From NCBI GenBank assembly GCA_024760545.1, contig CP060501.1, forward strand, positions 2,806,036 to 2,870,035: a stretch of 64,000 nucleotides of DNA, written 5' to 3'. The notes beneath the pieces are model-generated. The model had not been told where the DNA came from, made no database searches, and saw nothing but the letters and a program-made list of their open reading frames with translations. Shown here piece by piece: positions 1-64,000 of this stretch. The DNA comes from Nitrospira sp. (GTDB lineage: Bacteria > Nitrospirota > Nitrospiria > Nitrospirales > Nitrospiraceae). Every line of letters begins with the position of its first letter. Position 1 is the stretch's first letter. Made by a program: the position numbers and the translations under genes.

Positions 1-945
1 CTGTTGATCATGACGGATACTATTGGACGACTGGGCAGCGTGACGGCTTCCATCACGAATGCGTTGTTGGGCAACCGACTGGTGCGCCGTATTCTTGAAC
101 AGGTGGTAGGAATTCATCAAGACCGCCGTCTGTTGCACTTCTCTCGCGAAACGTTTCCCCGCTGGTTCGACCGTCGAACGAAGACGGCAGCGGCTGATCC
201 CCCCACCCGCAAGGTCGCGTTGTTTTCCAGTTGCCTCGTGAATTATCAGGCGACCGATGTCGGCAAGGCGACGGTGCAGGTGCTGGAAAAGAACGGCATC
301 CACGTCGTGGTGCCGGAGCAACGCTGTTGCGGGATGCCGAGTTTTGATATCGGTGATACCCAGGCCATTCAAGAAGCTGCTCGAAGCAATGTCGCGTCAT
401 TGTACCCATGGGTCCTCAAGGGGTACGATGTAGTCGTCCCGACCGCCAGTTGCAGTTTGATGCTGAAGCGAGAATATCCGGAGCTTCATCGCGATGAGCA
501 GACCAAACAGGTGGCCGAGCGAACCTTCGACGTCTGCGAGTATTTGATGGCGATGAAAAAAGCCGGCCATTTGGCGACCGATTTCACCAAGAAGCCGGGA
601 CGCGTCGCGTATCAGATCCCCTGTCACCTCAGGGATCAAAATATCGGGTTTAAGTCCAAGGAACTGATGGAATGTGCGGGCGCTCAAGTCGAGCTGATCG
701 AACAGTGTTCGGGACACGACGGGGCCTGGTCCGTCAAAACGGAGTTTTTCCCCTTGTCGATGAAGATCGCCGGCAAGGCCGTGCGGGCGATCGAGCAAAC
801 ACCGGCCAACCTCGTCGCGTCGGACTGCCCATTGGCGGGGTTACAGTTGGAACAGGCCGGCGCGTCGGCCAATGCGGGGGAAAAAACCGTCCTGCATCCG
901 ATTCAGATCGTCCGTGACGCGTATGGGCTATCCTCACAACAGTGA
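1..945 (+). CDS. CCG-domain (heterodisulfide reductase/GlpC-like) Fe-S protein, 5' partial
   Basis: The reading frame is open to the window edge. The N-terminal ferredoxin-type cysteine clusters expected in this family are absent, so the gene most likely begins upstream. Two CCG-type modules are visible: the first has SSC and RCCGMP, and the second has IPCHLRDQ and a variant CSGHDG in place of CCG, followed by a late Cys in SDCPLAG. CCG modules bind Fe-S clusters in HdrB- and GlpC-type electron carriers. A DUF3501 gene follows closely; this pairing, often with a rubrerythrin, recurs in many bacteria and hints at an oxidative-stress or redox role. Family assignment is firm, the exact reaction is unknown. 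Confidence 0.8.
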   Translation: MLIMTDTIGRLGSVTASITNALLGNRLVRRILEQVVGIHQDRRLLHFSRETFPRWFDRRTKTAAADPPTRKVALFSSCLVNYQATDVGKATVQVLEKNGIHVVVPEQRCCGMPSFDIGDTQAIQEAARSNVASLYPWVLKGYDVVVPTASCSLMLKREYPELHRDEQTKQVAERTFDVCEYLMAMKKAGHLATDFTKKPGRVAYQIPCHLRDQNIGFKSKELMECAGAQVELIEQCSGHDGAWSVKTEFFPLSMKIAGKAVRAIEQTPANLVASDCPLAGLQLEQAGASANAGEKTVLHPIQIVRDAYGLSSQQ

Positions 946-1003
946 GGGGCTTGGGGAAATACAGTGATTCACGTTTGTCGAAGGGTAGGTTAGGGGGTCA
1001 ACA

Positions 1004-1588
1004 GTGAAAACGATCACATTCGGCGATGTCATCCCGCACGAAGAGTATGAACGGCAGCGAGAAGCTTTTCGCGCGAACATCATCGAATTGAAGCGGCGGC
1101 GCCGACTCTCGATCGGCCCGTTGATCACCGTCGTCTTCGAGAATCGTGAGACGCTGCAATTTCAGATTCAAGAAATGATCCGAACCGAGCGCATTGTCGA
1201 CCCACTCAAAGTGCAAGATGAGCTGGATGTATACAACGCCTTGCTGCCGCATCCGAACGAACTGAGCGCGACCCTCTTGATCGAAATCACCGACGAAGCC
1301 ACGATAAAAGAAAAGCTCGATCAATTCATGGGACTGGATCACGGAGAGAAAGTGGCGATCACTGCCGGCGGGGAAGAAGCCTTCGGAGAATTCGAAGGTG
1401 GCCGAAGCCATGAGACGAAAATCAGCGCGGTTCATTTCGTCAGGTTTCACCCGACTGCCTCGATGAGAGCGGCCTTTGCGGATCTCACTCGGCCGGTGAC
1501 GATTCGAGTGAACCATGGCGGGTACCATCAGGAGGTTCCCGTACCGGGCAGCATGAGGGAAGAGTGGCTCGCCGATTTACGCGCCTAA
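1004..1588 (+). CDS. DUF3501 family protein
   Basis: A 194-residue protein starting at GTG. It begins with KTITFGDVIPHEEYERQR and has the basic stretch ELKRRRRLSIGP near residue 35, features typical of DUF3501. It is soluble, with no signal peptide or membrane segment. The gene lies 58 bases after the CCG-domain Fe-S gene on the same strand, so the two probably form one transcription unit. DUF3501 has no established biochemical role; its repeated pairing with CCG-domain and rubrerythrin genes is the only functional clue. Confidence 0.8.
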   Translation: MKTITFGDVIPHEEYERQREAFRANIIELKRRRRLSIGPLITVVFENRETLQFQIQEMIRTERIVDPLKVQDELDVYNALLPHPNELSATLLIEITDEATIKEKLDQFMGLDHGEKVAITAGGEEAFGEFEGGRSHETKISAVHFVRFHPTASMRAAFADLTRPVTIRVNHGGYHQEVPVPGSMREEWLADLRA

Positions 1589-1616
1589 CTCGGCATCCGG
1601 GACTCACTGGAGCACT

Positions 1617-2372
1617 ATGCCGTCTGTTCTGTTGAACAAGCGCATCGAATTCGCCGCCGCGCACCGCTATCTCCGGACCGAATGGGATGAGGCGAAGAAT
1701 CGTGCGGCGTTCGGGCGCTGCTACAATGCTCCTGCCCACGGACATAACTACCTGTTGGAAGTCACCGTCTCCGGCGAGATCGATCCGAAGACCGGCATGG
1801 TCGTCAATCTGTTCGATCTCAAGCGTGTGCTCCTTGCCGTAATCGAAGAATTTGATCACAAGAACCTGAATTTCGACATGCCGTACTTCACAGACCGCAT
1901 CCCGACCTCAGAGAATTTCGCGCATGTGCTCTGGTCGAAATTGGCCTCCCAACGGGATATCGGCATGCTGCATACCCTTCGGCTCTGCGAGGATGAAGAT
2001 CTGTATGCCGAGGTCACTGCGGCCGACGGCCCGGAGGTTGCCGCTGTCGCCAAGCGGTATTCGTTCAATGCGATCCAGGAGAGCCATCAAGGACGGGACT
2101 GGGACTTCTACGTGACGGTTCACGGGACGATCGATCCGGTGACGGGCATGGTGACCGACATCGGCGCGTTGGACCGGCTGGTGCAAGACACCGTCATCAA
2201 GTCATTCGATCGGGAGGATCTCCGCCGGGTGCTTGGATCTGAAACCGTGAGAGGAGAAACTCTCGCCAAGGCGATCTGGGACCGTCTCGCCGGGCGTGTC
2301 TCAGGTGGAACACTCCGCAACGTCCGACTCGTCCAAACCCGCGACCTCTCGTTCGACTACGCGGGTGGCTAA
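1617..2372 (+). CDS. 6-pyruvoyl-tetrahydropterin synthase / QueD family, tandem-domain form
   Basis: A 251-residue protein, about twice the usual family length. The N-terminal half carries the PTPS signature: His16 (AAHR) and His41/His43 (HGHNY) as zinc ligands, Cys35 five residues before HGH, the GMV dipeptide-region motif, FDHKNLN and PTSEN. The C-terminal half (from about residue 147) repeats the fold, with VHGTIDPVTGMVTDIGALDRL mirroring the first half. Its metal positions read QGRDW and FDRED, so the zinc site is lost. PTPS-family enzymes act on dihydroneopterin triphosphate to give pterin or queuosine precursors. Spacing of Cys35 to HGH is more like canonical PTPS than QueD. No queuosine genes are adjacent. 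Confidence 0.82.
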   Translation: MPSVLLNKRIEFAAAHRYLRTEWDEAKNRAAFGRCYNAPAHGHNYLLEVTVSGEIDPKTGMVVNLFDLKRVLLAVIEEFDHKNLNFDMPYFTDRIPTSENFAHVLWSKLASQRDIGMLHTLRLCEDEDLYAEVTAADGPEVAAVAKRYSFNAIQESHQGRDWDFYVTVHGTIDPVTGMVTDIGALDRLVQDTVIKSFDREDLRRVLGSETVRGETLAKAIWDRLAGRVSGGTLRNVRLVQTRDLSFDYAGG

Positions 2373-2639
2373 ACGAGCTGCCACGCTGTTCAAATCTTCC
2401 TCCCAGGCCACTCGACACGGTTATTCCTGCTTTTGAATGCCGTTGTGTCTCATCATTGTTGCCTCCGATAATCGTGGGCGGCCATGTCCCTTCAATCTGA
2501 TACCAGCGGTTGCGAGAAACGAAGGGCAACCCTCTCTAACTTCGTTGAGAGGTCGAAGCTGGTGCTGATCGTCGTTGACGCTGCTCTGGAGTTCGTTCAT
2601 CCGGACATGCTACACAGAGACTCAAACTTGTGAGGAACG

Positions 2640-2816
2640 ATGAGTGCGACGGGTTCGTTGTTTATCGGGATTGTAGGATCGCTGCTGTTTCTGATCAGCG
2701 TCTTTGCATTCAGTCAGAGGAATTGGAAAGGCGGCCTGGTGTGGCTGCTGGTCGGCGCGGGATTGATCGCGCTGTTGACCTATATGGACAAGCCATCGGC
2801 GAATTTGTTGCCGTAG
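2640..2816 (+). CDS. small two-helix membrane protein (58 aa)
   Basis: A short ATG-initiated frame preceded by GTGAGGA at good Shine-Dalgarno distance. It encodes 58 residues with two hydrophobic stretches, roughly residues 5-23 (GSLFIGIVGSLLFLISVFAF) and 31-47 (GGLVWLLVGAGLIALL), separated by a basic SQRNWK turn. It looks like a genuine small inner-membrane protein. I do not recognise the family and no neighbour suggests a role. Confidence 0.6.
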   Translation: MSATGSLFIGIVGSLLFLISVFAFSQRNWKGGLVWLLVGAGLIALLTYMDKPSANLLP

Positions 2817-2867
2817 GGGACGAGCACGGGTAGGCCGCTTCTGAACGCCTTCATGAGCCAGGATCGA

Positions 2868-3335
2868 TCAGTGTTTCGGCGAATGCTTCTGTGAATGGCG
2901 CTCACCGTCTGTTCGTTCGGTGCCGCTCTTGGTTCCGCGCGGAGTAAAGCGGGCTGCGTAAGCCTCTTGTTCCGGTAACCTGAGGAAGACGATGATCCCG
3001 GTATCCGGGTTTATTGTGAATGCACCGTTCCCCTTCAGCGTGTTCTCACCCGAGGGCTCCAATTCCACCTGGATTTTGGCCTTCTCAAACCCCTGTTGGA
3101 TGGTGGCCTTGGCTTTGGCTCCATCAGTGGGGATGGCCTTATCCGAATGATCCGTGACGTACAGCACCAGTTCTCCGTCCTCGGCGACCAACTCTAGATG
3201 ATAAGGGCCTGCGCTAAGCGATTGCCCGCCGTGGAGGGACTTCACGGGGTCGGAGTGTTTCGCCGTGTGAGCTCCGACCGGTACTGAACCGAGCAGCGTT
3301 GCGCACAGAGCGAAGGTTCCCAGCAGATGTTTCAT
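2868..3335 (-). CDS. secreted hypothetical protein, paralogue of the upstream gene
   Basis: The chosen start gives 155 residues beginning MKHLLGTFALCATLLG, a clear signal peptide with likely cleavage after GAHA-type VGAHT. GGGAGA stands before this ATG. The mature part holds LHGGQ, a beta-rich core with LELVAEDGELVLYVTDHSDK and VFLRLPEQEAYAARFTP, and a His/Lys-rich tail ending SQKHSPKH. It shares this plan with the gene at 3392-3874, so the two are tandem duplicates. Export to the periplasm and metal handling through the His-rich ends are inferences. The family name is not known to me. Confidence 0.7.
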   Translation of the reverse strand: MKHLLGTFALCATLLGSVPVGAHTAKHSDPVKSLHGGQSLSAGPYHLELVAEDGELVLYVTDHSDKAIPTDGAKAKATIQQGFEKAKIQVELEPSGENTLKGNGAFTINPDTGIIVFLRLPEQEAYAARFTPRGTKSGTERTDGERHSQKHSPKH

Positions 3336-3391
3336 GATCGGTTCTCCCAGAAAGCGAGTTCCACGTCTATCGATAAGGCAGATGTTGATCG

Positions 3392-3874
3392 TCAATGCTT
3401 CGGCGCATGGTGGTGATGATGCTCGCCGTCGCCCTTTGACGTTCCCTCTTGGGATTTTTCGCTTGGGTCTGACTTGGGCTTCAGCGGCATAAAGCGGGCG
3501 GCATAGCCATCTTGATTCGGGAGTTTCATGAAGACGATGACCACGGTGGTCGGCGTGAGGGAAAAGGTGCCGGAACCCTTGAGCATATTGTTTCCCACGG
3601 GGTGGAGATGTACCTGTGTTCTCGTCGATCCCGTCTCAATGGTTGCTTTGGCCAGACCTCCATCTACGCTGATGGTATTGTCCGCGTGGTCGGTGACGTA
3701 TACTGTGAGGTCTCCATCCTTGGCGACCAGTTCCATATGAAACGGCCCGGTCATACGCAATTGCCCGCCATGCGGGGCCTCGACGGATTCAAAAAATTCA
3801 TCGGTATGGGCTCCGGCTCGGACCGAGAGCGTCAACATGGCGCCGAGGACCAGACATGCAACGGTGTGCTTCAT
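3392..3874 (-). CDS. secreted hypothetical protein with His-rich C-terminus
   Basis: A 160-residue product starting MKHTVACLVLGAML, with a signal peptide ending near RAGAHT. A strong AGGAGGTG lies just upstream. The core (PHGGQLRMTGPFHMELVAKDG, then VTDHAD and VFMKLPNQDGYAARF, each shown in part) matches the downstream paralogue at 2868-3335. The tail contains five consecutive histidines (GEHHHHHAPKH), so binding of a divalent metal in the periplasm is plausible. The pair is probably co-transcribed, 56 bases apart. Confidence 0.7.
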   Translation of the reverse strand: MKHTVACLVLGAMLTLSVRAGAHTDEFFESVEAPHGGQLRMTGPFHMELVAKDGDLTVYVTDHADNTISVDGGLAKATIETGSTRTQVHLHPVGNNMLKGSGTFSLTPTTVVIVFMKLPNQDGYAARFMPLKPKSDPSEKSQEGTSKGDGEHHHHHAPKH

Positions 3875-3965
3875 GCTTCGCTCACCTCCTAACCTGCCAA
3901 CCATTCAGCGCTTTCGGCGAAGTGGCAAGATCTCTTCCGGTTCAACTGCTCAGTGTGCATGGGCT

Positions 3966-4295
3966 CTACTTGAGCAGATAGTCTGAAACGAGTGCGGCGA
4001 GTTCGGCCTGCTCGACGACTCCTTCGCGCGCGAGCAGCAGTCTCCCATGAGCGAAGAAATGGGTGGTGGGATAGGTTTCGAATGTATGGGTTTTTTTGAT
4101 CTCACGGCATCGGCCGGGCACGTGCATCTTTGCTTTGCCGACCTTCAGATCGGGAAACTTGGCGGCCACCTCTTCCAGGATTGGGTCATAGAGTTTGCAT
4201 GGCTCACACGTCGCCAACCCGTACGCGACAATCGCCGCCGGCGCATGGGTGAATTCTGCATAATTGGCGTCACTGACGTCGAGGACGTTGCTCAT
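3966..4295 (-). CDS. thioredoxin-family protein
   Basis: A 109-residue thioredoxin-fold protein. The redox site is CEPC near residues 30-33 (ATCEPCKLYDP), and the cis-Pro region reads ETYPTTHFF. No signal peptide is seen, so it is probably cytoplasmic. Its role would be thiol-disulfide exchange. It lies downstream of the peroxiredoxin gene on the same strand, making it a plausible reductant for that enzyme. A palindromic element sits between the two genes, so co-transcription is not certain. Confidence 0.85.
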   Translation of the reverse strand: MSNVLDVSDANYAEFTHAPAAIVAYGLATCEPCKLYDPILEEVAAKFPDLKVGKAKMHVPGRCREIKKTHTFETYPTTHFFAHGRLLLAREGVVEQAELAALVSDYLLK

Positions 4296-4346
4296 GAGTC
4301 TAGGGGGTTCAAGCCCGTTCCAGCGGTGCCGAATCCAGAGCGCTAA

Positions 4347-4383
4347 GTGCTGAGCTTAAGAGAAGAATCTCTCAACTCAGCAC
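4347..4383. repeat. REP-like intergenic hairpin
   Basis: Arms GTGCTGAG (4347-4354) and CTCAGCAC (4376-4383) pair perfectly. Inside them, AGAGA and TCTCT continue the stem around an AGAA loop. A further GCTCAGCAC copy follows at 4389-4397. There is no T-run on either strand, so a REP-type or mobile palindrome fits better than a terminator. It separates the thioredoxin and peroxiredoxin genes. Confidence 0.5.
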
Positions 4384-4401
4384 CCAACGCTCAGCACCGA
4401 T

Positions 4402-4872
4402 TTAGTTTAACTTGGAGAGCGCATCAAGGATTTCCTTGTCCTCGCGCGCAGTCTTGATCTCCTGCACTTTCACGTAGGCGACCTTGCCGTTCTTATCGAC
4501 GATCACGGTCGCGCGCTTGGAACAGTTCAGCGGTTCGAAATAGAGACCATAGGACTTCGCCGTCGTCCGATGCACGTCAGACAGGAGGCGGTGCTTCAGG
4601 TCCAACGAGTCGGCCCAGGCTTTGTGGGAGAAAAAGCTGTCGCAGCTGACGCCGAACAACTCCGCGTTGGCGGACTGGAACTTGGGAAAGTCATCGGACA
4701 AACACTTGTTCTCTCCATGGCAGACAGGACTCCAATCCAGTGGGTAGAAACAGAGCACGACGTTCTTCTTGCCTTTGTAGTCGCTCAACTTCACGTCCTT
4801 CTGGTCTTGATCCTTCAGATTGAAGTCCGGTGCCGTATCGCCCGCCTTAATTTCCGGTGCCACGTCGCTCAT
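4402..4872 (-). CDS. peroxiredoxin (AhpC/TSA family)
   Basis: A 156-residue protein with the peroxiredoxin active site [13 protein letters not shown], where the Cys in PVC is the peroxidatic residue. GDTAPDF near the N-terminus and LLSDV further on are also family-typical. It reduces hydrogen peroxide or organic peroxides using a thiol donor, possibly the neighbouring thioredoxin. AAGGAGG precedes the ATG. A second Cys in GVSCDSFF and one in LNCSKRAT are candidate resolving residues. The subclass (AhpE- or 2-Cys-like) is not settled by eye. Confidence 0.88.
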
Positions 4873-5048
4873 CGCAAACCTCCTTAAGACTGTCTGTATG
4901 GGTGAGTTGGTGTACTGAGGTCTCGAATTGGAAGGACCCCACTATCTGTAGCCCTAAACTTTGTAACCTGTGGTTTAAAGTGATGTCAACGGTCCGAAAG
5001 GCCTACGTGCAGAGCTGAAACCGATAACGTGTTGAGCGATCAAAGGAT

Positions 5049-5801
5049 TTATGAACTTTGAAGTTCGCGAAATCCCAGCATCCGTCCAGCTGGTGCGGCG
5101 GTCCGGTAATTCTTAATATGGATGGCACGACCAAGCAGAGGAAGGTCGAGCGCTGTTCCGACTTTGGGCGAATGGCCAACCCGCAGCAATTCACCGGCTG
5201 ATTCGGACAAGATCTCCTTGGCGGTATTGTCGGACAGTCCCTTACTCGTGAATAGCTCAATCTCATCCAGCCCAAATTTGCTCAAGCCCAGGGAGTAAGA
5301 CCATATCTGGTCTGGTCGCATCGTGTCGTCATGGACGATCGAACAGTGATCATCCAGGACAAAACTCGTGAGAGTCCGTTGTTGCCAGTCCGAGGGATTG
5401 ACGTAGGCCTGCGTGATCACATCATGGGCAGTGCCCTGTGTCAGGAGAGTCAGGCAACGAGCCAGGCGTGCGGCCAGCAGGACGGTATCGGGCATGTCTC
5501 GGGGGGAGGCGAGCGAGGGTGCGACGGCACCCATGAGGTCGTGCTCCCAGGATAGTTGCTTCATAACTTCAGCGACATGGCTCTTCGGCAACGGCATGAC
5601 GACATGAGCGGACCAGGGGCCATGTGTGGCCTGCCAGGATTCAGCCGAACCCTCCTCATGGCGGATGGTCAACGGCGCGCCATACTCCCGCTCATACAGC
5701 ATCTTGAGCTCATCGGTCGCCGGTGCGGCGCCGCGATAGCCGATGAAGTACAACGGCGGCCGTTTGGCAGAAGGTTTAGGTGTCTTCTTACGAATTCTCA
5801 T
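5049..5801 (-). CDS. hypothetical protein
   Basis: A soluble protein of 250 residues when started at ATG 5801 (MRIRKK). A TTG start 42 bases upstream is possible, since no clear Shine-Dalgarno decides. The N-terminus is basic, followed by PLYFIGYRGAAPATDEL and a mixed alpha/beta core. There is a conserved-looking LDDHCSIVHDD and a C-terminal GLDEIELFTSKGLSDN. It faintly resembles DUF4261-type proteins, but I would not assign it. It follows typA on the same strand by about 50 bases. Confidence 0.6.
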   Translation of the reverse strand: MRIRKKTPKPSAKRPPLYFIGYRGAAPATDELKMLYEREYGAPLTIRHEEGSAESWQATHGPWSAHVVMPLPKSHVAEVMKQLSWEHDLMGAVAPSLASPRDMPDTVLLAARLARCLTLLTQGTAHDVITQAYVNPSDWQQRTLTSFVLDDHCSIVHDDTMRPDQIWSYSLGLSKFGLDEIELFTSKGLSDNTAKEILSESAGELLRVGHSPKVGTALDLPLLGRAIHIKNYRTAAPAGRMLGFRELQSS

Positions 5802-5855
5802 ATCGAAGTCCGTATCGCGTCGTTCGTGAAACGCATCTTGCAAGCGAACAGCGCG

Positions 5856-7712
5856 TCATTTCCCGGATTTTTTCGCCTTGCGGCGATCATCCGGATTCAA
5901 CAGGCGCTTTCGCAAGCGCAGGTTCTGCGGGGTCACTTCGACCAGCTCATCCGCTCCGATGTACTCTAAGGAGAACTCCAGCGTCATTTCGCGTGGCGGG
6001 GTGAGGACCAGGGCTTCGTCGGAGCCGGATGCTCGCATATTGCTCAGATGCTTCTCCTTGCACACATTCACATCGAGGTCTTCGTCACGGCTGTTTTGGC
6101 CCACGACCATTCCCCGGTAGACCTCTACTCCTGGTCCGATGAACATGGCACCGCGTTCCTGAGTCATGAAGATGGCATAGCCCGTACTGGATCCATCTTC
6201 GAAGGCGACCAGTGAGCCATGCGGTGCCACGATCAGATCCCTCTCTTCCGCCGGTTCATACGCCGCAAACACGTGGTGCATGATGACGGTCCCCCGGGTT
6301 TTTGCAAGCAGCACGTTCTTGAGCCCCATGATGCCCCGGGTCGGGATGTGGTATTCCAGATGCATTTCACTGGTGCCCACATCGGAATGAATGAGCCGCA
6401 TGTGCCGCATTTCGCCTCGGCGTTTCCCGATCTCCTCGATCACCGTGCCCTGATAGGTTTCCGGCACTTGGATGGTCAGTTCTTCGTACGGTTCCATGAC
6501 GGCCCCGCCCTCACGGTGGAGAATGACCTCCGGTTGCGACACTTGAAGCTCGTACCCCTCCCGTCGCATCTGTTCGATCAACACGGAGAGATGGAGTTCG
6601 CCTCGGCCGGCCACAAGAAAGCGATCGGCGCTGTCCGTCTCATTGACTCGGAGCGAGACGTTGGTCTCCAGTTCCTTGAAGAGTCGCTCACGCAAGTGGC
6701 GTGACGTCAGGAACTTGCCTTCACGTCCGGCGAAGGGACTGTTGTTAACCGAGAAGGTCATCTGAACCGTCGGCTCATCGATGGAGACGCGCGGGAGGGC
6801 GACCGGACGATCAGCATCCGCAATGGTATCGCCAATGCTCACGTCATCAAGCCCGGCGACCGCGACGATCTCTCCGGCGGCTGCCTGTTCGGTGTCGGCT
6901 CGTTCAAGGCCTGAATAGACCGCGAGATCGGATACTCTTCCGGGAATCTGAGCGCCGTTCTTGCCGAGGACCATGACATTCTGCCGGCGGGCAATGGAAC
7001 CGGACTGGATCTTGCCGATGCCCATCTTCCCTTTGTAGGAATCTTGCACAAGGGCCAGCACAAGAATCTGGAGCGGGGCCTCGACGGTAATGGCTGGGGC
7101 AGGAATCTTCTCCAGCACCGTATCGAGGAGCGGTATGATATCGGTACCGGGCTTGTTGACATCGAGTGTGGCGATCCCTTTAATCGCCGACGTATAGACG
7201 ATCGGAAAATCGAGTTGTTCGTCGGTGGCTCCCAGATGAACGAATAGGTCGAAGGTGCGGTTGACGACGTCGTCGATGACGGCGTCCGGCCGGTCAATTT
7301 TGTTGATGACCACGATGGCTTTGTGCCCAAGCGCCAAGGCTTTCCGCAACACGAAAGTCGTTTGCGGCATGGGGCCTTCTTTCGCATCGACTAAAATCAA
7401 TACACCGTCCACCATCCGAAGCGTGCGTTCCACTTCACCGCCGAAATCGGCATGGCCCGGAGTATCGACAATATTGATTTTCACCCCGTTGTAGATGACG
7501 CTGGCATTTTTGGCCCGGATCGTGATCCCACGTTCCCGTTCCTGGTCCATTGAGTCCATGATGCGTTCGCCCATATCGTCGATCTTGCGATGGACGTGCG
7601 TTTGGCGGAGCACCGCATCGACCAGCGTCGTTTTGCCGTGATCCACGTGGGCGATAATGGCGATGTTACGGATATCGCTCCGGCGGTCATGAGGGGCGCG
7701 TAAGGTCGTCAT
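5856..7712 (-). CDS. typA: translational GTPase TypA/BipA
   Basis: The ATG at 7712 gives 618 residues, the normal TypA length. All G motifs are present: [10 protein letters not shown] (G1), [12 protein letters not shown] (G2), [11 protein letters not shown] (G3), NKIDRPDA (G4) and TSAIKG (G5). EF-G-like domains and the TypA-specific C-terminus follow. TypA is a ribosome-associated GTPase involved in 50S assembly and stress or cold adaptation. An in-frame extension to 7808 runs through a hairpin and T-run and was rejected. The gene is divergent from the penicillin-binding protein gene. Confidence 0.95.
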
Positions 7713-7734
7713 GGTGAGGGTACTTCCGTAATGA

Positions 7735-7765
7735 CAAAAAAAAGACGCCCCATGAGTGAGGCGTC
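7735..7765 (-). terminator. hairpin plus T-run upstream of typA
   Basis: On the minus strand, GACGCC (7765-7760) and GGCGTC (7749-7744) form a stem, followed at once by an eight-base T-run. It ends about 22 bases before the typA start codon. No minus-strand gene lies upstream to need terminating, so it may be an attenuator in the typA leader or the end of a short RNA. Confidence 0.55.
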
Positions 7766-7903
7766 GGCGGAAGTATACATGAGCACCGGCCATCTCACAA
7801 GCGATCATTCAGGTGACATTAGACGGCGGAAGCTTGAGTTTTGGGAAGACGCATTGTAAGGTTTTGGTAACCTCAGGTTCACGTCTACTGGACTCCATAC
7901 CCG

Positions 7904-10306
7904 ATGCCGGACGACGGTCGATTCGTAGAGAGAGCTTTGCAACGGCCACGCCCTCGGCGCCGGTGGCCGATTGTCTTGATCAGTTTGGTGGCCATCGTCA
8001 TCGTCGGCGCGACATCGGTCGCGGGAGTCATTTGGCATTTTGCGCAAGATCTGCCTTCGCTCGACCTGCTCCAAAACTATCAACCCAGTCTGGTCACGAC
8101 CGTCTACTCGGATGATCGCCGACCAATCGGCCAATTCTTCATCGAACGCCGCATTCTGACTCCTCTTCCTGAGATTCCCAAAGCGCTGACGCAAGCGGTG
8201 ATCGCGACGGAAGACGCGCGGTTTTTCGAACATCCGGGGTTGGATGCGATCGGAATGCTGCGGGCGGCTTGGACGAACATTCGGCATGGCGGCAAGAAAG
8301 TCGAAGGCGCGAGCACGATCACCCAACAGTTGGCCCGTTCGCTGTTTCTTTCGTCCGAGCGGTCCTATGAACGCAAGATTCGCGAGCTGATTCTCGCCTA
8401 CAAAATGGAGGTGGTCTCCGGCAAGGAACAGATTCTCGAAACCTACTTGAACCAGATCTACTTCGGACAGGGAGCCTACGGGGTAGCCTCGGCCGCTCAA
8501 TCCTATTTCGGGAAAGACATCAGAACACTGACCCTGGCGGAATCCGCATTCTTGGCCGGACTGCCGAAGTCTCCCAGCCGGTTTTCCCCTTTCACCGCTT
8601 ATGAGCTGGCGAAAAAGCGGCAAGAGCATGTTCTAAGCCGCATGGAAGAGGTCGGGTTTATTACTGCAGCTGAGCGGGAAACGGCCGCGCAAGAGAAATT
8701 GAATTTCCATCGACCTGGGAGCGAGCATCTTGCACCGTACTTCGTCGAATATGTTCGCCAATTGCTCGTCGCAAAGTACGGTGAGTCGATGGTGTACAAG
8801 GGCGGCCTCCAAATCTACACGACCTTGAATTTGGAGATGCAAAAGGCGGCGGAAACAGCGTTCTTGTCCGGGATTCGTGAGCTCGACAAACGTGAGGGGT
8901 GGCGAGGATCTCGACGAACCGTAGACTTGGCGACTTTTCAGCCTTCCCAGCAGGCGTCGTCGGATCAACCGCTGAAGTCCGGGAGTTTGGGCGAGGGAGT
9001 CGTCTTGAGGGTGGCAAAGGATCACTATGTGGTTCAGGTCGGGGCATTTACCGCGAAGCTGGCGTTCGACGACATGGCGTGGGCGAAGCGGATTCTTAAG
9101 GGACCAGATCCCACCGTCGACTTCGTCGTCAATCCGAATCTGAAGCAACTCCTGAAGCCGGGAGATGTCATAGAGATCGCGATCAAAAAAATCACGAAGG
9201 AGGGCATCCTCCTCACTCTGGAGCAGACACCCATTGTCGAAGGCGGCTTGATTGCGATCGATCCGAAAGTAGGCGCAATACGGGCGATGGTCGGAGGCTA
9301 TGATTTCTCCCGCAGCGAGTACAATCGTGCAGTCCAGGCGCATCGGCAACCCGGATCGGCGTTTAAGCCGCTCATTTATGCCACGGCGATGAGCCAGGGG
9401 TTGAGTCCGGCGACCCAGATTCTTGACGCCCCGGTCGTGTATGAGCAGGAAGAGGACGACAAAATTTGGAAGCCTGAAAACTACGGGCGAAAGTTTCACG
9501 GCATGGTGAGTCTTCGGGATGCGTTGGCCCACTCGCACAACCTTGCGACCGTTCGGTTGTTGGACAAGGTCGGAGTGAAGAACGTGATCGAATTCTCGAG
9601 ATCAGTCGGAGTGACAAGTCCGCTCCCTGCCGATCTGTCCCTAGGGCTTGGTTCATCTTCGGTCGGTTTGATGGAGTTGACCTCGGTCTATGGCGTATTT
9701 TTGAATCAGGGAAGTCGAGTGGAGCCTTTTGCCGTCAAATTAGTAAAAGATAATACCGGCAACACACTCGAGGTGGTCGAATCCGACCCCCATGAAGTCA
9801 TTGCCAAAGAGACCGCCTACCTGATCACCAACATGATGGAAGATGTCGTGCAGAAGGGAACCGGGCAGGCCGCAAAAGTTCTGGATCGTCCGATCGCGGG
9901 GAAAACCGGCACGACGAACGACTACATCAATGCCTGGTTCATCGGCGGCACACCGAACTTGGTCACCGGTGTGTATGTCGGGTTCGACGACCGTCGTTCG
10001 CTCGGGGAAAGCGAAACGGGCGCTCGTTCGGCCTTGCCGATCTGGATCGCCTTCATGAAAGAAGCCCTCAAACAGCTTCCCGTTGTGCCGTTCGAAATCC
10101 CGGACGGTGTGACCTTTGTAAAGGTTGATTCCTCGACGGGACTTCTGGAGTCGGAACAGGAAGGAGAAGGTCAAAAAGGAACGGTGGAACTCTTTGCGAA
10201 AGGCAGTGAGCCCACCCAAGCGGCTCCACGTCGATTGGATCCCACGGATTTTTATAAACTTGATCAGATTCCAGAGGGACAACCGGCGGGAGAGGGCGGT
10301 TTCTAG
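7904..10306 (+). CDS. mrcA: class A penicillin-binding protein (PBP1A family)
   Basis: An 800-residue bifunctional peptidoglycan synthase. One membrane anchor lies at about residues 22-45 (IVLISLVAIVIVGATSVAG in part). The glycosyltransferase domain has EDARFFEHPG, GASTITQQLARS and KIRELILAYKME. The transpeptidase domain has SxxK (GSAFK), SHN (HSHNLAT) and KTGTT. A domain of PBP1A type is inserted between them. It polymerises and cross-links glycan strands in the periplasm. The ATG follows about 190 bases of intergenic DNA shared with typA. Confidence 0.95.
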   Translation: MPDDGRFVERALQRPRPRRRWPIVLISLVAIVIVGATSVAGVIWHFAQDLPSLDLLQNYQPSLVTTVYSDDRRPIGQFFIERRILTPLPEIPKALTQAVIATEDARFFEHPGLDAIGMLRAAWTNIRHGGKKVEGASTITQQLARSLFLSSERSYERKIRELILAYKMEVVSGKEQILETYLNQIYFGQGAYGVASAAQSYFGKDIRTLTLAESAFLAGLPKSPSRFSPFTAYELAKKRQEHVLSRMEEVGFITAAERETAAQEKLNFHRPGSEHLAPYFVEYVRQLLVAKYGESMVYKGGLQIYTTLNLEMQKAAETAFLSGIRELDKREGWRGSRRTVDLATFQPSQQASSDQPLKSGSLGEGVVLRVAKDHYVVQVGAFTAKLAFDDMAWAKRILKGPDPTVDFVVNPNLKQLLKPGDVIEIAIKKITKEGILLTLEQTPIVEGGLIAIDPKVGAIRAMVGGYDFSRSEYNRAVQAHRQPGSAFKPLIYATAMSQGLSPATQILDAPVVYEQEEDDKIWKPENYGRKFHGMVSLRDALAHSHNLATVRLLDKVGVKNVIEFSRSVGVTSPLPADLSLGLGSSSVGLMELTSVYGVFLNQGSRVEPFAVKLVKDNTGNTLEVVESDPHEVIAKETAYLITNMMEDVVQKGTGQAAKVLDRPIAGKTGTTNDYINAWFIGGTPNLVTGVYVGFDDRRSLGESETGARSALPIWIAFMKEALKQLPVVPFEIPDGVTFVKVDSSTGLLESEQEGEGQKGTVELFAKGSEPTQAAPRRLDPTDFYKLDQIPEGQPAGEGGF

Positions 10307-10315
10307 CGTCTCAGG

Positions 10316-10528
10316 CTACGACTTCGAATCCTGATATTCCTCATGCCAGGCCATTTGAATCGCTTCTAAGATTTTCTCGTTCGACTTCTTCGGGTCGTCC
10401 TTAAATTCCGGCAGGGCCACAATCCAGGCGTGCATGTCCGTGAAGCGCACGGTCAGTGGGTCCGTCTCGGGATGTTCTTCCACCAGCCGTATGGCGATAT
10501 CTTGTACGTCTTGCCACTTGAGATCCAT
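10316..10528 (-). CDS. iscX: Fe-S assembly protein IscX
   Basis: A 70-residue acidic protein with the IscX pattern: LKWQDVQDIAIRL at the start, DPLTVRFTDMHAWIVAL in the middle and ILEAIQMAW near the end. IscX binds IscS and iron and tunes cluster assembly. It is the last gene of the isc cluster, 53 bases after hscA, as in Proteobacteria. It ends 9 bases from the convergent penicillin-binding protein gene. Confidence 0.93.
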   Translation of the reverse strand: MDLKWQDVQDIAIRLVEEHPETDPLTVRFTDMHAWIVALPEFKDDPKKSNEKILEAIQMAWHEEYQDSKS

Positions 10529-10581
10529 GGTCTCCTCGTCTTTCGTCGTCCCCGAGGCAGGGGTGACCGCGGACGGTCTTT

Positions 10582-12402
10582 CTATGACACCTCGGAGACT
10601 TTCTTTCCTTGCAGACTTTTCTTGAGAGAATCGTCCAGCATCACGACGTTCAAGCGCTTTGCGGCCTGCTCGAGCGCTGCCATGTGTGCACGGACGGCGC
10701 GAGGATCGGGGCCGTCCTTCGCGCTAGACAACTGAGAGAGTGCCGCACGTATGCCATCAGCTTCTTCCGGCGCGATCAGGTGGCCCGCGTCGACGAGCGA
10801 TTTCTCGGTCGTTTTCATCAACGCTTCAGCGTCCAGTCGAGCTTCGATCAGCTTCCGGGCGTTGACATCCTCCGCGGCAAACTTGAACGAGTCCTCGATC
10901 ATCCGCTCAACTTCCGTGTCCGAGAGTCCGTACGATGGCTTGACGTCGATCGACTGACTTTGGCCTGTTCGCATGTCTTTCGCCGTCACGTTCAAGATTC
11001 CGTTAGCATCGATCAAAAAGGTCACTTCGATGCGAGGCACCCCTGCAGGGAGGGGCGGCACTTTAAGGCGAAATCGCGCGAGGCTCCGATTATCTTTGAC
11101 GAGTTCGCGCTCGCCCTGCAGAATATGGATGTCCACTCCGGTCTGACCGTCGACGTAAGTCGTGAACATTTCTTTGGCGCTCGCCGGAATGGTCGTGTTC
11201 CGGCGGATCAAGCTGCTCATGACCCCGCCCATCGTTTCGATGCCGAGAGACAAGGGCGTTACGTCCAACAGCAACATGTCTGTCGTCCCGCCGCTCAGAA
11301 TATCGGCTTGAACGGCCGCCCCAAGTGCGACGACTTCGTCCGGATTCAAGTGGTAATGCGGCGGCTTTCCGAACAGCGCTTCCACACGTTGCCGAACCAG
11401 CGGCATACGGGTCGAGCCCCCCACCAATACGACTTCGTCGATATCTTTGGGTGCAAGCCCGGCATCCTTTAACGCCATACGACAGGGAGCCAATGTGCGT
11501 TCGATGACACTCATCGCCAGGGATTCGAGCTGATCACGTGTCAGCTCCCTGGTGAAACGTCCCTTGTCTTCCGGTAGCTCAATCGTGACGTCGGTCTTCA
11601 GCTCATCGGACAAGCGGACCTTGGCCCGCTCCGCCTCCAACCGAATCGCCTGCATGTGATCGGGGTGGTTGCCGACGTCGATTCCGTGCCGGTTTTGGAT
11701 CTCTACGACGAAAAGATCGACCAGCAGACGATCGAGATCGTCTCCGCCGAGGTGTGTGTCACCGTTGGTTGCCAAGACCTCAAAAATCCCGTCTTTCAAC
11801 TTTAAGATCGATATGTCGAACGTGCCGCCGCCGAAATCATAGACCGCGATCGTGCCTTGCGTTCTTTCCTGAAGCCCATAGGCCAGAGAAGCGGCGGTCG
11901 GCTCATTGATGATGCGCAACACCTCCAGCCCGGCAATGAGGCCGGCGTCTTTCGTCGCCTGTCGCTGGCTGTCGTTGAAATAGGCCGGAACGGTGATGAC
12001 GGTTTTCGTGATGCTTTCGTTGAGATAGGCCTCTGCACGCAGCTTCAATTCTTTGAGGATCATGGCGGAGATCTGCGGCGGTGAATAGCTCTTCTGGCCG
12101 AGACGGATCCGAATGACACCGCCGGTCTCGGTCAGATTGTAGGGAAAATAAGCCAGCTCGTTCTGAACATCGGCCAATCCCTTGCCCATGAATCGCTTCA
12201 CGGAGTAGACCGTCCGCTCCGGGCTTCGTGTCAGATGTTCTTTCGCAGGATCTCCAACAATCAAGCCATTGTCAGTCAAGGCGACGACCGAAGGCACCAT
12301 CGTCCGACCGTGCCGGTCGGGAACGACGCAGGGCTGGCCATCCTTCATATAGGCGATCAATGAATTCGTAGTACCGAGGTCAATGCCGACTATACGTGCC
12401 AT
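10582..12402 (-). CDS. hscA: Fe-S biogenesis chaperone HscA (Hsp70 family)
   Basis: The ATG at 12402 gives 606 residues beginning MARIVGIDLGTTNSLIA, the Hsp70 phosphate-1 motif. Also present are AVYDFGGGTFDIS, VVLVGGSTRMPLV and the substrate-binding domain with LLLDVTPLSLGIETMGG. HscA uses ATP to help release the cluster from IscU, guided by HscB. It sits between hscB and iscX, and IscU here retains the LPPVK motif that HscA recognises. Confidence 0.94.
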   Translation of the reverse strand: MARIVGIDLGTTNSLIAYMKDGQPCVVPDRHGRTMVPSVVALTDNGLIVGDPAKEHLTRSPERTVYSVKRFMGKGLADVQNELAYFPYNLTETGGVIRIRLGQKSYSPPQISAMILKELKLRAEAYLNESITKTVITVPAYFNDSQRQATKDAGLIAGLEVLRIINEPTAASLAYGLQERTQGTIAVYDFGGGTFDISILKLKDGIFEVLATNGDTHLGGDDLDRLLVDLFVVEIQNRHGIDVGNHPDHMQAIRLEAERAKVRLSDELKTDVTIELPEDKGRFTRELTRDQLESLAMSVIERTLAPCRMALKDAGLAPKDIDEVVLVGGSTRMPLVRQRVEALFGKPPHYHLNPDEVVALGAAVQADILSGGTTDMLLLDVTPLSLGIETMGGVMSSLIRRNTTIPASAKEMFTTYVDGQTGVDIHILQGERELVKDNRSLARFRLKVPPLPAGVPRIEVTFLIDANGILNVTAKDMRTGQSQSIDVKPSYGLSDTEVERMIEDSFKFAAEDVNARKLIEARLDAEALMKTTEKSLVDAGHLIAPEEADGIRAALSQLSSAKDGPDPRAVRAHMAALEQAAKRLNVVMLDDSLKKSLQGKKVSEVS

Positions 12403-12427
12403 GTCAAAGATGTTGAAAGCGAGTTCC

Positions 12428-13180
12428 CTACTCGATGGTTGCAGCCAGGTCGTTGACGATATTGTTGACGTACGTCCGATGCGAGAGCAGATCACGCATC
12501 TGCTTCAAGATTCGGTCCCGCTCAGCTCTCGCCTGGCTTGTGGCTTCTCCACGGTCCTGCAGCGCATCCCAGTCCGTAAACAGCTGCCGAAGTTGACACG
12601 CCATTTCCTCCTTGCGTTGCTCTAATGCCTGTTGTTCTGTTTGGAGCGCGGTGCGGAGACGATGGCTATTATCGGAGTCGCGATCCGATGCCCGGTATTC
12701 TTCCAGGGTGTCCTGCAATTCCAGGATTTCTTCGAAGAGATCGGCAGGAGGAGAGGTTCGAATGTCTTTGACCGAGCCGGCTTCAAGACCCAAGAGATAC
12801 TCAGCGCGCTGAATAGGGTCACGGAGTGTGCGATAAGCCGTATTCAGAACGGCAGCGTTGCTGAGGCTGATCGTCTGCTCCGTCGGACTCTTGGTCTGGT
12901 AAAAATCCGGATGAAAGGCCCGGCTCAATTCGTAGAATTTGGCTTCCAGCTGCTGTGGATCCAGCGAGAGACGCCGTGGAACCCCCAAACAACTAAAGTA
13001 GTCGGTGTCCTTCGAAACGGGCTGGACCTTTACACACCGTTCACAGAAGTATTCTCCCGACATCTCGGATTGGCAATGCCAGCACATGCTCCGTGCCATC
13101 TGCAGCTGGCGACGGGTATCGGGATGGGTCGATGGTTGATTGTTATCCATGAGTAAAAACGGGCATGGCGCATGAGCCAT
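12428..13180 (-). CDS. hscB: co-chaperone HscB with N-terminal zinc-finger-like motif
   Basis: The J-domain carries HPD in SRAFHPDFYQT, followed by the HscB-type helical C-terminal domain. Before it lies a CWHC...CERC module, a zinc-binding extension like that of mitochondrial HSC20 and absent from E. coli HscB. The ATG at 13180 has AGGAGA about 11 bases upstream. An alternative ATG at 13150 (MDNNQP) is also possible but has no ribosome site. A hairpin with T-run overlaps the first codons, so the true start matters for regulation. Confidence 0.9.
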   Translation of the reverse strand: MAHAPCPFLLMDNNQPSTHPDTRRQLQMARSMCWHCQSEMSGEYFCERCVKVQPVSKDTDYFSCLGVPRRLSLDPQQLEAKFYELSRAFHPDFYQTKSPTEQTISLSNAAVLNTAYRTLRDPIQRAEYLLGLEAGSVKDIRTSPPADLFEEILELQDTLEEYRASDRDSDNSHRLRTALQTEQQALEQRKEEMACQLRQLFTDWDALQDRGEATSQARAERDRILKQMRDLLSHRTYVNNIVNDLAATIE

Positions 13181-13184
13181 GCCC
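13154..13184 (-). terminator. hairpin plus T-run between iscA and hscB
   Basis: GGGCATGGC (13184-13176 on the minus strand) pairs with GCCATGCCC (13169-13161) around a six-base loop and is followed by GTTTTTAC. It looks like an intrinsic terminator or attenuator that would lower hscBA-iscX expression relative to iscRSUA. It includes the first possible hscB start codon, so a translational effect is equally possible. Confidence 0.6.
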
Positions 13185-13209
13185 GGTGGTCTCTCCTACT
13201 CGTTTCGAA

Positions 13210-13566
13210 TCAAGCTGAGAACGATTCTCCGCAGCCGCAGGTTTTGTTGGCGTTCGGATTGATAAACTTGAAGTTCCCGCCCATGAGATCTTTTTGGTAG
13301 TCCAATTGGGTGCCCTGGAGATAGATAGCGCTCTTGGCGTCGACGATCACTTTGACACCGTCGAACTCATAGACTTGGTCGTACTGTCCGATCTTTTCGT
13401 CAAAATTGATCGTGTAACTCAAGCCCGAACAGCCGCCACCTTTGACACCCAGGCGAAGTCCACCTTCCTCGATCCCTTGCACATTGATCAGTCGCTTGAC
13501 TTCTTTCAAGGCCGCATCGGTGAGCGAGATGATCGGAGCCTGAGTCTCTACGTTCGTGGTGTCCAT
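13210..13566 (-). CDS. iscA: A-type Fe-S carrier IscA/ErpA
   Basis: A 118-residue A-type carrier with the three ligand cysteines: one in GGGCSGLSY and two in KTCGCGESF at the C-terminus. These proteins receive clusters from the IscU machinery and pass them to apoproteins. The gene is 21 bases after iscU, with GGGAG before its ATG. IscA versus ErpA cannot be told apart by sequence reading alone; the location favours IscA. Confidence 0.93.
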   Translation of the reverse strand: MDTTNVETQAPIISLTDAALKEVKRLINVQGIEEGGLRLGVKGGGCSGLSYTINFDEKIGQYDQVYEFDGVKVIVDAKSAIYLQGTQLDYQKDLMGGNFKFINPNANKTCGCGESFSA

Positions 13567-13587
13567 GTGGCGCTCCCTTCGTGGTAA

Positions 13588-13986
13588 TTACTTGGTGCCG
13601 GTCGGCTGCGCGTCAGTCTTCTTCTGATAATCGGCCAACGCGGCTTTGATCGCATCTTCCGCCAGGACCGAGCAGTGAATTTTCACGGGCGGAAGATTCA
13701 GCTCCTGCACAATATCCGTATTCTTGATTTTCTGGGCTTCATCGATCGTTTTCCCCTTGAGCCATTCGGTGGCCAAGCTGGAACTGGCGATCGCCGAGCC
13801 GCAACCGAAGGTCTTGAACTTCGCATCGACGATCGTATCGTTTTGCACCTTGATCTGCAGCTTCATGACGTCCCCGCACTCCGGGGCCCCCACCATACCG
13901 GTGCCCACGCCTTCTTCGTCCTTCTTAAAGCTTCCCATGTTCCGAGGGTTGTTGAAATGATCGACGACTTTATCGCTGTAGGACAT
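13588..13986 (-). CDS. iscU: Fe-S scaffold IscU
   Basis: A 132-residue scaffold protein. The three cluster cysteines lie in APECGDVM, TFGCGSAI and IHCSVLAED, and the HscA recognition motif LPPVK comes directly before the last. It starts MSYSDKVVDHFNNPRN, typical of IscU, with a strong GGAGGATA ribosome site. IscS supplies sulfur and the HscA/HscB pair releases the cluster. It lies 31 bases after iscS. Confidence 0.95.
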   Translation of the reverse strand: MSYSDKVVDHFNNPRNMGSFKKDEEGVGTGMVGAPECGDVMKLQIKVQNDTIVDAKFKTFGCGSAIASSSLATEWLKGKTIDEAQKIKNTDIVQELNLPPVKIHCSVLAEDAIKAALADYQKKTDAQPTGTK

Positions 13987-14017
13987 AGTATCCTCCGAAA
14001 TTTGCGTTATATGTCAG

Positions 14018-15235
14018 TTAATGCGCCGCCCACTGGACGGATTTCAGATCCACACCTTCTTTTGCCATTTCATAGAGCGGGGACATTTCCCGCAACTTGG
14101 TCACTACCTCAATAACCTTCTTGATCGTATAGTCAATCTCGTCATCCGTATTGAAGCGGCCCAAACCGAAGCGGATTGAGGAGTGAGCGAGCTCGGTTCC
14201 GACGCCGAGTGCGCGCAAGACATAGGAAGGTTCCAGTGTGGCCGACGTGCAAGCCGAACCGGACGAGAGTGCGATGTCCTTCATGCCCATGAGCAGCGAC
14301 TCCCCTTCGACGTAGGCGAACGAAATGTTGAGGTTGCCCGGCAAACGGTTCGTCGGATGGCCGTTGAGATAACTGTCTTCGAGGGCCGCCATGATGTCGG
14401 CCTGAAGGCGGTCGCGCATTTTAGACAACCTGGCCGCTTCCGATGTCATCTCTTGTTCGCAGACTTCACAGGCCTTTCCGAATCCGACGATCAGCGGTAC
14501 CGCTAAAGTACCGGACCGCATACCGCGCTCATGTCCCCCTCCGTCCATCTGGGCCGCGATCCGTACGCGGGGATTCCGCTTTCTGACGTAGAGCGCACCG
14601 ATTCCCTTCGGGCCATAAATCTTGTGGGCTGAGAACGACATGAGATCAATGCCCATGGCTTGTACATCGACGGGAATTTTGCCGACGCCCTGTGTCGCAT
14701 CGCAATGAAACAGAATTCCCCTCGCTTTCGCGATCTTGCCGATTTCCTGGATGGGATTGATCGTGCCGATCTCGTTATTGGCGAGCATGACCGAGATCAG
14801 GATCGTCTTATCAGTAATGGCCTTTTCGATGTCTTGCGGATTGACCATGCCGTTCTTGTCGACCGGTAGATAGGTTGCGGTTGCCAGCCCCTTGGCCTCC
14901 AGGGACTTGGCCGTGTCGAGTACAGCCCGATGTTCCGTGGTCGCGGTGATGATATGGGTGCCCTTTTCCTTGTACATCTCCAAGACACCCTTCAACGCCA
15001 GATTGTCCGATTCAGTGGCCCCGCTGGTGAAGACGATTTCTTTTGAGTCGGCCTTGATGAGCCGCGCAATCTGTTTGCGGCCCTGTTCCACGGCTTCTTC
15101 CGCTGCCCAGCCAAAAGCGTGATTACGGCTGGCGGCATTGCCGAACTTCTCGGTAAAATACGGCAGCATGGCTTCCAGGACTCGGGGATCCATGGGAGTG
15201 GTGGAATGATTATCGAGGAAAATAGGAAACTTCAT
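14018..15235 (-). CDS. iscS: cysteine desulfurase IscS
   Basis: A 405-residue PLP enzyme. [16 protein letters not shown] holds the PLP-binding lysine region (SFSAHK), and [14 protein letters not shown] holds the catalytic cysteine on the mobile loop. The N-terminal [14 protein letters not shown] is typical of group I desulfurases. It converts cysteine to alanine and hands persulfide sulfur to IscU. Its ATG overlaps the iscR stop by 4 bases and has AAGGAG inside the end of iscR, indicating translational coupling. Confidence 0.95.
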
Positions 15236-15705
15236 CGTTCAACTCCTTGTGCTGAGGGAGACTGGATCGTGATCAGGGGTGTGCCGCCCATCATGTCTTC
15301 CAACGTCATATTGTTCAGTAACTGGTAGATGCTGCCTTGGATCTTCAGCAACGGTGTGCGGATGTTGCAGTGCTCGCGCTGCATACAGAATTCGCCCTCT
15401 TTCTCATGCGAGCAGTCGGTGATGCCCAGAGGGCCTTCGATGCTTTCGAGAATCTGCGCGATCGTGATTTGTCCGGCATTGCGTGCCAGAAGGTAGCCAC
15501 CCTTCGGGCCGTTGTGACTTTCGATCATGCCGTTCTTTGAGAGGACTTGGAGGACCTTCGCCAACAATTCCAACGGAATGTTGTATTCCTCGGCGATCTC
15601 TTTCGTATTCACAACTCTGCCCGGAGTAATATCCCCGAATTGCACCGAAGCGATGTGTTGGAGCGCCATGAGTGCGTAATCAGCTTTTTTTGAAATCTTT
15701 AACAT
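15232..15705 (-). CDS. iscR: Rrf2-family Fe-S-responsive regulator IscR
   Basis: The ATG at 15705 gives 157 residues beginning [15 protein letters not shown], an Rrf2 winged helix. Cys98, Cys107 and Cys113 lie in the loop [17 protein letters not shown], as needed to bind a [2Fe-2S] cluster. In known systems, holo-IscR represses the isc operon when clusters are plentiful. It leads the iscRSUA genes, and two matching palindromes lie just upstream of it. The in-frame extension to 15780 crosses those palindromes and was rejected. Confidence 0.92.
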
Positions 15706-15710
15706 CGCTA

Positions 15711-15740
15711 TTGCCGATCTGTTAGATCGGAGACTATAAT
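15711..15740 (+). promoter_or_regulatory. putative promoter for the ferredoxin gene
   Basis: TTGCCG at 15711-15716 and a perfect TATAAT at 15735-15740 are separated by 18 bases and point towards the ferredoxin gene at 15840. The upstream palindrome (15714-15730) covers the -35 and spacer, so binding there would block it. Confidence 0.5.
15714..15730. promoter_or_regulatory. palindromic operator 1 (likely IscR/Rrf2 site)
   Basis: A 17-base site CCGATCTGTTAGATCGG of the form CCGA-N9-TCGG with six-base perfect arms. It lies 9 bases upstream of the iscR start. The same architecture recurs 32 bases away, about three helical turns. An Rrf2 dimer is the obvious candidate binder given the adjacent iscR. 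Confidence 0.6.
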
Positions 15741-15745
15741 GATCT

Positions 15746-15762
15746 CCGATCATTCTGGTCGG
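15746..15762. promoter_or_regulatory. palindromic operator 2 (likely IscR/Rrf2 site)
   Basis: CCGATCATTCTGGTCGG, again CCGA-N9-TCGG, with its centre 32 bases from operator 1. Together the two sites flank the divergent promoter elements, including TATAGT on the minus strand at 15734-15739. Confidence 0.55.
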
Positions 15763-15839
15763 ATTAAGACTAGCACGCATGTTTCTCGGGTGTCAATACG
15801 CGGCTAGAGTCTAACGCTAGCTCGGAAAGGAATAGGCAT

Positions 15840-16256
15840 ATGGGCGGGACGAACCCGTATATTGAGAAGGCTGATTACGAACTTCCCAAAGTCTCCTATA
15901 CCATCACATTTATTCAGCCGAATGGAACCTCGACCACCGTTGCTGTCGATCCTGAAAAAATCCCCTACGGCGCCACCGGGTTACCGGGGAGCGTTTTAGA
16001 TATTGCGATGGGGCACGGGATTGATTTGGAACATGTATGTGGCGGGGTGTGTGCCTGCTCGACCTGTCATGTCATGGTGAAGCAGGGGCTGGAAACCTGC
16101 AACGAGGGCACGGACGATGAGTATGATCAGTTGGATGAAGCTCCCATGACGACATTACAGTCTCGTCTGGGATGCCAATGTGTGCCGAACGGAACGAAGG
16201 ATATCGTCGTTGAAATTCCAGCCGTCAATAAGAATCTCGTCAGAGAAGGACACTGA
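15840..16256 (+). CDS. fdx: [2Fe-2S] ferredoxin, Isc type
   Basis: A 138-residue ferredoxin with the Isc-type cysteine pattern C-x5-C-x2-C (HVCGGVCACSTCHV) and a fourth Cys in LGCQC. The extension of about 17 residues before the ferredoxin core is longer than in E. coli Fdx. It is expected to donate electrons during cluster assembly. It is transcribed divergently from iscR rather than within the operon, and shares the CCGA-N9-TCGG control region. AAAGGA precedes the ATG. Confidence 0.93.
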   Translation: MGGTNPYIEKADYELPKVSYTITFIQPNGTSTTVAVDPEKIPYGATGLPGSVLDIAMGHGIDLEHVCGGVCACSTCHVMVKQGLETCNEGTDDEYDQLDEAPMTTLQSRLGCQCVPNGTKDIVVEIPAVNKNLVREGH

Positions 16257-16257
16257 T

Positions 16258-16962
16258 TTAGTCGTAGGTTTCTATTTTCACTTCCTTCCGGTCGTAACCT
16301 TTTTCCTTAAAGTACGCGCGTAAGGGACGGACGAAGGCTTTGGTTCCACAGAGCATGGGAACCACTTTCGGCTGTCCCTGAATCAATGGAGTAAGGACGG
16401 ACAAGGTTTTCTCCACGGCCTCCCTCTCACCATTCTCCGCGACCAAAGGGAGGTAGCGGAAAGACGAACATTGCACTGCCATCGTGAGCCATTCCTGATG
16501 AAACAATATCTCTTTCTCGCTGGGTGACACCGCAATCAATAAGACAGGCGTCTGGAGTTTGGCGAAAAATATCTGTTTCAACAGGCAGCGCATCGGAACA
16601 AGACCCGTGTAGCGAGCGATCAACACGAGTTCACGATCGAGGGGTTGGGGGAGGGCGAAATTTCCGTACGGGCCGGACAAGGAAATTTCATCGCCGGATT
16701 TCAGCTGACACAGATAATTGGAACCGAGTCCACCGGGAACACGATCGAAGACCAGCGTCAGCTCTCCATAGGGCGAGGAAGGGTCGGCCATGGAATATGC
16801 GCGATTGAGCGGTGGCTTTGGTCCGACCGGCAATTTGAGCGATACCCATTGTCCCGGCTGAAAAGAGATCTTGGTGGTCTTGGGTTTGACCACCAGTTGA
16901 CGGACTTGGGGTGTGAGATCAGTGACCGAAAGCACTGTAGCAGGCTGAGTGAGTTCCGCCAT
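16258..16962 (-). CDS. ferredoxin-NADP reductase-like flavoprotein
   Basis: A 234-residue FNR-fold protein. The FAD-binding motif RAYSMA is at about residues 54-59, followed by SLSGPYGNF. The nucleotide-domain glycine region reads RYTGLVPMRCLL rather than the common GTGxxP form. MLCGTKAFV near the C-terminus matches the usual CGP motif position. It ends two bases from the convergent ferredoxin gene, so it may be that ferredoxin's reductase; this is inference. A strong AGGAGGT precedes the ATG. Confidence 0.82.
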   Translation of the reverse strand: MAELTQPATVLSVTDLTPQVRQLVVKPKTTKISFQPGQWVSLKLPVGPKPPLNRAYSMADPSSPYGELTLVFDRVPGGLGSNYLCQLKSGDEISLSGPYGNFALPQPLDRELVLIARYTGLVPMRCLLKQIFFAKLQTPVLLIAVSPSEKEILFHQEWLTMAVQCSSFRYLPLVAENGEREAVEKTLSVLTPLIQGQPKVVPMLCGTKAFVRPLRAYFKEKGYDRKEVKIETYD

Positions 16963-17090
16963 CCCGACCTCCTGGCATGGTCATATCAGAAGCGGTTATG
17001 AGATGGAAGCGCCGGGGCCAAGTGCAAGGATTTTCACAGCGTGATATAGATGTCGGCGTCGATGACATGCCATGAAGGGATGACGCGATC

Positions 17091-18512
17091 ATGAACCAGG
17101 TCCGTGTCCGGTTCGCTCCGAGTCCGACGGGATTTCTCCATATTGGGGGTGTGCGCACTGCCCTCTTCAATTGGCTCTTTGCGCGCCAACAACAGGGGAC
17201 CTTCATTCTTCGTATCGAGGATACCGATCAAAGCCGGTCGACCGATGAATCGATTCAGGCCATCATCGAGGGGATGGAGTGGGTCGGGCTCGATTGGGAT
17301 GAAGGTCCATTCCGTCAAACTGAGCGAATGGATCTGTATCGCAGTCACGCCATGAGGCTGCTCGAGGCAGGACAGGCGTACTGGTGCATATGTAAGGCGG
17401 AGGAGCTGGAGGCACGACGAAAAGAAGCCGAAGCCAAAGGGTTGTCGCCTCGTTATGACGGTCGCTGCCGCAACTTAGGAATCGCGAACCCGCCGAGTGA
17501 TGCGGCGCTTCGATTCAAGGCTCCACAAGAGGGTCAGACGGTCGTCCATGATTTAATCAAAGGCAAAATTGTGTTCGACAACACCGTGCTAGATGATCTC
17601 ATCATACTGAGGTCCAACGGATATCCGACCTATAATTTTTCGGTCGTGGTCGACGATGCGCTGATGCGCATCACGCACGTCGTGCGAGGAGACGACCATC
17701 TTACCAACACGCCACGGCAGGTTCCAATTTTTGAAGCGCTGGGGTTTGCCGTTCCCCGCTTTGGACACCTGCCGATGATTTTAGGATCGGACAAAACACG
17801 GCTCTCCAAGCGCCATGGGGCCACCTCGATCATGGCGTACAAAGATATGGGCTATCTCCCCGATGCCATGGTCAACTACCTGGTCCGACTCGGCTGGTCA
17901 CACGGTGATCAAGAACTGTTTACCCGGCAAGAGCTGATTGAAAAGTTCTCGTGGGATCATGTGCAAAAGTCGCCCGCCGTCTTCAATCCGGACAAGCTAC
18001 TCTGGATGAATGCCGAATACATCAAAACCAGCCCTCCGCACCAGGTTGCGCAAGCGCTCGTGCCATTGTTGGAGCAAGCCGGGTTCAAGAAGGAGGTCGA
18101 GTCTGTCTCTGATGATTGGCTCACCCAGCTGGTGGTTTTGGTGAAGGAACGAGCCAAGACGCTGCTCGAAATGGTGGAGTGGGTCAAGCCGTATTTCGGG
18201 CAATCCGTCATCTTCGAAGCGGAAGCGGCAAGAAAGTTTCTAACATCGGCCATCGCTCCGACCCTGAACAAGCTGACCACACGCTTGGAAGCGTTCCCCA
18301 CCTTCTCCAAATTGGAATGGGAGCACAGCTTCAAGCAGGTGGTTGAGGAAGAAGGCATGAAGATGGGCCAGCTCGCCCAGCCGGTCCGCGTCGCCTTGAC
18401 CGGACGAACGGCAAGCCCCGGACTGTTTGAGGTGATGGAGATCCTGGGTCGAGAACGGACCCTCTTTCGGCTCCGCGAGGGAATCGAACGCGCAAAAGCC
18501 AACCAGGCTTGA
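17091..18512 (+). CDS. gltX: glutamyl-tRNA synthetase
   Basis: A 473-residue class I synthetase. It has the HIGH-type motif FLHIGG near residue 17 and the KMSKS-type motif LSKRHG near residue 243, with the GluRS catalytic VRFAPSPTGF at the start. It charges tRNA-Glu. Two tRNA-Gln genes follow within 160 bases and glnS is 2.2 kb further on. With glnS present, a discriminating GluRS is expected. Confidence 0.95.
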   Translation: MNQVRVRFAPSPTGFLHIGGVRTALFNWLFARQQQGTFILRIEDTDQSRSTDESIQAIIEGMEWVGLDWDEGPFRQTERMDLYRSHAMRLLEAGQAYWCICKAEELEARRKEAEAKGLSPRYDGRCRNLGIANPPSDAALRFKAPQEGQTVVHDLIKGKIVFDNTVLDDLIILRSNGYPTYNFSVVVDDALMRITHVVRGDDHLTNTPRQVPIFEALGFAVPRFGHLPMILGSDKTRLSKRHGATSIMAYKDMGYLPDAMVNYLVRLGWSHGDQELFTRQELIEKFSWDHVQKSPAVFNPDKLLWMNAEYIKTSPPHQVAQALVPLLEQAGFKKEVESVSDDWLTQLVVLVKERAKTLLEMVEWVKPYFGQSVIFEAEAARKFLTSAIAPTLNKLTTRLEAFPTFSKLEWEHSFKQVVEEEGMKMGQLAQPVRVALTGRTASPGLFEVMEILGRERTLFRLREGIERAKANQA

Positions 18513-18548
18513 CGGACCGAGTAGTCGTGTATTACGTTGAACGCCGGT

Positions 18549-18622
18549 TGGGGGATCGTCTAGCGGTAGGACGTCAGTCTCTGGATCTGACTACCTAGGT
18601 TCGATTCCTAGTCCCCCAGCCA
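18549..18622 (+). tRNA. tRNA-Gln (CTG)
   Basis: A 74-base cloverleaf with encoded CCA. The acceptor pairs TGGGGGA with TCCCCCA, the discriminator is G, and the T-arm contains GGTTCGATTCC. The anticodon loop CTCTGGA gives anticodon CTG. The 31-39 position of the anticodon stem is a T-T mismatch. Confidence 0.95.
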
Positions 18623-18669
18623 ATATCTTTTCTCTGCCTTCCCAACCGCGTGTCGCTTCAGTACCGCGC

Positions 18670-18743
18670 TGGGGGATCGTCTAGCGGTAGGACGCCAGCC
18701 TTTGGAGCTGGCTACCTAGGTTCGATTCCTAGTCCCCCAGCCA
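18670..18743 (+). tRNA. tRNA-Gln (TTG)
   Basis: A near-duplicate of the tRNA-Gln 47 bases upstream, 74 bases with encoded CCA. The anticodon stem is CCAGC/GCTGG and the loop CTTTGGA gives anticodon TTG. Together the two genes read both glutamine codons. Acceptor, D and T arms are almost identical, so a local duplication is likely. Confidence 0.96.
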
Positions 18744-18768
18744 TATCCTCCATTCGGTTGCATCCCCG

Positions 18769-19815
18769 CTACTTCAATAGTGACTTCATGTCGATGACGA
18801 ACCGGTACTTTACATCGCCTCGGAGTACTCGCTCATAAGCCTCATTGACCTGTTGAATGGGGATCAGCTCGATATCCGACTCAATTTGATGTTGTGCGCA
18901 GAAATTGAGCATTTCCTGTGTTTCTTTGATCCCGCCGATGAGAGAGCCGGCGAGGCGCCGACGTTTGGAAATGAGCGAGAAGGCCTGGACCGGGGTTGGC
19001 CTCTCAGGCGCCCCCACGAGGATCATGGTGCCGTCGGTTTTGAGGAGGTTCAAATAGGCGTTGTAATCGTGCGGGGCCGATACGGTGTCGAGGATGTAGT
19101 CGAAATACTTATGCAGCTTGGTAAAGGTCTGGGGATTAGAGGTCACAGCAAAGCTCGTGGCACCCAATCGCTTCGCATCTTCCCGTTTCTTCTCCGACGT
19201 GCTTAACACCGTCACCTCGGTTCCCATCGCCTTGGCCAGCTTCACCGCCATGTGGCCGAGGCCGCCGAGTCCGACAACCGCCAATTTATGATAGCGACCG
19301 ACGCCCCACTGGCGCAGGGGCGAGTAGGTCGTAATCCCTGCGCAGAGCAATGGCGCCGCTCCCGCTGGTGAAAGTGTCGAGGGAATATGCAAGACGTAGT
19401 TCTCGTCCACGACAATTTGAGTCGAGTAGCCGCCTTGGGTAATCCCACCGGACTTGTCCTGTCCGGCGTAAGTCCAGAGTGCACCGCCGTCACAATATTG
19501 TTCGAGGCCCTCGCGGCAGGCTGTGCACGTTCGGCAGGAATCGACGAAGCAGCCGACGCCGGCTCGATCACCGACTTTGAAGGCTTGAACGGCCGATCCC
19601 ACCTGCGACACAGCGCCTACAATTTCATGTCCGGGCACCATCGGATAGAGGGAGATGCCCCATTCGTTCCGGGCTTGGTGGATGTCGGAGTGGCAGATGC
19701 CGCAATGTGAGATTGTGATCAGGACATCGCGCGGTCCGACGTCGCGTCGCTCAAAGGAAAAAGGTTGTAGTCTCTCCTTGGCGGCCAATGCCGCATAGCC
19801 TTTCGTCTCCAGCAT
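18769..19815 (-). CDS. zinc-dependent NAD(P) alcohol dehydrogenase
   Basis: A 348-residue medium-chain dehydrogenase. The catalytic zinc region is CGICHSDIH, the structural zinc cysteines lie in CRTCTACREGLEQYC, and the cofactor motif is GLGGLGHMAVKLAKAMG. Overall it resembles the YahK/AdhC (cinnamyl-alcohol-dehydrogenase-like) group that reduces a broad range of aldehydes, usually with NADPH. GAAGGGAA precedes the ATG. The physiological substrate is not indicated by neighbours. Confidence 0.9.
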   Translation of the reverse strand: MLETKGYAALAAKERLQPFSFERRDVGPRDVLITISHCGICHSDIHQARNEWGISLYPMVPGHEIVGAVSQVGSAVQAFKVGDRAGVGCFVDSCRTCTACREGLEQYCDGGALWTYAGQDKSGGITQGGYSTQIVVDENYVLHIPSTLSPAGAAPLLCAGITTYSPLRQWGVGRYHKLAVVGLGGLGHMAVKLAKAMGTEVTVLSTSEKKREDAKRLGATSFAVTSNPQTFTKLHKYFDYILDTVSAPHDYNAYLNLLKTDGTMILVGAPERPTPVQAFSLISKRRRLAGSLIGGIKETQEMLNFCAQHQIESDIELIPIQQVNEAYERVLRGDVKYRFVIDMKSLLK

Positions 19816-20020
19816 AGAATAGTTCCCTTCGACAGATGGGTAGAGAGCAAGACCTTAGCAAGTTCGTCCAAACTTGCCAACAGGCAATTCACGAGCGTTT
19901 GCCATCGATGGGACTGATCGCTCGTGTAGAGTGCTTCCGCCAAGATTTTGCCCGAGGGGAATGATATGGCCGTGGTTTCAGGCAATCCATGCTCGATCAG
20001 CAGGCTACGGACCCCTTTGG

Positions 20021-20218
20021 CTATCCTTCGCCTTCACCTCCGTTCTTACTGTTCATCCTTGTGGGGTCAGCGTCTCCTTGGCCGGAGGTGGGACCTGGAA
20101 TACGGTACTGTTCCGCCGCCCACGTCCCCAGGTCGATGAGCTGGCACCGTTCAGAACAGAAAGGGCGCCACGGGTTCCCTTCCCATGGTGCGGGTTGGCT
20201 GCACAGGGGACATGTCAT
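20021..20218 (-). CDS. yacG: DNA gyrase inhibitor YacG
   Basis: A 65-residue zinc protein with the complete YacG signature: CPLC at the start, [22 protein letters not shown] in the middle (shown in part) and an acidic, disordered tail. YacG binds GyrB and inhibits gyrase. In many genomes it lies with coaE; that is not so here. The Shine-Dalgarno is weak. Confidence 0.92.
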
Positions 20219-20269
20219 GGGCCTAGTGTAATGTCGGTGCCGGAAGAAGAAAAGGTGTAGGCAGGCCGG

Positions 20270-20605
20270 TCAATCTTGAGGCACGGACCGCGGTGTAGCA
20301 ATGTGAAGGAGCCGTTGCAACCGGTTCCGATCCACATCAGTGAGACGCACGAATTCGACTCCGAATTCCCCATGGTTGACCCATCGAACAGCAGCGGAAT
20401 GGACGGTGATCGGGACCGCCAGATCGGTGGCCTGGATCAACAATTTGACACCGGCCCCCGGCGCAACCGGAGCGGTGCTGGTCACTGCGCAACCCCCAGC
20501 GGAAATATCGAACATCGTACCTTGACGGATATCCGTCTGATTGGTCGTTGAAAAGAAGACTTGCAAGTCAACGGCGATTCGCGGATGTTCCCGACATTCG
20601 ATCAT
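20270..20605 (-). CDS. PilZ-domain protein
   Basis: The ATG at 20605 has GGAGG five bases upstream and gives 111 residues. The canonical c-di-GMP motifs are present: RxxxR as REHPR near residue 5, and DxSxxG as DISAGG near residue 33, followed by VRWVNHGEFGVEF. It is a single-domain c-di-GMP receptor of unknown output. Longer in-frame starts exist but are less well supported. Confidence 0.88.
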   Translation of the reverse strand: MIECREHPRIAVDLQVFFSTTNQTDIRQGTMFDISAGGCAVTSTAPVAPGAGVKLLIQATDLAVPITVHSAAVRWVNHGEFGVEFVRLTDVDRNRLQRLLHIATPRSVPQD

Positions 20606-20752
20606 CGTGACCTCCACAACCGAGAGTAACCAAATGCCTTCCGCAAGATTGGCGATCATCGGACATAGTATAGCCCTACCGGCTCGCGGTGGCACGCATC
20701 GAGTGAGAATCAGCATGCCCAGCGGCTTTCGATCGCCAGGCCTCAGCGATCG

Positions 20753-22459
20753 TCAGTTTCGTGGTGTTTGCTGGGTTTTCTCCAGCTTGGCCCATGCATC
20801 TTTGAGAGACACGGTGCGGTTGAAAAGAAGGGTCTCGGATGATGAATCGGGATCGACGCAGAAGTATCCCTGCCGCTCGAATTGGAATCGAGAGCCGGGC
20901 GTAGCTGAACGAAGGCTTGGCTCAACCAAGCAGCCGCTCAACTGTTCGAGCGACTGAGGGTTCAATGAGTGAGTCCAGTCCTGGTCAGCCGAGGCTTTGG
21001 CCTGGGCAGGGAGAAGAAGCGCATGATACAGACGAATGGTCGCATTGACCGCATGGGAGGCCGACACCCAGTGAATGGTGGCTTTTACCTTGCGTTGTTC
21101 GTGCGCTGATCCGCTTCTGGTTTCCGGATCGTAGGTGCAGTGGAGTTCGGTGACCAGACCGGTCTGAGGATCTTTCGTGGTGTGCACACACTTGATGATG
21201 TACCCATAGCGAAGCCGGACCTCTCGGCCCGGCGCGAGGCGGTAGAACTGTTTCGGCGGATCTTCCCGGAAATCGTCCTGCTCGATGTAGAGCGTCCGCG
21301 AAAACGGGACTTTTCGAGTTCCTGCAGAGGCATCTTCCGGATTATTCACAGCGTCGAGCTCTTCAACGACACCGTCCGGATAGTTGTCGATCACGACTTT
21401 CAACGGCCGGAGTACTGCCATCACGCGTGGTGACCGTTTGTTCAAGTCTTCTCGGATGAAGTGTTCGAGCAGCTGCATCTCGACGATCGCGTCGCGCTTC
21501 GCGACGCCGATGTGTTCGCAAAAAGCACGAATCGCTTCCGGAGTCACGCCTCGGCGGCGGAGGCCTTTGAGTGTGGGAAGGCGTGGATCATCCCAACCGG
21601 CCACCAGTTTCTTTTCGACCAATTCCAGAAGCTTGCGCTTGCTCATCACCGTGGAGGTCAGATTGAGTCTTGCGAATTCGATCTGCTGGGGGCGATGCGG
21701 AGCATGGGCCTCCGCGACAACCCAATCGTACAAGGGACGGTGATCCTCAAATTCCAGCGTGCACAGCGAGTGAGTAATACCTTCGATGGCATCGGAGAGC
21801 GGATGCGCAAAATCATACGAAGGATAGATGCACCACGCGGTCTCTGTTCGGTAATGGGTCGCATGTCGGATCCGATAGAGAATCGGGTCTCTGAGGTTGA
21901 TGTTGGGAGAGCCCATATCGATCTTGGCGCGCAACACATGGGCTCCGTCCGCAAACTCGCCGGCTCGCATGCGCGCGAATAGATTTAGATTTTCATCGAT
22001 GGATCGAGCTCGAAAGGGACTGTTGCGGCCCGGTTCCGTCAGGGTGCCCCGGTATTCACGGATTTGATCGGCTGGGAGACTGTCGACGTAGGCTTTCCCG
22101 TTGTTGATCAGCACCATGGCGAACGCGTACAGCTGCTCGAAATAATCGGATGCATAAAACTTCTTTCCTCGCCAATCAAATCCCAACCAGCGGACATCCT
22201 CCTGAATCGCCTGCACATATTCCGGATCCTCGGTCGTGGGATTCGTATCGTCGAATCGAAGATGACAGACGCCGTCCGGGGTTTCGTTGGCGATCCCAAA
22301 GTTAAGGGCCATGGATTTGGCGTGCCCGATATGGAGGTATCCGTTGGGTTCAGGAGGAAATCGCGTCACGACCAGGCCGCCGTGTTTGCCGGCTGCACGG
22401 TCGGCCGCGACGATATCCCGAATGAAATCCGAGGGGGTGGTAGATTCTGGAGTGGTCAT
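20753..22459 (-). CDS. glnS: glutaminyl-tRNA synthetase
   Basis: The ATG at 22459 gives 568 residues. [15 protein letters not shown] holds the HIGH motif and VMSKRKL is the KMSKS equivalent. The GlnRS-specific anticodon-binding beta-barrels follow, with [17 protein letters not shown] 51 bases upstream is an alternative start. It charges the two nearby tRNA-Gln species directly, so the organism need not use the Glu-tRNA(Gln) amidotransferase route for glutamine. GlnRS is patchily distributed in bacteria and is thought to have spread by transfer. Confidence 0.95.
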
Positions 22460-22556
22460 GAGGTCTTGTGGGAAAGTCTTTGCATAGTCATGTGCGGAGG
22501 CCACCTCCACGAGGCTGTTCTATCATAGAGTGGCTAATGGGAGGAATGGGGAATAG

Positions 22557-22982
22557 CTAGGCAGACGGTTCGGTGGAGGGAAGGTTCGGCCTCGACATGA
22601 CGTTGAAATCTTTTTGCGCAATAAGATGGCCCTCCATGCGCAGCCGAAATTCATACCGACCAGGTGCAGGAAAGATCAACAAGGGGATGTTGATGCCGAA
22701 GTCTGAAATCTGAAGGCGATCACTGATTTCAATGTTGGGCAGCGTGGCCCGGCAGACGAGTTGCTCGGAGTTGAGGTAGATCAAGTCGATATCAAAGTGG
22801 TAGAGACCTTCGGCATCGGTTAAGCAGAAGTAGAGGCCCATCTGCTGATGTTGAAAGGGAAATGAGGCGGTTTGTAGATGGGTGAAAATCCCGATCAGGC
22901 TTTTCTTTTTCGTCAAGCTATCCTCGATGACTTGGTCGCAGACGAGAAACGCTTGGACAGTGGGCTTTGGGATATCGCTCAT
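22557..22982 (-). CDS. DUF6941-like hypothetical protein
   Basis: A 141-residue soluble protein from ATG 22982 (MSDIPKPTVQAFLVCDQV). The pattern VCDQVIED followed by KKKSLIGIFTHL, a beta-rich core and APGRYEFRL near the end fits a small family (DUF6941) with an immunoglobulin-like or C2-like fold. Its function is unknown. No operon partner is evident. Confidence 0.65.
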   Translation of the reverse strand: MSDIPKPTVQAFLVCDQVIEDSLTKKKSLIGIFTHLQTASFPFQHQQMGLYFCLTDAEGLYHFDIDLIYLNSEQLVCRATLPNIEISDRLQISDFGINIPLLIFPAPGRYEFRLRMEGHLIAQKDFNVMSRPNLPSTEPSA

Positions 22983-23149
22983 AGCCGCTATTCTAAGGAA
23001 TAGGAGGGGGAACGGCAAAAAGGTTCTCGTTTTCCTGCAGGATGAACAGAAGATGCCGTGTCCGCGAACAAGCTCGACAGCACAGTCACTGCATGATTAA
23101 TGAGGCGATAAGGATGGAGGAAAACTAGCAGTCCGTGAGAAACGCACGT

Positions 23150-23683
23150 TCAGCCCAAGACGACTGGCCCGCCTCGAGTTTCCAGGATGTCCCCAAACCG
23201 CGTGGTGACGGAGCTAATTCGACAGTAGTGAGAGGTAATCTCTACCAGTGCTCCTTTGTGTGAGCAAAACTTCCCGCATGTGATATGAACCCGGTTCTCC
23301 GAAGTCATCCGCGCTTCGAGAATGGTCTCGCTGGACTGCAGATCCGTCACGCGAACGGAAGGAATCACGACCGACGACAGGTTTTGACCGAACTGAACAT
23401 CGACGGCGAATCGCCCGCCTTCGTTCAGTACGAAGGCGTTCCTGCGCAGGTGGGCGATGCGTGCTCCATGCTCATCATAGAAATCCGCGGTTGCAAACAG
23501 CAGTCTGTACTCGGGTTTTGCCTCAATAACGAGTTGCTCTTTACCCTGAATCGTGACCACACCACTGGTGTTTCGAAAAATGTTGGATCCAATGCGAAGT
23601 TCGAGCCCAGACTTTGGAAGCACTTCAGCGGTTGTCGCATGACCAACAGGGTCAGTCCTGCGAAACGCTATCGATTCATCCAT
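23150..23683 (-). CDS. hypothetical protein
   Basis: A soluble 177-residue protein started at ATG 23683, which has CGAGG at suitable distance. It is predicted to be mainly beta strand, with LRIGSNIFRNTSGVVTIQG and FYDEHGARIAHLRRNAFVLN (each in part) and three cysteines near the C-terminus (CGKFCSHKG, YCRISS). I do not recognise the family. It stands alone before the tRNA-Glu island. Confidence 0.55.
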   Translation of the reverse strand: MDESIAFRRTDPVGHATTAEVLPKSGLELRIGSNIFRNTSGVVTIQGKEQLVIEAKPEYRLLFATADFYDEHGARIAHLRRNAFVLNEGGRFAVDVQFGQNLSSVVIPSVRVTDLQSSETILEARMTSENRVHITCGKFCSHKGALVEITSHYCRISSVTTRFGDILETRGGPVVLG

Positions 23684-23944
23684 GGACAACCTCGAACCAT
23701 GATGTTCTTAGGTCGTGTGGAACTGATGCAAGGCATAAGGAGCTTCGTACAATATTCTGGGAAGGCTAGGCTTTCTGCTCCATCCTGTCAAGAGCACCTA
23801 GTGGGCGAATCGTCGTGAATTTTGGCCCGAGGCAAAAGGCCTGAGAGGAGGTTTTCAAAGAGGCTCCTTCCACGGTGGAACGCCCTTCGTTGCAAACCGA
23901 AAACCGCGTATGCTACGGTTCACGCTTCGATACATCTCCAGGAT

Positions 23945-24022
23945 GGTCCCATCGTCTAGCCTGGCCTAGGACGGAGCCCTCTCAAGGCTTAAACACGGGT
24001 TCGAATCCCGTTGGGACCACCA
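23945..24022 (+). tRNA. tRNA-Glu (CTC)
   Basis: A 78-base cloverleaf with encoded CCA. The acceptor pairs GGTCCCA with TGGGACC, the anticodon arm GAGCC/GGCTT has loop CTCTCAA giving CTC, and the T-arm is CGGGTTCGAATCCCG. Its 3' end is the integration target of the two segments that follow. Confidence 0.96.
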
Positions 24023-24023
24023 C
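23991..24023 (+). repeat. attL: 3' end of tRNA-Glu
   Basis: A 33-base sequence covering the T-arm, acceptor 3' strand and CCA of tRNA-Glu. It is repeated exactly at 31779-31811 and imperfectly at 32591-32620. The recombinase gene stop lies 8 bases beyond it, a usual arrangement for tRNA-targeting integrases. Confidence 0.88.
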
Positions 24024-24030
24024 CCTGAAT

Positions 24031-25047
24031 TTATTGTAGTTTTAGACTCCTGGTTTGAGGAACATGCGCATGTTCCTCAAACACAGATTTCTCGTCACTC
24101 TCGAAAGCCGCCAGCATCAGCTTCGCCGGTTCCTCATAGAACGACATGGCTTGCTTCAGTTGAGCTGGACGAATCATCGTGTAGATTTGCGTCGTGTCGA
24201 TACGCGCATGTCCGAGCAGCGCACGCACCTGTTCTAAGTCATGGCGCTGCTCCAGCACTTCCATCGCCACCCCATGGCGCAGATCATGCGGCTTCAGCAT
24301 CGGGTACCCGATCATCCGTCCGTACAGCTTGCATAACCGCCAGATGTTTTTCCCGGTCATCGGGGCACGATGTTTCCCGACTGATCGGCGACCCCACACG
24401 GACCAGAACAACGGGGTCTCTGGTGTTAAGGTTCCGACTGCTGGGAGCACACATTGCTCGACGTATGCGTGGAGATACCGCATGACGGGCTTCGGTAATG
24501 GAATGTCTCGTGTCGCTCCACCCTTCACGCGCACGCGCCGCAATCCCCAGAGCGCGTCCAGGTGTCTCACTTGGAGCGTCGCCACAGATTCTCGCCGCAT
24601 GCCCGTGAAGCGCAGGATCAAGAAGATGGCCACATCACGAGGCCGTCCGCGTTTCCTCGCGGCTTCAATGAGTGCATCCATCAAGCCCGGAGCCGGCACC
24701 TGCTTGGGTGGTTCGACCGCATGCGGAGGCCGATCCATCCCACTCACGGGATTTGCCATGAGCCACTCCCGTTTGACTAGCCAACCACACAAACTTGACA
24801 GCGTGGATTGTCGAATTCGCATCGTGTTCAACGAGAGATCCCGTGCCGCCATGTCATCCATCCATTCCTGAATGACGGATTTCGTGAGGTCGCTGAGCCG
24901 CCCCACGCGTCCCAATCGCGCCCGTGTGAAGACGAGAAACTGTTCCAGATTCCATCGATAGGCCTGTATGCCTCCTTCTGTCTTCCCTCGCTGTTTGAGT
25001 TGGTACTGACAAAACTGCTCTACGACTTCAACTAATGGTCGTGTCAT
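24031..25047 (-). CDS. tyrosine recombinase/integrase
   Basis: The ATG at 25047 gives 338 residues. A SAM-like core-binding domain lies at about residues 1-100. The catalytic domain has Arg in TGMRRESV, the KGGATRDIPL lysine region, HDLRHG for the His-x-x-Arg box, LLGHARIDTTQIY with the second His, and the nucleophile Tyr in IYTMI. All key residues appear intact. A long frame upstream (to 25716) is antisense to marR and is not coding. It probably catalysed integration at the adjacent tRNA-Glu. Confidence 0.92.
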   Translation of the reverse strand: MTRPLVEVVEQFCQYQLKQRGKTEGGIQAYRWNLEQFLVFTRARLGRVGRLSDLTKSVIQEWMDDMAARDLSLNTMRIRQSTLSSLCGWLVKREWLMANPVSGMDRPPHAVEPPKQVPAPGLMDALIEAARKRGRPRDVAIFLILRFTGMRRESVATLQVRHLDALWGLRRVRVKGGATRDIPLPKPVMRYLHAYVEQCVLPAVGTLTPETPLFWSVWGRRSVGKHRAPMTGKNIWRLCKLYGRMIGYPMLKPHDLRHGVAMEVLEQRHDLEQVRALLGHARIDTTQIYTMIRPAQLKQAMSFYEEPAKLMLAAFESDEKSVFEEHAHVPQTRSLKLQ

Positions 25048-25291
25048 TCCAGTGCCTTTCCGGTCCCTGTCACGACGACGACTTCGCCGAGGGGCAGTAT
25101 GGGGAGGCACCAGCCACCCGTCAAGCGGCGAAGAGGGGAGAGGCAAATTAGATTTGGCGGTGACATTCGGTATAGTCATGGACAGGCGATATACCGTGAC
25201 CACGTCAGGGCTCACAAATATCCGACCGATGGTCTGAGGGCGCAAACACAGGTTTGTAAAAAACATCATCTTGCCGCTTCGTATTCGGGGG

Positions 25292-25318
25292 TTGACAAGA
25301 TATAGTTGTATATGCAAC
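25292..25318 (+). promoter_or_regulatory. marR promoter region with palindromic operator
   Basis: TTGACA at 25292-25297 is followed by the palindrome GTTGTATATGCAAC at 25305-25318. The same layout (TTGACC then TTGTATATACAA) recurs in front of the efflux operon. This suggests MarR autoregulation. Confidence 0.6.
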
Positions 25319-25326
25319 AGTATGAC

Positions 25327-25803
25327 ATGGCGACCACGGAAACAAATAAACGAATGAATCAAGGCAACGGTCTTATTGATCAGATCGCCGGTGAGTGCCT
25401 GTTGATGCGCGTGCGCAAACTTGATCGTGTGCTCACGAGTATTTACGATGCTGAACTTCGTCCATTTGGCTTGAAAGCAAGCCAAACAAATCTTCTGGTT
25501 CTTATAGCAAAGGCTGGCCCCGTTCGACGTATCGAGATTGGAAAGCGTCTGTGCCTCGACCCCTCCACGCTGACCCGGAATCTGAAGATCATGCTGACCA
25601 ATGGTTGGATCCAAGAGATTGCCGATGGGGAAGACGGTCGAGGCCTTCCAGTGCAGATTACAGCCCAAGGTCGTGACCTCCTGAGCCAAATCGGTTCGGC
25701 TTGGCGGAAGGCCCAAACCCGCACCCAGAAGTTTCTCGGAGAAGATGGCACGACACTTTTACGAAGGCTTGCTGCAAATAGAATGGATGTGCCGTCAGCG
25801 TAG
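25327..25803 (+). CDS. MarR-family transcriptional regulator
   Basis: About 158 residues from ATG 25327, though the start is uncertain: TTG 25306, ATG 25312 and ATG 25354 share the frame and none has a clear Shine-Dalgarno. The winged helix includes KASQTNLLVLIAKAGPV, the recognition helix region CLDPSTLTRNLKIM, and the wing EDGRGLPVQITAQG (motifs shown in part). It precedes the efflux operon on the same strand, with matching operators before both. It is probably the local repressor, relieved by a pump substrate. Confidence 0.88.
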   Translation: MATTETNKRMNQGNGLIDQIAGECLLMRVRKLDRVLTSIYDAELRPFGLKASQTNLLVLIAKAGPVRRIEIGKRLCLDPSTLTRNLKIMLTNGWIQEIADGEDGRGLPVQITAQGRDLLSQIGSAWRKAQTRTQKFLGEDGTTLLRRLAANRMDVPSA

Positions 25804-25812
25804 AGCGTTTTT

Positions 25813-25843
25813 TTGACCATGTACTTGTATATACAACTACATA
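25813..25843 (+). promoter_or_regulatory. efflux operon promoter with MarR-type operator
   Basis: TTGACC at 25813-25818, the perfect palindrome TTGTATATACAA at 25825-25836, and TACATA at 25838-25843 as a possible -10. The operator fills the promoter spacer, as expected for steric repression. It matches the palindrome before marR at 11 of 12 bases. Confidence 0.6.
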
Positions 25844-25890
25844 AATGCCATCACGCCGTATCGTCCTCAATCCTCACAAGGAGCACATGT

Positions 25891-27048
25891 ATGAAACTCG
25901 CTCGACCCTTCCTTGCCTATTTCGCCACGTATTTCAGTGGTGTGTTGCTTGTGGCAGTGATGGCGACCCTGGGATGCAGCCATCAAGACGAGCAAGCCCA
26001 ACAGATTGTCCGGCCTGTGAAAGTGTCACGGATCGTGGACCAGAGTGACAGGGAGATGAGTTTCGCCGGAGACGTGCGCGCGCGCTATGAGACCATATTG
26101 TCCTTCCGCGTGGCCGGCAAGTTGTTAACACGACACATCGACGTGGGAGACCGCGTACGCAAGGGGCAGGTGCTCGCCCAGCTGGATCAGAACGACTATC
26201 GTCTCGCCGTTCAAGACCTTCACGCTCAGCTGGCATCTGCAGTCGCCAATAGAGACTTTTTACGAGACGATGTGGCGCGATACCGTGAGCTGGTGACGCA
26301 AAACGTCACCAGCTCACCTGAATTCGACCGCCACCAAACTGCCTACACCACGGCGCGAGAGCGGGCGGCGGCGCTCGAAGCCCAACTGGGCCACGCAGTC
26401 AATCAGTTGGCCTACACCGCGTTGTCGGCTGACCGGGACGGCGTCGTGACGGCACTGGAGGTCGAGAGGGGGCAGGTCGTCAGCGCTGGTCAGGCCATCG
26501 TCAAGCTGGCTCAACTCGACGAAAAGGAGATCCATTTCGATGTCCCCGAGCATCGCCTGCCGGGACTCAAACGCCAACAGGCAGTCAATGTCACTTTATG
26601 GACTGCTCACGAAAGGCGTCTAAAGGGCCAAATCCGAGAAATTGCTTCATCAGCTGACCCGGCCAGCCGCACGTATCGCGTCAAAGCGACACTGCTTGAG
26701 GACCAAGACACTGCGCAACTGGGCATGACGGCAACAGTCTGGATTTCTTCGAGCATGTCCTCTCGAATGACTATTCCGCTTTCCGCCGTGTTCACCCCGC
26801 AGAACAAACCGGGACAACCGCATGTGTGGCTAGTGGATGAGCAGACCGGCACGGTCAGATCTGTGCCGGTTCAAGTTGGAGAACCCATGGATGGAGAACA
26901 CATTGCCGTCACGGGACTCGCATCTGGACAGTGGCTGATCACTGCCGGCGTCCAGCGCCTGGCGGAGGGACAGGCCGTGCGATTGCCGGATGCCATCGCC
27001 TTGGCGATGAATCGAGCAAGCGCTGAGAACGGAGGGCGTCAGCCATGA
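25891..27048 (+). CDS. RND efflux membrane-fusion lipoprotein
   Basis: The ATG at 25891, preceded by AAGGAG, gives 385 residues. The N-terminal hydrophobic segment ends with a lipobox, ATLGC, so it is anchored as an inner-membrane lipoprotein. The barrel-sandwich halves are visible: FRVAGKLLTRHIDVGDRVRKG in part, and TALSADRDGVVTALEVERGQ in part, around a coiled coil. It links the pump to the outer-membrane channel. Its stop overlaps the pump start by 4 bases. Confidence 0.92.
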   Translation: MKLARPFLAYFATYFSGVLLVAVMATLGCSHQDEQAQQIVRPVKVSRIVDQSDREMSFAGDVRARYETILSFRVAGKLLTRHIDVGDRVRKGQVLAQLDQNDYRLAVQDLHAQLASAVANRDFLRDDVARYRELVTQNVTSSPEFDRHQTAYTTARERAAALEAQLGHAVNQLAYTALSADRDGVVTALEVERGQVVSAGQAIVKLAQLDEKEIHFDVPEHRLPGLKRQQAVNVTLWTAHERRLKGQIREIASSADPASRTYRVKATLLEDQDTAQLGMTATVWISSSMSSRMTIPLSAVFTPQNKPGQPHVWLVDEQTGTVRSVPVQVGEPMDGEHIAVTGLASGQWLITAGVQRLAEGQAVRLPDAIALAMNRASAENGGRQP

Positions 27049-30000
27049 AAGACTTCAATCTGAGCGAATGGGTCCTCACGCACCGCGCGTTCACCAGTTT
27101 TGTGATGGTGCTGGTGCTGTTGGGTGGGATTTTCGCGTATTTCCAACTGCGACAGCGGGAAGATCCGGAATTCACGTTTCGGGTCATGGTCGTCAAAACC
27201 ATATACCCCGGCGCCACCGCGCTGGAAGTGGAACAGCAAGTGACCGACCGGCTGGAAAAGAAAATTCAGGAACTGCCAAACCTGGATTATGTGCGCAGTT
27301 ACTCGAAACCCGGCGAATCGGTGATTTTTATCACGCCCCGTGAAGATACGCCACCCAAAGACATTCCAGATCTCTGGTATCAAGTGCGCAAGAAGGTGGG
27401 CGACATCCGGATGACGCTTCCTCCGGGGATCGTCGGACCATTTTTCAATGACGAGTTTGGCGATACCTACAGCCTGGTCTATGCCTTTTCTGGCGAGGGC
27501 TATAGCTATGCCGAGCTTAAACAGATAGTCGATTCGACCCGTCAGCAACTCCTGCGCGTGAAGGATGTTGAGAAAGTCGAGCTCATCGGCGTCCAGGATG
27601 AAAAGATTTTTGTCGAGTTTTCCGACAAGCAGCTGGCCGAACTCGGCCTGGACGCTTCGGTGGTTGCCGTGGCCTTGCAGGCGCAGAACGGCATGGCACC
27701 GGCCGGAACGGTGATTTCCCCACAGCACAATATCCACCTCCGACTCACCGGCTCCTTCGACTCGGTGGAAAGCATGGCGAACCTTCCAGTGCGTATCGAA
27801 GGCCGAACCTTGCGCGTCGGCGATTTTGCCACGGTCACTCGGGGCTACATCGACCCGTCCGAATTCAAGATGCGCTTCAACGGCAAAGAGGTTATTGGCC
27901 TCGGCGTTACCATGAACAAAAACGGCGACGTGCTGGAATTGGGAAAGGCGCTGGAAGTAACCATGAGTCGCATCGAGGAGGGACTTCCTGTCGGCATCGA
28001 CGTGGAACGGGTCGCTGACCAATCGCGGGTGGTCCATACCGCCATCGGCGAATTCATGCGCACCTTCTTCGAGGCCTTGGCGGCGGTGCTGCTCGTCAGC
28101 TTTCTGAGTCTAGGATTTCGAACCGGCTCCGTTGTAGCGCTCACGGTGCCCCTGGTTTTAGCCGGCACGCTGATATGTATGCTGCTGTTTGGGATGGACA
28201 TGCATCGTATCTCTCTGGGGGCGTTGATCCTTGCCCTTGGCCTCCTGGTAGACGACGCGATGATCGCCATCGAGATGATGGCACGCAAACTCGAAGAGGG
28301 CTGGGATCGGATGCGCGCCGCCACCTATGCCTACCGCGCCACTGCGTTTCCAATGTTGACTGGAACATTGATCACCATTGCGGGCTTTCTGCCGGTAGGC
28401 CTGGCGAAGTCGCAAGCTGGGGAATACACGGTGGCGATTTTCCAGGTGGTGGCAATTTCGTTGTTGCTGTCATGGATCGGCGCGGTGACCTTCACGCCCT
28501 ATTTGGGATTTTTGATGCTCAAAGTCCGTGCGAATTCCGGGACGCTCCGATACGACTTGTTCGATACACCGTTCTATAACCGGTTGCGCCGTTGGGTGGG
28601 TGCGTGTGTTGAGAATCGTAAGACCGTCATCATCGGCACGGTGGCATTATTCGGCGTCGGTGTCGCGACTCTGACTCAAGTTCCCGAACAGTTCTTCCCG
28701 CTCTCTAACAGACCCGAAGTCATTATCGACCTCTGGTTGCCGGAGGGTAGTTCCTTCACGCAAACCGAAGCCGCCGCCAAGCGCATGGAGGCGGTTCTCG
28801 CCAAGGATGAAGATGTGGTGAATTATGCGACCTATCTCGGTGGTGGGAGTCCGCGCTTTTTCCTGCTCATCGTCCAACAATTGGCGAATACTAATTTGGC
28901 CGAATTTGTGGTGATGACCAAAGACAACGGCGCACGCGAACGGGTGATGCAACGTATTCGATTGGCCCTCGCCACGGATTTCCCGGAGGTGCGCGGACGT
29001 GTCATGCGCCTCAATGTCGGACCGCCGATGGACTATCCGGTGGTGTTCAGGGTGTTCGGCGAAGATCCCATAGTCCTTCGAACCCTCGCGGACCGGGTGG
29101 CCGAGGTCGTGCGCGGCAACCCCCAGACAGTGGATGTCAACGATGACTGGCATGAGCGCCTCCCCTCGTTCCGTCTCATGCTCGACCAGGACAAGGCGCG
29201 TGCGCTCGGAGTCTCAACGTCAAGCCTCTCACAAGCATTGCAAGCTCACTACACGGGAATCCCCGTCGGGCAGTTCCGTGAGGACGACAAGCTCATCGAC
29301 ATCGTGTGGCGGGCGCAAAAGAACCTGCGCGTCACAGCCGACGGATTACCCGGCGTTACGATTCGCACGGCCAACGGGCGGTCGGCACCGCTAGCCCAAT
29401 TCGTCAAGTTTGAAACCGTGTTCGAGGACGGCGTGCGCTGGCGCCGCAACCGCTTCCCGGCTATCTCGATCCGCGCCGACGTGATTGAGGGCAAGCTCGC
29501 CCCTGACGTGGCGGCGCAAATCATTCCTCAGCTCAAATCCATCGAAGCACAACTACCCGCCGGCTATTTCATCGAGACCGGCGCAGCTAAGGAGGACGCC
29601 TGGATCGCCCAGAAATCCATCATCATCTGGATACCCTTGGTGGTTATCGCGACACTCGTGCTGCTGATGGTGCAGTTGCAGAATCTGTCCCGGACCTTCC
29701 TAGTATTCGTCACTGCGCCCTTGGGGGTGATTGGCGCGGCATTCGCCCTGCTACTGTTCCGGGCTCCCTTCGGCTTTGTGGCCCTACTCGGTATCCTCGC
29801 GCTGGCCGGCATGATTATGCGCAACTCGGTGATCCTCGTCGATCAGATCGAACAGGACGAAAAGGCCGGACGTGACACCTGGTCCGCCATCGTCGAATCG
29901 ACGGTGCGACGTTTCCGGCCCATTTTGTTGACGGCGGCGGCGGCCATTCTGGCCATGATACCGCTGTCGCGCAACGACTTCTTTGGGCCCCAGGCGATCG

Positions 30001-30188
30001 CGATCATGGGTGGGCTGACGGTAGCCACTGCGCTGACGATCTTCTTTGTTCCGGCACTCTATGCCGCGTGGTTTAAGGTCGAACGGACGCCTCAGGAGAA
30101 GAGCGCAGAGATGGCGCGTCCGTTGTATCCAACGCATATCGGTATGCCAGATGAACAGTCGGTTGCTGTTCCGGGAGGTGTCGCATGA
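27045..30188 (+). CDS. RND efflux pump (AcrB/MdtC-like permease)
   Basis: A 1047-residue RND permease with the usual twelve-helix plan and two large periplasmic loops. Helix 4 has the proton-relay aspartates in ALGLLVDDAMIAIE. The C-terminal half holds AAILAMIPLSRNDFFGPQAIAIMGG in part. The family exports drugs, detergents or lipophilic compounds using proton motive force. It is flanked by overlapping MFP and OMF genes, so the operon encodes a complete tripartite pump. The substrate is not indicated. Confidence 0.94.
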   Translation: MKDFNLSEWVLTHRAFTSFVMVLVLLGGIFAYFQLRQREDPEFTFRVMVVKTIYPGATALEVEQQVTDRLEKKIQELPNLDYVRSYSKPGESVIFITPREDTPPKDIPDLWYQVRKKVGDIRMTLPPGIVGPFFNDEFGDTYSLVYAFSGEGYSYAELKQIVDSTRQQLLRVKDVEKVELIGVQDEKIFVEFSDKQLAELGLDASVVAVALQAQNGMAPAGTVISPQHNIHLRLTGSFDSVESMANLPVRIEGRTLRVGDFATVTRGYIDPSEFKMRFNGKEVIGLGVTMNKNGDVLELGKALEVTMSRIEEGLPVGIDVERVADQSRVVHTAIGEFMRTFFEALAAVLLVSFLSLGFRTGSVVALTVPLVLAGTLICMLLFGMDMHRISLGALILALGLLVDDAMIAIEMMARKLEEGWDRMRAATYAYRATAFPMLTGTLITIAGFLPVGLAKSQAGEYTVAIFQVVAISLLLSWIGAVTFTPYLGFLMLKVRANSGTLRYDLFDTPFYNRLRRWVGACVENRKTVIIGTVALFGVGVATLTQVPEQFFPLSNRPEVIIDLWLPEGSSFTQTEAAAKRMEAVLAKDEDVVNYATYLGGGSPRFFLLIVQQLANTNLAEFVVMTKDNGARERVMQRIRLALATDFPEVRGRVMRLNVGPPMDYPVVFRVFGEDPIVLRTLADRVAEVVRGNPQTVDVNDDWHERLPSFRLMLDQDKARALGVSTSSLSQALQAHYTGIPVGQFREDDKLIDIVWRAQKNLRVTADGLPGVTIRTANGRSAPLAQFVKFETVFEDGVRWRRNRFPAISIRADVIEGKLAPDVAAQIIPQLKSIEAQLPAGYFIETGAAKEDAWIAQKSIIIWIPLVVIATLVLLMVQLQNLSRTFLVFVTAPLGVIGAAFALLLFRAPFGFVALLGILALAGMIMRNSVILVDQIEQDEKAGRDTWSAIVESTVRRFRPILLTAAAAILAMIPLSRNDFFGPQAIAIMGGLTVATALTIFFVPALYAAWFKVERTPQEKSAEMARPLYPTHIGMPDEQSVAVPGGVA

Positions 30189-31633
30189 AAGCCTGGTATT
30201 CAACGATAGTCTTGTTTTTGTCGTTAATGGGACTGGGCGGCTGTACGCCGACGCGGGTTAGTGATCACCTTACTCTCGTAGTTCCGGAACATTGGCAAAA
30301 CGCCCCTGATACTCAACCGGTCTGGGCGTCCAAGAATCTCAGCGAGTGGTGGAAGGGGTTCGGGGACCCCGTGTTGAATGACTTGATCGGCCAAGCACTG
30401 GCCGCCAACCACGATCTCCGGCTAGCCAAGGCACGCGTGCGTGAAGCTAAGGCCATGGTCATAGTCACTGAATCGGCGCTCTACCCCAGCATTGATTTCT
30501 TCTCTTTCGGCGGCCGGGAAAAAAGAATAGACAGAATTGTTGGAGTGCCGGGTCAACAGGGCATTGAGCTGATTACTCCCACCGCCGATGTGATCACTGG
30601 CGGACTGGCGGCCCGGTGGGAAGTCGACGTGTTCGGTAGTAGACATCTTGAAGCGGAGGCTGCCATCGCGCAGTCCGCGGGAACCGAAGAGGCCCATCGT
30701 GCGGTGCAAGTGGGATTGTTGGCCCAGGTCGCAACGAATTATCTGGAACTGCGCGGGATACAGCAGCGTACCAATATCCTGCAGGACAATATTCAGGTCC
30801 AGCGTGAACGCCTGAGAGCCCTGCAAGCCTTCTATAAAGCTGGCTTGGTCAATGACATGGATGTTGCCCGTCAGGAGTCTCTGCTGCACAATACCGTGGG
30901 TACCCTGCCAGTCCTGACAAGCACGGCGAAAAACTTAATGCATCGACTCAGTGTCCTACTGGGAGAAACGCCGGCGAGATTGGAAGAACGATTGACTCAT
31001 TCCATGCCGCTGACCGTCACCATGCCGAGCATCCCCACGCTTCTCCCGTCGAGTGTGCTGGAGCAGAGACCGGATTTACGGCTTGCACACACGGAAGTCA
31101 GTGCGGCCGCTGCCAGCCTCGGTGCGGCGCGAGCAAATTTACTTCCGAAATTCGTTTTGTCGGCGAGCGGCGGCTTCGGCGCACTGGCGGTCGGCGGATT
31201 TCCGGGTCTCGCAGAAGGTGTATATGCGCTTGGTGCGGGATTGACGGCGCCGATATTCAATGCTGGTCGCATCAAAGCCCATATCACCGCGGCGGATGCT
31301 CGGCTCGATCATGTAGCAGCCAATTACGAGAAGACCTTTCTGCTCGCCTTAGAGGATACGGAAAATGCCTATGTCGCGCATACCGCAGCCCTGGAGCGCC
31401 GCGATCAATTGGTCCTGGCTGAGACGGCGGCGGAGCGATCCCACACCCATGCCCAAGCCTTCTACCAACGCGGTGCTGCGGACTTCATATCGGTTCTCGA
31501 CGCCCAGCGAACAAAGCTTTCAACCAGCGACGAGCGTACCCAGGCCGAGACTGCGGTGCGTGTTTCTCTGGTCTCAATCTACAGAGCTTTCGGCGGTGGT
31601 TGGTCTGACCAATCCATGGTGGGGACAGATTGA
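30185..31633 (+). CDS. RND outer-membrane factor lipoprotein (NodT/OprM-like)
   Basis: A 482-residue OMF whose signal ends in the lipobox GLGGC. NodT-family motifs include WWKGFGDPVLNDLIGQALAAN in part, DLRLAKARVREAKA, WEVDVFG, VATNYLELRG and the second-repeat EQRPDLRLAHTEVSAA. It forms the outer-membrane channel of the pump encoded just upstream. It overlaps the pump gene by 4 bases. It is unrelated in detail to the three TolC-like genes at 41.9-46.6 kb. Confidence 0.92.
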   Translation: MKAWYSTIVLFLSLMGLGGCTPTRVSDHLTLVVPEHWQNAPDTQPVWASKNLSEWWKGFGDPVLNDLIGQALAANHDLRLAKARVREAKAMVIVTESALYPSIDFFSFGGREKRIDRIVGVPGQQGIELITPTADVITGGLAARWEVDVFGSRHLEAEAAIAQSAGTEEAHRAVQVGLLAQVATNYLELRGIQQRTNILQDNIQVQRERLRALQAFYKAGLVNDMDVARQESLLHNTVGTLPVLTSTAKNLMHRLSVLLGETPARLEERLTHSMPLTVTMPSIPTLLPSSVLEQRPDLRLAHTEVSAAAASLGAARANLLPKFVLSASGGFGALAVGGFPGLAEGVYALGAGLTAPIFNAGRIKAHITAADARLDHVAANYEKTFLLALEDTENAYVAHTAALERRDQLVLAETAAERSHTHAQAFYQRGAADFISVLDAQRTKLSTSDERTQAETAVRVSLVSIYRAFGGGWSDQSMVGTD

Positions 31634-31958
31634 TAAGTATTGATGTCGGGGACAATTCGCGACCTCACCTAAAACTCGGTGTGGTTGGTTTTACAGCATG
31701 TTTTAGTTGTGCCCGTTTCTGGCTTGAATAAATTCGTTGAACAGGTCGATAATAAAAGGCGAAGTCGTCGTCCAATTGAAACACGGGTTCGAATCCCGTT
31801 GGGACCACCACTCTTTCCTTTCCCCGAAGGCCTGGCAAGGGTCAGGATTCCCTCAAAGAGGGAGCTGAAAATGTTGCAGAAGGTGGTGTAGGTTAACCGT
31901 GACCGAGTACCTTCCTGAAGGTTCCAGGTATCGTTAATCTTAGTGACGGGGGTTAATT
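31634..31958. other. non-coding junction between islands A and B
   Basis: 325 bases without a convincing gene. It holds the end of island A and the attR repeat (31779-31811). Bases 31748-31778, just before the core, resemble the sequence before the third, diverged core at 32591. Confidence 0.6.
31779..31811 (+). repeat. attR of island A (tRNA-Glu 3' repeat)
   Basis: An exact 33-base copy of the tRNA-Glu 3' end (23991-24023). It is not a tRNA because no 5' half is present. It marks the far end of island A and the near end of segment B. Confidence 0.88.
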
Positions 31959-32519
31959 ATGAACCTCGTGACCTTTCGCTTCCGCCAGTCGCAGGCCGTG
32001 GACTTCTATTGGAACCTCGAGTTGGCCAAGCGGGGAACCCTACGCGAATTCAGGGTGCATCCTAATATCATCATTTATGAGTCGGCTTTTGACCTCATGA
32101 ACCCTATTCAAGTAGGACACGCCTTGTCCCTGGCCAAGGCCTTGGTGCTCGACAAGCGAGCCGAGGTTTTCTCGGGAAACGCGTCGTTGACCATGGCGAC
32201 CGTCCGTGATGTGTTGCAGTGCTATCAGCAATCGATGCAGGTCGACGACCATCATGCGCATTGTTGGTTCAAGATTAAGCTCACATTTGATCTGATGGTG
32301 ACCCGGTTCGAGGTCGACCTGAACGACGCGGACAAGTCGTTCGTATTTCCGTGTCGTAAGGCGGCCACACATGCCTATGGCATTCACTATGAGCACCCAG
32401 GGACCATCTACGACCAACTGGACTCGGCCTTGTGGCGTGCCGGCACACGTTGGTGTCCGCGGCTCGCGGATCTCTCCGAAATAAAACTCGTCAACGTGGA
32501 GTTGCAGACTAGAAAATGA
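31959..32519 (+). CDS. hypothetical protein of segment B
   Basis: A 186-residue soluble protein, ATG preceded by a G-rich GGGGG. It contains HHAHCWFKIKL near the middle, a CRKAATHAYG stretch and a C-terminal WRAGTRWCPRLADL. No signal peptide, membrane helix or DNA-binding motif is evident. I do not recognise it. It is the only cargo left in the small segment between two tRNA-Glu-derived repeats. Confidence 0.55.
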   Translation: MNLVTFRFRQSQAVDFYWNLELAKRGTLREFRVHPNIIIYESAFDLMNPIQVGHALSLAKALVLDKRAEVFSGNASLTMATVRDVLQCYQQSMQVDDHHAHCWFKIKLTFDLMVTRFEVDLNDADKSFVFPCRKAATHAYGIHYEHPGTIYDQLDSALWRAGTRWCPRLADLSEIKLVNVELQTRK

Positions 32520-32590
32520 AGAACCGGTCCCGACTTGGGGAAAATTGGCGGAACCAGCGATAACAAGCTGGCGAAGTCCTCGTCGTAGTC

Positions 32591-32620
32591 AAATACAGGC
32601 TCGAATCCCGTTGGGACCAC
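32591..32620 (+). repeat. third, diverged tRNA-Glu attachment core
   Basis: Bases 32601-32620 match the tRNA-Glu 3' end exactly and 32591-32600 match at 7 of 10. The CCA is disrupted. Similarity to the attR of island A extends upstream to about 32559 around GGCGAAGTC. Confidence 0.75.
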
Positions 32621-32661
32621 ACCAAGCTTGCTCGTGCCGTGCGTCTCTTGATGGAATCTTC

Positions 32662-34239
32662 TCAACCAGCTTGAACAATGGCGCTGTGCGGATGGGCTTC
32701 GACGGCCGGTGGCGCCGTGGTCGCGTATCGTGCGCATCCGAACATGACGCCTGCGACACCCAAATAGGCGAGGGCGACGACCGGTGATTGAGCGAGGCCG
32801 ATCGCCTCGCCGTGCATGAATCCGAAGAACGTGAACACGGCACCGACAAGAGCAAACACACCTGCCTTGGAAAACGATCGGTCGATCACGAATACGGCAA
32901 TCGAAGTCAACACCAGTCCGCCGAGAATCGCGCCACCGCCGATGACCTGAAGCCCGTGGTAGAGGACGCCGACCTGACCGAGTTTGTCGAGTCCGACAGC
33001 GGCAACATTGGTACCGGCGGCGCCCAGCGCGCCTTCGATCTGCAGCTTCCCCCACGCCGCGACATGCGGGACCAGCCCGAGGATAATGGCCGGAGCGTGG
33101 GTGCGCGGCGTTTCCAGGAACGCTTGCGACCCAATCAGCATGCCGATGTAGAGCAGGATCGGCGCGATAGCCACAACCGGGATCAGTGCCATCATGACTG
33201 AAATGATGCCGAACCAGGCCAGCACGATGACCAGCATGCCGGTTGCGGCGGAATAGCCGATGCGACCGCCGATCGCTTTCCACCCCGGCTGGCCGATGTA
33301 GACGGCGAGGATGAACGGATTGCCCATCAGGCAGCCGATCAGGCTGATGATGCCGTCGGCGGTGAGCACGCGTGTCGTCGGAAAACTGTCGCCGGCTGCG
33401 GCGGCACTTTCGACATTGTCGACGGCTTCCACCAAATCGTAGATCCCGAACGGGATGGCAGTGACCAAGATGATGCCGAGATATTCAAAACCGGCAAACA
33501 CGTGACCGAGTGAGGGTATTGGAACCGAAAAACCAAAATTCGAGAAGGAGCCGACCAACTTGTCCAGGGTCATCCCACCATAGTTCAGACCAAATGCCGT
33601 TGAGCCCCAAGCGATCAGCGTGCCGAAGGCAATGGCCACCAGTCCCGCGGGGATGCCCTTGAAGTAACGCACTCCGCCCAGCCAGCTGACTAAGATGATT
33701 GCGAAACAGATGAGCCCGATCAGCGGCGTCATGAACATTTCCAGAGCTGGACGCATGGAAATGAACGCAATGGAAACACCGGCCAGCGTACCGAGCAGCG
33801 CTGCGCGGGGTGTGACTTTGCGGATCCATGGTGCGATGAAGCCGCCGATCATGAGCACGAAGCTCTGAACGAACACCCAGGTCAGGCCTGCTTCCCAGCC
33901 CTTGATCGGATCGCCGGTTTGCAGCGTAATCGGCAGCATGATCACAAACACCACCACGAACATATGTGGCACACTCGTGCCCGATGGGAGCGCGGTGACA
34001 TCGTGGCGTCCGCTTGTTTTGGCCAATTGGTACGCGAGCCATGCGTAGTACATGGTACTCATGAACAGCATCAAGCCGCAGGCCGGTAGAATGCGGCCGA
34101 AGACGAGGCTGTCCGGCATCTTCAGCACGAATCGCAGCAGGCCGGTGAGGACCAGCAGGTTGAGCAAGATGTTGGTGCCGAATCCGAACAAGGCGTTCCA
34201 GTCGCCGGGTACCCAGACAGCAGGCTTGCTCGCGGTCAT
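32662..34239 (-). CDS. NCS2-type (AzgA-like) purine/xanthine permease
   Basis: The ATG at 34239 has AGGAGGCGA upstream and gives 525 residues with about 12 hydrophobic segments. The N-terminus (WVPGDWNALFGFGTNIL) and later GIYDLVEAVDNVESAAAAGD (in part) are typical of the solute-carrier family that includes AzgA-like transporters of adenine, guanine or xanthine. Substrate cannot be fixed from sequence. Upstream lies a long leader with several short hairpins. Confidence 0.8.
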   Translation of the reverse strand: MTASKPAVWVPGDWNALFGFGTNILLNLLVLTGLLRFVLKMPDSLVFGRILPACGLMLFMSTMYYAWLAYQLAKTSGRHDVTALPSGTSVPHMFVVVFVIMLPITLQTGDPIKGWEAGLTWVFVQSFVLMIGGFIAPWIRKVTPRAALLGTLAGVSIAFISMRPALEMFMTPLIGLICFAIILVSWLGGVRYFKGIPAGLVAIAFGTLIAWGSTAFGLNYGGMTLDKLVGSFSNFGFSVPIPSLGHVFAGFEYLGIILVTAIPFGIYDLVEAVDNVESAAAAGDSFPTTRVLTADGIISLIGCLMGNPFILAVYIGQPGWKAIGGRIGYSAATGMLVIVLAWFGIISVMMALIPVVAIAPILLYIGMLIGSQAFLETPRTHAPAIILGLVPHVAAWGKLQIEGALGAAGTNVAAVGLDKLGQVGVLYHGLQVIGGGAILGGLVLTSIAVFVIDRSFSKAGVFALVGAVFTFFGFMHGEAIGLAQSPVVALAYLGVAGVMFGCARYATTAPPAVEAHPHSAIVQAG

Positions 34240-34742
34240 AGTCGCCTCCTTCTCACGATGCGCTGCACGTGTGTCGTGCGAGTGATTGTGCGGCATGCGC
34301 TTGATGTCGACCTGGCAACAAGCGTCCTGACGATCGCCGGCTCGGAGTCCGTCGATGTTGGAGATCAGAAAGAATCGAGGGTCGGTGGTCGTAGGGCATC
34401 GGTGCTGCTCAATGGCTCCATTGCATGCAGGACGATGCGAACGCTCGCAGCCTTGTCAGGCCTGCCTCTCCTGAAGGGAGACCGGATTATAGGTCTCGCC
34501 CATCGGAAAGGCTAGAGAAAGGCCAGGGTAAAAATTCCTGGCCGCACACGTCATACCGACCGTCGAGCCATTGCTTGCTACTACATGACGACAACTAAGT
34601 TTCAATTCGGAAGAGATTACGCACTCAACTTCTGTGCGCGTATGCAAGCTGCCGGACGAGCGAACCTTTCATTGACGCCTCTATTCACGGTTGTGTATAA
34701 ACAAAAGCGGTTAGTAAGAGGTTCCTTTCCAAGGGCAGAGGT
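34240..34742. other. divergent intergenic region with hairpins
   Basis: About 500 bases with no convincing gene, between the permease and the DHS-like gene. It holds inverted repeats: GGCCAGG/CCTGGCC around 34517-34543, GAGACC/GGTCTC with an eight-base loop around 34479-34498, and TCTCC/GGAGA just before that. Promoters for both flanking genes must lie here. I could not match it to a known riboswitch. Confidence 0.5.
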
Positions 34743-35858
34743 ATGGCAACGCGCGAGTTTCATGACGGTGCTCGAGACGGGTTGGAAGCGCTTGAACCGC
34801 TTGATCCCGACAAGATCACCTCGTTCACCGATTTGCTCGAAGCCATGGGCAAGACCGCCTTCGGGGGACGGCATCTCGGTAAAGCGTTCGACGTGCTCTG
34901 GGCGATGATCGAGGACCCTGACTGCCATGTCGTCATGACGTTGTCCGGTGCGATGACGATCGCCAAGATGGGGAAGATCATCACGAAGATGATCGATGAA
35001 GGAATGGTGCAATGCATCATCTCGACCGGAGCGCTGATGGCTCACGGCCTCAGTGAATCGGTCGGCAAGACGCATTACCGGCATGACCCTTCGATGAGTG
35101 ACGAAGAGCTCTTTAGGAAGGGGTACAATCGCGTCTACGACACGCTGGAAATGGAAGCGAACCTGAATTATGTCGAGCACGTTGTGACCCAGACGTTGAA
35201 ACGTCTCGATCACGATCGACCGCTTTCATCAGAAACCCTTACAAGAGAACTCGGCAAGACTTTGGCAGAGGAATTCGGCGGCGATGGAATACTGAAAAGC
35301 GCCTACCTGAAAAAGGTGCCCGTGTTTATTCCTGCGTTCACCGATTCAGAGGTAGGACTCGATGTGGGAACGTGGGCGATGGCGCGGGAAGTTGATCGGG
35401 CACGATCACGTGCAGGACAAGGAGGTGACTTGGCCGTCTTGCGAGCCATTCACCAATCTTGCCCGTCGTTCAATCCCTATCTGGATCTCAATAGCTATGC
35501 GGACCATGTTCTTTCGGCCAAACGACTCGGAATTTTTACGATCGGAGGGGGCGTCCCACGGAACTGGGCTCAACAGGTCGGTCCGTACATCGAAATCGGC
35601 AATCTTCGTTTGGGGCTCACCGTGAAACCCCCGCGATTCCATTACGGAGTAAGAATTTGTCCAGAGCCGGACTATTGGGGTGGTCTCAGCGGCTGCACGT
35701 ATCAAGAAGGGCTTTCCTGGGGAAAATTTGTCACACCGAATGACGGGGGACGATTCGCTGAAGTGTTGAGCGATGCGACGGTGGTATGGCCCCTGTTGAT
35801 GATGGGGATTTTGGAGAGAAAGAAAGCCGGTGCTGTGGATCGGGTGGGCGATCGATGA
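34743..35858 (+). CDS. deoxyhypusine synthase-like protein
   Basis: A 371-residue member of the DHS family. TLSGAMTIAKMG, STGALMAHGLSES and KTHYRHDPSMSDEEL are characteristic. The catalytic lysine motif is kept as GLSWGKF near residue 335. Bacteria lack the eukaryotic target eIF5A; bacterial homologues are thought to act on polyamines, for example making homospermidine from spermidine or putrescine. Arginine decarboxylase and agmatinase genes 3 kb downstream support a polyamine role. Its stop overlaps the next gene's start. Confidence 0.85.
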   Translation: MATREFHDGARDGLEALEPLDPDKITSFTDLLEAMGKTAFGGRHLGKAFDVLWAMIEDPDCHVVMTLSGAMTIAKMGKIITKMIDEGMVQCIISTGALMAHGLSESVGKTHYRHDPSMSDEELFRKGYNRVYDTLEMEANLNYVEHVVTQTLKRLDHDRPLSSETLTRELGKTLAEEFGGDGILKSAYLKKVPVFIPAFTDSEVGLDVGTWAMAREVDRARSRAGQGGDLAVLRAIHQSCPSFNPYLDLNSYADHVLSAKRLGIFTIGGGVPRNWAQQVGPYIEIGNLRLGLTVKPPRFHYGVRICPEPDYWGGLSGCTYQEGLSWGKFVTPNDGGRFAEVLSDATVVWPLLMMGILERKKAGAVDRVGDR

Positions 35859-36487
35859 TGGGGCGACGATTGATTCAGTCTGTCATTTGCGGTGGCCTCT
35901 TGTGGTCCTCCGTTGTCTTTGCCGGAGATTCGCTTGAGGCCGATGTTCGGATGAGGGGACAAGCGAATGCTCCCGTGACGTTGATCGAATACTCGGACTT
36001 CACATGCGGATATTGCTTGAAATTTTTCAAGGATACGTGGCCGCGCATCCAGGCCCGCTATGTGGATACCGGGAAAGTGCGATTCGTCTATCGGGATTTC
36101 CCTCGTGCGGATCAGGGCCCGGGTGTTGACGCCGCCACGGCGGCGCGCTGTGCCGGCGCGCAGGGAAAATACTGGGCGATGCACGACCGCTTGTTTGCCG
36201 AAAGAGGCCGACTCGACAAGGACGTCTATCTCCGGCATACAGCGGCACTCGGTCTTGATCAGTCCGCGTTTGAACGGTGCGTGAAGGACGGGCGATATAG
36301 CAAATCGATCTTTGAAGATCGGCAGGAGGCCAATCGGTGGGGGTTTCATGGAACTCCGGGCTTCATTCTCATGAAAACGGCCAGTGAGCCGACGGACAAA
36401 GAGCCGGCCGTCGCGATTCCCGGAGCGTTTCCATTCGAGATGTTTGCGGAAGAAATTGACCGGCTTCTGGCAAGTGTTCAGCAGTAG
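35855..36487 (+). CDS. DsbA-like thiol:disulfide protein, exported
   Basis: About 210 residues from ATG 35855 (ATG 35858 equally possible), with a signal peptide ending near SSVVFAGDS. The thioredoxin-4 domain has the redox site CGYC in SDFTCGYCLKFF and the cis-Pro GTPGFIL. It acts as a periplasmic thiol oxidase or disulfide isomerase. It overlaps the DHS-like gene by a few bases, suggesting one transcript, although the functional link is unclear. Confidence 0.87.
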   Translation: MMGRRLIQSVICGGLLWSSVVFAGDSLEADVRMRGQANAPVTLIEYSDFTCGYCLKFFKDTWPRIQARYVDTGKVRFVYRDFPRADQGPGVDAATAARCAGAQGKYWAMHDRLFAERGRLDKDVYLRHTAALGLDQSAFERCVKDGRYSKSIFEDRQEANRWGFHGTPGFILMKTASEPTDKEPAVAIPGAFPFEMFAEEIDRLLASVQQ

Positions 36488-36589
36488 CGAGATGGCGCCG
36501 GCGACGGGTAAACGGGTGGGTATTAATGATAAGGTAGGTAGTAGTCCCTCGGTCCTGAGTCCTGTTCGTAATCAAAGGTAAGGTGGCTT

Positions 36590-36862
36590 ATGACTTCGAC
36601 GCAATCGTTCTGGCCCGTCTCCCATCGCGACGATGATTTCTGGGTGTGTATGTCGTGCCTGACGGAAGTCTTCTACAGAAAAGTTCCGATGCCGGATTGT
36701 CCGTCCTGTCACGGCGTGTCAACCTACGAAGGGTTTACCTTGGAAGCCATTCGTGATTGGGGCACAGAGGAGCTGATCGCGAAGGCCGTGACCGCGCAAG
36801 AGACGGCCGCCTCTTCCCAGCCTACCGTTCAATCCGCTGCTCCGGTCGAAGCGGCGGATTAA
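36590..36862 (+). CDS. small zinc-ribbon protein
   Basis: A 90-residue protein with two CxxC knuckles, CMSC at about residue 20 and CPSC at about residue 37, making a probable rubredoxin-like zinc ribbon. The C-terminal 30 residues are Ala/Thr/Pro-rich and likely disordered. No enzyme function can be inferred. It lies between the DsbA-like and aldehyde dehydrogenase genes on the same strand. Confidence 0.65.
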   Translation: MTSTQSFWPVSHRDDDFWVCMSCLTEVFYRKVPMPDCPSCHGVSTYEGFTLEAIRDWGTEELIAKAVTAQETAASSQPTVQSAAPVEAAD

Positions 36863-36897
36863 TACTAACATCGTCACGGACTCCAGCGAGTCTTCCA

Positions 36898-38352
36898 GTG
36901 CAGGAATCACGTCCGTTTCTGGTTCACGGTCAATGGAAGCACGGCGAGGCCACGGCCTCTGTTGTTGATCCGTTCACCGGACAGCTCATCGCCGAGGTCG
37001 CCCAGGCGACGGAGGCTGATGTAGACCAGGCCATTGCATCCACCTACAGTGCGGCTGCGACCATGGGGCAACTCCCGTCGCATGCCCGATATAATATTCT
37101 CCAACAGATCGCCGCGCTGATTTATCGACGCCGAGACGAGTTTGCCCGAACGATCACCATGGAGGCGGGCAAGCCGATCTCCGATGCCAAGCGTGAAGTC
37201 AGCCGGGCGGTGCAGACTTTTACCGTCGCAGCCGAAGAAGCGAGGCGTATCGCGGGTGAGGTTGTGCCGCTGGATTGGACGCCCGGCTCCGATACGCATT
37301 TGGGTGTGCTGCGCCGTTTTCCGATTGGTCCCGTTCTCGGCATTACTCCATTCAACTTTCCGCTGAATCTTGTGGCGCACAAAGTGGCGCCGGCGCTGGC
37401 TTCCGGCAATTCAATTCTCATCAAACCGGCTCCTCAGACTCCTTTGACGGCCCTCCTCCTTGGAGAGGTGGCGATGGAAGCGGGACTTCCTGCTGGCGCG
37501 CTCAATGTGGTGCCGTGCGACAATGTTCTTGCCGAGCGGATGGTCGTCGATCCGCGGTTCAAGTTGCTCAGTTTCACGGGAAGCGCCTCGATCGGATGGA
37601 TGTTGAAGGCGAAGTGCGGGAAGAAGAAAATAACACTAGAGCTCGGCGGCAACGCCGGCGTCGTGATCGAGCCGGATGCCGACATTGAACTTGCGGCACA
37701 GCGTTGCGCTGCGGGAGGATTTGGGTACGCCGGCCAGACGTGCATTTCGGTGCAACGAATCTTCGTTCACCATTCGATCGCCGATTTGTTTACGACCAAG
37801 CTCCTCATGCATGTCGCCCGGTTGAAGACCGGAGATCCGAACGACGAGACGACGAGCATCGGCCCGCTCATCGACCACGCGGCCGCCCAACGGGTGGAAA
37901 GTTGGATCGGCGAAGCCGTGGCAGAAGGAGCGCGCGTCCTGTTGGGAGGCAAGCGGATGGGTTCCTTGGTGGAGGCGACGGTACTGTCGAATGTGAAGCT
38001 CGACATGAAGGTCTCGTGCAACGAGGTCTTCGGACCGGTCGTCACCGTCACTCCGTATCGTCAATTGAGCGAGGCTGTGGCACTGCTGAATCAATCCGAT
38101 TTCGGATTGCAGGCCGGCATTTTCACGCAAGACATCAACAAGATCTTTTACGCCTTCCGTCATGTGGAAGTCGGCGCTGTCTTGGCGAATGAAATTCCCA
38201 CGTTTCGAGCGGATCATATGCCCTATGGAGGCGTGAAAGATTCCGGATTAGGGCGAGAGGGTGTTCGCGCGGCGATTGAAGATATGACGGAGCCGCGGTT
38301 ATTGATCATGAACCTCAAAGACCCGTCAGGCCAGCCCGAAAAAAGTGTCTAG
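36898..38352 (+). CDS. NAD(P)-dependent aldehyde dehydrogenase
   Basis: The GTG at 36898 gives 484 residues; the ribosome site is weak, so the start is approximate. The catalytic Glu is in LELGGNAG and the nucleophile Cys in GYAGQTCISVQ. The cofactor region has GITPFNFPLN and SFTGSASIG. It oxidises an aldehyde to the acid. In this neighbourhood an aminoaldehyde from putrescine breakdown, or lactaldehyde or succinate semialdehyde, are all possible substrates. Confidence 0.88.
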   Translation: MQESRPFLVHGQWKHGEATASVVDPFTGQLIAEVAQATEADVDQAIASTYSAAATMGQLPSHARYNILQQIAALIYRRRDEFARTITMEAGKPISDAKREVSRAVQTFTVAAEEARRIAGEVVPLDWTPGSDTHLGVLRRFPIGPVLGITPFNFPLNLVAHKVAPALASGNSILIKPAPQTPLTALLLGEVAMEAGLPAGALNVVPCDNVLAERMVVDPRFKLLSFTGSASIGWMLKAKCGKKKITLELGGNAGVVIEPDADIELAAQRCAAGGFGYAGQTCISVQRIFVHHSIADLFTTKLLMHVARLKTGDPNDETTSIGPLIDHAAAQRVESWIGEAVAEGARVLLGGKRMGSLVEATVLSNVKLDMKVSCNEVFGPVVTVTPYRQLSEAVALLNQSDFGLQAGIFTQDINKIFYAFRHVEVGAVLANEIPTFRADHMPYGGVKDSGLGREGVRAAIEDMTEPRLLIMNLKDPSGQPEKSV

Positions 38353-38507
38353 AAGATATTGCGAAGCCAGTCCAATCTTGCTACAACAGGCGCCCGATAC
38401 TGTGATGATCTGGTCCGGTTTGTTTGTCTGGCTGGCCGCTTTGCAACACGTCACCAAACAACTTCCGAACAACCAGAACGCTCGCTTACCAGACGAAAGG
38501 GGAGATG

Positions 38508-39077
38508 ATGGTACCTACGCATATGTTTTTAACGAGAGGGGTGGGGGTCCACAAAGAAAAATTGGCCTCCTTCGAAGAAGCGTTGCGCAGCGCCGGTGTG
38601 GCCTATTGCAACCTCGTCAGCGTCTCTTCCATCCTTCCACCGAATTGTAAGATCATCCCCCGAAAGCGCGGTGAAAAGCTGTTGAAACCCGGAGAGATTA
38701 CGTTTTGCGTCATGGCCCGTTCCGAGACCAACGAACGAAACCAACTGGTTTCGGCTTCGGTCGGCCTCGCCAAGCCCACTGATCGAGGCACCTATGGGTA
38801 TCTCTCAGAGCATCATGCTCATGGTGAGACGGATGAGGAAACCGGAGAGTATACGGAAGATCTCGCCGCGCAAATGCTGGCGACGACGTTAGGAGTTGAA
38901 TTCGATCCGAATGTCGCCTGGAAAGAGCGCGAACAGGTTTTTAAGATGGGCGGAAAGATCGTGCGAACCCTGAATATCACCCAGTCGGCTGTCGGCAAGA
39001 AGGGGAAGTGGACAACGGTCATCGCGCTGGCGGTCTTCATTCCGGCTGAGAATGTGCCCAACCGCTCTCGCAAGTAA
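38508..39077 (+). CDS. pyruvoyl-dependent arginine decarboxylase
   Basis: About 189 residues; ATG 38505 and 38508 are adjacent and AGGGGAG favours the second. The proenzyme self-cleavage region [13 protein letters not shown] is intact: chain cleavage before a Ser creates the pyruvoyl cofactor. [14 protein letters not shown] and the acidic [10 protein letters not shown] are also family-typical. It converts arginine to agmatine. The agmatinase gene follows after 63 bases, so the two steps to putrescine are encoded together. Confidence 0.92.
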
Positions 39078-39140
39078 CAACCTGTCGTTCTTGGCTGTAT
39101 TGGTCAGCCGTAGTCGTCGGGTAAGGGAAGAGAAGAACGC

Positions 39141-40073
39141 ATGACGCTTCCCTCGGGTTGGGAGGGGCCGGAGCACAATTTCCTGGGGATCGACGAACCC
39201 TGGTGTCATCCGGACCAAGCAGGCGTCTACGTGCTGCCGGCTCCCTACGAACACACCTCCAGTTACATCCAGGGATCAGACCGCGGCCCATCCGCCATCC
39301 TGGAAGCTTCGAGCCAGGTTGAATTCTATGACGAACAGCTGCGGTTTGAGCCCTATCAAGAATGGGGCGGAATCGCGACGGCTTCGCCCTTGGATCTCAA
39401 GGGGAAGGTCGATCGTGCCGCAGTCGATGCCATTGAAGCGTTTGTCTCACCGCATGTTGGAGTAGGGCGGTTTTTAGTCACGTTGACGGGTGAACACACT
39501 GGTGCGCTGGGAGCCATTCGAGCCCACGCGAAACGATACCCTGACATGACGGTTGTCCAGATCGATGCGCACGGCGATCTGCGAAATGCCTATCAAGGCA
39601 ATCCGTTCAGCCACGCCAGTGTCATGGCGCGCGTCGTAGAGGACGGCTTAGCATTGGTGCAGGTGGGAATCCGATCGATCAGTCAGGAAGAGATTGCTTG
39701 TATTGACGCAACGGATCGGATCAAGACATTTTTTGCTGCAACGATCCTTGACCCTTCAGGTTCGTATGAAGGCAAAGCGGGAAAGTGGATTCCTGACGTG
39801 GTCGCCGCCTGTCGAACGCCGGTCTACTTAACGTTCGACTGCGACGGATTGGATGCGTCGATCGTTCCTGCGCTTGGAACTCCGGAACCAGGCGGCCTCG
39901 GATGGTACGATACCCTTAATCTCGTCACGGCGCTTGCCAACGGGCCGGGCATCGTGGGAATGGATGTCAGCGAGATCGCTCCAATCGAAGGGTTTGTGGC
40001 GCCACAATTTTCCATCGCGCGTCTGATCTATCGCATCCTGGGTCGAGTGAAGGCTGGCCGTCGCGTGCACTAA
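39141..40073 (+). CDS. speB: agmatinase
   Basis: A 310-residue ureohydrolase. The manganese ligands appear in GEHTGALG, DAHGDLR and FDCDGLDAS, with PALGTPEPGG following. It hydrolyses agmatine to putrescine and urea, acting on the product of the arginine decarboxylase encoded just upstream. The first motif has GEHT rather than the commoner GGDH. Released urea could be relevant to nitrogen metabolism in a Nitrospira-like host. Confidence 0.92.
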   Translation: MTLPSGWEGPEHNFLGIDEPWCHPDQAGVYVLPAPYEHTSSYIQGSDRGPSAILEASSQVEFYDEQLRFEPYQEWGGIATASPLDLKGKVDRAAVDAIEAFVSPHVGVGRFLVTLTGEHTGALGAIRAHAKRYPDMTVVQIDAHGDLRNAYQGNPFSHASVMARVVEDGLALVQVGIRSISQEEIACIDATDRIKTFFAATILDPSGSYEGKAGKWIPDVVAACRTPVYLTFDCDGLDASIVPALGTPEPGGLGWYDTLNLVTALANGPGIVGMDVSEIAPIEGFVAPQFSIARLIYRILGRVKAGRRVH

Positions 40074-40107
40074 CGATCCGATCACTCGTCATTCATCCTG
40101 TCGTCTC

Positions 40108-40821
40108 GTGGATCACACCATCCGCATCAATAAGTTCTTTACCGAGCACGGGATCTGTTCCCGGCGCGAAGCTGACCGTTTGATTGAGTCAGGCGCCATC
40201 ACGATTAACGGCAGGGTCGCCAAACTCGGGGACCAGGTAGAGCCTGGCGACATCATTGCTCGTGAAGGCAGGGTGATCCTCTGGGGTAGAGCAAGCCTTT
40301 ACATTAAGTACCATAAGCCGGTCGGCGTCACGACAACGAGCGAGTCGCACGTCGCTAGAAACATCATTGCGGAGATCGGGCATCCCGAGCGGATCTTCCC
40401 GATAGGCCGGCTCGATAAGGATTCATCCGGTCTCATTTTGCTGACGAACGACGGCGACATCGTGAATGAGATTCTTCGTGCCGAATTCGGGCACGAACGA
40501 GAGTACCTCGTACAGGTCGATCGTCCGTTCGAACAGTCCTTCTTGGAGCATCTATCGCAGGGCGTGGTCATTCTTGGAAGCAGGACGAAGCCCTGCCGGA
40601 CGATGCGCGTGGGGCGTGATCAGTTTCGCATCATTCTGACGGAGGGACGCAACCGGCAGATCAGGCGCATGTGCCGGACGCTGGGTTATCGAGTGATGAC
40701 GTTGCACCGAACGAGGATCATGCACATTACTGTCAACGGGCTGAGCGCCGGGAGTTGGAAAGAACTCACGAGTCTGGAGCGGGAAGAGCTCCTGAGAGCG
40801 GTAGGACGGCCTCACATCTGA
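40108..40821 (+). CDS. RNA pseudouridine synthase, RsuA/RluF group
   Basis: A 237-residue protein from a GTG start. An S4 domain (IRINKFFTEHGICSRREADRLI, in part) is followed by the pseudouridine synthase domain, whose catalytic Asp is in GRLDKDSSGLILLTNDG. EGRNRQIRRMCRTLGY near the C-terminus is typical of RluB/RluE/RluF. RluF acts on 23S rRNA and tRNA-Tyr, and this is the closest match by eye, but the subgroup is not certain. Confidence 0.85.
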   Translation: MDHTIRINKFFTEHGICSRREADRLIESGAITINGRVAKLGDQVEPGDIIAREGRVILWGRASLYIKYHKPVGVTTTSESHVARNIIAEIGHPERIFPIGRLDKDSSGLILLTNDGDIVNEILRAEFGHEREYLVQVDRPFEQSFLEHLSQGVVILGSRTKPCRTMRVGRDQFRIILTEGRNRQIRRMCRTLGYRVMTLHRTRIMHITVNGLSAGSWKELTSLEREELLRAVGRPHI

Positions 40822-40853
40822 CGCGTCTTGTCGAGTCGAAGCCCAATTGACGG

Positions 40854-41753
40854 CTAACTGAGCAACTCGCGACGGGCGGTTCGAACGAGGGCGAGAACGA
40901 TCGGGTGCTTCAGCCGCCGCTCCACGGTGATGGCGTAGAAGTGCTGCTTGAGCCCTTCCGCTTGGCCGACTACCTGCACTCGATATTGGCGACAGATTTC
41001 CTTCTCAATCACCGATGCGCCGGGGAAGATCCCGTGCCCGTCCTGTCCGAACGCTTTTAATGTCGCGCTGTCGTCGAACTCCCCCACTATGTTGGGTTGC
41101 ATTCCGTAGTTGACCAGCCATTGATCCAACAGCCGCCGAAGCATGGCGTTGGAGGTAGGAAGGAGTAATGGTGCGTCGCGAAGCGATTGGGGAAAACCTC
41201 GGCGATACTGCGAGGCCAGCTTTGCCGTGGCAAACAGCGTGACTCCCGATTCGCCCAAGGGGTGGTTATACGTGTGCTCCTTGATGCCCGGCGGGGCCGG
41301 TGTGTCGGCGATCACCAGATCCGAACGATGGGCGGCCAGATCGGTCAGGAGTTGGCGCAATTTGTCTTCGTTGCAGATCAACCGCGTCGGCCGATACAGC
41401 TTCAGAGCCGATTTGAGGAGCTGAGTCGCCAACGGTTTCGGCACCGCGTCCGCAATGCCGACGACCAGCCGCGTCGGATGCCCATTGCCCTGCCCCTTCA
41501 CCGTGTTCATCAGCTCTTGACCGGTCGCGAAGATGTCCTCCGCGTACTTGAACACGAGCTGGCCCATCTCCGTCAGCGCCAGCTGGCGGCCGGACCGGAT
41601 GAATAACTTCTCTCCCAACGTATTTTCCAAGAGATGGATCTGTCCGCTGATCGTGGGCTGCGCCAGACGGAGTTCCTCGCAGGCTTTGGTCACAGTCCCG
41701 TGCTTAGCGACGGACCAGAAATACAGCAGGTGGTGATAGTTCAGCCAATCCAT
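40854..41753 (-). CDS. nhaR: LysR-family regulator, NhaR-like
   Basis: A 299-residue LysR protein. The helix-turn-helix lies in HGTVTKACEELRLAQPTISGQI (in part), and the beginning MDWLNYHHLLYFW is typical of NhaR. NhaR activates sodium/proton antiporter and other genes in response to sodium. No antiporter gene is near. It is divergent from the first TolC-like gene across 140 bases, so control of that secretion cluster is possible. Confidence 0.83.
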   Translation of the reverse strand: MDWLNYHHLLYFWSVAKHGTVTKACEELRLAQPTISGQIHLLENTLGEKLFIRSGRQLALTEMGQLVFKYAEDIFATGQELMNTVKGQGNGHPTRLVVGIADAVPKPLATQLLKSALKLYRPTRLICNEDKLRQLLTDLAAHRSDLVIADTPAPPGIKEHTYNHPLGESGVTLFATAKLASQYRRGFPQSLRDAPLLLPTSNAMLRRLLDQWLVNYGMQPNIVGEFDDSATLKAFGQDGHGIFPGASVIEKEICRQYRVQVVGQAEGLKQHFYAITVERRLKHPIVLALVRTARRELLS

Positions 41754-41895
41754 ATGGCCCTAGGTCTCGAATTAGGGAAGTTACTATACATCGGATTAGC
41801 CGATAACTCCAATCCGTTTTATCTATTTTGAAAAATAAGCGGGAGATTGCTACTGTGGGCGCCGTCCGCCACCTGATGTGAAAGGAGCATCCCTC

Positions 41896-43446
41896 ATGAT
41901 CGCTCTGGTGTTGGCCATTGTGACTCTTCTGCCAATGACCGCACTGGCGGAACCGGTGATCGACTCGCGTGCCGTACAAGCGCAGTCGACTCGCACCGCA
42001 CCACTGACCATCAGCGAAGTGCTGGCTCGCATCGAGTTGACGCATCCACTGCTTCAGGGGATGGGAGCCGAGCGATCGAAGGCCCGGGCGAAGATCCTGA
42101 AGGCGCTCGGAGCCTGGGAACCGATGGTCAAGAATTATACACAGACCGAACGCTATAACACGTGGAATCTCACGACGGCGTTCAACATTCCGAGTCAACA
42201 AACGGGTGGATATGCCGACAGCACGGTCCAGGTCGGGCATCCCTGGGGCTTCACGGTCGAAGGCGGGCTCCGCAGCGGCTTCGGCGATCACCCCAACAGT
42301 CGCATTGCGTTTCCCCCTGACCTACTGGCCACCTATCATTATCAGCATTTCTACTACGGCGGGACAGTCCATCTGCTGCGAGGCTTCATGGTCAACGAGG
42401 AGAACGCCCAGTTTCAACAGGCGGAACTCGCGGGGCCGCAAGCGGAGATCAAAGTGGCGCAGAAGCGGCAAGATCTCTACCTGGCCGGAGCGGTGCAGTA
42501 TTGGGATTGGCAGGTCGCTGTGAAACAAGCGGATGTGGTGAAGCGTGCCTTGGGCGTTGCCGAAGAGCGCTTGGTCCAGGTCGAAGGGTTGGCCAAGGGC
42601 GGGAAGGTCGCGCCGCTCGATGTCGTCGAGGCGAACCAAGAGGTTCAGAAACGGCAACAGGCTGCGATCGCCGCGCAACGGAAGGTGGAGTATGAACAGT
42701 ATAAATTGTCCCTGTTTCTCTGGGAAAACGGCGAACCGGTGACGCCGCGAGCGGAATGGGCGCCGGAATTCCAGGGGGAAACGCCGCTTCCGACCAACGA
42801 GGAGGTTGCCGGCTATAAAGTAGAGGCGAAAGAAACACGGCCTGAAGTGCGGGACCTCTACATCGAGGCCAAGCTGAACAATATCGACATTAAGCTCGCC
42901 AAGAACAAACTGCTCCCCACGTTGGATCTTGAAGGGGGGCCGACCAAGGGCGTTGCGGACTGGGTCGTGGGACTCGGGTATCGGGTCGGTCTGCATAGTG
43001 AGATGCCGGTGTTCCAACGGGAAGCGCGTGGGAAGATCATGGCTGCGGAAGTGAGCCAGCAACAATTGGCGTTGAAACAGCTATACACCGAACAACAAGT
43101 CAGCTTCGACGTGGATAACTGGCTCTCGGCCCAAGTGCGGGCCAGAGACCGGGTGACGGCGGCGACGGAGGCCCTACGGCTGGCCAAGACGCTGGAGGAA
43201 GGCGAGCGCACGAGGTTTAACTTGGGATCTACCACCGTCTTATTCGTGAACCTCCGTGAGCGCCACGTGGTGGAACAGGCGTACCAGCTGTATCGGGCGC
43301 AGGCCGACTACGCCGTGTCGCGTGGAGGTATGTTGTGGGCCAGGGGAGCGCTGTCTAAGCCCTGGGCCGAAAGCGAGTTGAGCAAGTACGGAAACCCGCT
43401 GACGGCGGCGGGCATGAACGGCTTCAAACGACCGGGCCGCGATTAA
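41896..43446 (+). CDS. TolC-like outer-membrane channel protein, copy 1
   Basis: The ATG at 41896, with AAAGGAG upstream, gives 516 residues and a signal peptide ending MTALAEP. TolC-family features are long helical repeats, RIELTHPLLQ at the start and a second-half EVRDLYIEAKLNNIDIKLAKNKLLP (in part). Blocks such as AQKRQDLYLAGAVQYWDWQ and RGGMLWARGALSKP are nearly identical in the next two genes. It would form or contribute to a trimeric outer-membrane duct for the downstream ABC-HlyD exporter. Confidence 0.88.
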   Translation: MIALVLAIVTLLPMTALAEPVIDSRAVQAQSTRTAPLTISEVLARIELTHPLLQGMGAERSKARAKILKALGAWEPMVKNYTQTERYNTWNLTTAFNIPSQQTGGYADSTVQVGHPWGFTVEGGLRSGFGDHPNSRIAFPPDLLATYHYQHFYYGGTVHLLRGFMVNEENAQFQQAELAGPQAEIKVAQKRQDLYLAGAVQYWDWQVAVKQADVVKRALGVAEERLVQVEGLAKGGKVAPLDVVEANQEVQKRQQAAIAAQRKVEYEQYKLSLFLWENGEPVTPRAEWAPEFQGETPLPTNEEVAGYKVEAKETRPEVRDLYIEAKLNNIDIKLAKNKLLPTLDLEGGPTKGVADWVVGLGYRVGLHSEMPVFQREARGKIMAAEVSQQQLALKQLYTEQQVSFDVDNWLSAQVRARDRVTAATEALRLAKTLEEGERTRFNLGSTTVLFVNLRERHVVEQAYQLYRAQADYAVSRGGMLWARGALSKPWAESELSKYGNPLTAAGMNGFKRPGRD

Positions 43447-43469
43447 TCCGGCACAAGGAGCATCCGTCG

Positions 43470-45017
43470 ATGGCCGCTCTATTACTCGTGATTCTGATCT
43501 TGCTTCCCGTGGCGACGCTGGCCGAACCGGTGCACGATTCCAGCGCGTTGAAGGCGCAGTCCTCCCGCACCGAGCCTCTGACCATCAGCGAAGTGCTCGC
43601 CCGCATTGAGTTGACGCATCCGTTGCTGCGGGCGACAGGGGTGGAACGGATGGATGCCCGAGCGAAGATCCTGAAGGCGCTCGGGGCCTGGGAACCAAAG
43701 TTCAACAACCGGACCGAGGCCGATCGATATCAGTCTTGGAATTTCCTGGCCTTCGTGAATGAGACGACGGGGGGATATAACGATTCCACGATCGCGATGG
43801 GGCATCCCTGGGGCTTCACGATCGAAGGCGGGATCCGCAACGGGTTTGGGGATCGCACGAACCAAGGCGCCCATGCTCTCCTCGCGAATGATGGCCTGTT
43901 GTTCTGGCATAACCAGCAAATGATCATAAGTGGGTCGGCCCACCTGCTGCGCGGCTTCATGATGAATGATGAGTACGCCGACTTCCAGAAGGCTGAACTT
44001 GCGGGACCGCAGGCGGAGATCCACGTCGCGCAGAAACGGCAAGACCTCTATCTCGCCGGCGCCGTGCAGTACTGGGATTGGCAAGTGGCAGTGAAGCAGA
44101 ACGAAGTCCAGCAACGGACCCTGGCTGTGGCTGAAGAACGGTTCAAGCAGATCGAGGGCCAGGCGAAGAGGGGACTGTCCTCGCCGCTCGATGTGATCGA
44201 AGCCACTCAAGAAGTCCAGCGACGGCGAGAGGCAGCCATCGCCGCCCAACGGAAAGTGGAGTATGAGCAGTACAAACTGTCCCTCTATCTCTGGGAGAAC
44301 GGCGAGCCGGTGTCGCCGCGACCGGAATGGGCACCTGAATTCCAAGGAGAAACGCCGCTCCCGACCAAGGAGGAGATCGCGGCCTATAAGGTGGAGGCTA
44401 AAGAGGACCGGCCGGAAGTGCGGGAGCTTTACATCGACGCCAAGATCAACAATATCGACATCAAGCTCGCAAAAAACTATCTGCTCCCAAAGTTGGATTT
44501 TAAGGGTGGACAAATGGACGCCGGCTCGGACTGGAATGTGGGTGTCGGGTATCGGACGGAATCGTGGTTTGCGATGCCGCTGTTCCAGAGAGAAGGGCGG
44601 GGGAAGGTCCTCTACGCGGAAGCGGACCAGCAACAATTGGCCTTGAAACAGCTGTACACCGAGCAACAAGTCAGCATCGACGTGGACAACTGGCTCTCCG
44701 CCCAAGTGCGGGCCAGAGACCGGGTGAAGGCGGCGACGGAGGCGCTGCGGTTGGCCAAGACACTGGAGGAGGGAGAACGAACCCGATTCAACATGGGTGC
44801 GACCACCGTTCTCTTTGTGAACCTCCGTGAGCGCAACGTGGTGGAACAGGCGTACCAGCTGTATCGGGCGCAAGCCGACTACGCCGTGTCGCGTGGAGGC
44901 ATGCTGTGGGCGAGGGGCTCATTGTCGAAGCCGTGGCCCCAAAGCGAGTTGGCCAAGTACGGGAACCCGCTGACGGCGGCGGGCACGAACGGCTTCAAAC
45001 GACCGGGACGCGATTAA
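43470..45017 (+). CDS. TolC-like outer-membrane channel protein, copy 2
   Basis: A 515-residue paralogue of copies 1 and 3, 23 bases downstream of copy 1, with AAGGAGCATCC before its ATG exactly as in the others. The signal peptide ends VATLAEP. It is most similar to copy 1 in the C-terminal third (LKQLYTEQQVS, NWLSAQVRARDRV, VVEQAYQLYRAQADYAVSRG). The region differing most is residues 85-160, which would form surface loops and strands. Gene conversion may keep the ends alike. Confidence 0.88.
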   Translation: MAALLLVILILLPVATLAEPVHDSSALKAQSSRTEPLTISEVLARIELTHPLLRATGVERMDARAKILKALGAWEPKFNNRTEADRYQSWNFLAFVNETTGGYNDSTIAMGHPWGFTIEGGIRNGFGDRTNQGAHALLANDGLLFWHNQQMIISGSAHLLRGFMMNDEYADFQKAELAGPQAEIHVAQKRQDLYLAGAVQYWDWQVAVKQNEVQQRTLAVAEERFKQIEGQAKRGLSSPLDVIEATQEVQRRREAAIAAQRKVEYEQYKLSLYLWENGEPVSPRPEWAPEFQGETPLPTKEEIAAYKVEAKEDRPEVRELYIDAKINNIDIKLAKNYLLPKLDFKGGQMDAGSDWNVGVGYRTESWFAMPLFQREGRGKVLYAEADQQQLALKQLYTEQQVSIDVDNWLSAQVRARDRVKAATEALRLAKTLEEGERTRFNMGATTVLFVNLRERNVVEQAYQLYRAQADYAVSRGGMLWARGSLSKPWPQSELAKYGNPLTAAGTNGFKRPGRD

Positions 45018-45043
45018 TTCAGCAACATAAGGAGCATCCTTCC

Positions 45044-46636
45044 TTGATCCTTCTTTTGCTGTTCTCGTTGATGATGGTGCCGGCGACCGCACTAGCAGAA
45101 CCGGTGCTCGACTCGACCGTTGTGCGGACACAGTCAGTCCGTACCGCTCCCCTGACCATTGAAGAGGTGCTGGCTAGGATTGAGTTGACCCATCCGCTGC
45201 TCCAGGCGACCGGACTGGAGCGGGCGCAGGCCCGGGCGAAGGTCTTCAAAGCATTGGGTGTGTGGGAGCCGAAGATTCGGAACGAGCTCGAGTTTGACCG
45301 GTATCAAACGTACAATCTGACGAACGCCAGTGGCGCGCCGAATCACTTAAGTTCTGGCTATGTTGATACCTTTCTCAAGATCGGGCACCCTTGGGGGTGG
45401 GAGATCTTCGGCGGTATCCGTAATGTCTTTGGGGATCATGCGACGCTCAGTGGGCAGCTTGGTAATGGTGACCGTAACGTCGTGACTCCCTCGATAGCGG
45501 TCCCTCAAGACTTTCAACTGTTCTATCCGCAGCAAATGGGCCTCGTCGGCGGAAAGTTGAATCTCCTGCGGGGATTCATGGTCAACGAAGAGTTTGCCCA
45601 ATTTCAACAGGCGGAAATCGCCGGGCCGCAAGCCGAGGTGAAGGTGGCCCAGAAACGGCAAGACCTTTATCTCGCCGGGGCCATTCAATACTGGGATTGG
45701 CAGGTCGCCGTCAAACAAGCCGATGTGGTGAAGCGTGCGCTGGACGTCGCAGACGAGCGCTATCGCATGGTTGAGGGTAGGTCCAAAGCCGGTGCGGTCG
45801 CTCCGATCGACGTGGTCGAAGCCAGAGAAGAAGTTCAGCGGCGTCGAGAGGCTGCCATTGCCGCGCAACGAAAGGTCGAATATGAGCAATATAAGCTGGC
45901 GCTCTTTCTCTGGGAAAACGGCCAACCTGTAACACCTCGCCCTGAATGGGCACCGGAGTTTCAAGGGGAAACGCCGGTGCCGACTGAGGAGGAGATAGCG
46001 GCCTTCAAGGTGGCAGCCACGGAGGACCGGCCGGAAGTGCGCGATCTCTACATTGAAGCCAAATTGAACAATATCGAACTGAAACTGGCGAAGAATAATC
46101 TGCTTCCAAAGCTCACGGTTGAGGGAGGGCCTGCGATCGGCTCTATCTATTGGGTTGGAGGCATCGGCTATCGAATGGCCACGTTCTTCAGTATGCCGTT
46201 GTTCAATCGGGCTGCCCGAGGGAAAGTCCTTCACGCCGAAGCGGAGCAGGAGCGATTGGCCTGGAAACAAGCATACGCGGAGCGACAAGTTCAGATCGAC
46301 GTTGATAACTGGCTCTCAGCGATTGTGCGGGCCCGAGACCGAGTGAAAGCCTCAACAGAGGCTCTGCGATTGGCCAAGACGTTGGAGGAAGGCGAACGGG
46401 TTCGGTTTAATATGGGAGCGACGAGTGTGCTGTTCGTCAACCTACGAGAGCGTGCGGTGGTCGAATTGGCTTACGAACTCTACCGTGCCCAAGCCGACTA
46501 TGTGGTGTCCCGAGGAGGGATGCTGTGGGCAAGGGGGGCACTGTCGAAACCACTGGCTGAAAGTGTGCTTGCCAAATATGGCGAGCCATTAAATGCCGCA
46601 GGCTCGTCCGGTCGTAAACTACCTGGACGTGACTAA
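45044..46636 (+). CDS. TolC-like outer-membrane channel protein, copy 3
   Basis: The TTG start at 45044 is chosen because it has the same AAGGAGCATCC leader as the other copies and gives a proper signal peptide (ILLLLFSLMMVPATALAEP). It encodes 530 residues and is the most diverged copy, with an insertion around residues 115-160 (FGDHATLSGQLGNGDRN). It ends LPGRD, as the others end RPGRD. It is probably translated from the same transcript as copies 1 and 2. Confidence 0.86.
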   Translation: MILLLLFSLMMVPATALAEPVLDSTVVRTQSVRTAPLTIEEVLARIELTHPLLQATGLERAQARAKVFKALGVWEPKIRNELEFDRYQTYNLTNASGAPNHLSSGYVDTFLKIGHPWGWEIFGGIRNVFGDHATLSGQLGNGDRNVVTPSIAVPQDFQLFYPQQMGLVGGKLNLLRGFMVNEEFAQFQQAEIAGPQAEVKVAQKRQDLYLAGAIQYWDWQVAVKQADVVKRALDVADERYRMVEGRSKAGAVAPIDVVEAREEVQRRREAAIAAQRKVEYEQYKLALFLWENGQPVTPRPEWAPEFQGETPVPTEEEIAAFKVAATEDRPEVRDLYIEAKLNNIELKLAKNNLLPKLTVEGGPAIGSIYWVGGIGYRMATFFSMPLFNRAARGKVLHAEAEQERLAWKQAYAERQVQIDVDNWLSAIVRARDRVKASTEALRLAKTLEEGERVRFNMGATSVLFVNLRERAVVELAYELYRAQADYVVSRGGMLWARGALSKPLAESVLAKYGEPLNAAGSSGRKLPGRD

Positions 46637-46706
46637 ATGTTGAAGAAGCGGCTTGGTACTGACGTATAGTTCATTCGATGGGCTTGGAAGTAGGTTCCAA
46701 AACGTG

Positions 46707-46734
46707 ATTAAGTTCAGCCGTCATTAAGTTCAGC
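46707..46734 (+). repeat. direct repeat ahead of the ABC gene
   Basis: ATTAAGTTCAGC occurs at 46707-46718 and again at 46723-46734, a 16-base period. It lies in the 142-base gap between the third TolC-like gene and the ABC gene and could be a regulator site. Confidence 0.4.
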
Positions 46735-46778
46735 AAGGTGCCGATCAATCACATTCTGACTTATTACTGGGGGTGCTC

Positions 46779-48458
46779 ATGAAAGAACCTCAGGGCAAAA
46801 GTAGTTATCCGGGCCTGTTCGACGCGCTGATGAAGCAGCTCTCCGTGGCCATGCGGGCTGAGAAAAGGATCATGCATTTGATTCTTTCTTATGCTCTGGC
46901 CGTCGCATTCTTTTCTCTCATCATTCCGTTGACCGTGCAGGAGTTGGTCAGCACGTTTTCATATGCGATTCAGCCGGTCATGATTTGGACGTTGACCGGT
47001 ATCATGCTGCTGGTACTGTTATTTGTCGGCTTGTTCAAGACGTTCCACTTTTATGCCGTGGATGTCGTGCAACGCCGTCTTTTTGCCAGAGTCTCGGTGG
47101 CGATGGTTGAACAGATCCCTCGGAACCGATTCAGAGGGTCCCGAGGAGACCTTTCAAACTTCTTTATTGAAACGGTCTTTATGCAGCGGGCGTTGTCCAC
47201 GTTACTCATCGATCTGGTAAATGTCGTAGTGGGCGGGACGGTCGGCATGATCTTGCTGATGGTCTACCATCCCTATTTTCTCACGTACAACCTGGTGCTC
47301 ATGGCCGGATTCCTGGTCACATTTTTCGTGCTCTCCCGCGGTGCACTGAGGGCGACTCTCGATATGTCTCACGCGAAATACGATGTGTTCAATTGGATTC
47401 AAGAGATTTCACACAATGCGTTGCAGTTGAAGGCCACGGATAGCCGACCGTTTGTCATGCAACGGACGAATGACTTGGTCAACCGGTATGTAGAAGCTCG
47501 GAAGGCACGGTTTGCCGTCCTCGTGCGTCAATACATCGGTTCTGTGGGGGGACAAGCTATAGCGCATGCGGGTGCGCTTGGTATCGCCGGCTATCTTATG
47601 GCCCAGGGGCAGTTGACACTTGGACAATTGGTAGCCGTCCAAGCGGTCGTCAGTGCACTGGTGATCAATTTTGACTCCCTGATCAAGAACATGGGCCATG
47701 TGTACTATTTCTTCGCCTCCCTCACTCACCTTGATGAGGTCTTTACACAGGAGCAAGATTTCGTTTCGACCGAATCGGCTGTGGCACTGCCGAAGCATTT
47801 GAATCAAGGAGTCCGTGTTACCTGCAAAGGCGTCAGTCTCACTCACGGTGGTGCATCTGTGTTTGACGGTTTCAACTTGGATGTGGCACCTGGGGAAAAA
47901 CTTGGGATCTATGCCCGGACAACAGCGGCCAAAACGGCTTTGGCCAGGGTATTGGGTGGTCTCGAAACTCCGACCACGGGTGTTGTTCAGTACAATGGAG
48001 TCGATCTCCGGTACATCGAGCCTAATGCGATCAATCAATGCCGTAGCGTCATGATCGATTCACAGTTGTCTTTGATCGAGGGAACGATCGAAGAAAATAT
48101 AGTCATGGGTCGCTCGTATGTTACCTATGATGATCTCAACTGGGCCCTCCGCTTCACGGAGCTCGAGGAAGATGTCGAAACTCTGCCACGCGCAGCTAAA
48201 TCGGATATATCAGCGCTGGGCGAGTCCCTTTCGCCGACTCACATCGTACAGATCCTCTTAGCTCGCGCTATCCTCGGACGTCCCCAAGTTCTCATATTCG
48301 ATGGCTTGATTCACTCACTCGAACCATCGTTACGCGAAAGAGTGCTACGCCGGTTGTGCTCCAAGGATGAAGCATGGTCGGTTATCTTTGTATCAACGGA
48401 TCCAAACCTGACGGATCATGCTGATCGTCGTATTATGCTTCATCATGCCAATGCATAA
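46779..48458 (+). CDS. type I secretion-like ABC transporter with degenerate ATPase domain
   Basis: A 559-residue half-transporter: membrane domain at about residues 30-320, nucleotide-binding domain at 345-559. The ATPase motifs are badly eroded. The P-loop reads YARTTAAKTA (379-387 region, Lys385 kept, three glycines lost). The signature reads LSPTH instead of LSGGQ (484-488). Walker B ends IFDG, with Gly509 for the catalytic Glu, the D-loop is SLE, and the switch His is Asp541. It sits between three TolC-like genes and an HlyD gene. It probably binds ATP poorly, if at all. Confidence 0.88.
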   Translation: MKEPQGKSSYPGLFDALMKQLSVAMRAEKRIMHLILSYALAVAFFSLIIPLTVQELVSTFSYAIQPVMIWTLTGIMLLVLLFVGLFKTFHFYAVDVVQRRLFARVSVAMVEQIPRNRFRGSRGDLSNFFIETVFMQRALSTLLIDLVNVVVGGTVGMILLMVYHPYFLTYNLVLMAGFLVTFFVLSRGALRATLDMSHAKYDVFNWIQEISHNALQLKATDSRPFVMQRTNDLVNRYVEARKARFAVLVRQYIGSVGGQAIAHAGALGIAGYLMAQGQLTLGQLVAVQAVVSALVINFDSLIKNMGHVYYFFASLTHLDEVFTQEQDFVSTESAVALPKHLNQGVRVTCKGVSLTHGGASVFDGFNLDVAPGEKLGIYARTTAAKTALARVLGGLETPTTGVVQYNGVDLRYIEPNAINQCRSVMIDSQLSLIEGTIEENIVMGRSYVTYDDLNWALRFTELEEDVETLPRAAKSDISALGESLSPTHIVQILLARAILGRPQVLIFDGLIHSLEPSLRERVLRRLCSKDEAWSVIFVSTDPNLTDHADRRIMLHHANA

Positions 48459-48503
48459 GCGTTTAGAATGGCAAACCAACGCCGGTAAATTAATGGAGGC
48501 TCC

Positions 48504-49949
48504 ATGGCTAGCCTAAGTGGTGGTCTCGAAAACAGTGGGGGACGTGCGCTGATTAAGCGAGGGGTCGGGTTAGAGGCGATCACTATTGAACAGGGACCCG
48601 CATTGGCCAAGTTGCCATGCTGGGAAGCCGTACAAATTCCACGGGGTATGTTCACGGCTTCACGCGCGATTCTAACGATTCTTCTGGTGTTTCTGATTAT
48701 CCTCGAGTTCGTACCCTGGACGCAGACCATCCAGGCGTCCGGGAAGGTTTCCGCGTATACTCCCTATGATCGCCCTCAACAGCTCGAGTCTAGAATCACC
48801 GGCCGTGTCAAGGCCTGGCATATTTATGAAGGCGTCAAGGTGAAAAAGGGAGAACTCGTCGGCGAGCTGGAGGACTACGATCCAACCTTCATGGCGCCTG
48901 AGATCCTCCCACTGTTCGAACAACGGAGGGTGGCTCTGGAGCAAACACGCCAAGCGGCACTGGCCCGGGCGGATCAGCTCACCAAGAGAATTGGAGAGAT
49001 GAAGAAGTTGGTCCAAGCCGCCGTCCCCTCGGCAGAAGCCCGAGTAGTGGAAGCTGACAACAAGGTTCGTGAGGCTCAACAGAAGGTCGAGCAACTTAAA
49101 ATTGATGTGCATACGGCACAACTCAATGTCGACCGGCACAGACAACTTGTCAGGGATGGATTGGTCTCTCAACGTGAACTTGAGTTGACGATTCAAACGG
49201 AAATCGGGACCAAGGCCGGTCTCCAGGCAGCGCAGGCCAGCCTTTTGGCTGCTGAACAAGCCAGGTCGGCTTTAAGCTTCGGTCGCGATCAGATCACGGC
49301 AGACGTGCAGCAAAAGCTCATGGATGCCATAGCGTCTCGAGATGCTGCGGTGGCTGAAGCTGCCAAGGCGACAGAGAGTTTGGCAGACATATCTTACCGG
49401 CAACAGGGCGTCCAACAACGTATCGAGGCCGCGAAACTCATAGCGCCAATGGATGGGACGGTTGTCAAGATGGCTAAGGTTGGAATCAATGAAACGGTCA
49501 AGCAGGGAGAGAATCTGGTCACCATTTCTCCACTCGCTTCCGATCCGGCCATCGAAATGACAGCTGAAGGGTTGGATGCTCCGCTCTTGACCCCAGGCCG
49601 AAAAGTGAGGATCCTATTCTTCGGCGTGCCGGCCATTCCATTACCAGCCTGGCCTTCATTGATGGCGGGTACCCGAGGCGGCGTCATCAAAGTGGTCGAT
49701 CAAATCGACGATGGAAAGGGAAACTATCGCTTCTGGGTGGTTCCCGATCCGGATGATCCTCAGCCCTGGCCGGAACAGGCCAAGGTGCGCCAGGGTACGA
49801 GAGTGTTGGGCTGGGTGATCATGAATCGTGTGCCACTCTGGTACGAACTGTGGCGGCGGTTCAACTTCTTCCCACCGGACTATATTGAACGGTCGCCCAG
49901 TGTGTTTGAGATGTTCGCTCCCAGGGCGGCTGGGCAGGGCGTCAAGTAA
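48504..49949 (+). CDS. HlyD-family membrane fusion protein
   Basis: A 481-residue adaptor with GGAGG before its ATG. One membrane anchor lies at about residues 52-68 (AILTILLVFLIILEFVP). Next comes a split biotinyl-lipoyl domain (GRVKAWHIYEGVKVKKGELV in part, and APMDGTVVKMAKVGINETVKQG in part) around a long coiled coil at residues 130-310. The C-terminus has an unusual Trp/Pro-rich tail. It should bridge the ABC protein to the TolC-like channel. It starts 45 bases after the ABC gene. Confidence 0.9.
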   Translation: MASLSGGLENSGGRALIKRGVGLEAITIEQGPALAKLPCWEAVQIPRGMFTASRAILTILLVFLIILEFVPWTQTIQASGKVSAYTPYDRPQQLESRITGRVKAWHIYEGVKVKKGELVGELEDYDPTFMAPEILPLFEQRRVALEQTRQAALARADQLTKRIGEMKKLVQAAVPSAEARVVEADNKVREAQQKVEQLKIDVHTAQLNVDRHRQLVRDGLVSQRELELTIQTEIGTKAGLQAAQASLLAAEQARSALSFGRDQITADVQQKLMDAIASRDAAVAEAAKATESLADISYRQQGVQQRIEAAKLIAPMDGTVVKMAKVGINETVKQGENLVTISPLASDPAIEMTAEGLDAPLLTPGRKVRILFFGVPAIPLPAWPSLMAGTRGGVIKVVDQIDDGKGNYRFWVVPDPDDPQPWPEQAKVRQGTRVLGWVIMNRVPLWYELWRRFNFFPPDYIERSPSVFEMFAPRAAGQGVK

Positions 49950-50326
49950 TTAGAATGCGCCGTACGCCTTGTGCGGCGCAGAAGTCTCTCCCAAGAAGAT
50001 GGCTCAGGGTAGAACCTGAGCCATCTTCGCATTTTTCGGATCAAATAACGTTTTGTATTTCTTGCTCCCGCACTAACATTATTTCCTCCATGTCGGTCTA
50101 GCCATAGTGCTAGCTCCTGCGAGCGCTACCACATAAACCTTCCGCTTTTTCAATTTGGTTTTGGCGCAAGCCGGCGCTCGGCGATTGACGAACAGCGAAG
50201 AATGAGACTAGTGACACGGATCTTGGTTCCCATTCGGTGTACCTCCTTGACCACACCACAAAGACTCGCTAATGTGCCGTTATTCAGTCACTGCTGAGTT
50301 GATCAGGATTGAAGGAGAAGTACCTT
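49950..50326. other. intergenic region downstream of the secretion cluster
   Basis: About 375 bases. It begins with an inverted repeat GCGCCG/CGGCGC near 49958-49980 and then a strong terminator. The rest has no convincing gene. A 27-codon minus-strand frame (50150-50233) has an AGGAGGT ribosome site, but its reality is unproven. Confidence 0.5.
49996..50036 (+). terminator. intrinsic terminator of the secretion cluster
   Basis: A perfect 12-base stem, AAGATGGCTCAG with CTGAGCCATCTT, around an eight-base loop, followed within five bases by TTTTT. It closes the transcript after the HlyD gene. Confidence 0.85.
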
Positions 50327-50917
50327 ATGACCAAGACGGGGCGCGTACCGGGCCGCTCCCGGCACAAGGCTAGCCGAACGTTTCAGAACGGTAAGCCGGT
50401 TGTCGGGGTGCTGGGTGGGAGTAAATCTGATTTCCCTGTTTTAGAAAAGGCGGGAGCGATCTTGGCACAGTTTGGTATTCCGTATGAACTCTTAGTCGTC
50501 TCTGCTCATCGAACACCGGATCGCCTATTTGAGTATGCCACAACAGCTCCCGGTCGTGGAATCAAGGTGATTATCGCAGGCGCCGGCGGAGCGGCTCACC
50601 TTCCCGGTATGTTGGCGGCGAAAACTCATCTCCCGGTAATTGGCGTACCCATCCCAACCGAAAATCTTCGTGGTCTCGATTCCTTGTTGTCGATTGTCCA
50701 GATGCCCAAAGGGATTCCCGTCGCCACTGTCGCAATCGGTGGTGCCGAGAATGCCGGGATCCTTGCGGCACAAATTCTTGCCGGTAGTTATCCCGAAATT
50801 GCTGAACGGATCAAAGACTATCGGACGGTTCAAACGGAGAGCGTGCTCAATTCCCCTGAGGCCAAGGGCAAGAGTTTTGGCAATCTTGGAGCCGATGAGA
50901 CGAGTCGGCGGTCGTGA
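50327..50917 (+). CDS. purE: N5-carboxyaminoimidazole ribonucleotide mutase PurE
   Basis: The ATG at 50327, with GGAGAAG upstream, gives 196 residues. Class I PurE motifs are [15 protein letters not shown] and [12 protein letters not shown]. It converts N5-CAIR to CAIR in purine synthesis. It is longer than the usual 160-170 residues, with a basic N-terminal extension of about 22 residues and a C-terminal tail. Its stop overlaps the purK start. Confidence 0.94.
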
Positions 50918-52077
50918 CCAAACAAATCCTTGAGCCCGGATCCGTTCTCGGTGTGCTGGGTGGCGGCCAATTGGGCGCAATGTTCGCCGGGGCTGCGCGC
51001 CGCATGGGCTACCGTGTCGCTGTCTGGGATCCAGACCCAGACGCTCCTGCACATCAAGTAGCCGCGTACTCGTTTACCGCGTCATTCTCGGATGTTACGG
51101 TCCGCGAACAATTCGCGAGCATTGCCCAAGCCATCACTCTAGAATGGGAAAACGTGCCGGCCGAGCTTTGTGAATGGTTAGAAGGGTGCCGCTCAATCCG
51201 ACCGTCCAGTGCTGTCCTACGGACCCTTCAAGATCGGATTGAACAGAAGCAGTTCTTATCGTCTCGACACCTCTTTGTTCCCCCCTTCGCCGTCGTCGAA
51301 TCGGCCGGCCAGCTGACTCAAGCAGTCGGGCGTCTGGGCCTTCCCGCCATTTGCAAGACAGCACGGAGCGGCTATGATGGGAAAGGTCAGTGGCTACTCA
51401 GAGAAGCTTCTGATGTGGCACAGGCTGAGCAAGTCTTGGCAACGGCCAAGTCCGGCCATCGATGGATTCTTGAACAGTTCATTCAGTTTGTAAGAGAGCT
51501 CTCAGTTCTGGTCGTACGAAGCAGTACTGGCGAGTGTCAGGTTTATCCGGTCGTCGAGAATCGGCATGAAAAGGGTATCTTGCGTGACACCATCGTACCC
51601 GCACCTGTTTCTCCTGATATAGCTGAAAAAGCGAGGCAGCTCTCAACCCAGGCCGTAACTGCGTTACAGGGTGTGGGAGTGTTCTGTGTAGAACTCTTTC
51701 ACACCCAAGAGGGCAACCTGCTTATTAATGAGATCGCTCCGCGCCCGCATAACTCAGGTCACTATACGTTGGATGTTTGCACAGTATCCCAATTCGAGCA
51801 GCAAGTACGAGTGACCTGTGGTCTGCCGTTGGGAGAAACAAGACTCTTGAGCCCAGCGGTGATGGTGAATCTCATCGGTGAAGAAGTGACATGTGTGATG
51901 TCTGGCGAAGGTTGCTATGCCCTCCATTCGATCGCGGGAGCCGTGCTTCATCTCTACGGCAAAGGGCTGGTTCGTCCTGGTAGAAAAATGGGCCATGTGA
52001 CCTTCACTGCTCCCAAGAGTGAGGACGCAGTATCACTGGCCCAACGGTTTATCACACGCATCAGAAAGCCCGCTTAG
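50914..52077 (+). CDS. purK: N5-carboxyaminoimidazole ribonucleotide synthase PurK
   Basis: A 387-residue ATP-grasp enzyme from a GTG start that overlaps purE by 4 bases. Motifs include [12 protein letters not shown] at the N-terminus, [13 protein letters not shown] for nucleotide binding, and [16 protein letters not shown]. It makes N5-CAIR from AIR, bicarbonate and ATP, feeding PurE. The overlap implies translational coupling of the two steps. Confidence 0.95.
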
Positions 52078-52267
52078 CTTTGGTTCCTTTATACCGCCCA
52101 GCTTCCATTCCAGCCTGAGTTTACAGCCGTTCGATTTTGTCACCACTTAGTTCGCAAGAGATCGGGAGGTTGACAGAAAACCTTACAAACGTAATGGTTA
52201 GTTAGGGGTTCTTGAGGTATGACATTTGCTCACCTTCGCGTGTTGTTCTAAATGGCGAAGGAGATAC

Positions 52268-54115
52268 ATGGTGCAAAATTTGACCCCGACTGGCAGCGGC
52301 GAATCGTCTGGAAGGTTCTACCGATCACTCACGAAACCCAGCTCCCGCTATCTCGTTCTCCAAGGCCTCGTCAGCATCATCTTGTCGTATGAGTTGCTCT
52401 TTGGTGCCGACTCCGTCATCAGTCGGGTCGTGAGCAACGGTCTGGTGACGGGGTTATGGCTGGGAATGGCCACGATGGCGATATTGCCCCAAGGAGTGTT
52501 GGGAGCGACCTGGTTCAGCGCCGGACTTGTAGCAGTCGATACAGTCCTCGTGACCGCCGTCATCTACCTTTCCGGAAATGCCCGATCCGACCTTTACATT
52601 GCTTATTTTGTTGTCATGCTGGTGGCGGCATCAGTCAGGCGGCTGAGCCATGTGCTGGGTCTTTCCCTACTCCTGAGTGTCGGATATGGAGTGGTACTGT
52701 ATGAAGGGATGCTGCACACAGGTGTCATGGCCACTGGACAGTTGCTGGGGATCCCGGTTCTTCTTGTGATGGCGGTGTTCTATGGAATTGCACTGGAAAG
52801 TACAGCCGTGGCGCAAGAGGAGAAGGCCTCGCTTCGAAAAGACGTTGAGGCCTTGAAGAAGACGGAAGGTGAGTTGGAGTCGGAAAAAGTGAAATTGGAA
52901 GAACGGCTGAAGGCCTTAAAAGAAGACCTCGCAACGGCGAATGCCGAACTCCGCAATGGGCAAGCGGTTCGGCAAGGACTCGAGCGACAACTTCATGAAG
53001 CACAGAAAATGGAAGCGGTCGGACGAGTCGCCGCGAGAATTGCGGGTGAGTTTGGGGCGTTGTTTTCAGTCATTGGAAAACAGACCGGGGTCATGTTGTC
53101 GCGCCTGCAGCCGAGCGATCCTCTCAGGTCCTCAGCCGATGAGGTTTTTAAGGTCGGGGAAAAGGCCGCCACGCTTACGGCACAGCTGATTGCCCTGAAC
53201 CTGGATAGCCAGCCCGTTCGAAAGACAGTGTCCGCCCATGCCGTGCTGGCGGATATGCATAGTATGATCACGAGTCTGTTACCTGATCATATTCAATTGA
53301 CCGTCGAATCGGACAAGCGAGTGGTCTACGCCGAGGTGGATCGTGAAGGATTAGAAACCGTACTGTTTCAGTTGATTGTGAATGCGCGGGATGCAATGTC
53401 GCAGGGAGGTCGTCTGTCGATCGAGGTGAAGGTGATCGAGAAGGTTTCTACATCGAGCCAACCGTTACCGGCCGGCGTCGTGTATCCGCAGGTGCTGATT
53501 CAGATCAGCGATACTGGAACCGGAATGAATCTGGATACTCAGACTCACATGTTCGAACCGTTTTTCTCAACGAAGGAGAATAACATCGGTCTCGGTCTCA
53601 CAGCAGTCTTTGGGATTGTCAAAAAGAACGGAGGTAGGCTGGAGGTGGAGAGTCGACCTGGGCAAGGGACGGTCGTCCGGGTCTTTCTCCCCGCCGCCGC
53701 GCCGTCTGCGACGCATGAGGAACTGATTCCGAAAACCATGCTAGCCAAAGGAAATGAAACGGTCCTGTTCGTCGAGGAGAATGAAATTGAACGTAAGCTG
53801 GCGCTGTCGGTTTTACAACGGTATGGCTACCGTGTCTTGGAAGCGGCCTCATCGGTCGAGGCGCTGATGCTCACGCAACGGTACAAAGGGATCGTTCATC
53901 TCACCGTAAGCCCATTAGTGATGCGGGAAATCGGCGGGCGTGAACTGGCTCGCCGGCTCTTGACCCAGCATCCGACGATGAAGGCGTTGTTTGTCTCCAG
54001 CTACGATGATGAAACGATTCTGCATCATCGCATCAACCAGCGATTTGTCTTGCAGCATCCCTATCGTCAGTCAGGGCTCGTGGAAAAGGTCAGGGACGTG
54101 TTGGACGCAGCTTGA
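52268..54115 (+). CDS. membrane hybrid sensor kinase-like protein lacking His and Asp phosphosites
   Basis: The ATG at 52268, with AAGGAGAT upstream, gives 615 residues. About six membrane helices (30-175) lead to a coiled coil (183-245) and a HisKA-like helix. There the expected His reads Gly260 (RIAGEFGAL). The ATPase domain looks intact, with N-box VNARDAM, DTGTGM and GLGLTAVFGIVKKNGG. The C-terminal receiver has Pro549 where Asp should be, and LQHPY in place of the Lys motif. It may bind ATP but should not phosphorylate in the usual way. Confidence 0.85.
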   Translation: MVQNLTPTGSGESSGRFYRSLTKPSSRYLVLQGLVSIILSYELLFGADSVISRVVSNGLVTGLWLGMATMAILPQGVLGATWFSAGLVAVDTVLVTAVIYLSGNARSDLYIAYFVVMLVAASVRRLSHVLGLSLLLSVGYGVVLYEGMLHTGVMATGQLLGIPVLLVMAVFYGIALESTAVAQEEKASLRKDVEALKKTEGELESEKVKLEERLKALKEDLATANAELRNGQAVRQGLERQLHEAQKMEAVGRVAARIAGEFGALFSVIGKQTGVMLSRLQPSDPLRSSADEVFKVGEKAATLTAQLIALNLDSQPVRKTVSAHAVLADMHSMITSLLPDHIQLTVESDKRVVYAEVDREGLETVLFQLIVNARDAMSQGGRLSIEVKVIEKVSTSSQPLPAGVVYPQVLIQISDTGTGMNLDTQTHMFEPFFSTKENNIGLGLTAVFGIVKKNGGRLEVESRPGQGTVVRVFLPAAAPSATHEELIPKTMLAKGNETVLFVEENEIERKLALSVLQRYGYRVLEAASSVEALMLTQRYKGIVHLTVSPLVMREIGGRELARRLLTQHPTMKALFVSSYDDETILHHRINQRFVLQHPYRQSGLVEKVRDVLDAA

Positions 54116-54142
54116 AAGTGTTCGTCGCTGCTGAAGCTCTCA

Positions 54143-54847
54143 TTATCCGCGCCACATTGATCGACCCGGTGAGAAAAAGCGCACGTCTCTCCGCTTGAAA
54201 AGGCCGATGAGGGCCATGCCCGCGATAAAGCCGCCGATGTGGGCAAAGAAGGCGACTCCGCCTCCACTGGCGCCGACGCTCATTCCTCCAATGATCAGTT
54301 GAGTAAGGAACCACATGCCGAGGACGATGCCCGCGGCCACGCGGGTCATCCCAATTCCCGGCAATAAGACCAGCACGTGAGCACGTGGAAATAACAAGAG
54401 ATAGGCGCCGAGCACCGCGGAAATCGCTCCACTGGCTCCGACCATCGGAATTTGGGAGGAAGGATCGGTGAGCGCATGGCTCAGAGCGGCAAGGATTCCG
54501 GATAGGATGTAAAAGACCACAAATTTCGCGTGGCCCATCACGTCTTCGATGTTATTGCCGAAAATCCAAAGGTAAAGCATGTTTCCCAGCAAATGCATCC
54601 AGCCTCCGTGAAGAAACATGCTGGTCACCAGAGTTAGGGTTGCCGGAAAACCGACTCTGGCTTCCTCCGGGAGTGAGGCGTGGCCGAAGATGATGGAAGG
54701 GATGGCGCCGTATTGAAATGCAAACAGTTCGGCCGGTTCTTGGGGAAGATTCACTTGGTAGAGAAACACGGCGACACAGATACCGATGAAGGTCATCGTG
54801 ACAATGGGAGTAATTTGGGTCGGATTATCGTCGTGAAGCGGAATCAC
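54143..54847 (-). CDS. rhomboid-family intramembrane serine protease
   Basis: A 234-residue protein with six membrane segments from a GTG start. The catalytic Ser is in GASGAISAVLGA, the catalytic His in FFAHIGGFIAG, and HGGWMHLLGNM matches the family's His/Asn region. It cleaves membrane-spanning substrates within the bilayer. No substrate is suggested by neighbours. It lies 12 bases after the DHH gene on the same strand. Confidence 0.92.
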   Translation of the reverse strand: MIPLHDDNPTQITPIVTMTFIGICVAVFLYQVNLPQEPAELFAFQYGAIPSIIFGHASLPEEARVGFPATLTLVTSMFLHGGWMHLLGNMLYLWIFGNNIEDVMGHAKFVVFYILSGILAALSHALTDPSSQIPMVGASGAISAVLGAYLLLFPRAHVLVLLPGIGMTRVAAGIVLGMWFLTQLIIGGMSVGASGGGVAFFAHIGGFIAGMALIGLFKRRDVRFFSPGRSMWRG

Positions 54848-54859
54848 GGTGATCCGTGG

Positions 54860-55753
54860 TTATGGAGTTCGGCGGTGATCAGTGATGAGACGAGGCAATT
54901 CGAGATCGGCCGGAGGCCTTCCGTCGCTTTGTAGTGGAACGGAGAATCCGGCTGCATGGGTATGACCGCCGCCTCCGAATGATGCGGCGATGGTACCGAC
55001 ATCTGTGCCTTCGGCTCTGGAACGCATGCTGAAATAGCGACGACCGTCGCGATCATGCCAGATCAAGCAAAAGGGATGGTGTGGTGAGAGCCGTTCGCCG
55101 ATCTGGCTCGTGAGGATGGCGCTTTGCACAGAGGGAACGACGACACCTTGGAATTCCACCATAGCCGCCTGTGCGGCAAGCTTGCCGACCAGCTCATATT
55201 CATAGCGCAAGATGGCTCGACCCTCCTGCTCAAGCGTTGACTGGGAAAATCGGTCCCACACGGTGAAGTCGAACGGATAGGAAGCCAACGCCGCGTTGAT
55301 TTCGCGACTCCCCGGCAAGGCCCACGCCCATAGATCTTTGTCTTGAATATACTGAAGCAGCCATGGAGCGGTCGTGCCATGAGCCCATTCCCAACTCAGA
55401 ACGGCACCGGACTTCGTTTGATCGAAATACGCATGCGGAAAGCCATCCAAGATCCTCTCCGCGGTGATATGGTGGTCTAAAATCAACAGTTCTTTCGTTT
55501 CGGAGGCCATAGCCTCAAGAATCGATCGAGCATAGCTGAAGTCAACAATCACGACCCGGCGATCCTTCAGATCGGGTGGGGGAGGGTGGCCGTGTTTTAC
55601 GGGCAAAAAGCTGGCACTTGGAAATTTTTTCCAGAGAGCCCAAGCCGCACCGAAACCGTCAGAGCAATCGGCATGATATAGGACAATGTCCGGAGAGTCA
55701 TGGAATGGAGGGGCGGAAGATACGTTACTCATAGAGGTGGGAGAGAATAGCAT
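54860..55753 (-). CDS. DHH-family phosphoesterase
   Basis: Up to 297 residues; the start may be ATG 55753 or ATG 55732, with no ribosome site to decide. It has HADCSDGFGAAWAL, VIVDFSY, the DHH motif in ILDHHITAERIL, and GGGGHTHAAGF for the DHHA1 domain. The family includes nanoRNases and cyclic dinucleotide phosphodiesterases, which act on short phosphodiesters with manganese. The divergent N-terminus suggests a distinct subgroup. Confidence 0.85.
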   Translation of the reverse strand: MLFSPTSMSNVSSAPPFHDSPDIVLYHADCSDGFGAAWALWKKFPSASFLPVKHGHPPPPDLKDRRVVIVDFSYARSILEAMASETKELLILDHHITAERILDGFPHAYFDQTKSGAVLSWEWAHGTTAPWLLQYIQDKDLWAWALPGSREINAALASYPFDFTVWDRFSQSTLEQEGRAILRYEYELVGKLAAQAAMVEFQGVVVPSVQSAILTSQIGERLSPHHPFCLIWHDRDGRRYFSMRSRAEGTDVGTIAASFGGGGHTHAAGFSVPLQSDGRPPADLELPRLITDHRRTP

Positions 55754-55808
55754 GCCCAGGCCAGGACTAAAAGGCGTGTTTCAGGTCCGACTCCAGGAAC
55801 AGACAGGA

Positions 55809-56864
55809 TCACAGCTCGTTCAGATGATTGATCAGCTGCCGAAGTCGGCCGGCGCTACGTCGGTTAAAATTGAACACGAGTCGTTGAAAGTCGCGCAGGG
55901 CTGGTTCATCGAGCTCTTCCTCAAGAGAGCCTCGCAGTTCAAATGTGCCGTCGGATAGGAGATCGGTGAATTGGCTCCGGATCTGTTCGAGTTGCTCAAG
56001 AGAGATGGTTTGCCTCAGGCGGATCACAAGCTGTCGTCCCACAAAGCGCAAAGAGTGGTAGCGCCGATAGAACCGGAGAATGTGACTGACAGCCGCTTCC
56101 GCTGAAGTCACGATTGTAAAAAGATTCATGTCTTCTTCATTGATCAGGTTCCGCTTCAACAGTTGCTTCGTCACAAATGCCGCCCAATCATCCCAATAAT
56201 CGCAGCCGGGAGCCTGAAGACAGACGATCGGCTGAGGATCGCTCTTGCCGGTTTGGGCCAGCGTGAGGATTTCAAAGCCCTCATCATGCGTGCCGAATCC
56301 CCCAGGGAAAAGGGCGATGGCGTTTGCTTCCTTTTGAAACATCAACTTGCGGGTAAAAAAGTATTTGAACGTGATCAACTTCGGATCATCGGCGATGGTG
56401 GAATTGGGACCCTGCTCAAACGGCAACATGATGTTGACGCCAAAGCTGTTTTCACGCCCGGCACCTTCCTGAGCGGCGCGCATGATTCCATCCGCCCCTC
56501 CAGTGATGACCATGAAGCCCTCTCGAACAATGGCCTGGGCAAACTGGTGCGCGAGTTGGTAATTGGGATCGTCGGCGTGGGTCCGTGCCGAGCCGAAAAT
56601 GCTGACTTTCTGCCGATTCCGATAGTTGTGGAAGACGCCAAATGCATGACGCAATTCCTTGACCGCGCGGTTCACGATTTTCACATCCAGGAGATCTAAG
56701 TGTGCATCATGGAGTTTCAACAGACCGGTCAAGAGCTCTCTCATAAGGGCAGCATGCAAATCGTCATCCGGCCGGTCCAGAAGGGCGCTGATTTGATGAA
56801 GGATCTCGTCTCGCGATAACACGGGACGAGGTCGAACCTGCGAAGACTTACCGGTTGTATTCAT
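55809..56864 (-). CDS. LOG-family Rossmann-fold protein (TIGR00730-like)
   Basis: The ATG at 56864 is favoured by AAAGGATGG; ATG 56870 is also in frame. It encodes 351 residues. The central domain has ITGGADGIMRAAQEGA, FTRKLMF and the hallmark PGGFGTHDEGFE, as in LOG phosphoribohydrolases. About 75 N-terminal and 90 C-terminal residues extend the usual core. LOG proteins cleave nucleoside monophosphates, as in cytokinin activation. Many bacterial members are of unknown function. Confidence 0.88.
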   Translation of the reverse strand: MNTTGKSSQVRPRPVLSRDEILHQISALLDRPDDDLHAALMRELLTGLLKLHDAHLDLLDVKIVNRAVKELRHAFGVFHNYRNRQKVSIFGSARTHADDPNYQLAHQFAQAIVREGFMVITGGADGIMRAAQEGAGRENSFGVNIMLPFEQGPNSTIADDPKLITFKYFFTRKLMFQKEANAIALFPGGFGTHDEGFEILTLAQTGKSDPQPIVCLQAPGCDYWDDWAAFVTKQLLKRNLINEEDMNLFTIVTSAEAAVSHILRFYRRYHSLRFVGRQLVIRLRQTISLEQLEQIRSQFTDLLSDGTFELRGSLEEELDEPALRDFQRLVFNFNRRSAGRLRQLINHLNEL

Positions 56865-56945
56865 AACCATCCTTTATTGTGAGTGACACCGAAAATTCTA
56901 CCAATGGATCAGGCGTTGGTCAAAGATTGATAAGATATTGAGTCG

Positions 56946-57722
56946 TTAGGACAGGTTGGGCGATTGAGGCAGGTTCGTCAGCACCCAGGCTTTGATCCTG
57001 GACTGATCGGCGGGAGAGAGATCAATAAATTGGATCTCCACGCCCGGACGTGTGTCCAGGATGGAACGGGTTGTGCTGGGCGGGTGTTCGAGGGTTGTGT
57101 TATTCAGCACAGTCCCTCGGATTGTCAGGGGACTCATCGCCTCAGAGAGGCAAAAGCTCAAGATGACTTTGGTGCCAGGCAACAGTAATGCGGGAGACTC
57201 CACGGAAGCTCCGGCATGACTGAGTTGTGTGATGGCGACTTGATGCTCAGCTCCCACCCGCTCTCCATCCATGATGCTAATCGTCGCCGAAATGTGTGTC
57301 ACGCATCGTTTGGGTAAAAGGACCAGGTCACGCGCAGTGAGGACGCCGACCGGCTGATCTTGTTTGGTGACGATGAGGATCGGTGTGCCTGTCGACATCA
57401 TGAGCGTCGAGGCTTCCTCCATCGCCCGATCATACTCGATGAATTGAACTGGGCGTGTCATGATCGTCCGTACTTCGATGTCATCAGGTTCAAGGCCCTG
57501 CGCAACGACTTTCTTCACGATATCGGTCGGCGTCATAAGTCCGAAACGAGACTCCGTATCCTTGACGAGGAGACAGGGCATCCGTTCACGTTCCAGCAAC
57601 GATGCCGCTTCAGTGACGGATACGTCCCCTGGAATCTGAACCACGCCAGGTGTCATCATATGTGAAACCAGAGTAACCTCGTAATGCGACGCCTTGGGCT
57701 GTTGATCGTCTTTGTCTGCCAT
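56946..57722 (-). CDS. CBS-pair protein with degenerate PilZ-like domain
   Basis: A 258-residue protein. Two CBS motifs occupy residues 18-135 (HMMTPGVVQIPGDVSVTEAA in part, then IMTRPVQFIEYDRAMEEA). A C-terminal PilZ-like barrel has SHAGASVESPALL and PGVEIQFIDL but lacks the RxxxR motif, so c-di-GMP binding is doubtful. CBS pairs sense adenine nucleotides. It probably integrates an energy signal, with the partner unknown. Confidence 0.8.
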   Translation of the reverse strand: MADKDDQQPKASHYEVTLVSHMMTPGVVQIPGDVSVTEAASLLERERMPCLLVKDTESRFGLMTPTDIVKKVVAQGLEPDDIEVRTIMTRPVQFIEYDRAMEEASTLMMSTGTPILIVTKQDQPVGVLTARDLVLLPKRCVTHISATISIMDGERVGAEHQVAITQLSHAGASVESPALLLPGTKVILSFCLSEAMSPLTIRGTVLNNTTLEHPPSTTRSILDTRPGVEIQFIDLSPADQSRIKAWVLTNLPQSPNLS

Positions 57723-57890
57723 GTCTCAGCCAAGCCCTTTTTTCTCACGAATCTGCCCTCCTGGCGGCTGGAACGTATGCCAAGTATAGCAGAAGGTTTC
57801 TCGGCCCCATGATAGGTTGAAAGCCTTGTCATGCAATGGTTTTACGGCATACACTAGGTGCAGATTTTGACTGCAGCCGAAAGAAAAAAC

Positions 57891-59384
57891 ATGGCTCTCA
57901 CAGAGTTCTGCCATAGAGAATTCCTTCGTCGGCTCGGGGCAATTCCGGTGCATGGGCTAGGGCTTTCCGTTGATATCCATTCCCCCGACCTCACTAGCTT
58001 GCGGCGAAGACTGCAAGAACGTCAAGTGTCACCTGTTTATCTTGAAGTATTCCGCACCACCACGAAGGCCTTGGTCTCTGCCAAGAAGGAGATCGGCAAC
58101 GGCTTGCTGGCCTACCATGGCGAAGGGTTGTGGGTCACTCATCCTGGGGTGACGGAGTCTCAGGCCTTTAGACAAGCCGTCAGCGAAGCGGTTGACCACC
58201 TTCAAGTATTGCAGAGTGCGTGGCTCAATCACGAATGTGCAACCAAATTCCTTGCCGGCTATTACTACGGCACCTATGTTCCCCCCCTCTACACTCAAAC
58301 AAGCGCCGAAGTGGTCGCTGATAATACACGACTGACACAAAGTCTTCTCGATCAACAATGCTGTCTGCCGAATGGCGGCACACCATTGATGTTGCTGGAA
58401 ATGCCGCCCCTCACATACTTTGTCGCCGGGACCCTATCTATCCCGGAGTTTTTTCGGGTCGTCACCGATCAATCACCATGTGGCCTGGTCTTGGATGTCG
58501 GCCATCTCTGGACGGTGTTTCGCTATTCCGGAGCGTATCGAGCGATGTCGCTCACAGAATTTGTCGACACCTTTCTCAGCGAGTTCCCCTTGCACCGTGT
58601 TGTGGAGATTCACGTCGCGGGTTTGGCCGTTCACGAATCAAGCGGAACTCTCGCCTCACGACCGTCAGGGTTGGCAAGCGAGGGGACCCTGCCTGCATGG
58701 ATCGATGCGCATGCGGCGCCCATTCCATGTGTCTTATTCGAGATGCTCGATCAGATTCTGGCGCATCCACGGCTCACCAGCCTGAAGGGGCTTGCCTTGG
58801 AGGTGGACACGAAACCGGTAGAATTGATCGTCGATGAATTTGCCGAATTTTCCCGACGTTATGCGCATTTCTTCGAACGGAGGAGCATGATCGAAGAGGG
58901 CGCGCTTGAGCGCGACGAATTCTCATTTAAGAACCAGGCAAGGACGGCAACCACTACTCGGTCTCTCGAAGAAGGCTATGATCATTACGCGAATGTGCTG
59001 GCAAGGAAGGCTGAACCGTCCGGAGCGGAGTGGGGCCAAGACTTAACCCGCCTCCAAGATTTGGACCTCTATCGGTCCGCGTATCTTCCCCATGAGATCC
59101 TCCATTGGGGAGGTGATCTGGAAGACATGTTCGTGGAGTCCTGTCGTCGGCTCAGAGAACGAGGGGTGTCATTCGACGGATTTGTGACATTCTGGTTCCG
59201 CGAGCCACGGCCGCTCTGCGAGACCTATGATTTTTTTCTGTTGAAAGTGGAGCGGTTTGTGGAGTTTGTTCAGGAGATGGCGCCTGAGTTGCTGAGCATT
59301 GTCGAAAAAGAAGCCGAGGAGCTTCGGCAAGCCTACCGGTTTGCCAACGAGCCCGATCTTTCAGTGCACACGAGCTGCACATGA
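57891..59384 (+). CDS. DUF692/MNIO-family protein with C-terminal extension
   Basis: About 497 residues from ATG 57891 (a GTG 33 bases earlier is possible). The N-terminal 320 residues align with DUF692 multinuclear iron oxidases: HGLGLSVDIH, LEVF, YHGEG (His76), NHE (His114, Glu115), LLEMPP (Glu170), LDVGH (Asp202, His205), EIHVAG (His241), IDAH (Asp272, His274) and LEVD (Glu304). The remaining 170 or so residues form an unknown, largely helical domain. Relatives modify cysteines of ribosomal peptides. No precursor peptide is evident nearby. The stop overlaps the dus start. Confidence 0.78.
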   Translation: MALTEFCHREFLRRLGAIPVHGLGLSVDIHSPDLTSLRRRLQERQVSPVYLEVFRTTTKALVSAKKEIGNGLLAYHGEGLWVTHPGVTESQAFRQAVSEAVDHLQVLQSAWLNHECATKFLAGYYYGTYVPPLYTQTSAEVVADNTRLTQSLLDQQCCLPNGGTPLMLLEMPPLTYFVAGTLSIPEFFRVVTDQSPCGLVLDVGHLWTVFRYSGAYRAMSLTEFVDTFLSEFPLHRVVEIHVAGLAVHESSGTLASRPSGLASEGTLPAWIDAHAAPIPCVLFEMLDQILAHPRLTSLKGLALEVDTKPVELIVDEFAEFSRRYAHFFERRSMIEEGALERDEFSFKNQARTATTTRSLEEGYDHYANVLARKAEPSGAEWGQDLTRLQDLDLYRSAYLPHEILHWGGDLEDMFVESCRRLRERGVSFDGFVTFWFREPRPLCETYDFFLLKVERFVEFVQEMAPELLSIVEKEAEELRQAYRFANEPDLSVHTSCT

Positions 59385-60559
59385 GCTTTTGGCTGAATCT
59401 CCCACGTCCGATCATCGGACTGTCGCCGATGGATGGAGTGACCGATGCCTGCTTCCGTTCCGTGGTCGCGCGTCAGAGCAGGCCGGATGTCATCTTTACC
59501 GAATTCACGCACGTGCATGACGTCTGCCGCGGGCCGGAGATCCATCTGGAGACGCTGCTGTATAGCGAGATCGAGCGACCGGTCATCGCGCAGCTATACG
59601 GCAAGGATCCGGACCTCTTTTATATGGCCGCGCACGCGGTGTGTGAATTGGGCTTCGACGGGCTGGATATCAACATGGGATGTCCCTCGAAGAGTGTGGC
59701 ATCTTCCGGTTCAGGCGCGGGGCTCATCCGCACTCCCGAACTGGCTCGCGCCATCATTCAGGCGGCCAAACATGGCATCGACGACTGGGCACGTGGGCAA
59801 ACGCTCGAACAAGCAGGTTTCAAGTCGGCCCGCGTCGACGCATTTGAACGTCTGAATCGACAACGCAACAGTGGAGCATTGGTCCAACGACGGCGACTGC
59901 CGCTTTCCGTCAAGACCAGACTTGGATACGATTCAGTCACGGTCGAAACATGGCTCGAACAGCTTTTGATGGAACAGCCGGTAGTGATCTCGCTTCACGG
60001 ACGAACCCTCACACAGATGTACCGAGGGGCAGCGGATTGGTCGGCCATTGCACGGGCAGCCGCCTTGGCGAAGGCAACCGGAACGTTGCTGTTGGGGAAC
60101 GGCGATGTGCAAAGCCCCGAAGACGCGGTGTCACGGGTCCGCGAGACAGGTGTCGATGGAGTGCTGGTTGGGCGCGCCGTGCTGGGTGCGCCATGGTTCT
60201 TTCGCTCCAAGGAACAGGTCCGGCAGCGGATTTGTGAATCGAACGGTGCCCCGGGCGCCTCAGAACCCGGGCCGGCAGTCTCACAGGAGGAACGTTTCGC
60301 CATTCTGGTGGATCATGCCCATCAGTTCCAAGCGCTCTATGGCCGACAACAATTCTATCGTATGCGCAAACATTTGGGCTGGTATTGCAAAGGCTTTGCG
60401 TATGCGGCCGCCCTTCGCGCACGAATGGTGCGGGTGTCTTCCGCCGAAGAATTGGACGAGGTTCTCGTGGACTTTCAGGACCGGGCCCAGGCCGGAATCG
60501 GAGCTCCGCAAGCTGAATCTCTCGACGAGTTGAGTCTTCCAGCGTCACGATGCAGCTAG
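59381..60559 (+). CDS. tRNA-dihydrouridine synthase
   Basis: A 392-residue flavoenzyme. FMN-binding and catalytic motifs are LSPMDGVTDACFR, DINMGCPSKSV with the catalytic Cys, VKTRLGYD, SLHGRTLTQMYRG and LLGNGDVQSPEDA. An insertion near residues 128-160 (DWARGQTLEQAGFKS onward) lies just before the VKTR motif and is unusual. It reduces uridines in the tRNA D-loop. It overlaps the DUF692 gene by 4 bases and maf by 10, so the three are one operon. Confidence 0.92.
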   Translation: MSFWLNLPRPIIGLSPMDGVTDACFRSVVARQSRPDVIFTEFTHVHDVCRGPEIHLETLLYSEIERPVIAQLYGKDPDLFYMAAHAVCELGFDGLDINMGCPSKSVASSGSGAGLIRTPELARAIIQAAKHGIDDWARGQTLEQAGFKSARVDAFERLNRQRNSGALVQRRRLPLSVKTRLGYDSVTVETWLEQLLMEQPVVISLHGRTLTQMYRGAADWSAIARAAALAKATGTLLLGNGDVQSPEDAVSRVRETGVDGVLVGRAVLGAPWFFRSKEQVRQRICESNGAPGASEPGPAVSQEERFAILVDHAHQFQALYGRQQFYRMRKHLGWYCKGFAYAAALRARMVRVSSAEELDEVLVDFQDRAQAGIGAPQAESLDELSLPASRCS

Positions 60560-61182
60560 TCCTGGCATCGAATTCCCCGCGCCGCCAAGAACTCCTCGCA
60601 TTGCTGGGTCTTTCCTTTGAGGTCTGCCCGTCGAGCTTCCACGAGCGACCCATTGCCGGGTGGTCGCCCATTCAACAGGTCAGACATTTCGCTCTTGAAA
60701 AAGCACGATCCGTGGCTCGTGGGCAGCCACAGGTTCTTGTGCTCGGCGGTGATACCGTGATCGATCTCGATGGGGAACTCTTGGGGAAACCCGTCGATCT
60801 TCAGGACGCACGCGCGATGCTTGGACGTCTGGCCGGCCGTTCACATCGGGTTCATACTGCCGTCGCGGTATGCCACTGTGAACGAGGCATCGAATCGATG
60901 GATGTCGTTACGGCGACAGTGGAAATGAAAGCGGACGTCGAGTATGTTTATGAACGATATCTCGCAACGGAGGAATCGTTGGGCAAAGCGGGAGCCTATG
61001 CGATTCAAGGACTCGGCGGGGACCTCGTGGAGCGGGTCGACGGCGATTATACGACGGTGGTGGGCTTGCCCTTGAAACTCGTCACCCGGCTTCTTCGGTC
61101 GATCGGCTATCCTGTTCCTGTGTGCGTCGATGTTCTGTATGAACGTAAGCCGTATGCGAACTGGAGCCGGTTCGTCGGCTAA
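60550..61182 (+). CDS. maf: Maf-family nucleoside triphosphate pyrophosphatase
   Basis: A 210-residue protein with the Maf signature ASNSPRRQELL at the N-terminus, GGDTVIDLDGE with the catalytic Asp, and GKPVDLQDA. It hydrolyses dTTP/UTP or modified nucleotides to monophosphates, preventing misincorporation. It overlaps dus by 10 bases in another frame. The YhdE versus YceF subtype is not resolved. Confidence 0.93.
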   Translation: MQLVLASNSPRRQELLALLGLSFEVCPSSFHERPIAGWSPIQQVRHFALEKARSVARGQPQVLVLGGDTVIDLDGELLGKPVDLQDARAMLGRLAGRSHRVHTAVAVCHCERGIESMDVVTATVEMKADVEYVYERYLATEESLGKAGAYAIQGLGGDLVERVDGDYTTVVGLPLKLVTRLLRSIGYPVPVCVDVLYERKPYANWSRFVG

Positions 61183-61277
61183 TTGCAAAGAGGGGGGCCG
61201 TTCCCCTACAATGCCCGCCATTCATCTCTTGCCGCGCGCATCGGTACGCCGTCGCGTCTGAACAACAAAGGGAAGGC

Positions 61278-61931
61278 ATGACTCTTCGCAAACATATGAC
61301 CCTGGTACCGGTTTTCGGGCTGATCGGAGTCTTGGCAGTAGGGAATGGATCGTTGTGGGCGATCGACGTCACTCTGTCCTCAGAAGAGGCCCACAAAGTA
61401 CTCGAAACCGGTCGACTTCCGATGGAAAAAGCCAATTCGCCCGAGGACGTGAAGAAAGTCCTTCAGCAAGCGTCCGTGGCCACTCGGGTCGGCGCCGATC
61501 CGGAGAAAGATCCCTGCGGAGCGAGCGCCGTGCTTCGTACGAAGCGGTATAGATTGGAAGCCTTCGGTCGTCAAGAAGCCGCAGAATCGAAAAAACGAAA
61601 AACCGAAGTGCGCATGCCGGAAGAGTTCATCAATAAAGTGATGGACATGCCCAACATGGAGATGGAAGTGCAATTGTGCGGCGATGACGAGTATTTTGCC
61701 GAAGGGGCGTTGATCGAGTTGCACCAGGGTTCGAAGCGGATCAAGCCTGTCGACGTTGGCAAGGCAGAACGCGGGCGCAAGAACGAAGGCAACGGTCCGG
61801 CCTTCCGGTCCCGGTTCACGGCGCTCTTCGCCTATGAGCAGTTCGACCCCAACGAAACGTCGGTCTTCGTGGTCAATCTGCAAGATGGAAAAGAGATCAG
61901 GATTCCCGCCGACCTATCCAAAGTGAAATAA
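61278..61931 (+). CDS. secreted hypothetical protein
   Basis: A 217-residue protein with AAGGGAAGG before its ATG and a signal peptide ending near GSLWAID. The mature part is highly charged, with KRYRLEAFGRQEAAESKKRK in part and two cysteines (DPCGAS, VQLCGDD) that could pair in the periplasm. The C-terminal half looks beta-rich (TALFAYEQFD, SVFVVNLQDG). I do not recognise the family. It is probably separate from the maf operon because 95 bases intervene. Confidence 0.65.
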   Translation: MTLRKHMTLVPVFGLIGVLAVGNGSLWAIDVTLSSEEAHKVLETGRLPMEKANSPEDVKKVLQQASVATRVGADPEKDPCGASAVLRTKRYRLEAFGRQEAAESKKRKTEVRMPEEFINKVMDMPNMEMEVQLCGDDEYFAEGALIELHQGSKRIKPVDVGKAERGRKNEGNGPAFRSRFTALFAYEQFDPNETSVFVVNLQDGKEIRIPADLSKVK

Positions 61932-61936
61932 GCCGG

Positions 61937-63421
61937 TTATCCCCACGCCTTCTTTCCCCGTTTCAACAACATCTTGAACAGTGGTTTCATGTCCTTACGA
62001 ACGTTTTGGCGGCGGTGCCGCTGACGTTCGACCATGCGTCCTGCAACGAATCCGGCGCGGACGCTGGTCGAGTACTTGAGAAACTGTCGGATGTGAGCTT
62101 CCGCCTGAATCGCGTCCTGGTGCGTACCCAACAGATCTTGGACCGCCCGAGCGGACTTGATAAAACGGGTTGCGGGTTTGCCCACCGAGCTGCGAGCGAG
62201 CTCCGACGCGTAGCGTGCGCGTTTGGTCTTGATGCGGATATTGTGAAGTACGGCATCAGACGGAGAATGACGGAGACGCCTGATCACCTTGCGCAGTTTC
62301 TTGAATGCCCGCTTGGCCAGTTGCTGGACAGTCAGGGGAGATTCTACCACCGAAGGATCCTGCGCAGCTTGTTGAAGCCGCCGGATGAGTTCGAGATATC
62401 GGGCGCTCGTGAGTTCGCTGAGGATCATCTGCTGAACGGCATCCCGTTGAGTGCGAAGGTGAGAGATGAATTGCGCCAGCAGCTTGCGATCCCGCGCTTC
62501 GAACCCGGCGGATTCATCCGTAAAATACGAAATCTGTACATCGAGATCCCGGGCCGGCCCCAGCAGCTCACTGAGCCAATCGAGCTCCTGTTGCAATGAT
62601 GTCACCCATGCCGGAAGGAGGATCGGCCGAGCCGTGCGGAGCACCGCGCGCAGGCGTCTGGTCGCCACACGCATCTGATGCAGACTTTCGCTCTCGGTTC
62701 CGAGCCTCGTCCCGGGATCATGAGCGATGAGCCACTGGACGTGCTGAGCGAGCGCCCACTTCAGGTGCTCGATCACCGGCGCCTCCGGCCCAGGCGGGTT
62801 CGGAAGAGTGGGGGTTGGGAGCGAGAGGGCCCGAAAGAATTTAGGCCGCCCGTCGTGATCGGAAGCACCGGCTTCGCGCATCCGCTGTTCGAGTGAACGA
62901 AGCGAAGTTTCATCGCCTTGGCGCTGTTCGATTTCGAGCTCACGAAAACGCTGGATGGTACGGCCGTTCTTGACCACCGACACCGTGTCGAGGGCGAGCT
63001 CGGCGATCGGAACTCGGTCATGGCGTACCAGAAGGCCGGTTCGCCAGACTCGCAGTGTGACTATCGGCACCACGTTCCGATGCCCAAGATGGAGTATCAA
63101 CAGGCTGCGTAGTGAGGCGGGGGGCTTGGCTTGATCACCGGCCGTTTCCACTTCCTGCCGATCGTCGCCCAGCGGCACTTTAAGCTGCCACGCCTGTTTG
63201 CCCCGTTCGATTCGATAGCGAAGGGTAATTTGCGCATGGGCCAAGTCATAGGCGGTAGTGTCGTAATAGGTGGAGATCAGCTGCCGCCGAGGGAGCAGAG
63301 TGCCGGGAAGCCGAGGGAGTCGGAAGTCTGGATCAACGGACAGCTTGAGCTCACGCTCAGGCTGTGAGGAGATCTGGGAAGAGTGGTGCTCAGAAGCCGA
63401 ACGTTTGTCCGATCGAGTCAT
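61937..63421 (-). CDS. CYTH-CHAD domain protein
   Basis: A 494-residue protein. The N-terminal CYTH domain has the ExExK motif as ERELK near residue 23 and RYRIERGKQAWQLK. The C-terminal CHAD domain (about 210-494) is helical and His/Arg-rich, with HQMRVATRRLRAVLRT and IKTKRARYASEL. CYTH domains bind or cleave triphosphates, and CHAD domains bind polyphosphate. It is likely a polyphosphate-associated enzyme. No ribosome site is clear at the ATG. Confidence 0.88.
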   Translation of the reverse strand: MTRSDKRSASEHHSSQISSQPERELKLSVDPDFRLPRLPGTLLPRRQLISTYYDTTAYDLAHAQITLRYRIERGKQAWQLKVPLGDDRQEVETAGDQAKPPASLRSLLILHLGHRNVVPIVTLRVWRTGLLVRHDRVPIAELALDTVSVVKNGRTIQRFRELEIEQRQGDETSLRSLEQRMREAGASDHDGRPKFFRALSLPTPTLPNPPGPEAPVIEHLKWALAQHVQWLIAHDPGTRLGTESESLHQMRVATRRLRAVLRTARPILLPAWVTSLQQELDWLSELLGPARDLDVQISYFTDESAGFEARDRKLLAQFISHLRTQRDAVQQMILSELTSARYLELIRRLQQAAQDPSVVESPLTVQQLAKRAFKKLRKVIRRLRHSPSDAVLHNIRIKTKRARYASELARSSVGKPATRFIKSARAVQDLLGTHQDAIQAEAHIRQFLKYSTSVRAGFVAGRMVERQRHRRQNVRKDMKPLFKMLLKRGKKAWG

Positions 63422-63567
63422 TGCAAGACCTGTGTGTCAGATGGGTGTGTGTAAGTGTGAACGCTCGAGATGGGAGATGCAAGTCACGGTGGGTCTTCAG
63501 CGAAGACCAAGGTAGGTCGCACGAGCGGCTAGTGAGTTGGAAGGGAGAGGCGAAACTGCCTCGGGGA

Positions 63568-63951
63568 TTAGAAGTCGTCGACCGAAACAGGTCGGAGAAA
63601 ATCGCGCACGGATACAAGGCCCACAAGGGCTCCTCCTTTTGTCACTCCCAGATGGAGAGTGCGATGCTTGTCCATGAGGTCGGCTGCCTCCGTCAACGGT
63701 CGCCGCTCCTCAATGCCGGGAACCGGACTACTCATGATCTCTTCCACCGGCACGAAGTACGCCGCTTTCTCGGCCCCCACGAATTTCTTGACGACATCCG
63801 ATTCCGTCACAATGCCGATGATCTTCGCTTGACGAGCCACCAGGACGCTTTCGACATTACAAGCTTTCATCACCTTTACGGCTTCCACGACCGATGTGCC
63901 TGTTTCGACCGTCACGAGCTCTTTTCTCATCAAATTACCAACTGTAACCAT
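63568..63951 (-). CDS. CBS-pair protein
   Basis: A 127-residue stand-alone CBS pair. The first module is NLMRKELVTVETGTSVVEA, in part, ending GIVTESDVVKKFV. The second is IMSSPVPGIEERRPLTEAAD, in part, ending GLVSVRDFL. AAGGAGG precedes the ATG. Such proteins sense AMP, ADP or ATP and control partner enzymes or channels. None is adjacent within the window. Confidence 0.9.
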   Translation of the reverse strand: MVTVGNLMRKELVTVETGTSVVEAVKVMKACNVESVLVARQAKIIGIVTESDVVKKFVGAEKAAYFVPVEEIMSSPVPGIEERRPLTEAADLMDKHRTLHLGVTKGGALVGLVSVRDFLRPVSVDDF

Positions 63952-64000
63952 CTGATCCTCCTTTTTGTTATTTTAGTAGTGGTTCCAGGTTACCAATGAC

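Follow-up and report, generated by a model that had tools for sequence, protein, structure and literature searches.

The window, by which we mean the whole stretch of 64,000 nucleotides analysed here, comes from a 4.8 Mb Nitrospira genome and contains an operon-like run on the forward strand in which three TolC-like (OEP) genes are followed by an ABC-type gene, here called pABC (pseudo-ABC exporter; 46779..48458), and then by the gene for an HlyD-like periplasmic adaptor (48504..49949). The TolC-like genes form a tandem array (window 41878-46636) with copies at 41893..43446, 43470..45017 and 45002..46636, the first encoding an outer-membrane factor 73% identical to the second; pABC thus lies where the sequence-only reading had placed it, with TolC-like genes upstream (41893-46636) and the HlyD-like gene downstream. 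Divergent from the run and upstream of it is an NhaR-type LysR regulator (40854..41753, reverse strand), an assignment that scores above its cut-off, and a second family of the same order also has this regulator beside the module. Many Nitrospira share the synteny of the module with flanking genes for a pyruvoyl arginine decarboxylase and an agmatinase (window 38424-40073). The locus holds the ABC, HlyD and TolC gene set of a type I secretion system, although pABC does not qualify by sequence as an ATP-hydrolysing ABC subunit of a curated family.

The pABC frame is uninterrupted from the ATG at 46779 to the stop at 48456-48458 (559 codons, 559 amino acids), and its layout is that of an ABC half-exporter, with a transmembrane domain (TMD) at about residues 1-330 and a degenerate nucleotide-binding domain (NBD) at about residues 341-559. 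Membership of the NBD in ABC_tran (PF00005) is supported both by score (39.9 bits, above the Pfam cut-off of 25) and by a predicted fold that appears normal (pLDDT ~87) and matches the NBDs of TAP1 and ComA with Z of 23-24. The TMD falls under the Pfam cut-off for ABC_membrane (PF00664; 19.3 bits, cut-off 28), with an alignment that spans nearly the full profile, and its fold, modelled with modest confidence (~60 pLDDT), matches exporters in model comparison; the nearest solved folds to the protein are TAP, TM287/288, TmrAB, IrtAB and PCAT1. The best NCBIfam similarities are to NHLM_ABC1 (130 bits), CydC (113 bits) and LssB (113 bits), all far below the curated cut-offs, none of which is reached (LssB, 113 of 693 bits). 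Like the type I secretion proteins HlyB, PrtD and LssB and the NHLP exporters, pABC has their domain order and HlyD and TolC partners, but it differs from them in these low scores and in the loss of the hydrolysis motifs.

ATP hydrolysis is the defining activity of ABC exporters, and the Walker A, signature, catalytic Glu and switch His of an ATP-driven ABC transporter are all lacking in pABC. Read from an alignment with intact exporters, the remnant Walker A (YARTTAAKTA, residues 378-387; 47910..47939, forward strand, as are the features below) has its glycines replaced at three sites (A379, T382 and A384), LSPTH stands in place of LSGGQ in the signature (residues 484-488; 48228..48242), the Walker B end reads FDG with Gly509 for the catalytic Glu (residues 507-509; 48297..48305), the D-loop is HSLE instead of SALD (SLE, residues 513-515), and the Q-loop Gln is lost to Ser428, with Ser in 120 of 124 relatives. 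In the switch region (TDP, residues 540-542; 48396..48404), the His position in ungapped register is Thr540, while Asp541, nearly invariant across the family, stands where intact exporters have Arg after the switch His. The sequence-only reading had described exactly such an intact frame of 559 residues with its ATPase motifs off consensus, and its calls for Walker A, signature, Walker B and D-loop hold; its switch residue has to be moved from Asp541 to Thr540, one position before, and its description of a departed P-loop applies to the three glycines, Lys385 and Thr386 still being present. By contrast, Walker A and the switch His are normal in all five further ABC exporters that the genome encodes, as is the signature in three of the five, those fitting a simple search pattern.

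Of 396 genomes sampled from the phylum, 111 contain relatives of pABC (E <= 1e-60); the listed ones fall into two families (f1 and f3) of one order, and the best named matches are nearly all Nitrospira or Nitrospirae records. The motif loss seen in the window copy is shared, far beyond chance, by 124 distinct NBD-bearing relatives from Nitrospirales, and residues essential for catalysis are absent family-wide: Gly replaces the catalytic Glu in 124/124, Asp follows the switch position in 123/124, the Ser position of the D-loop is His in 123/124, the switch position itself is T or N in nearly all and never His, and no complete GxxxxGK[ST] Walker A occurs among the 124. Identical changes in many genomes, single-contig ones included, led us to reject sequencing or assembly error as their cause. 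In the tree the family forms a single clade on a long stem from intact exporters, with a root inside the family that is unsure because of the quick tree method and the long outgroup branches. Lineages with GKT in the P-loop are drawn near the base, AKT or ARM prevails within the main genus, and one f3 clade has no NBD at all, and from this distribution the likely order of losses is catalysis first, the P-loop later and the whole NBD last.

A degenerate ABC protein might still work as one half of a heterodimer, and the sequence-only reading had raised the pairing of pABC with a distant intact half-transporter that would supply one working ATP site. Heterodimeric exporters do lose the catalytic Glu or the switch His in one site, and such one-sided degenerate sites are common among them (PMC7756269). 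The known heterodimers among the nearest solved folds (TM287/288, TmrAB and TAP) nevertheless keep one working site, whereas in the tandem pairs of type A and type B pABC copies found in other genera both copies are dead and no pair has an intact composite ATP site. Moreover, a single chain carries damage to the signature, Walker A and Walker B alike, so that neither composite site of a heterodimer would be complete; no intact ABC gene consistently adjoins pABC across the family loci, neither an intact ABC partner gene nor a split NBD was found next to it, and members without any NBD exist. We therefore regard this pairing as very improbable.

Median dN/dS among close orthologues, estimated by the Nei-Gojobori method and rough because dS is near saturation, was lowest in windows around the former motifs (0.020), followed by the NBD (0.034) and the TMD (0.072), and the dead-site region is therefore more guarded than the rest of pABC. 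Several residues are invariant or nearly so within the family and different in intact exporters (N406, R422, W455, G509, H512, W533 and D541). For a pseudogene on its way out one might cite an in-frame stop in one pseudo-ABC paralogue (L034:4839-6623); another copy (L125) is apparently frameshifted near its end and one genome has a deletion scar, but dN/dS of 0.02-0.07, intact frames in nearly all genomes and the fixation of new residues leave this explanation next to no probability, and the selection analysis refutes it. The earlier proposal that pABC is selected rather than decaying is strongly supported by dN/dS, by the family-wide fixed changes and by co-occurrence with HlyD; pABC is under strong purifying selection.

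Because the dead NBD is so strongly conserved, it must still do something, and the greater constraint on the NBD than on the TMD could be taken to mean that the site binds nucleotide without hydrolysis and gates the TMD. Retention of the P-loop Lys in 105 of the 124 relatives, and of GKT in some lineages, is in keeping with such a nucleotide-gated conduit. We consider it improbable, however, as the clade of the window retains none of the P-loop glycines and neither the signature nor the Q-loop Gln, and another clade lacks the NBD altogether.

pABC is inherited together with its HlyD gene. In 46/49 well-flanked loci, pABC has an HlyD as well as a TolC gene no more than 6 kb away, and an HlyD relative is present in 44/44 genomes with pABC compared with 1/21 without. 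The sole HlyD-positive genome without pABC, from the same genus and 2.0 Mb in size, has a deletion scar (L186:7177-8602) surrounded by agmatinase, RsuA, PurE and PurK genes in place; the deletion joins the NhaR end to HlyD residue 70, indicating that the module was removed together. Our search of the neighbourhoods for cargo gave no consistent candidate gene at pABC loci. In a single case (L114:12052-19257), a gene for a 2401-aa RHS-repeat/Kelch protein lies between pABC and the gene for a four-helix-bundle protein. The latter, of ~260 aa with two TM segments and a four-helix-bundle sensor domain (PF12729) with no signalling domain, is encoded 3' of pABC in 29 loci (e.g. L044:9662-10450), but nothing closely similar is encoded in the genome of the window.

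Three species carry TMD-only relatives of pABC (L041, L042 and L175; 337-348 aa) in genomes that are 95-100% complete, and no orphan pABC-family NBD was found elsewhere in these genomes; the NBD, with which this clade dispenses, was probably lost in a single event in related species. We compared 141 TMD sites that are invariant in eight NBD-bearing relatives with the three NBD-less versions. Twelve of the 141 are changed in the latter, and eight of these 12 lie in two NBD-facing cytoplasmic loops (8/19 sites in the loops vs 4/122 elsewhere; Fisher p ~9e-6, with the ICL1 window set after seeing the data); for intracellular loop 2 alone (ICL2, residues 206-229; 47394..47465, forward strand) p = 0.0004, and since the three species share descent the site changes are not independent events. 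Even members without an NBD keep well-conserved membrane-spanning segments, and the membrane domain thus stays conserved while its NBD contacts decay. SbmA-type transporters are likewise without these coupling helices (PMC13316013). The NBD-less operon continues directly into further genes, one NuoL-like, one unknown and one for DabA (transport of inorganic carbon), and the HlyD gene of one of these genomes (L175 / G378:C61:32463-33815) has an in-frame TAG. DabA and NuoL-like genes were rejected as a general partner of pABC, occurring only in the NBD-less clade and near L031, with NuoL-like genes also near L045.

The continuation of the NBD-less operon into these genes could also be read as a sign that the dead exporter is a non-transporting scaffold or sensor, which anchors HlyD-TolC or senses a ligand or the membrane state and leaves movement of the cargo to another transporter. 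The sensor-like four-helix-bundle protein at 29 loci would fit, as would the B-type paralogues (L035, L040, L182 and L183), which lack HlyD and TolC neighbours, adjoin genes for an NtrC-type regulator and a histidine kinase, and possibly represent an ABC-like sensor. This alternative is unlikely, if less so than the other rivals; against it stand the conservation of the membrane-spanning segments where the NBD is gone and the lack, across the family, of any second transporter consistently linked to pABC. The sequence-only reading of a protein not driven by ATP, as a scaffold or with another energy source, remains the best one, and the evidence, short of proof, favours a transporter over a mere scaffold.

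We propose, at a probability of about one half, that pABC serves, independently of ATP, as the inner-membrane partner in a tripartite exporter with HlyD and TolC. The ABC motor would have lost ATP hydrolysis for good, the TMD would act as a dimer with export through HlyD-TolC, and the dead NBD, where kept, would hold the cytoplasmic loops as a structural clamp or a regulatory docking surface, a function that this explanation names and leaves at that. The drive is probably an ion gradient, as in SbmA, on account of the natural loss of the NBD, the family-specific carboxylates, the NhaR-type regulator and the precedents of SbmA and LmrA-MD; with such a regulator adjacent, a pH- or sodium-related trigger is plausible. 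The carboxylates in or near membrane helices (E28, E55, D/E95 and D/E299, conserved across the family, and E288, shared by most of it) occur rarely or never in the intact exporters used for comparison and resemble the glutamate ladder that SbmA has (PMC13316013), although the TMD model is too uncertain to place them in a pore. Position 288 is Gln in the clade of the window and Glu in most relatives, which counts against an ion-driven transporter. The proposal is further weakened by the probable single origin of the NBD loss and by the stop in the HlyD gene of one of the three NBD-less genomes.

The closest precedents each share part of this arrangement. SbmA/BacA-like peptide transporters (SLiPT) have the ABC-exporter transmembrane fold, as pABC does, and work without ATP, having lost the NBD and coupling helices from an ABC ancestor (PMC13316013). 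They differ in having no NBD at all, in a YddA-like origin and in importing peptides, whereas pABC has a dead NBD in most members and an HlyD-TolC operon; conserved acids are present in the pABC family, and the NBD is absent only in the three species. Ion-coupled transport by the membrane domain of an ABC exporter has been reported for LmrA-MD, an engineered LmrA without NBD (PMC6155054, PMC2704374), a laboratory construct in contrast to the natural NBD-less lineage of pABC. Modules of SecA_DEAD, HlyD and M50 proteins, reported from a Nitrospirae genome among others, likewise have HlyD without a normal ABC motor, but their authors found no ABC homologue in the loci (PMC4452313), and we rejected them as the module of pABC on these grounds. 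The pABC family may, tentatively and at somewhat below even odds, represent a second natural origin of an ion-driven, ATP-independent transporter from an ABC exporter, inside an HlyD-TolC envelope exporter and with its intermediates alive in sister lineages, where catalysis lost, P-loop lost and NBD deleted are all surviving stages. Degeneracy of one site in ABC proteins and SLiPTs without an NBD were already known; our literature searches found no report of a doubly dead exporter family in an operon like that of type I secretion with surviving intermediates, and one elsewhere is not excluded.

A pump under strong selection, whose ATPase is dismantled in every known copy and altogether deleted in three species, points to the possibility of ABC-type pumping without ATP consumption. 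The graded series down to a natural deletion of the NBD offers a direct test of the share of the membrane domain in the transport cycle, and it also bears on how primary transporters become secondary ones. For Nitrospira, the module represents a conserved and uncharacterised putative envelope exporter, in which automatic annotation may well call pABC an ordinary ABC ATPase.
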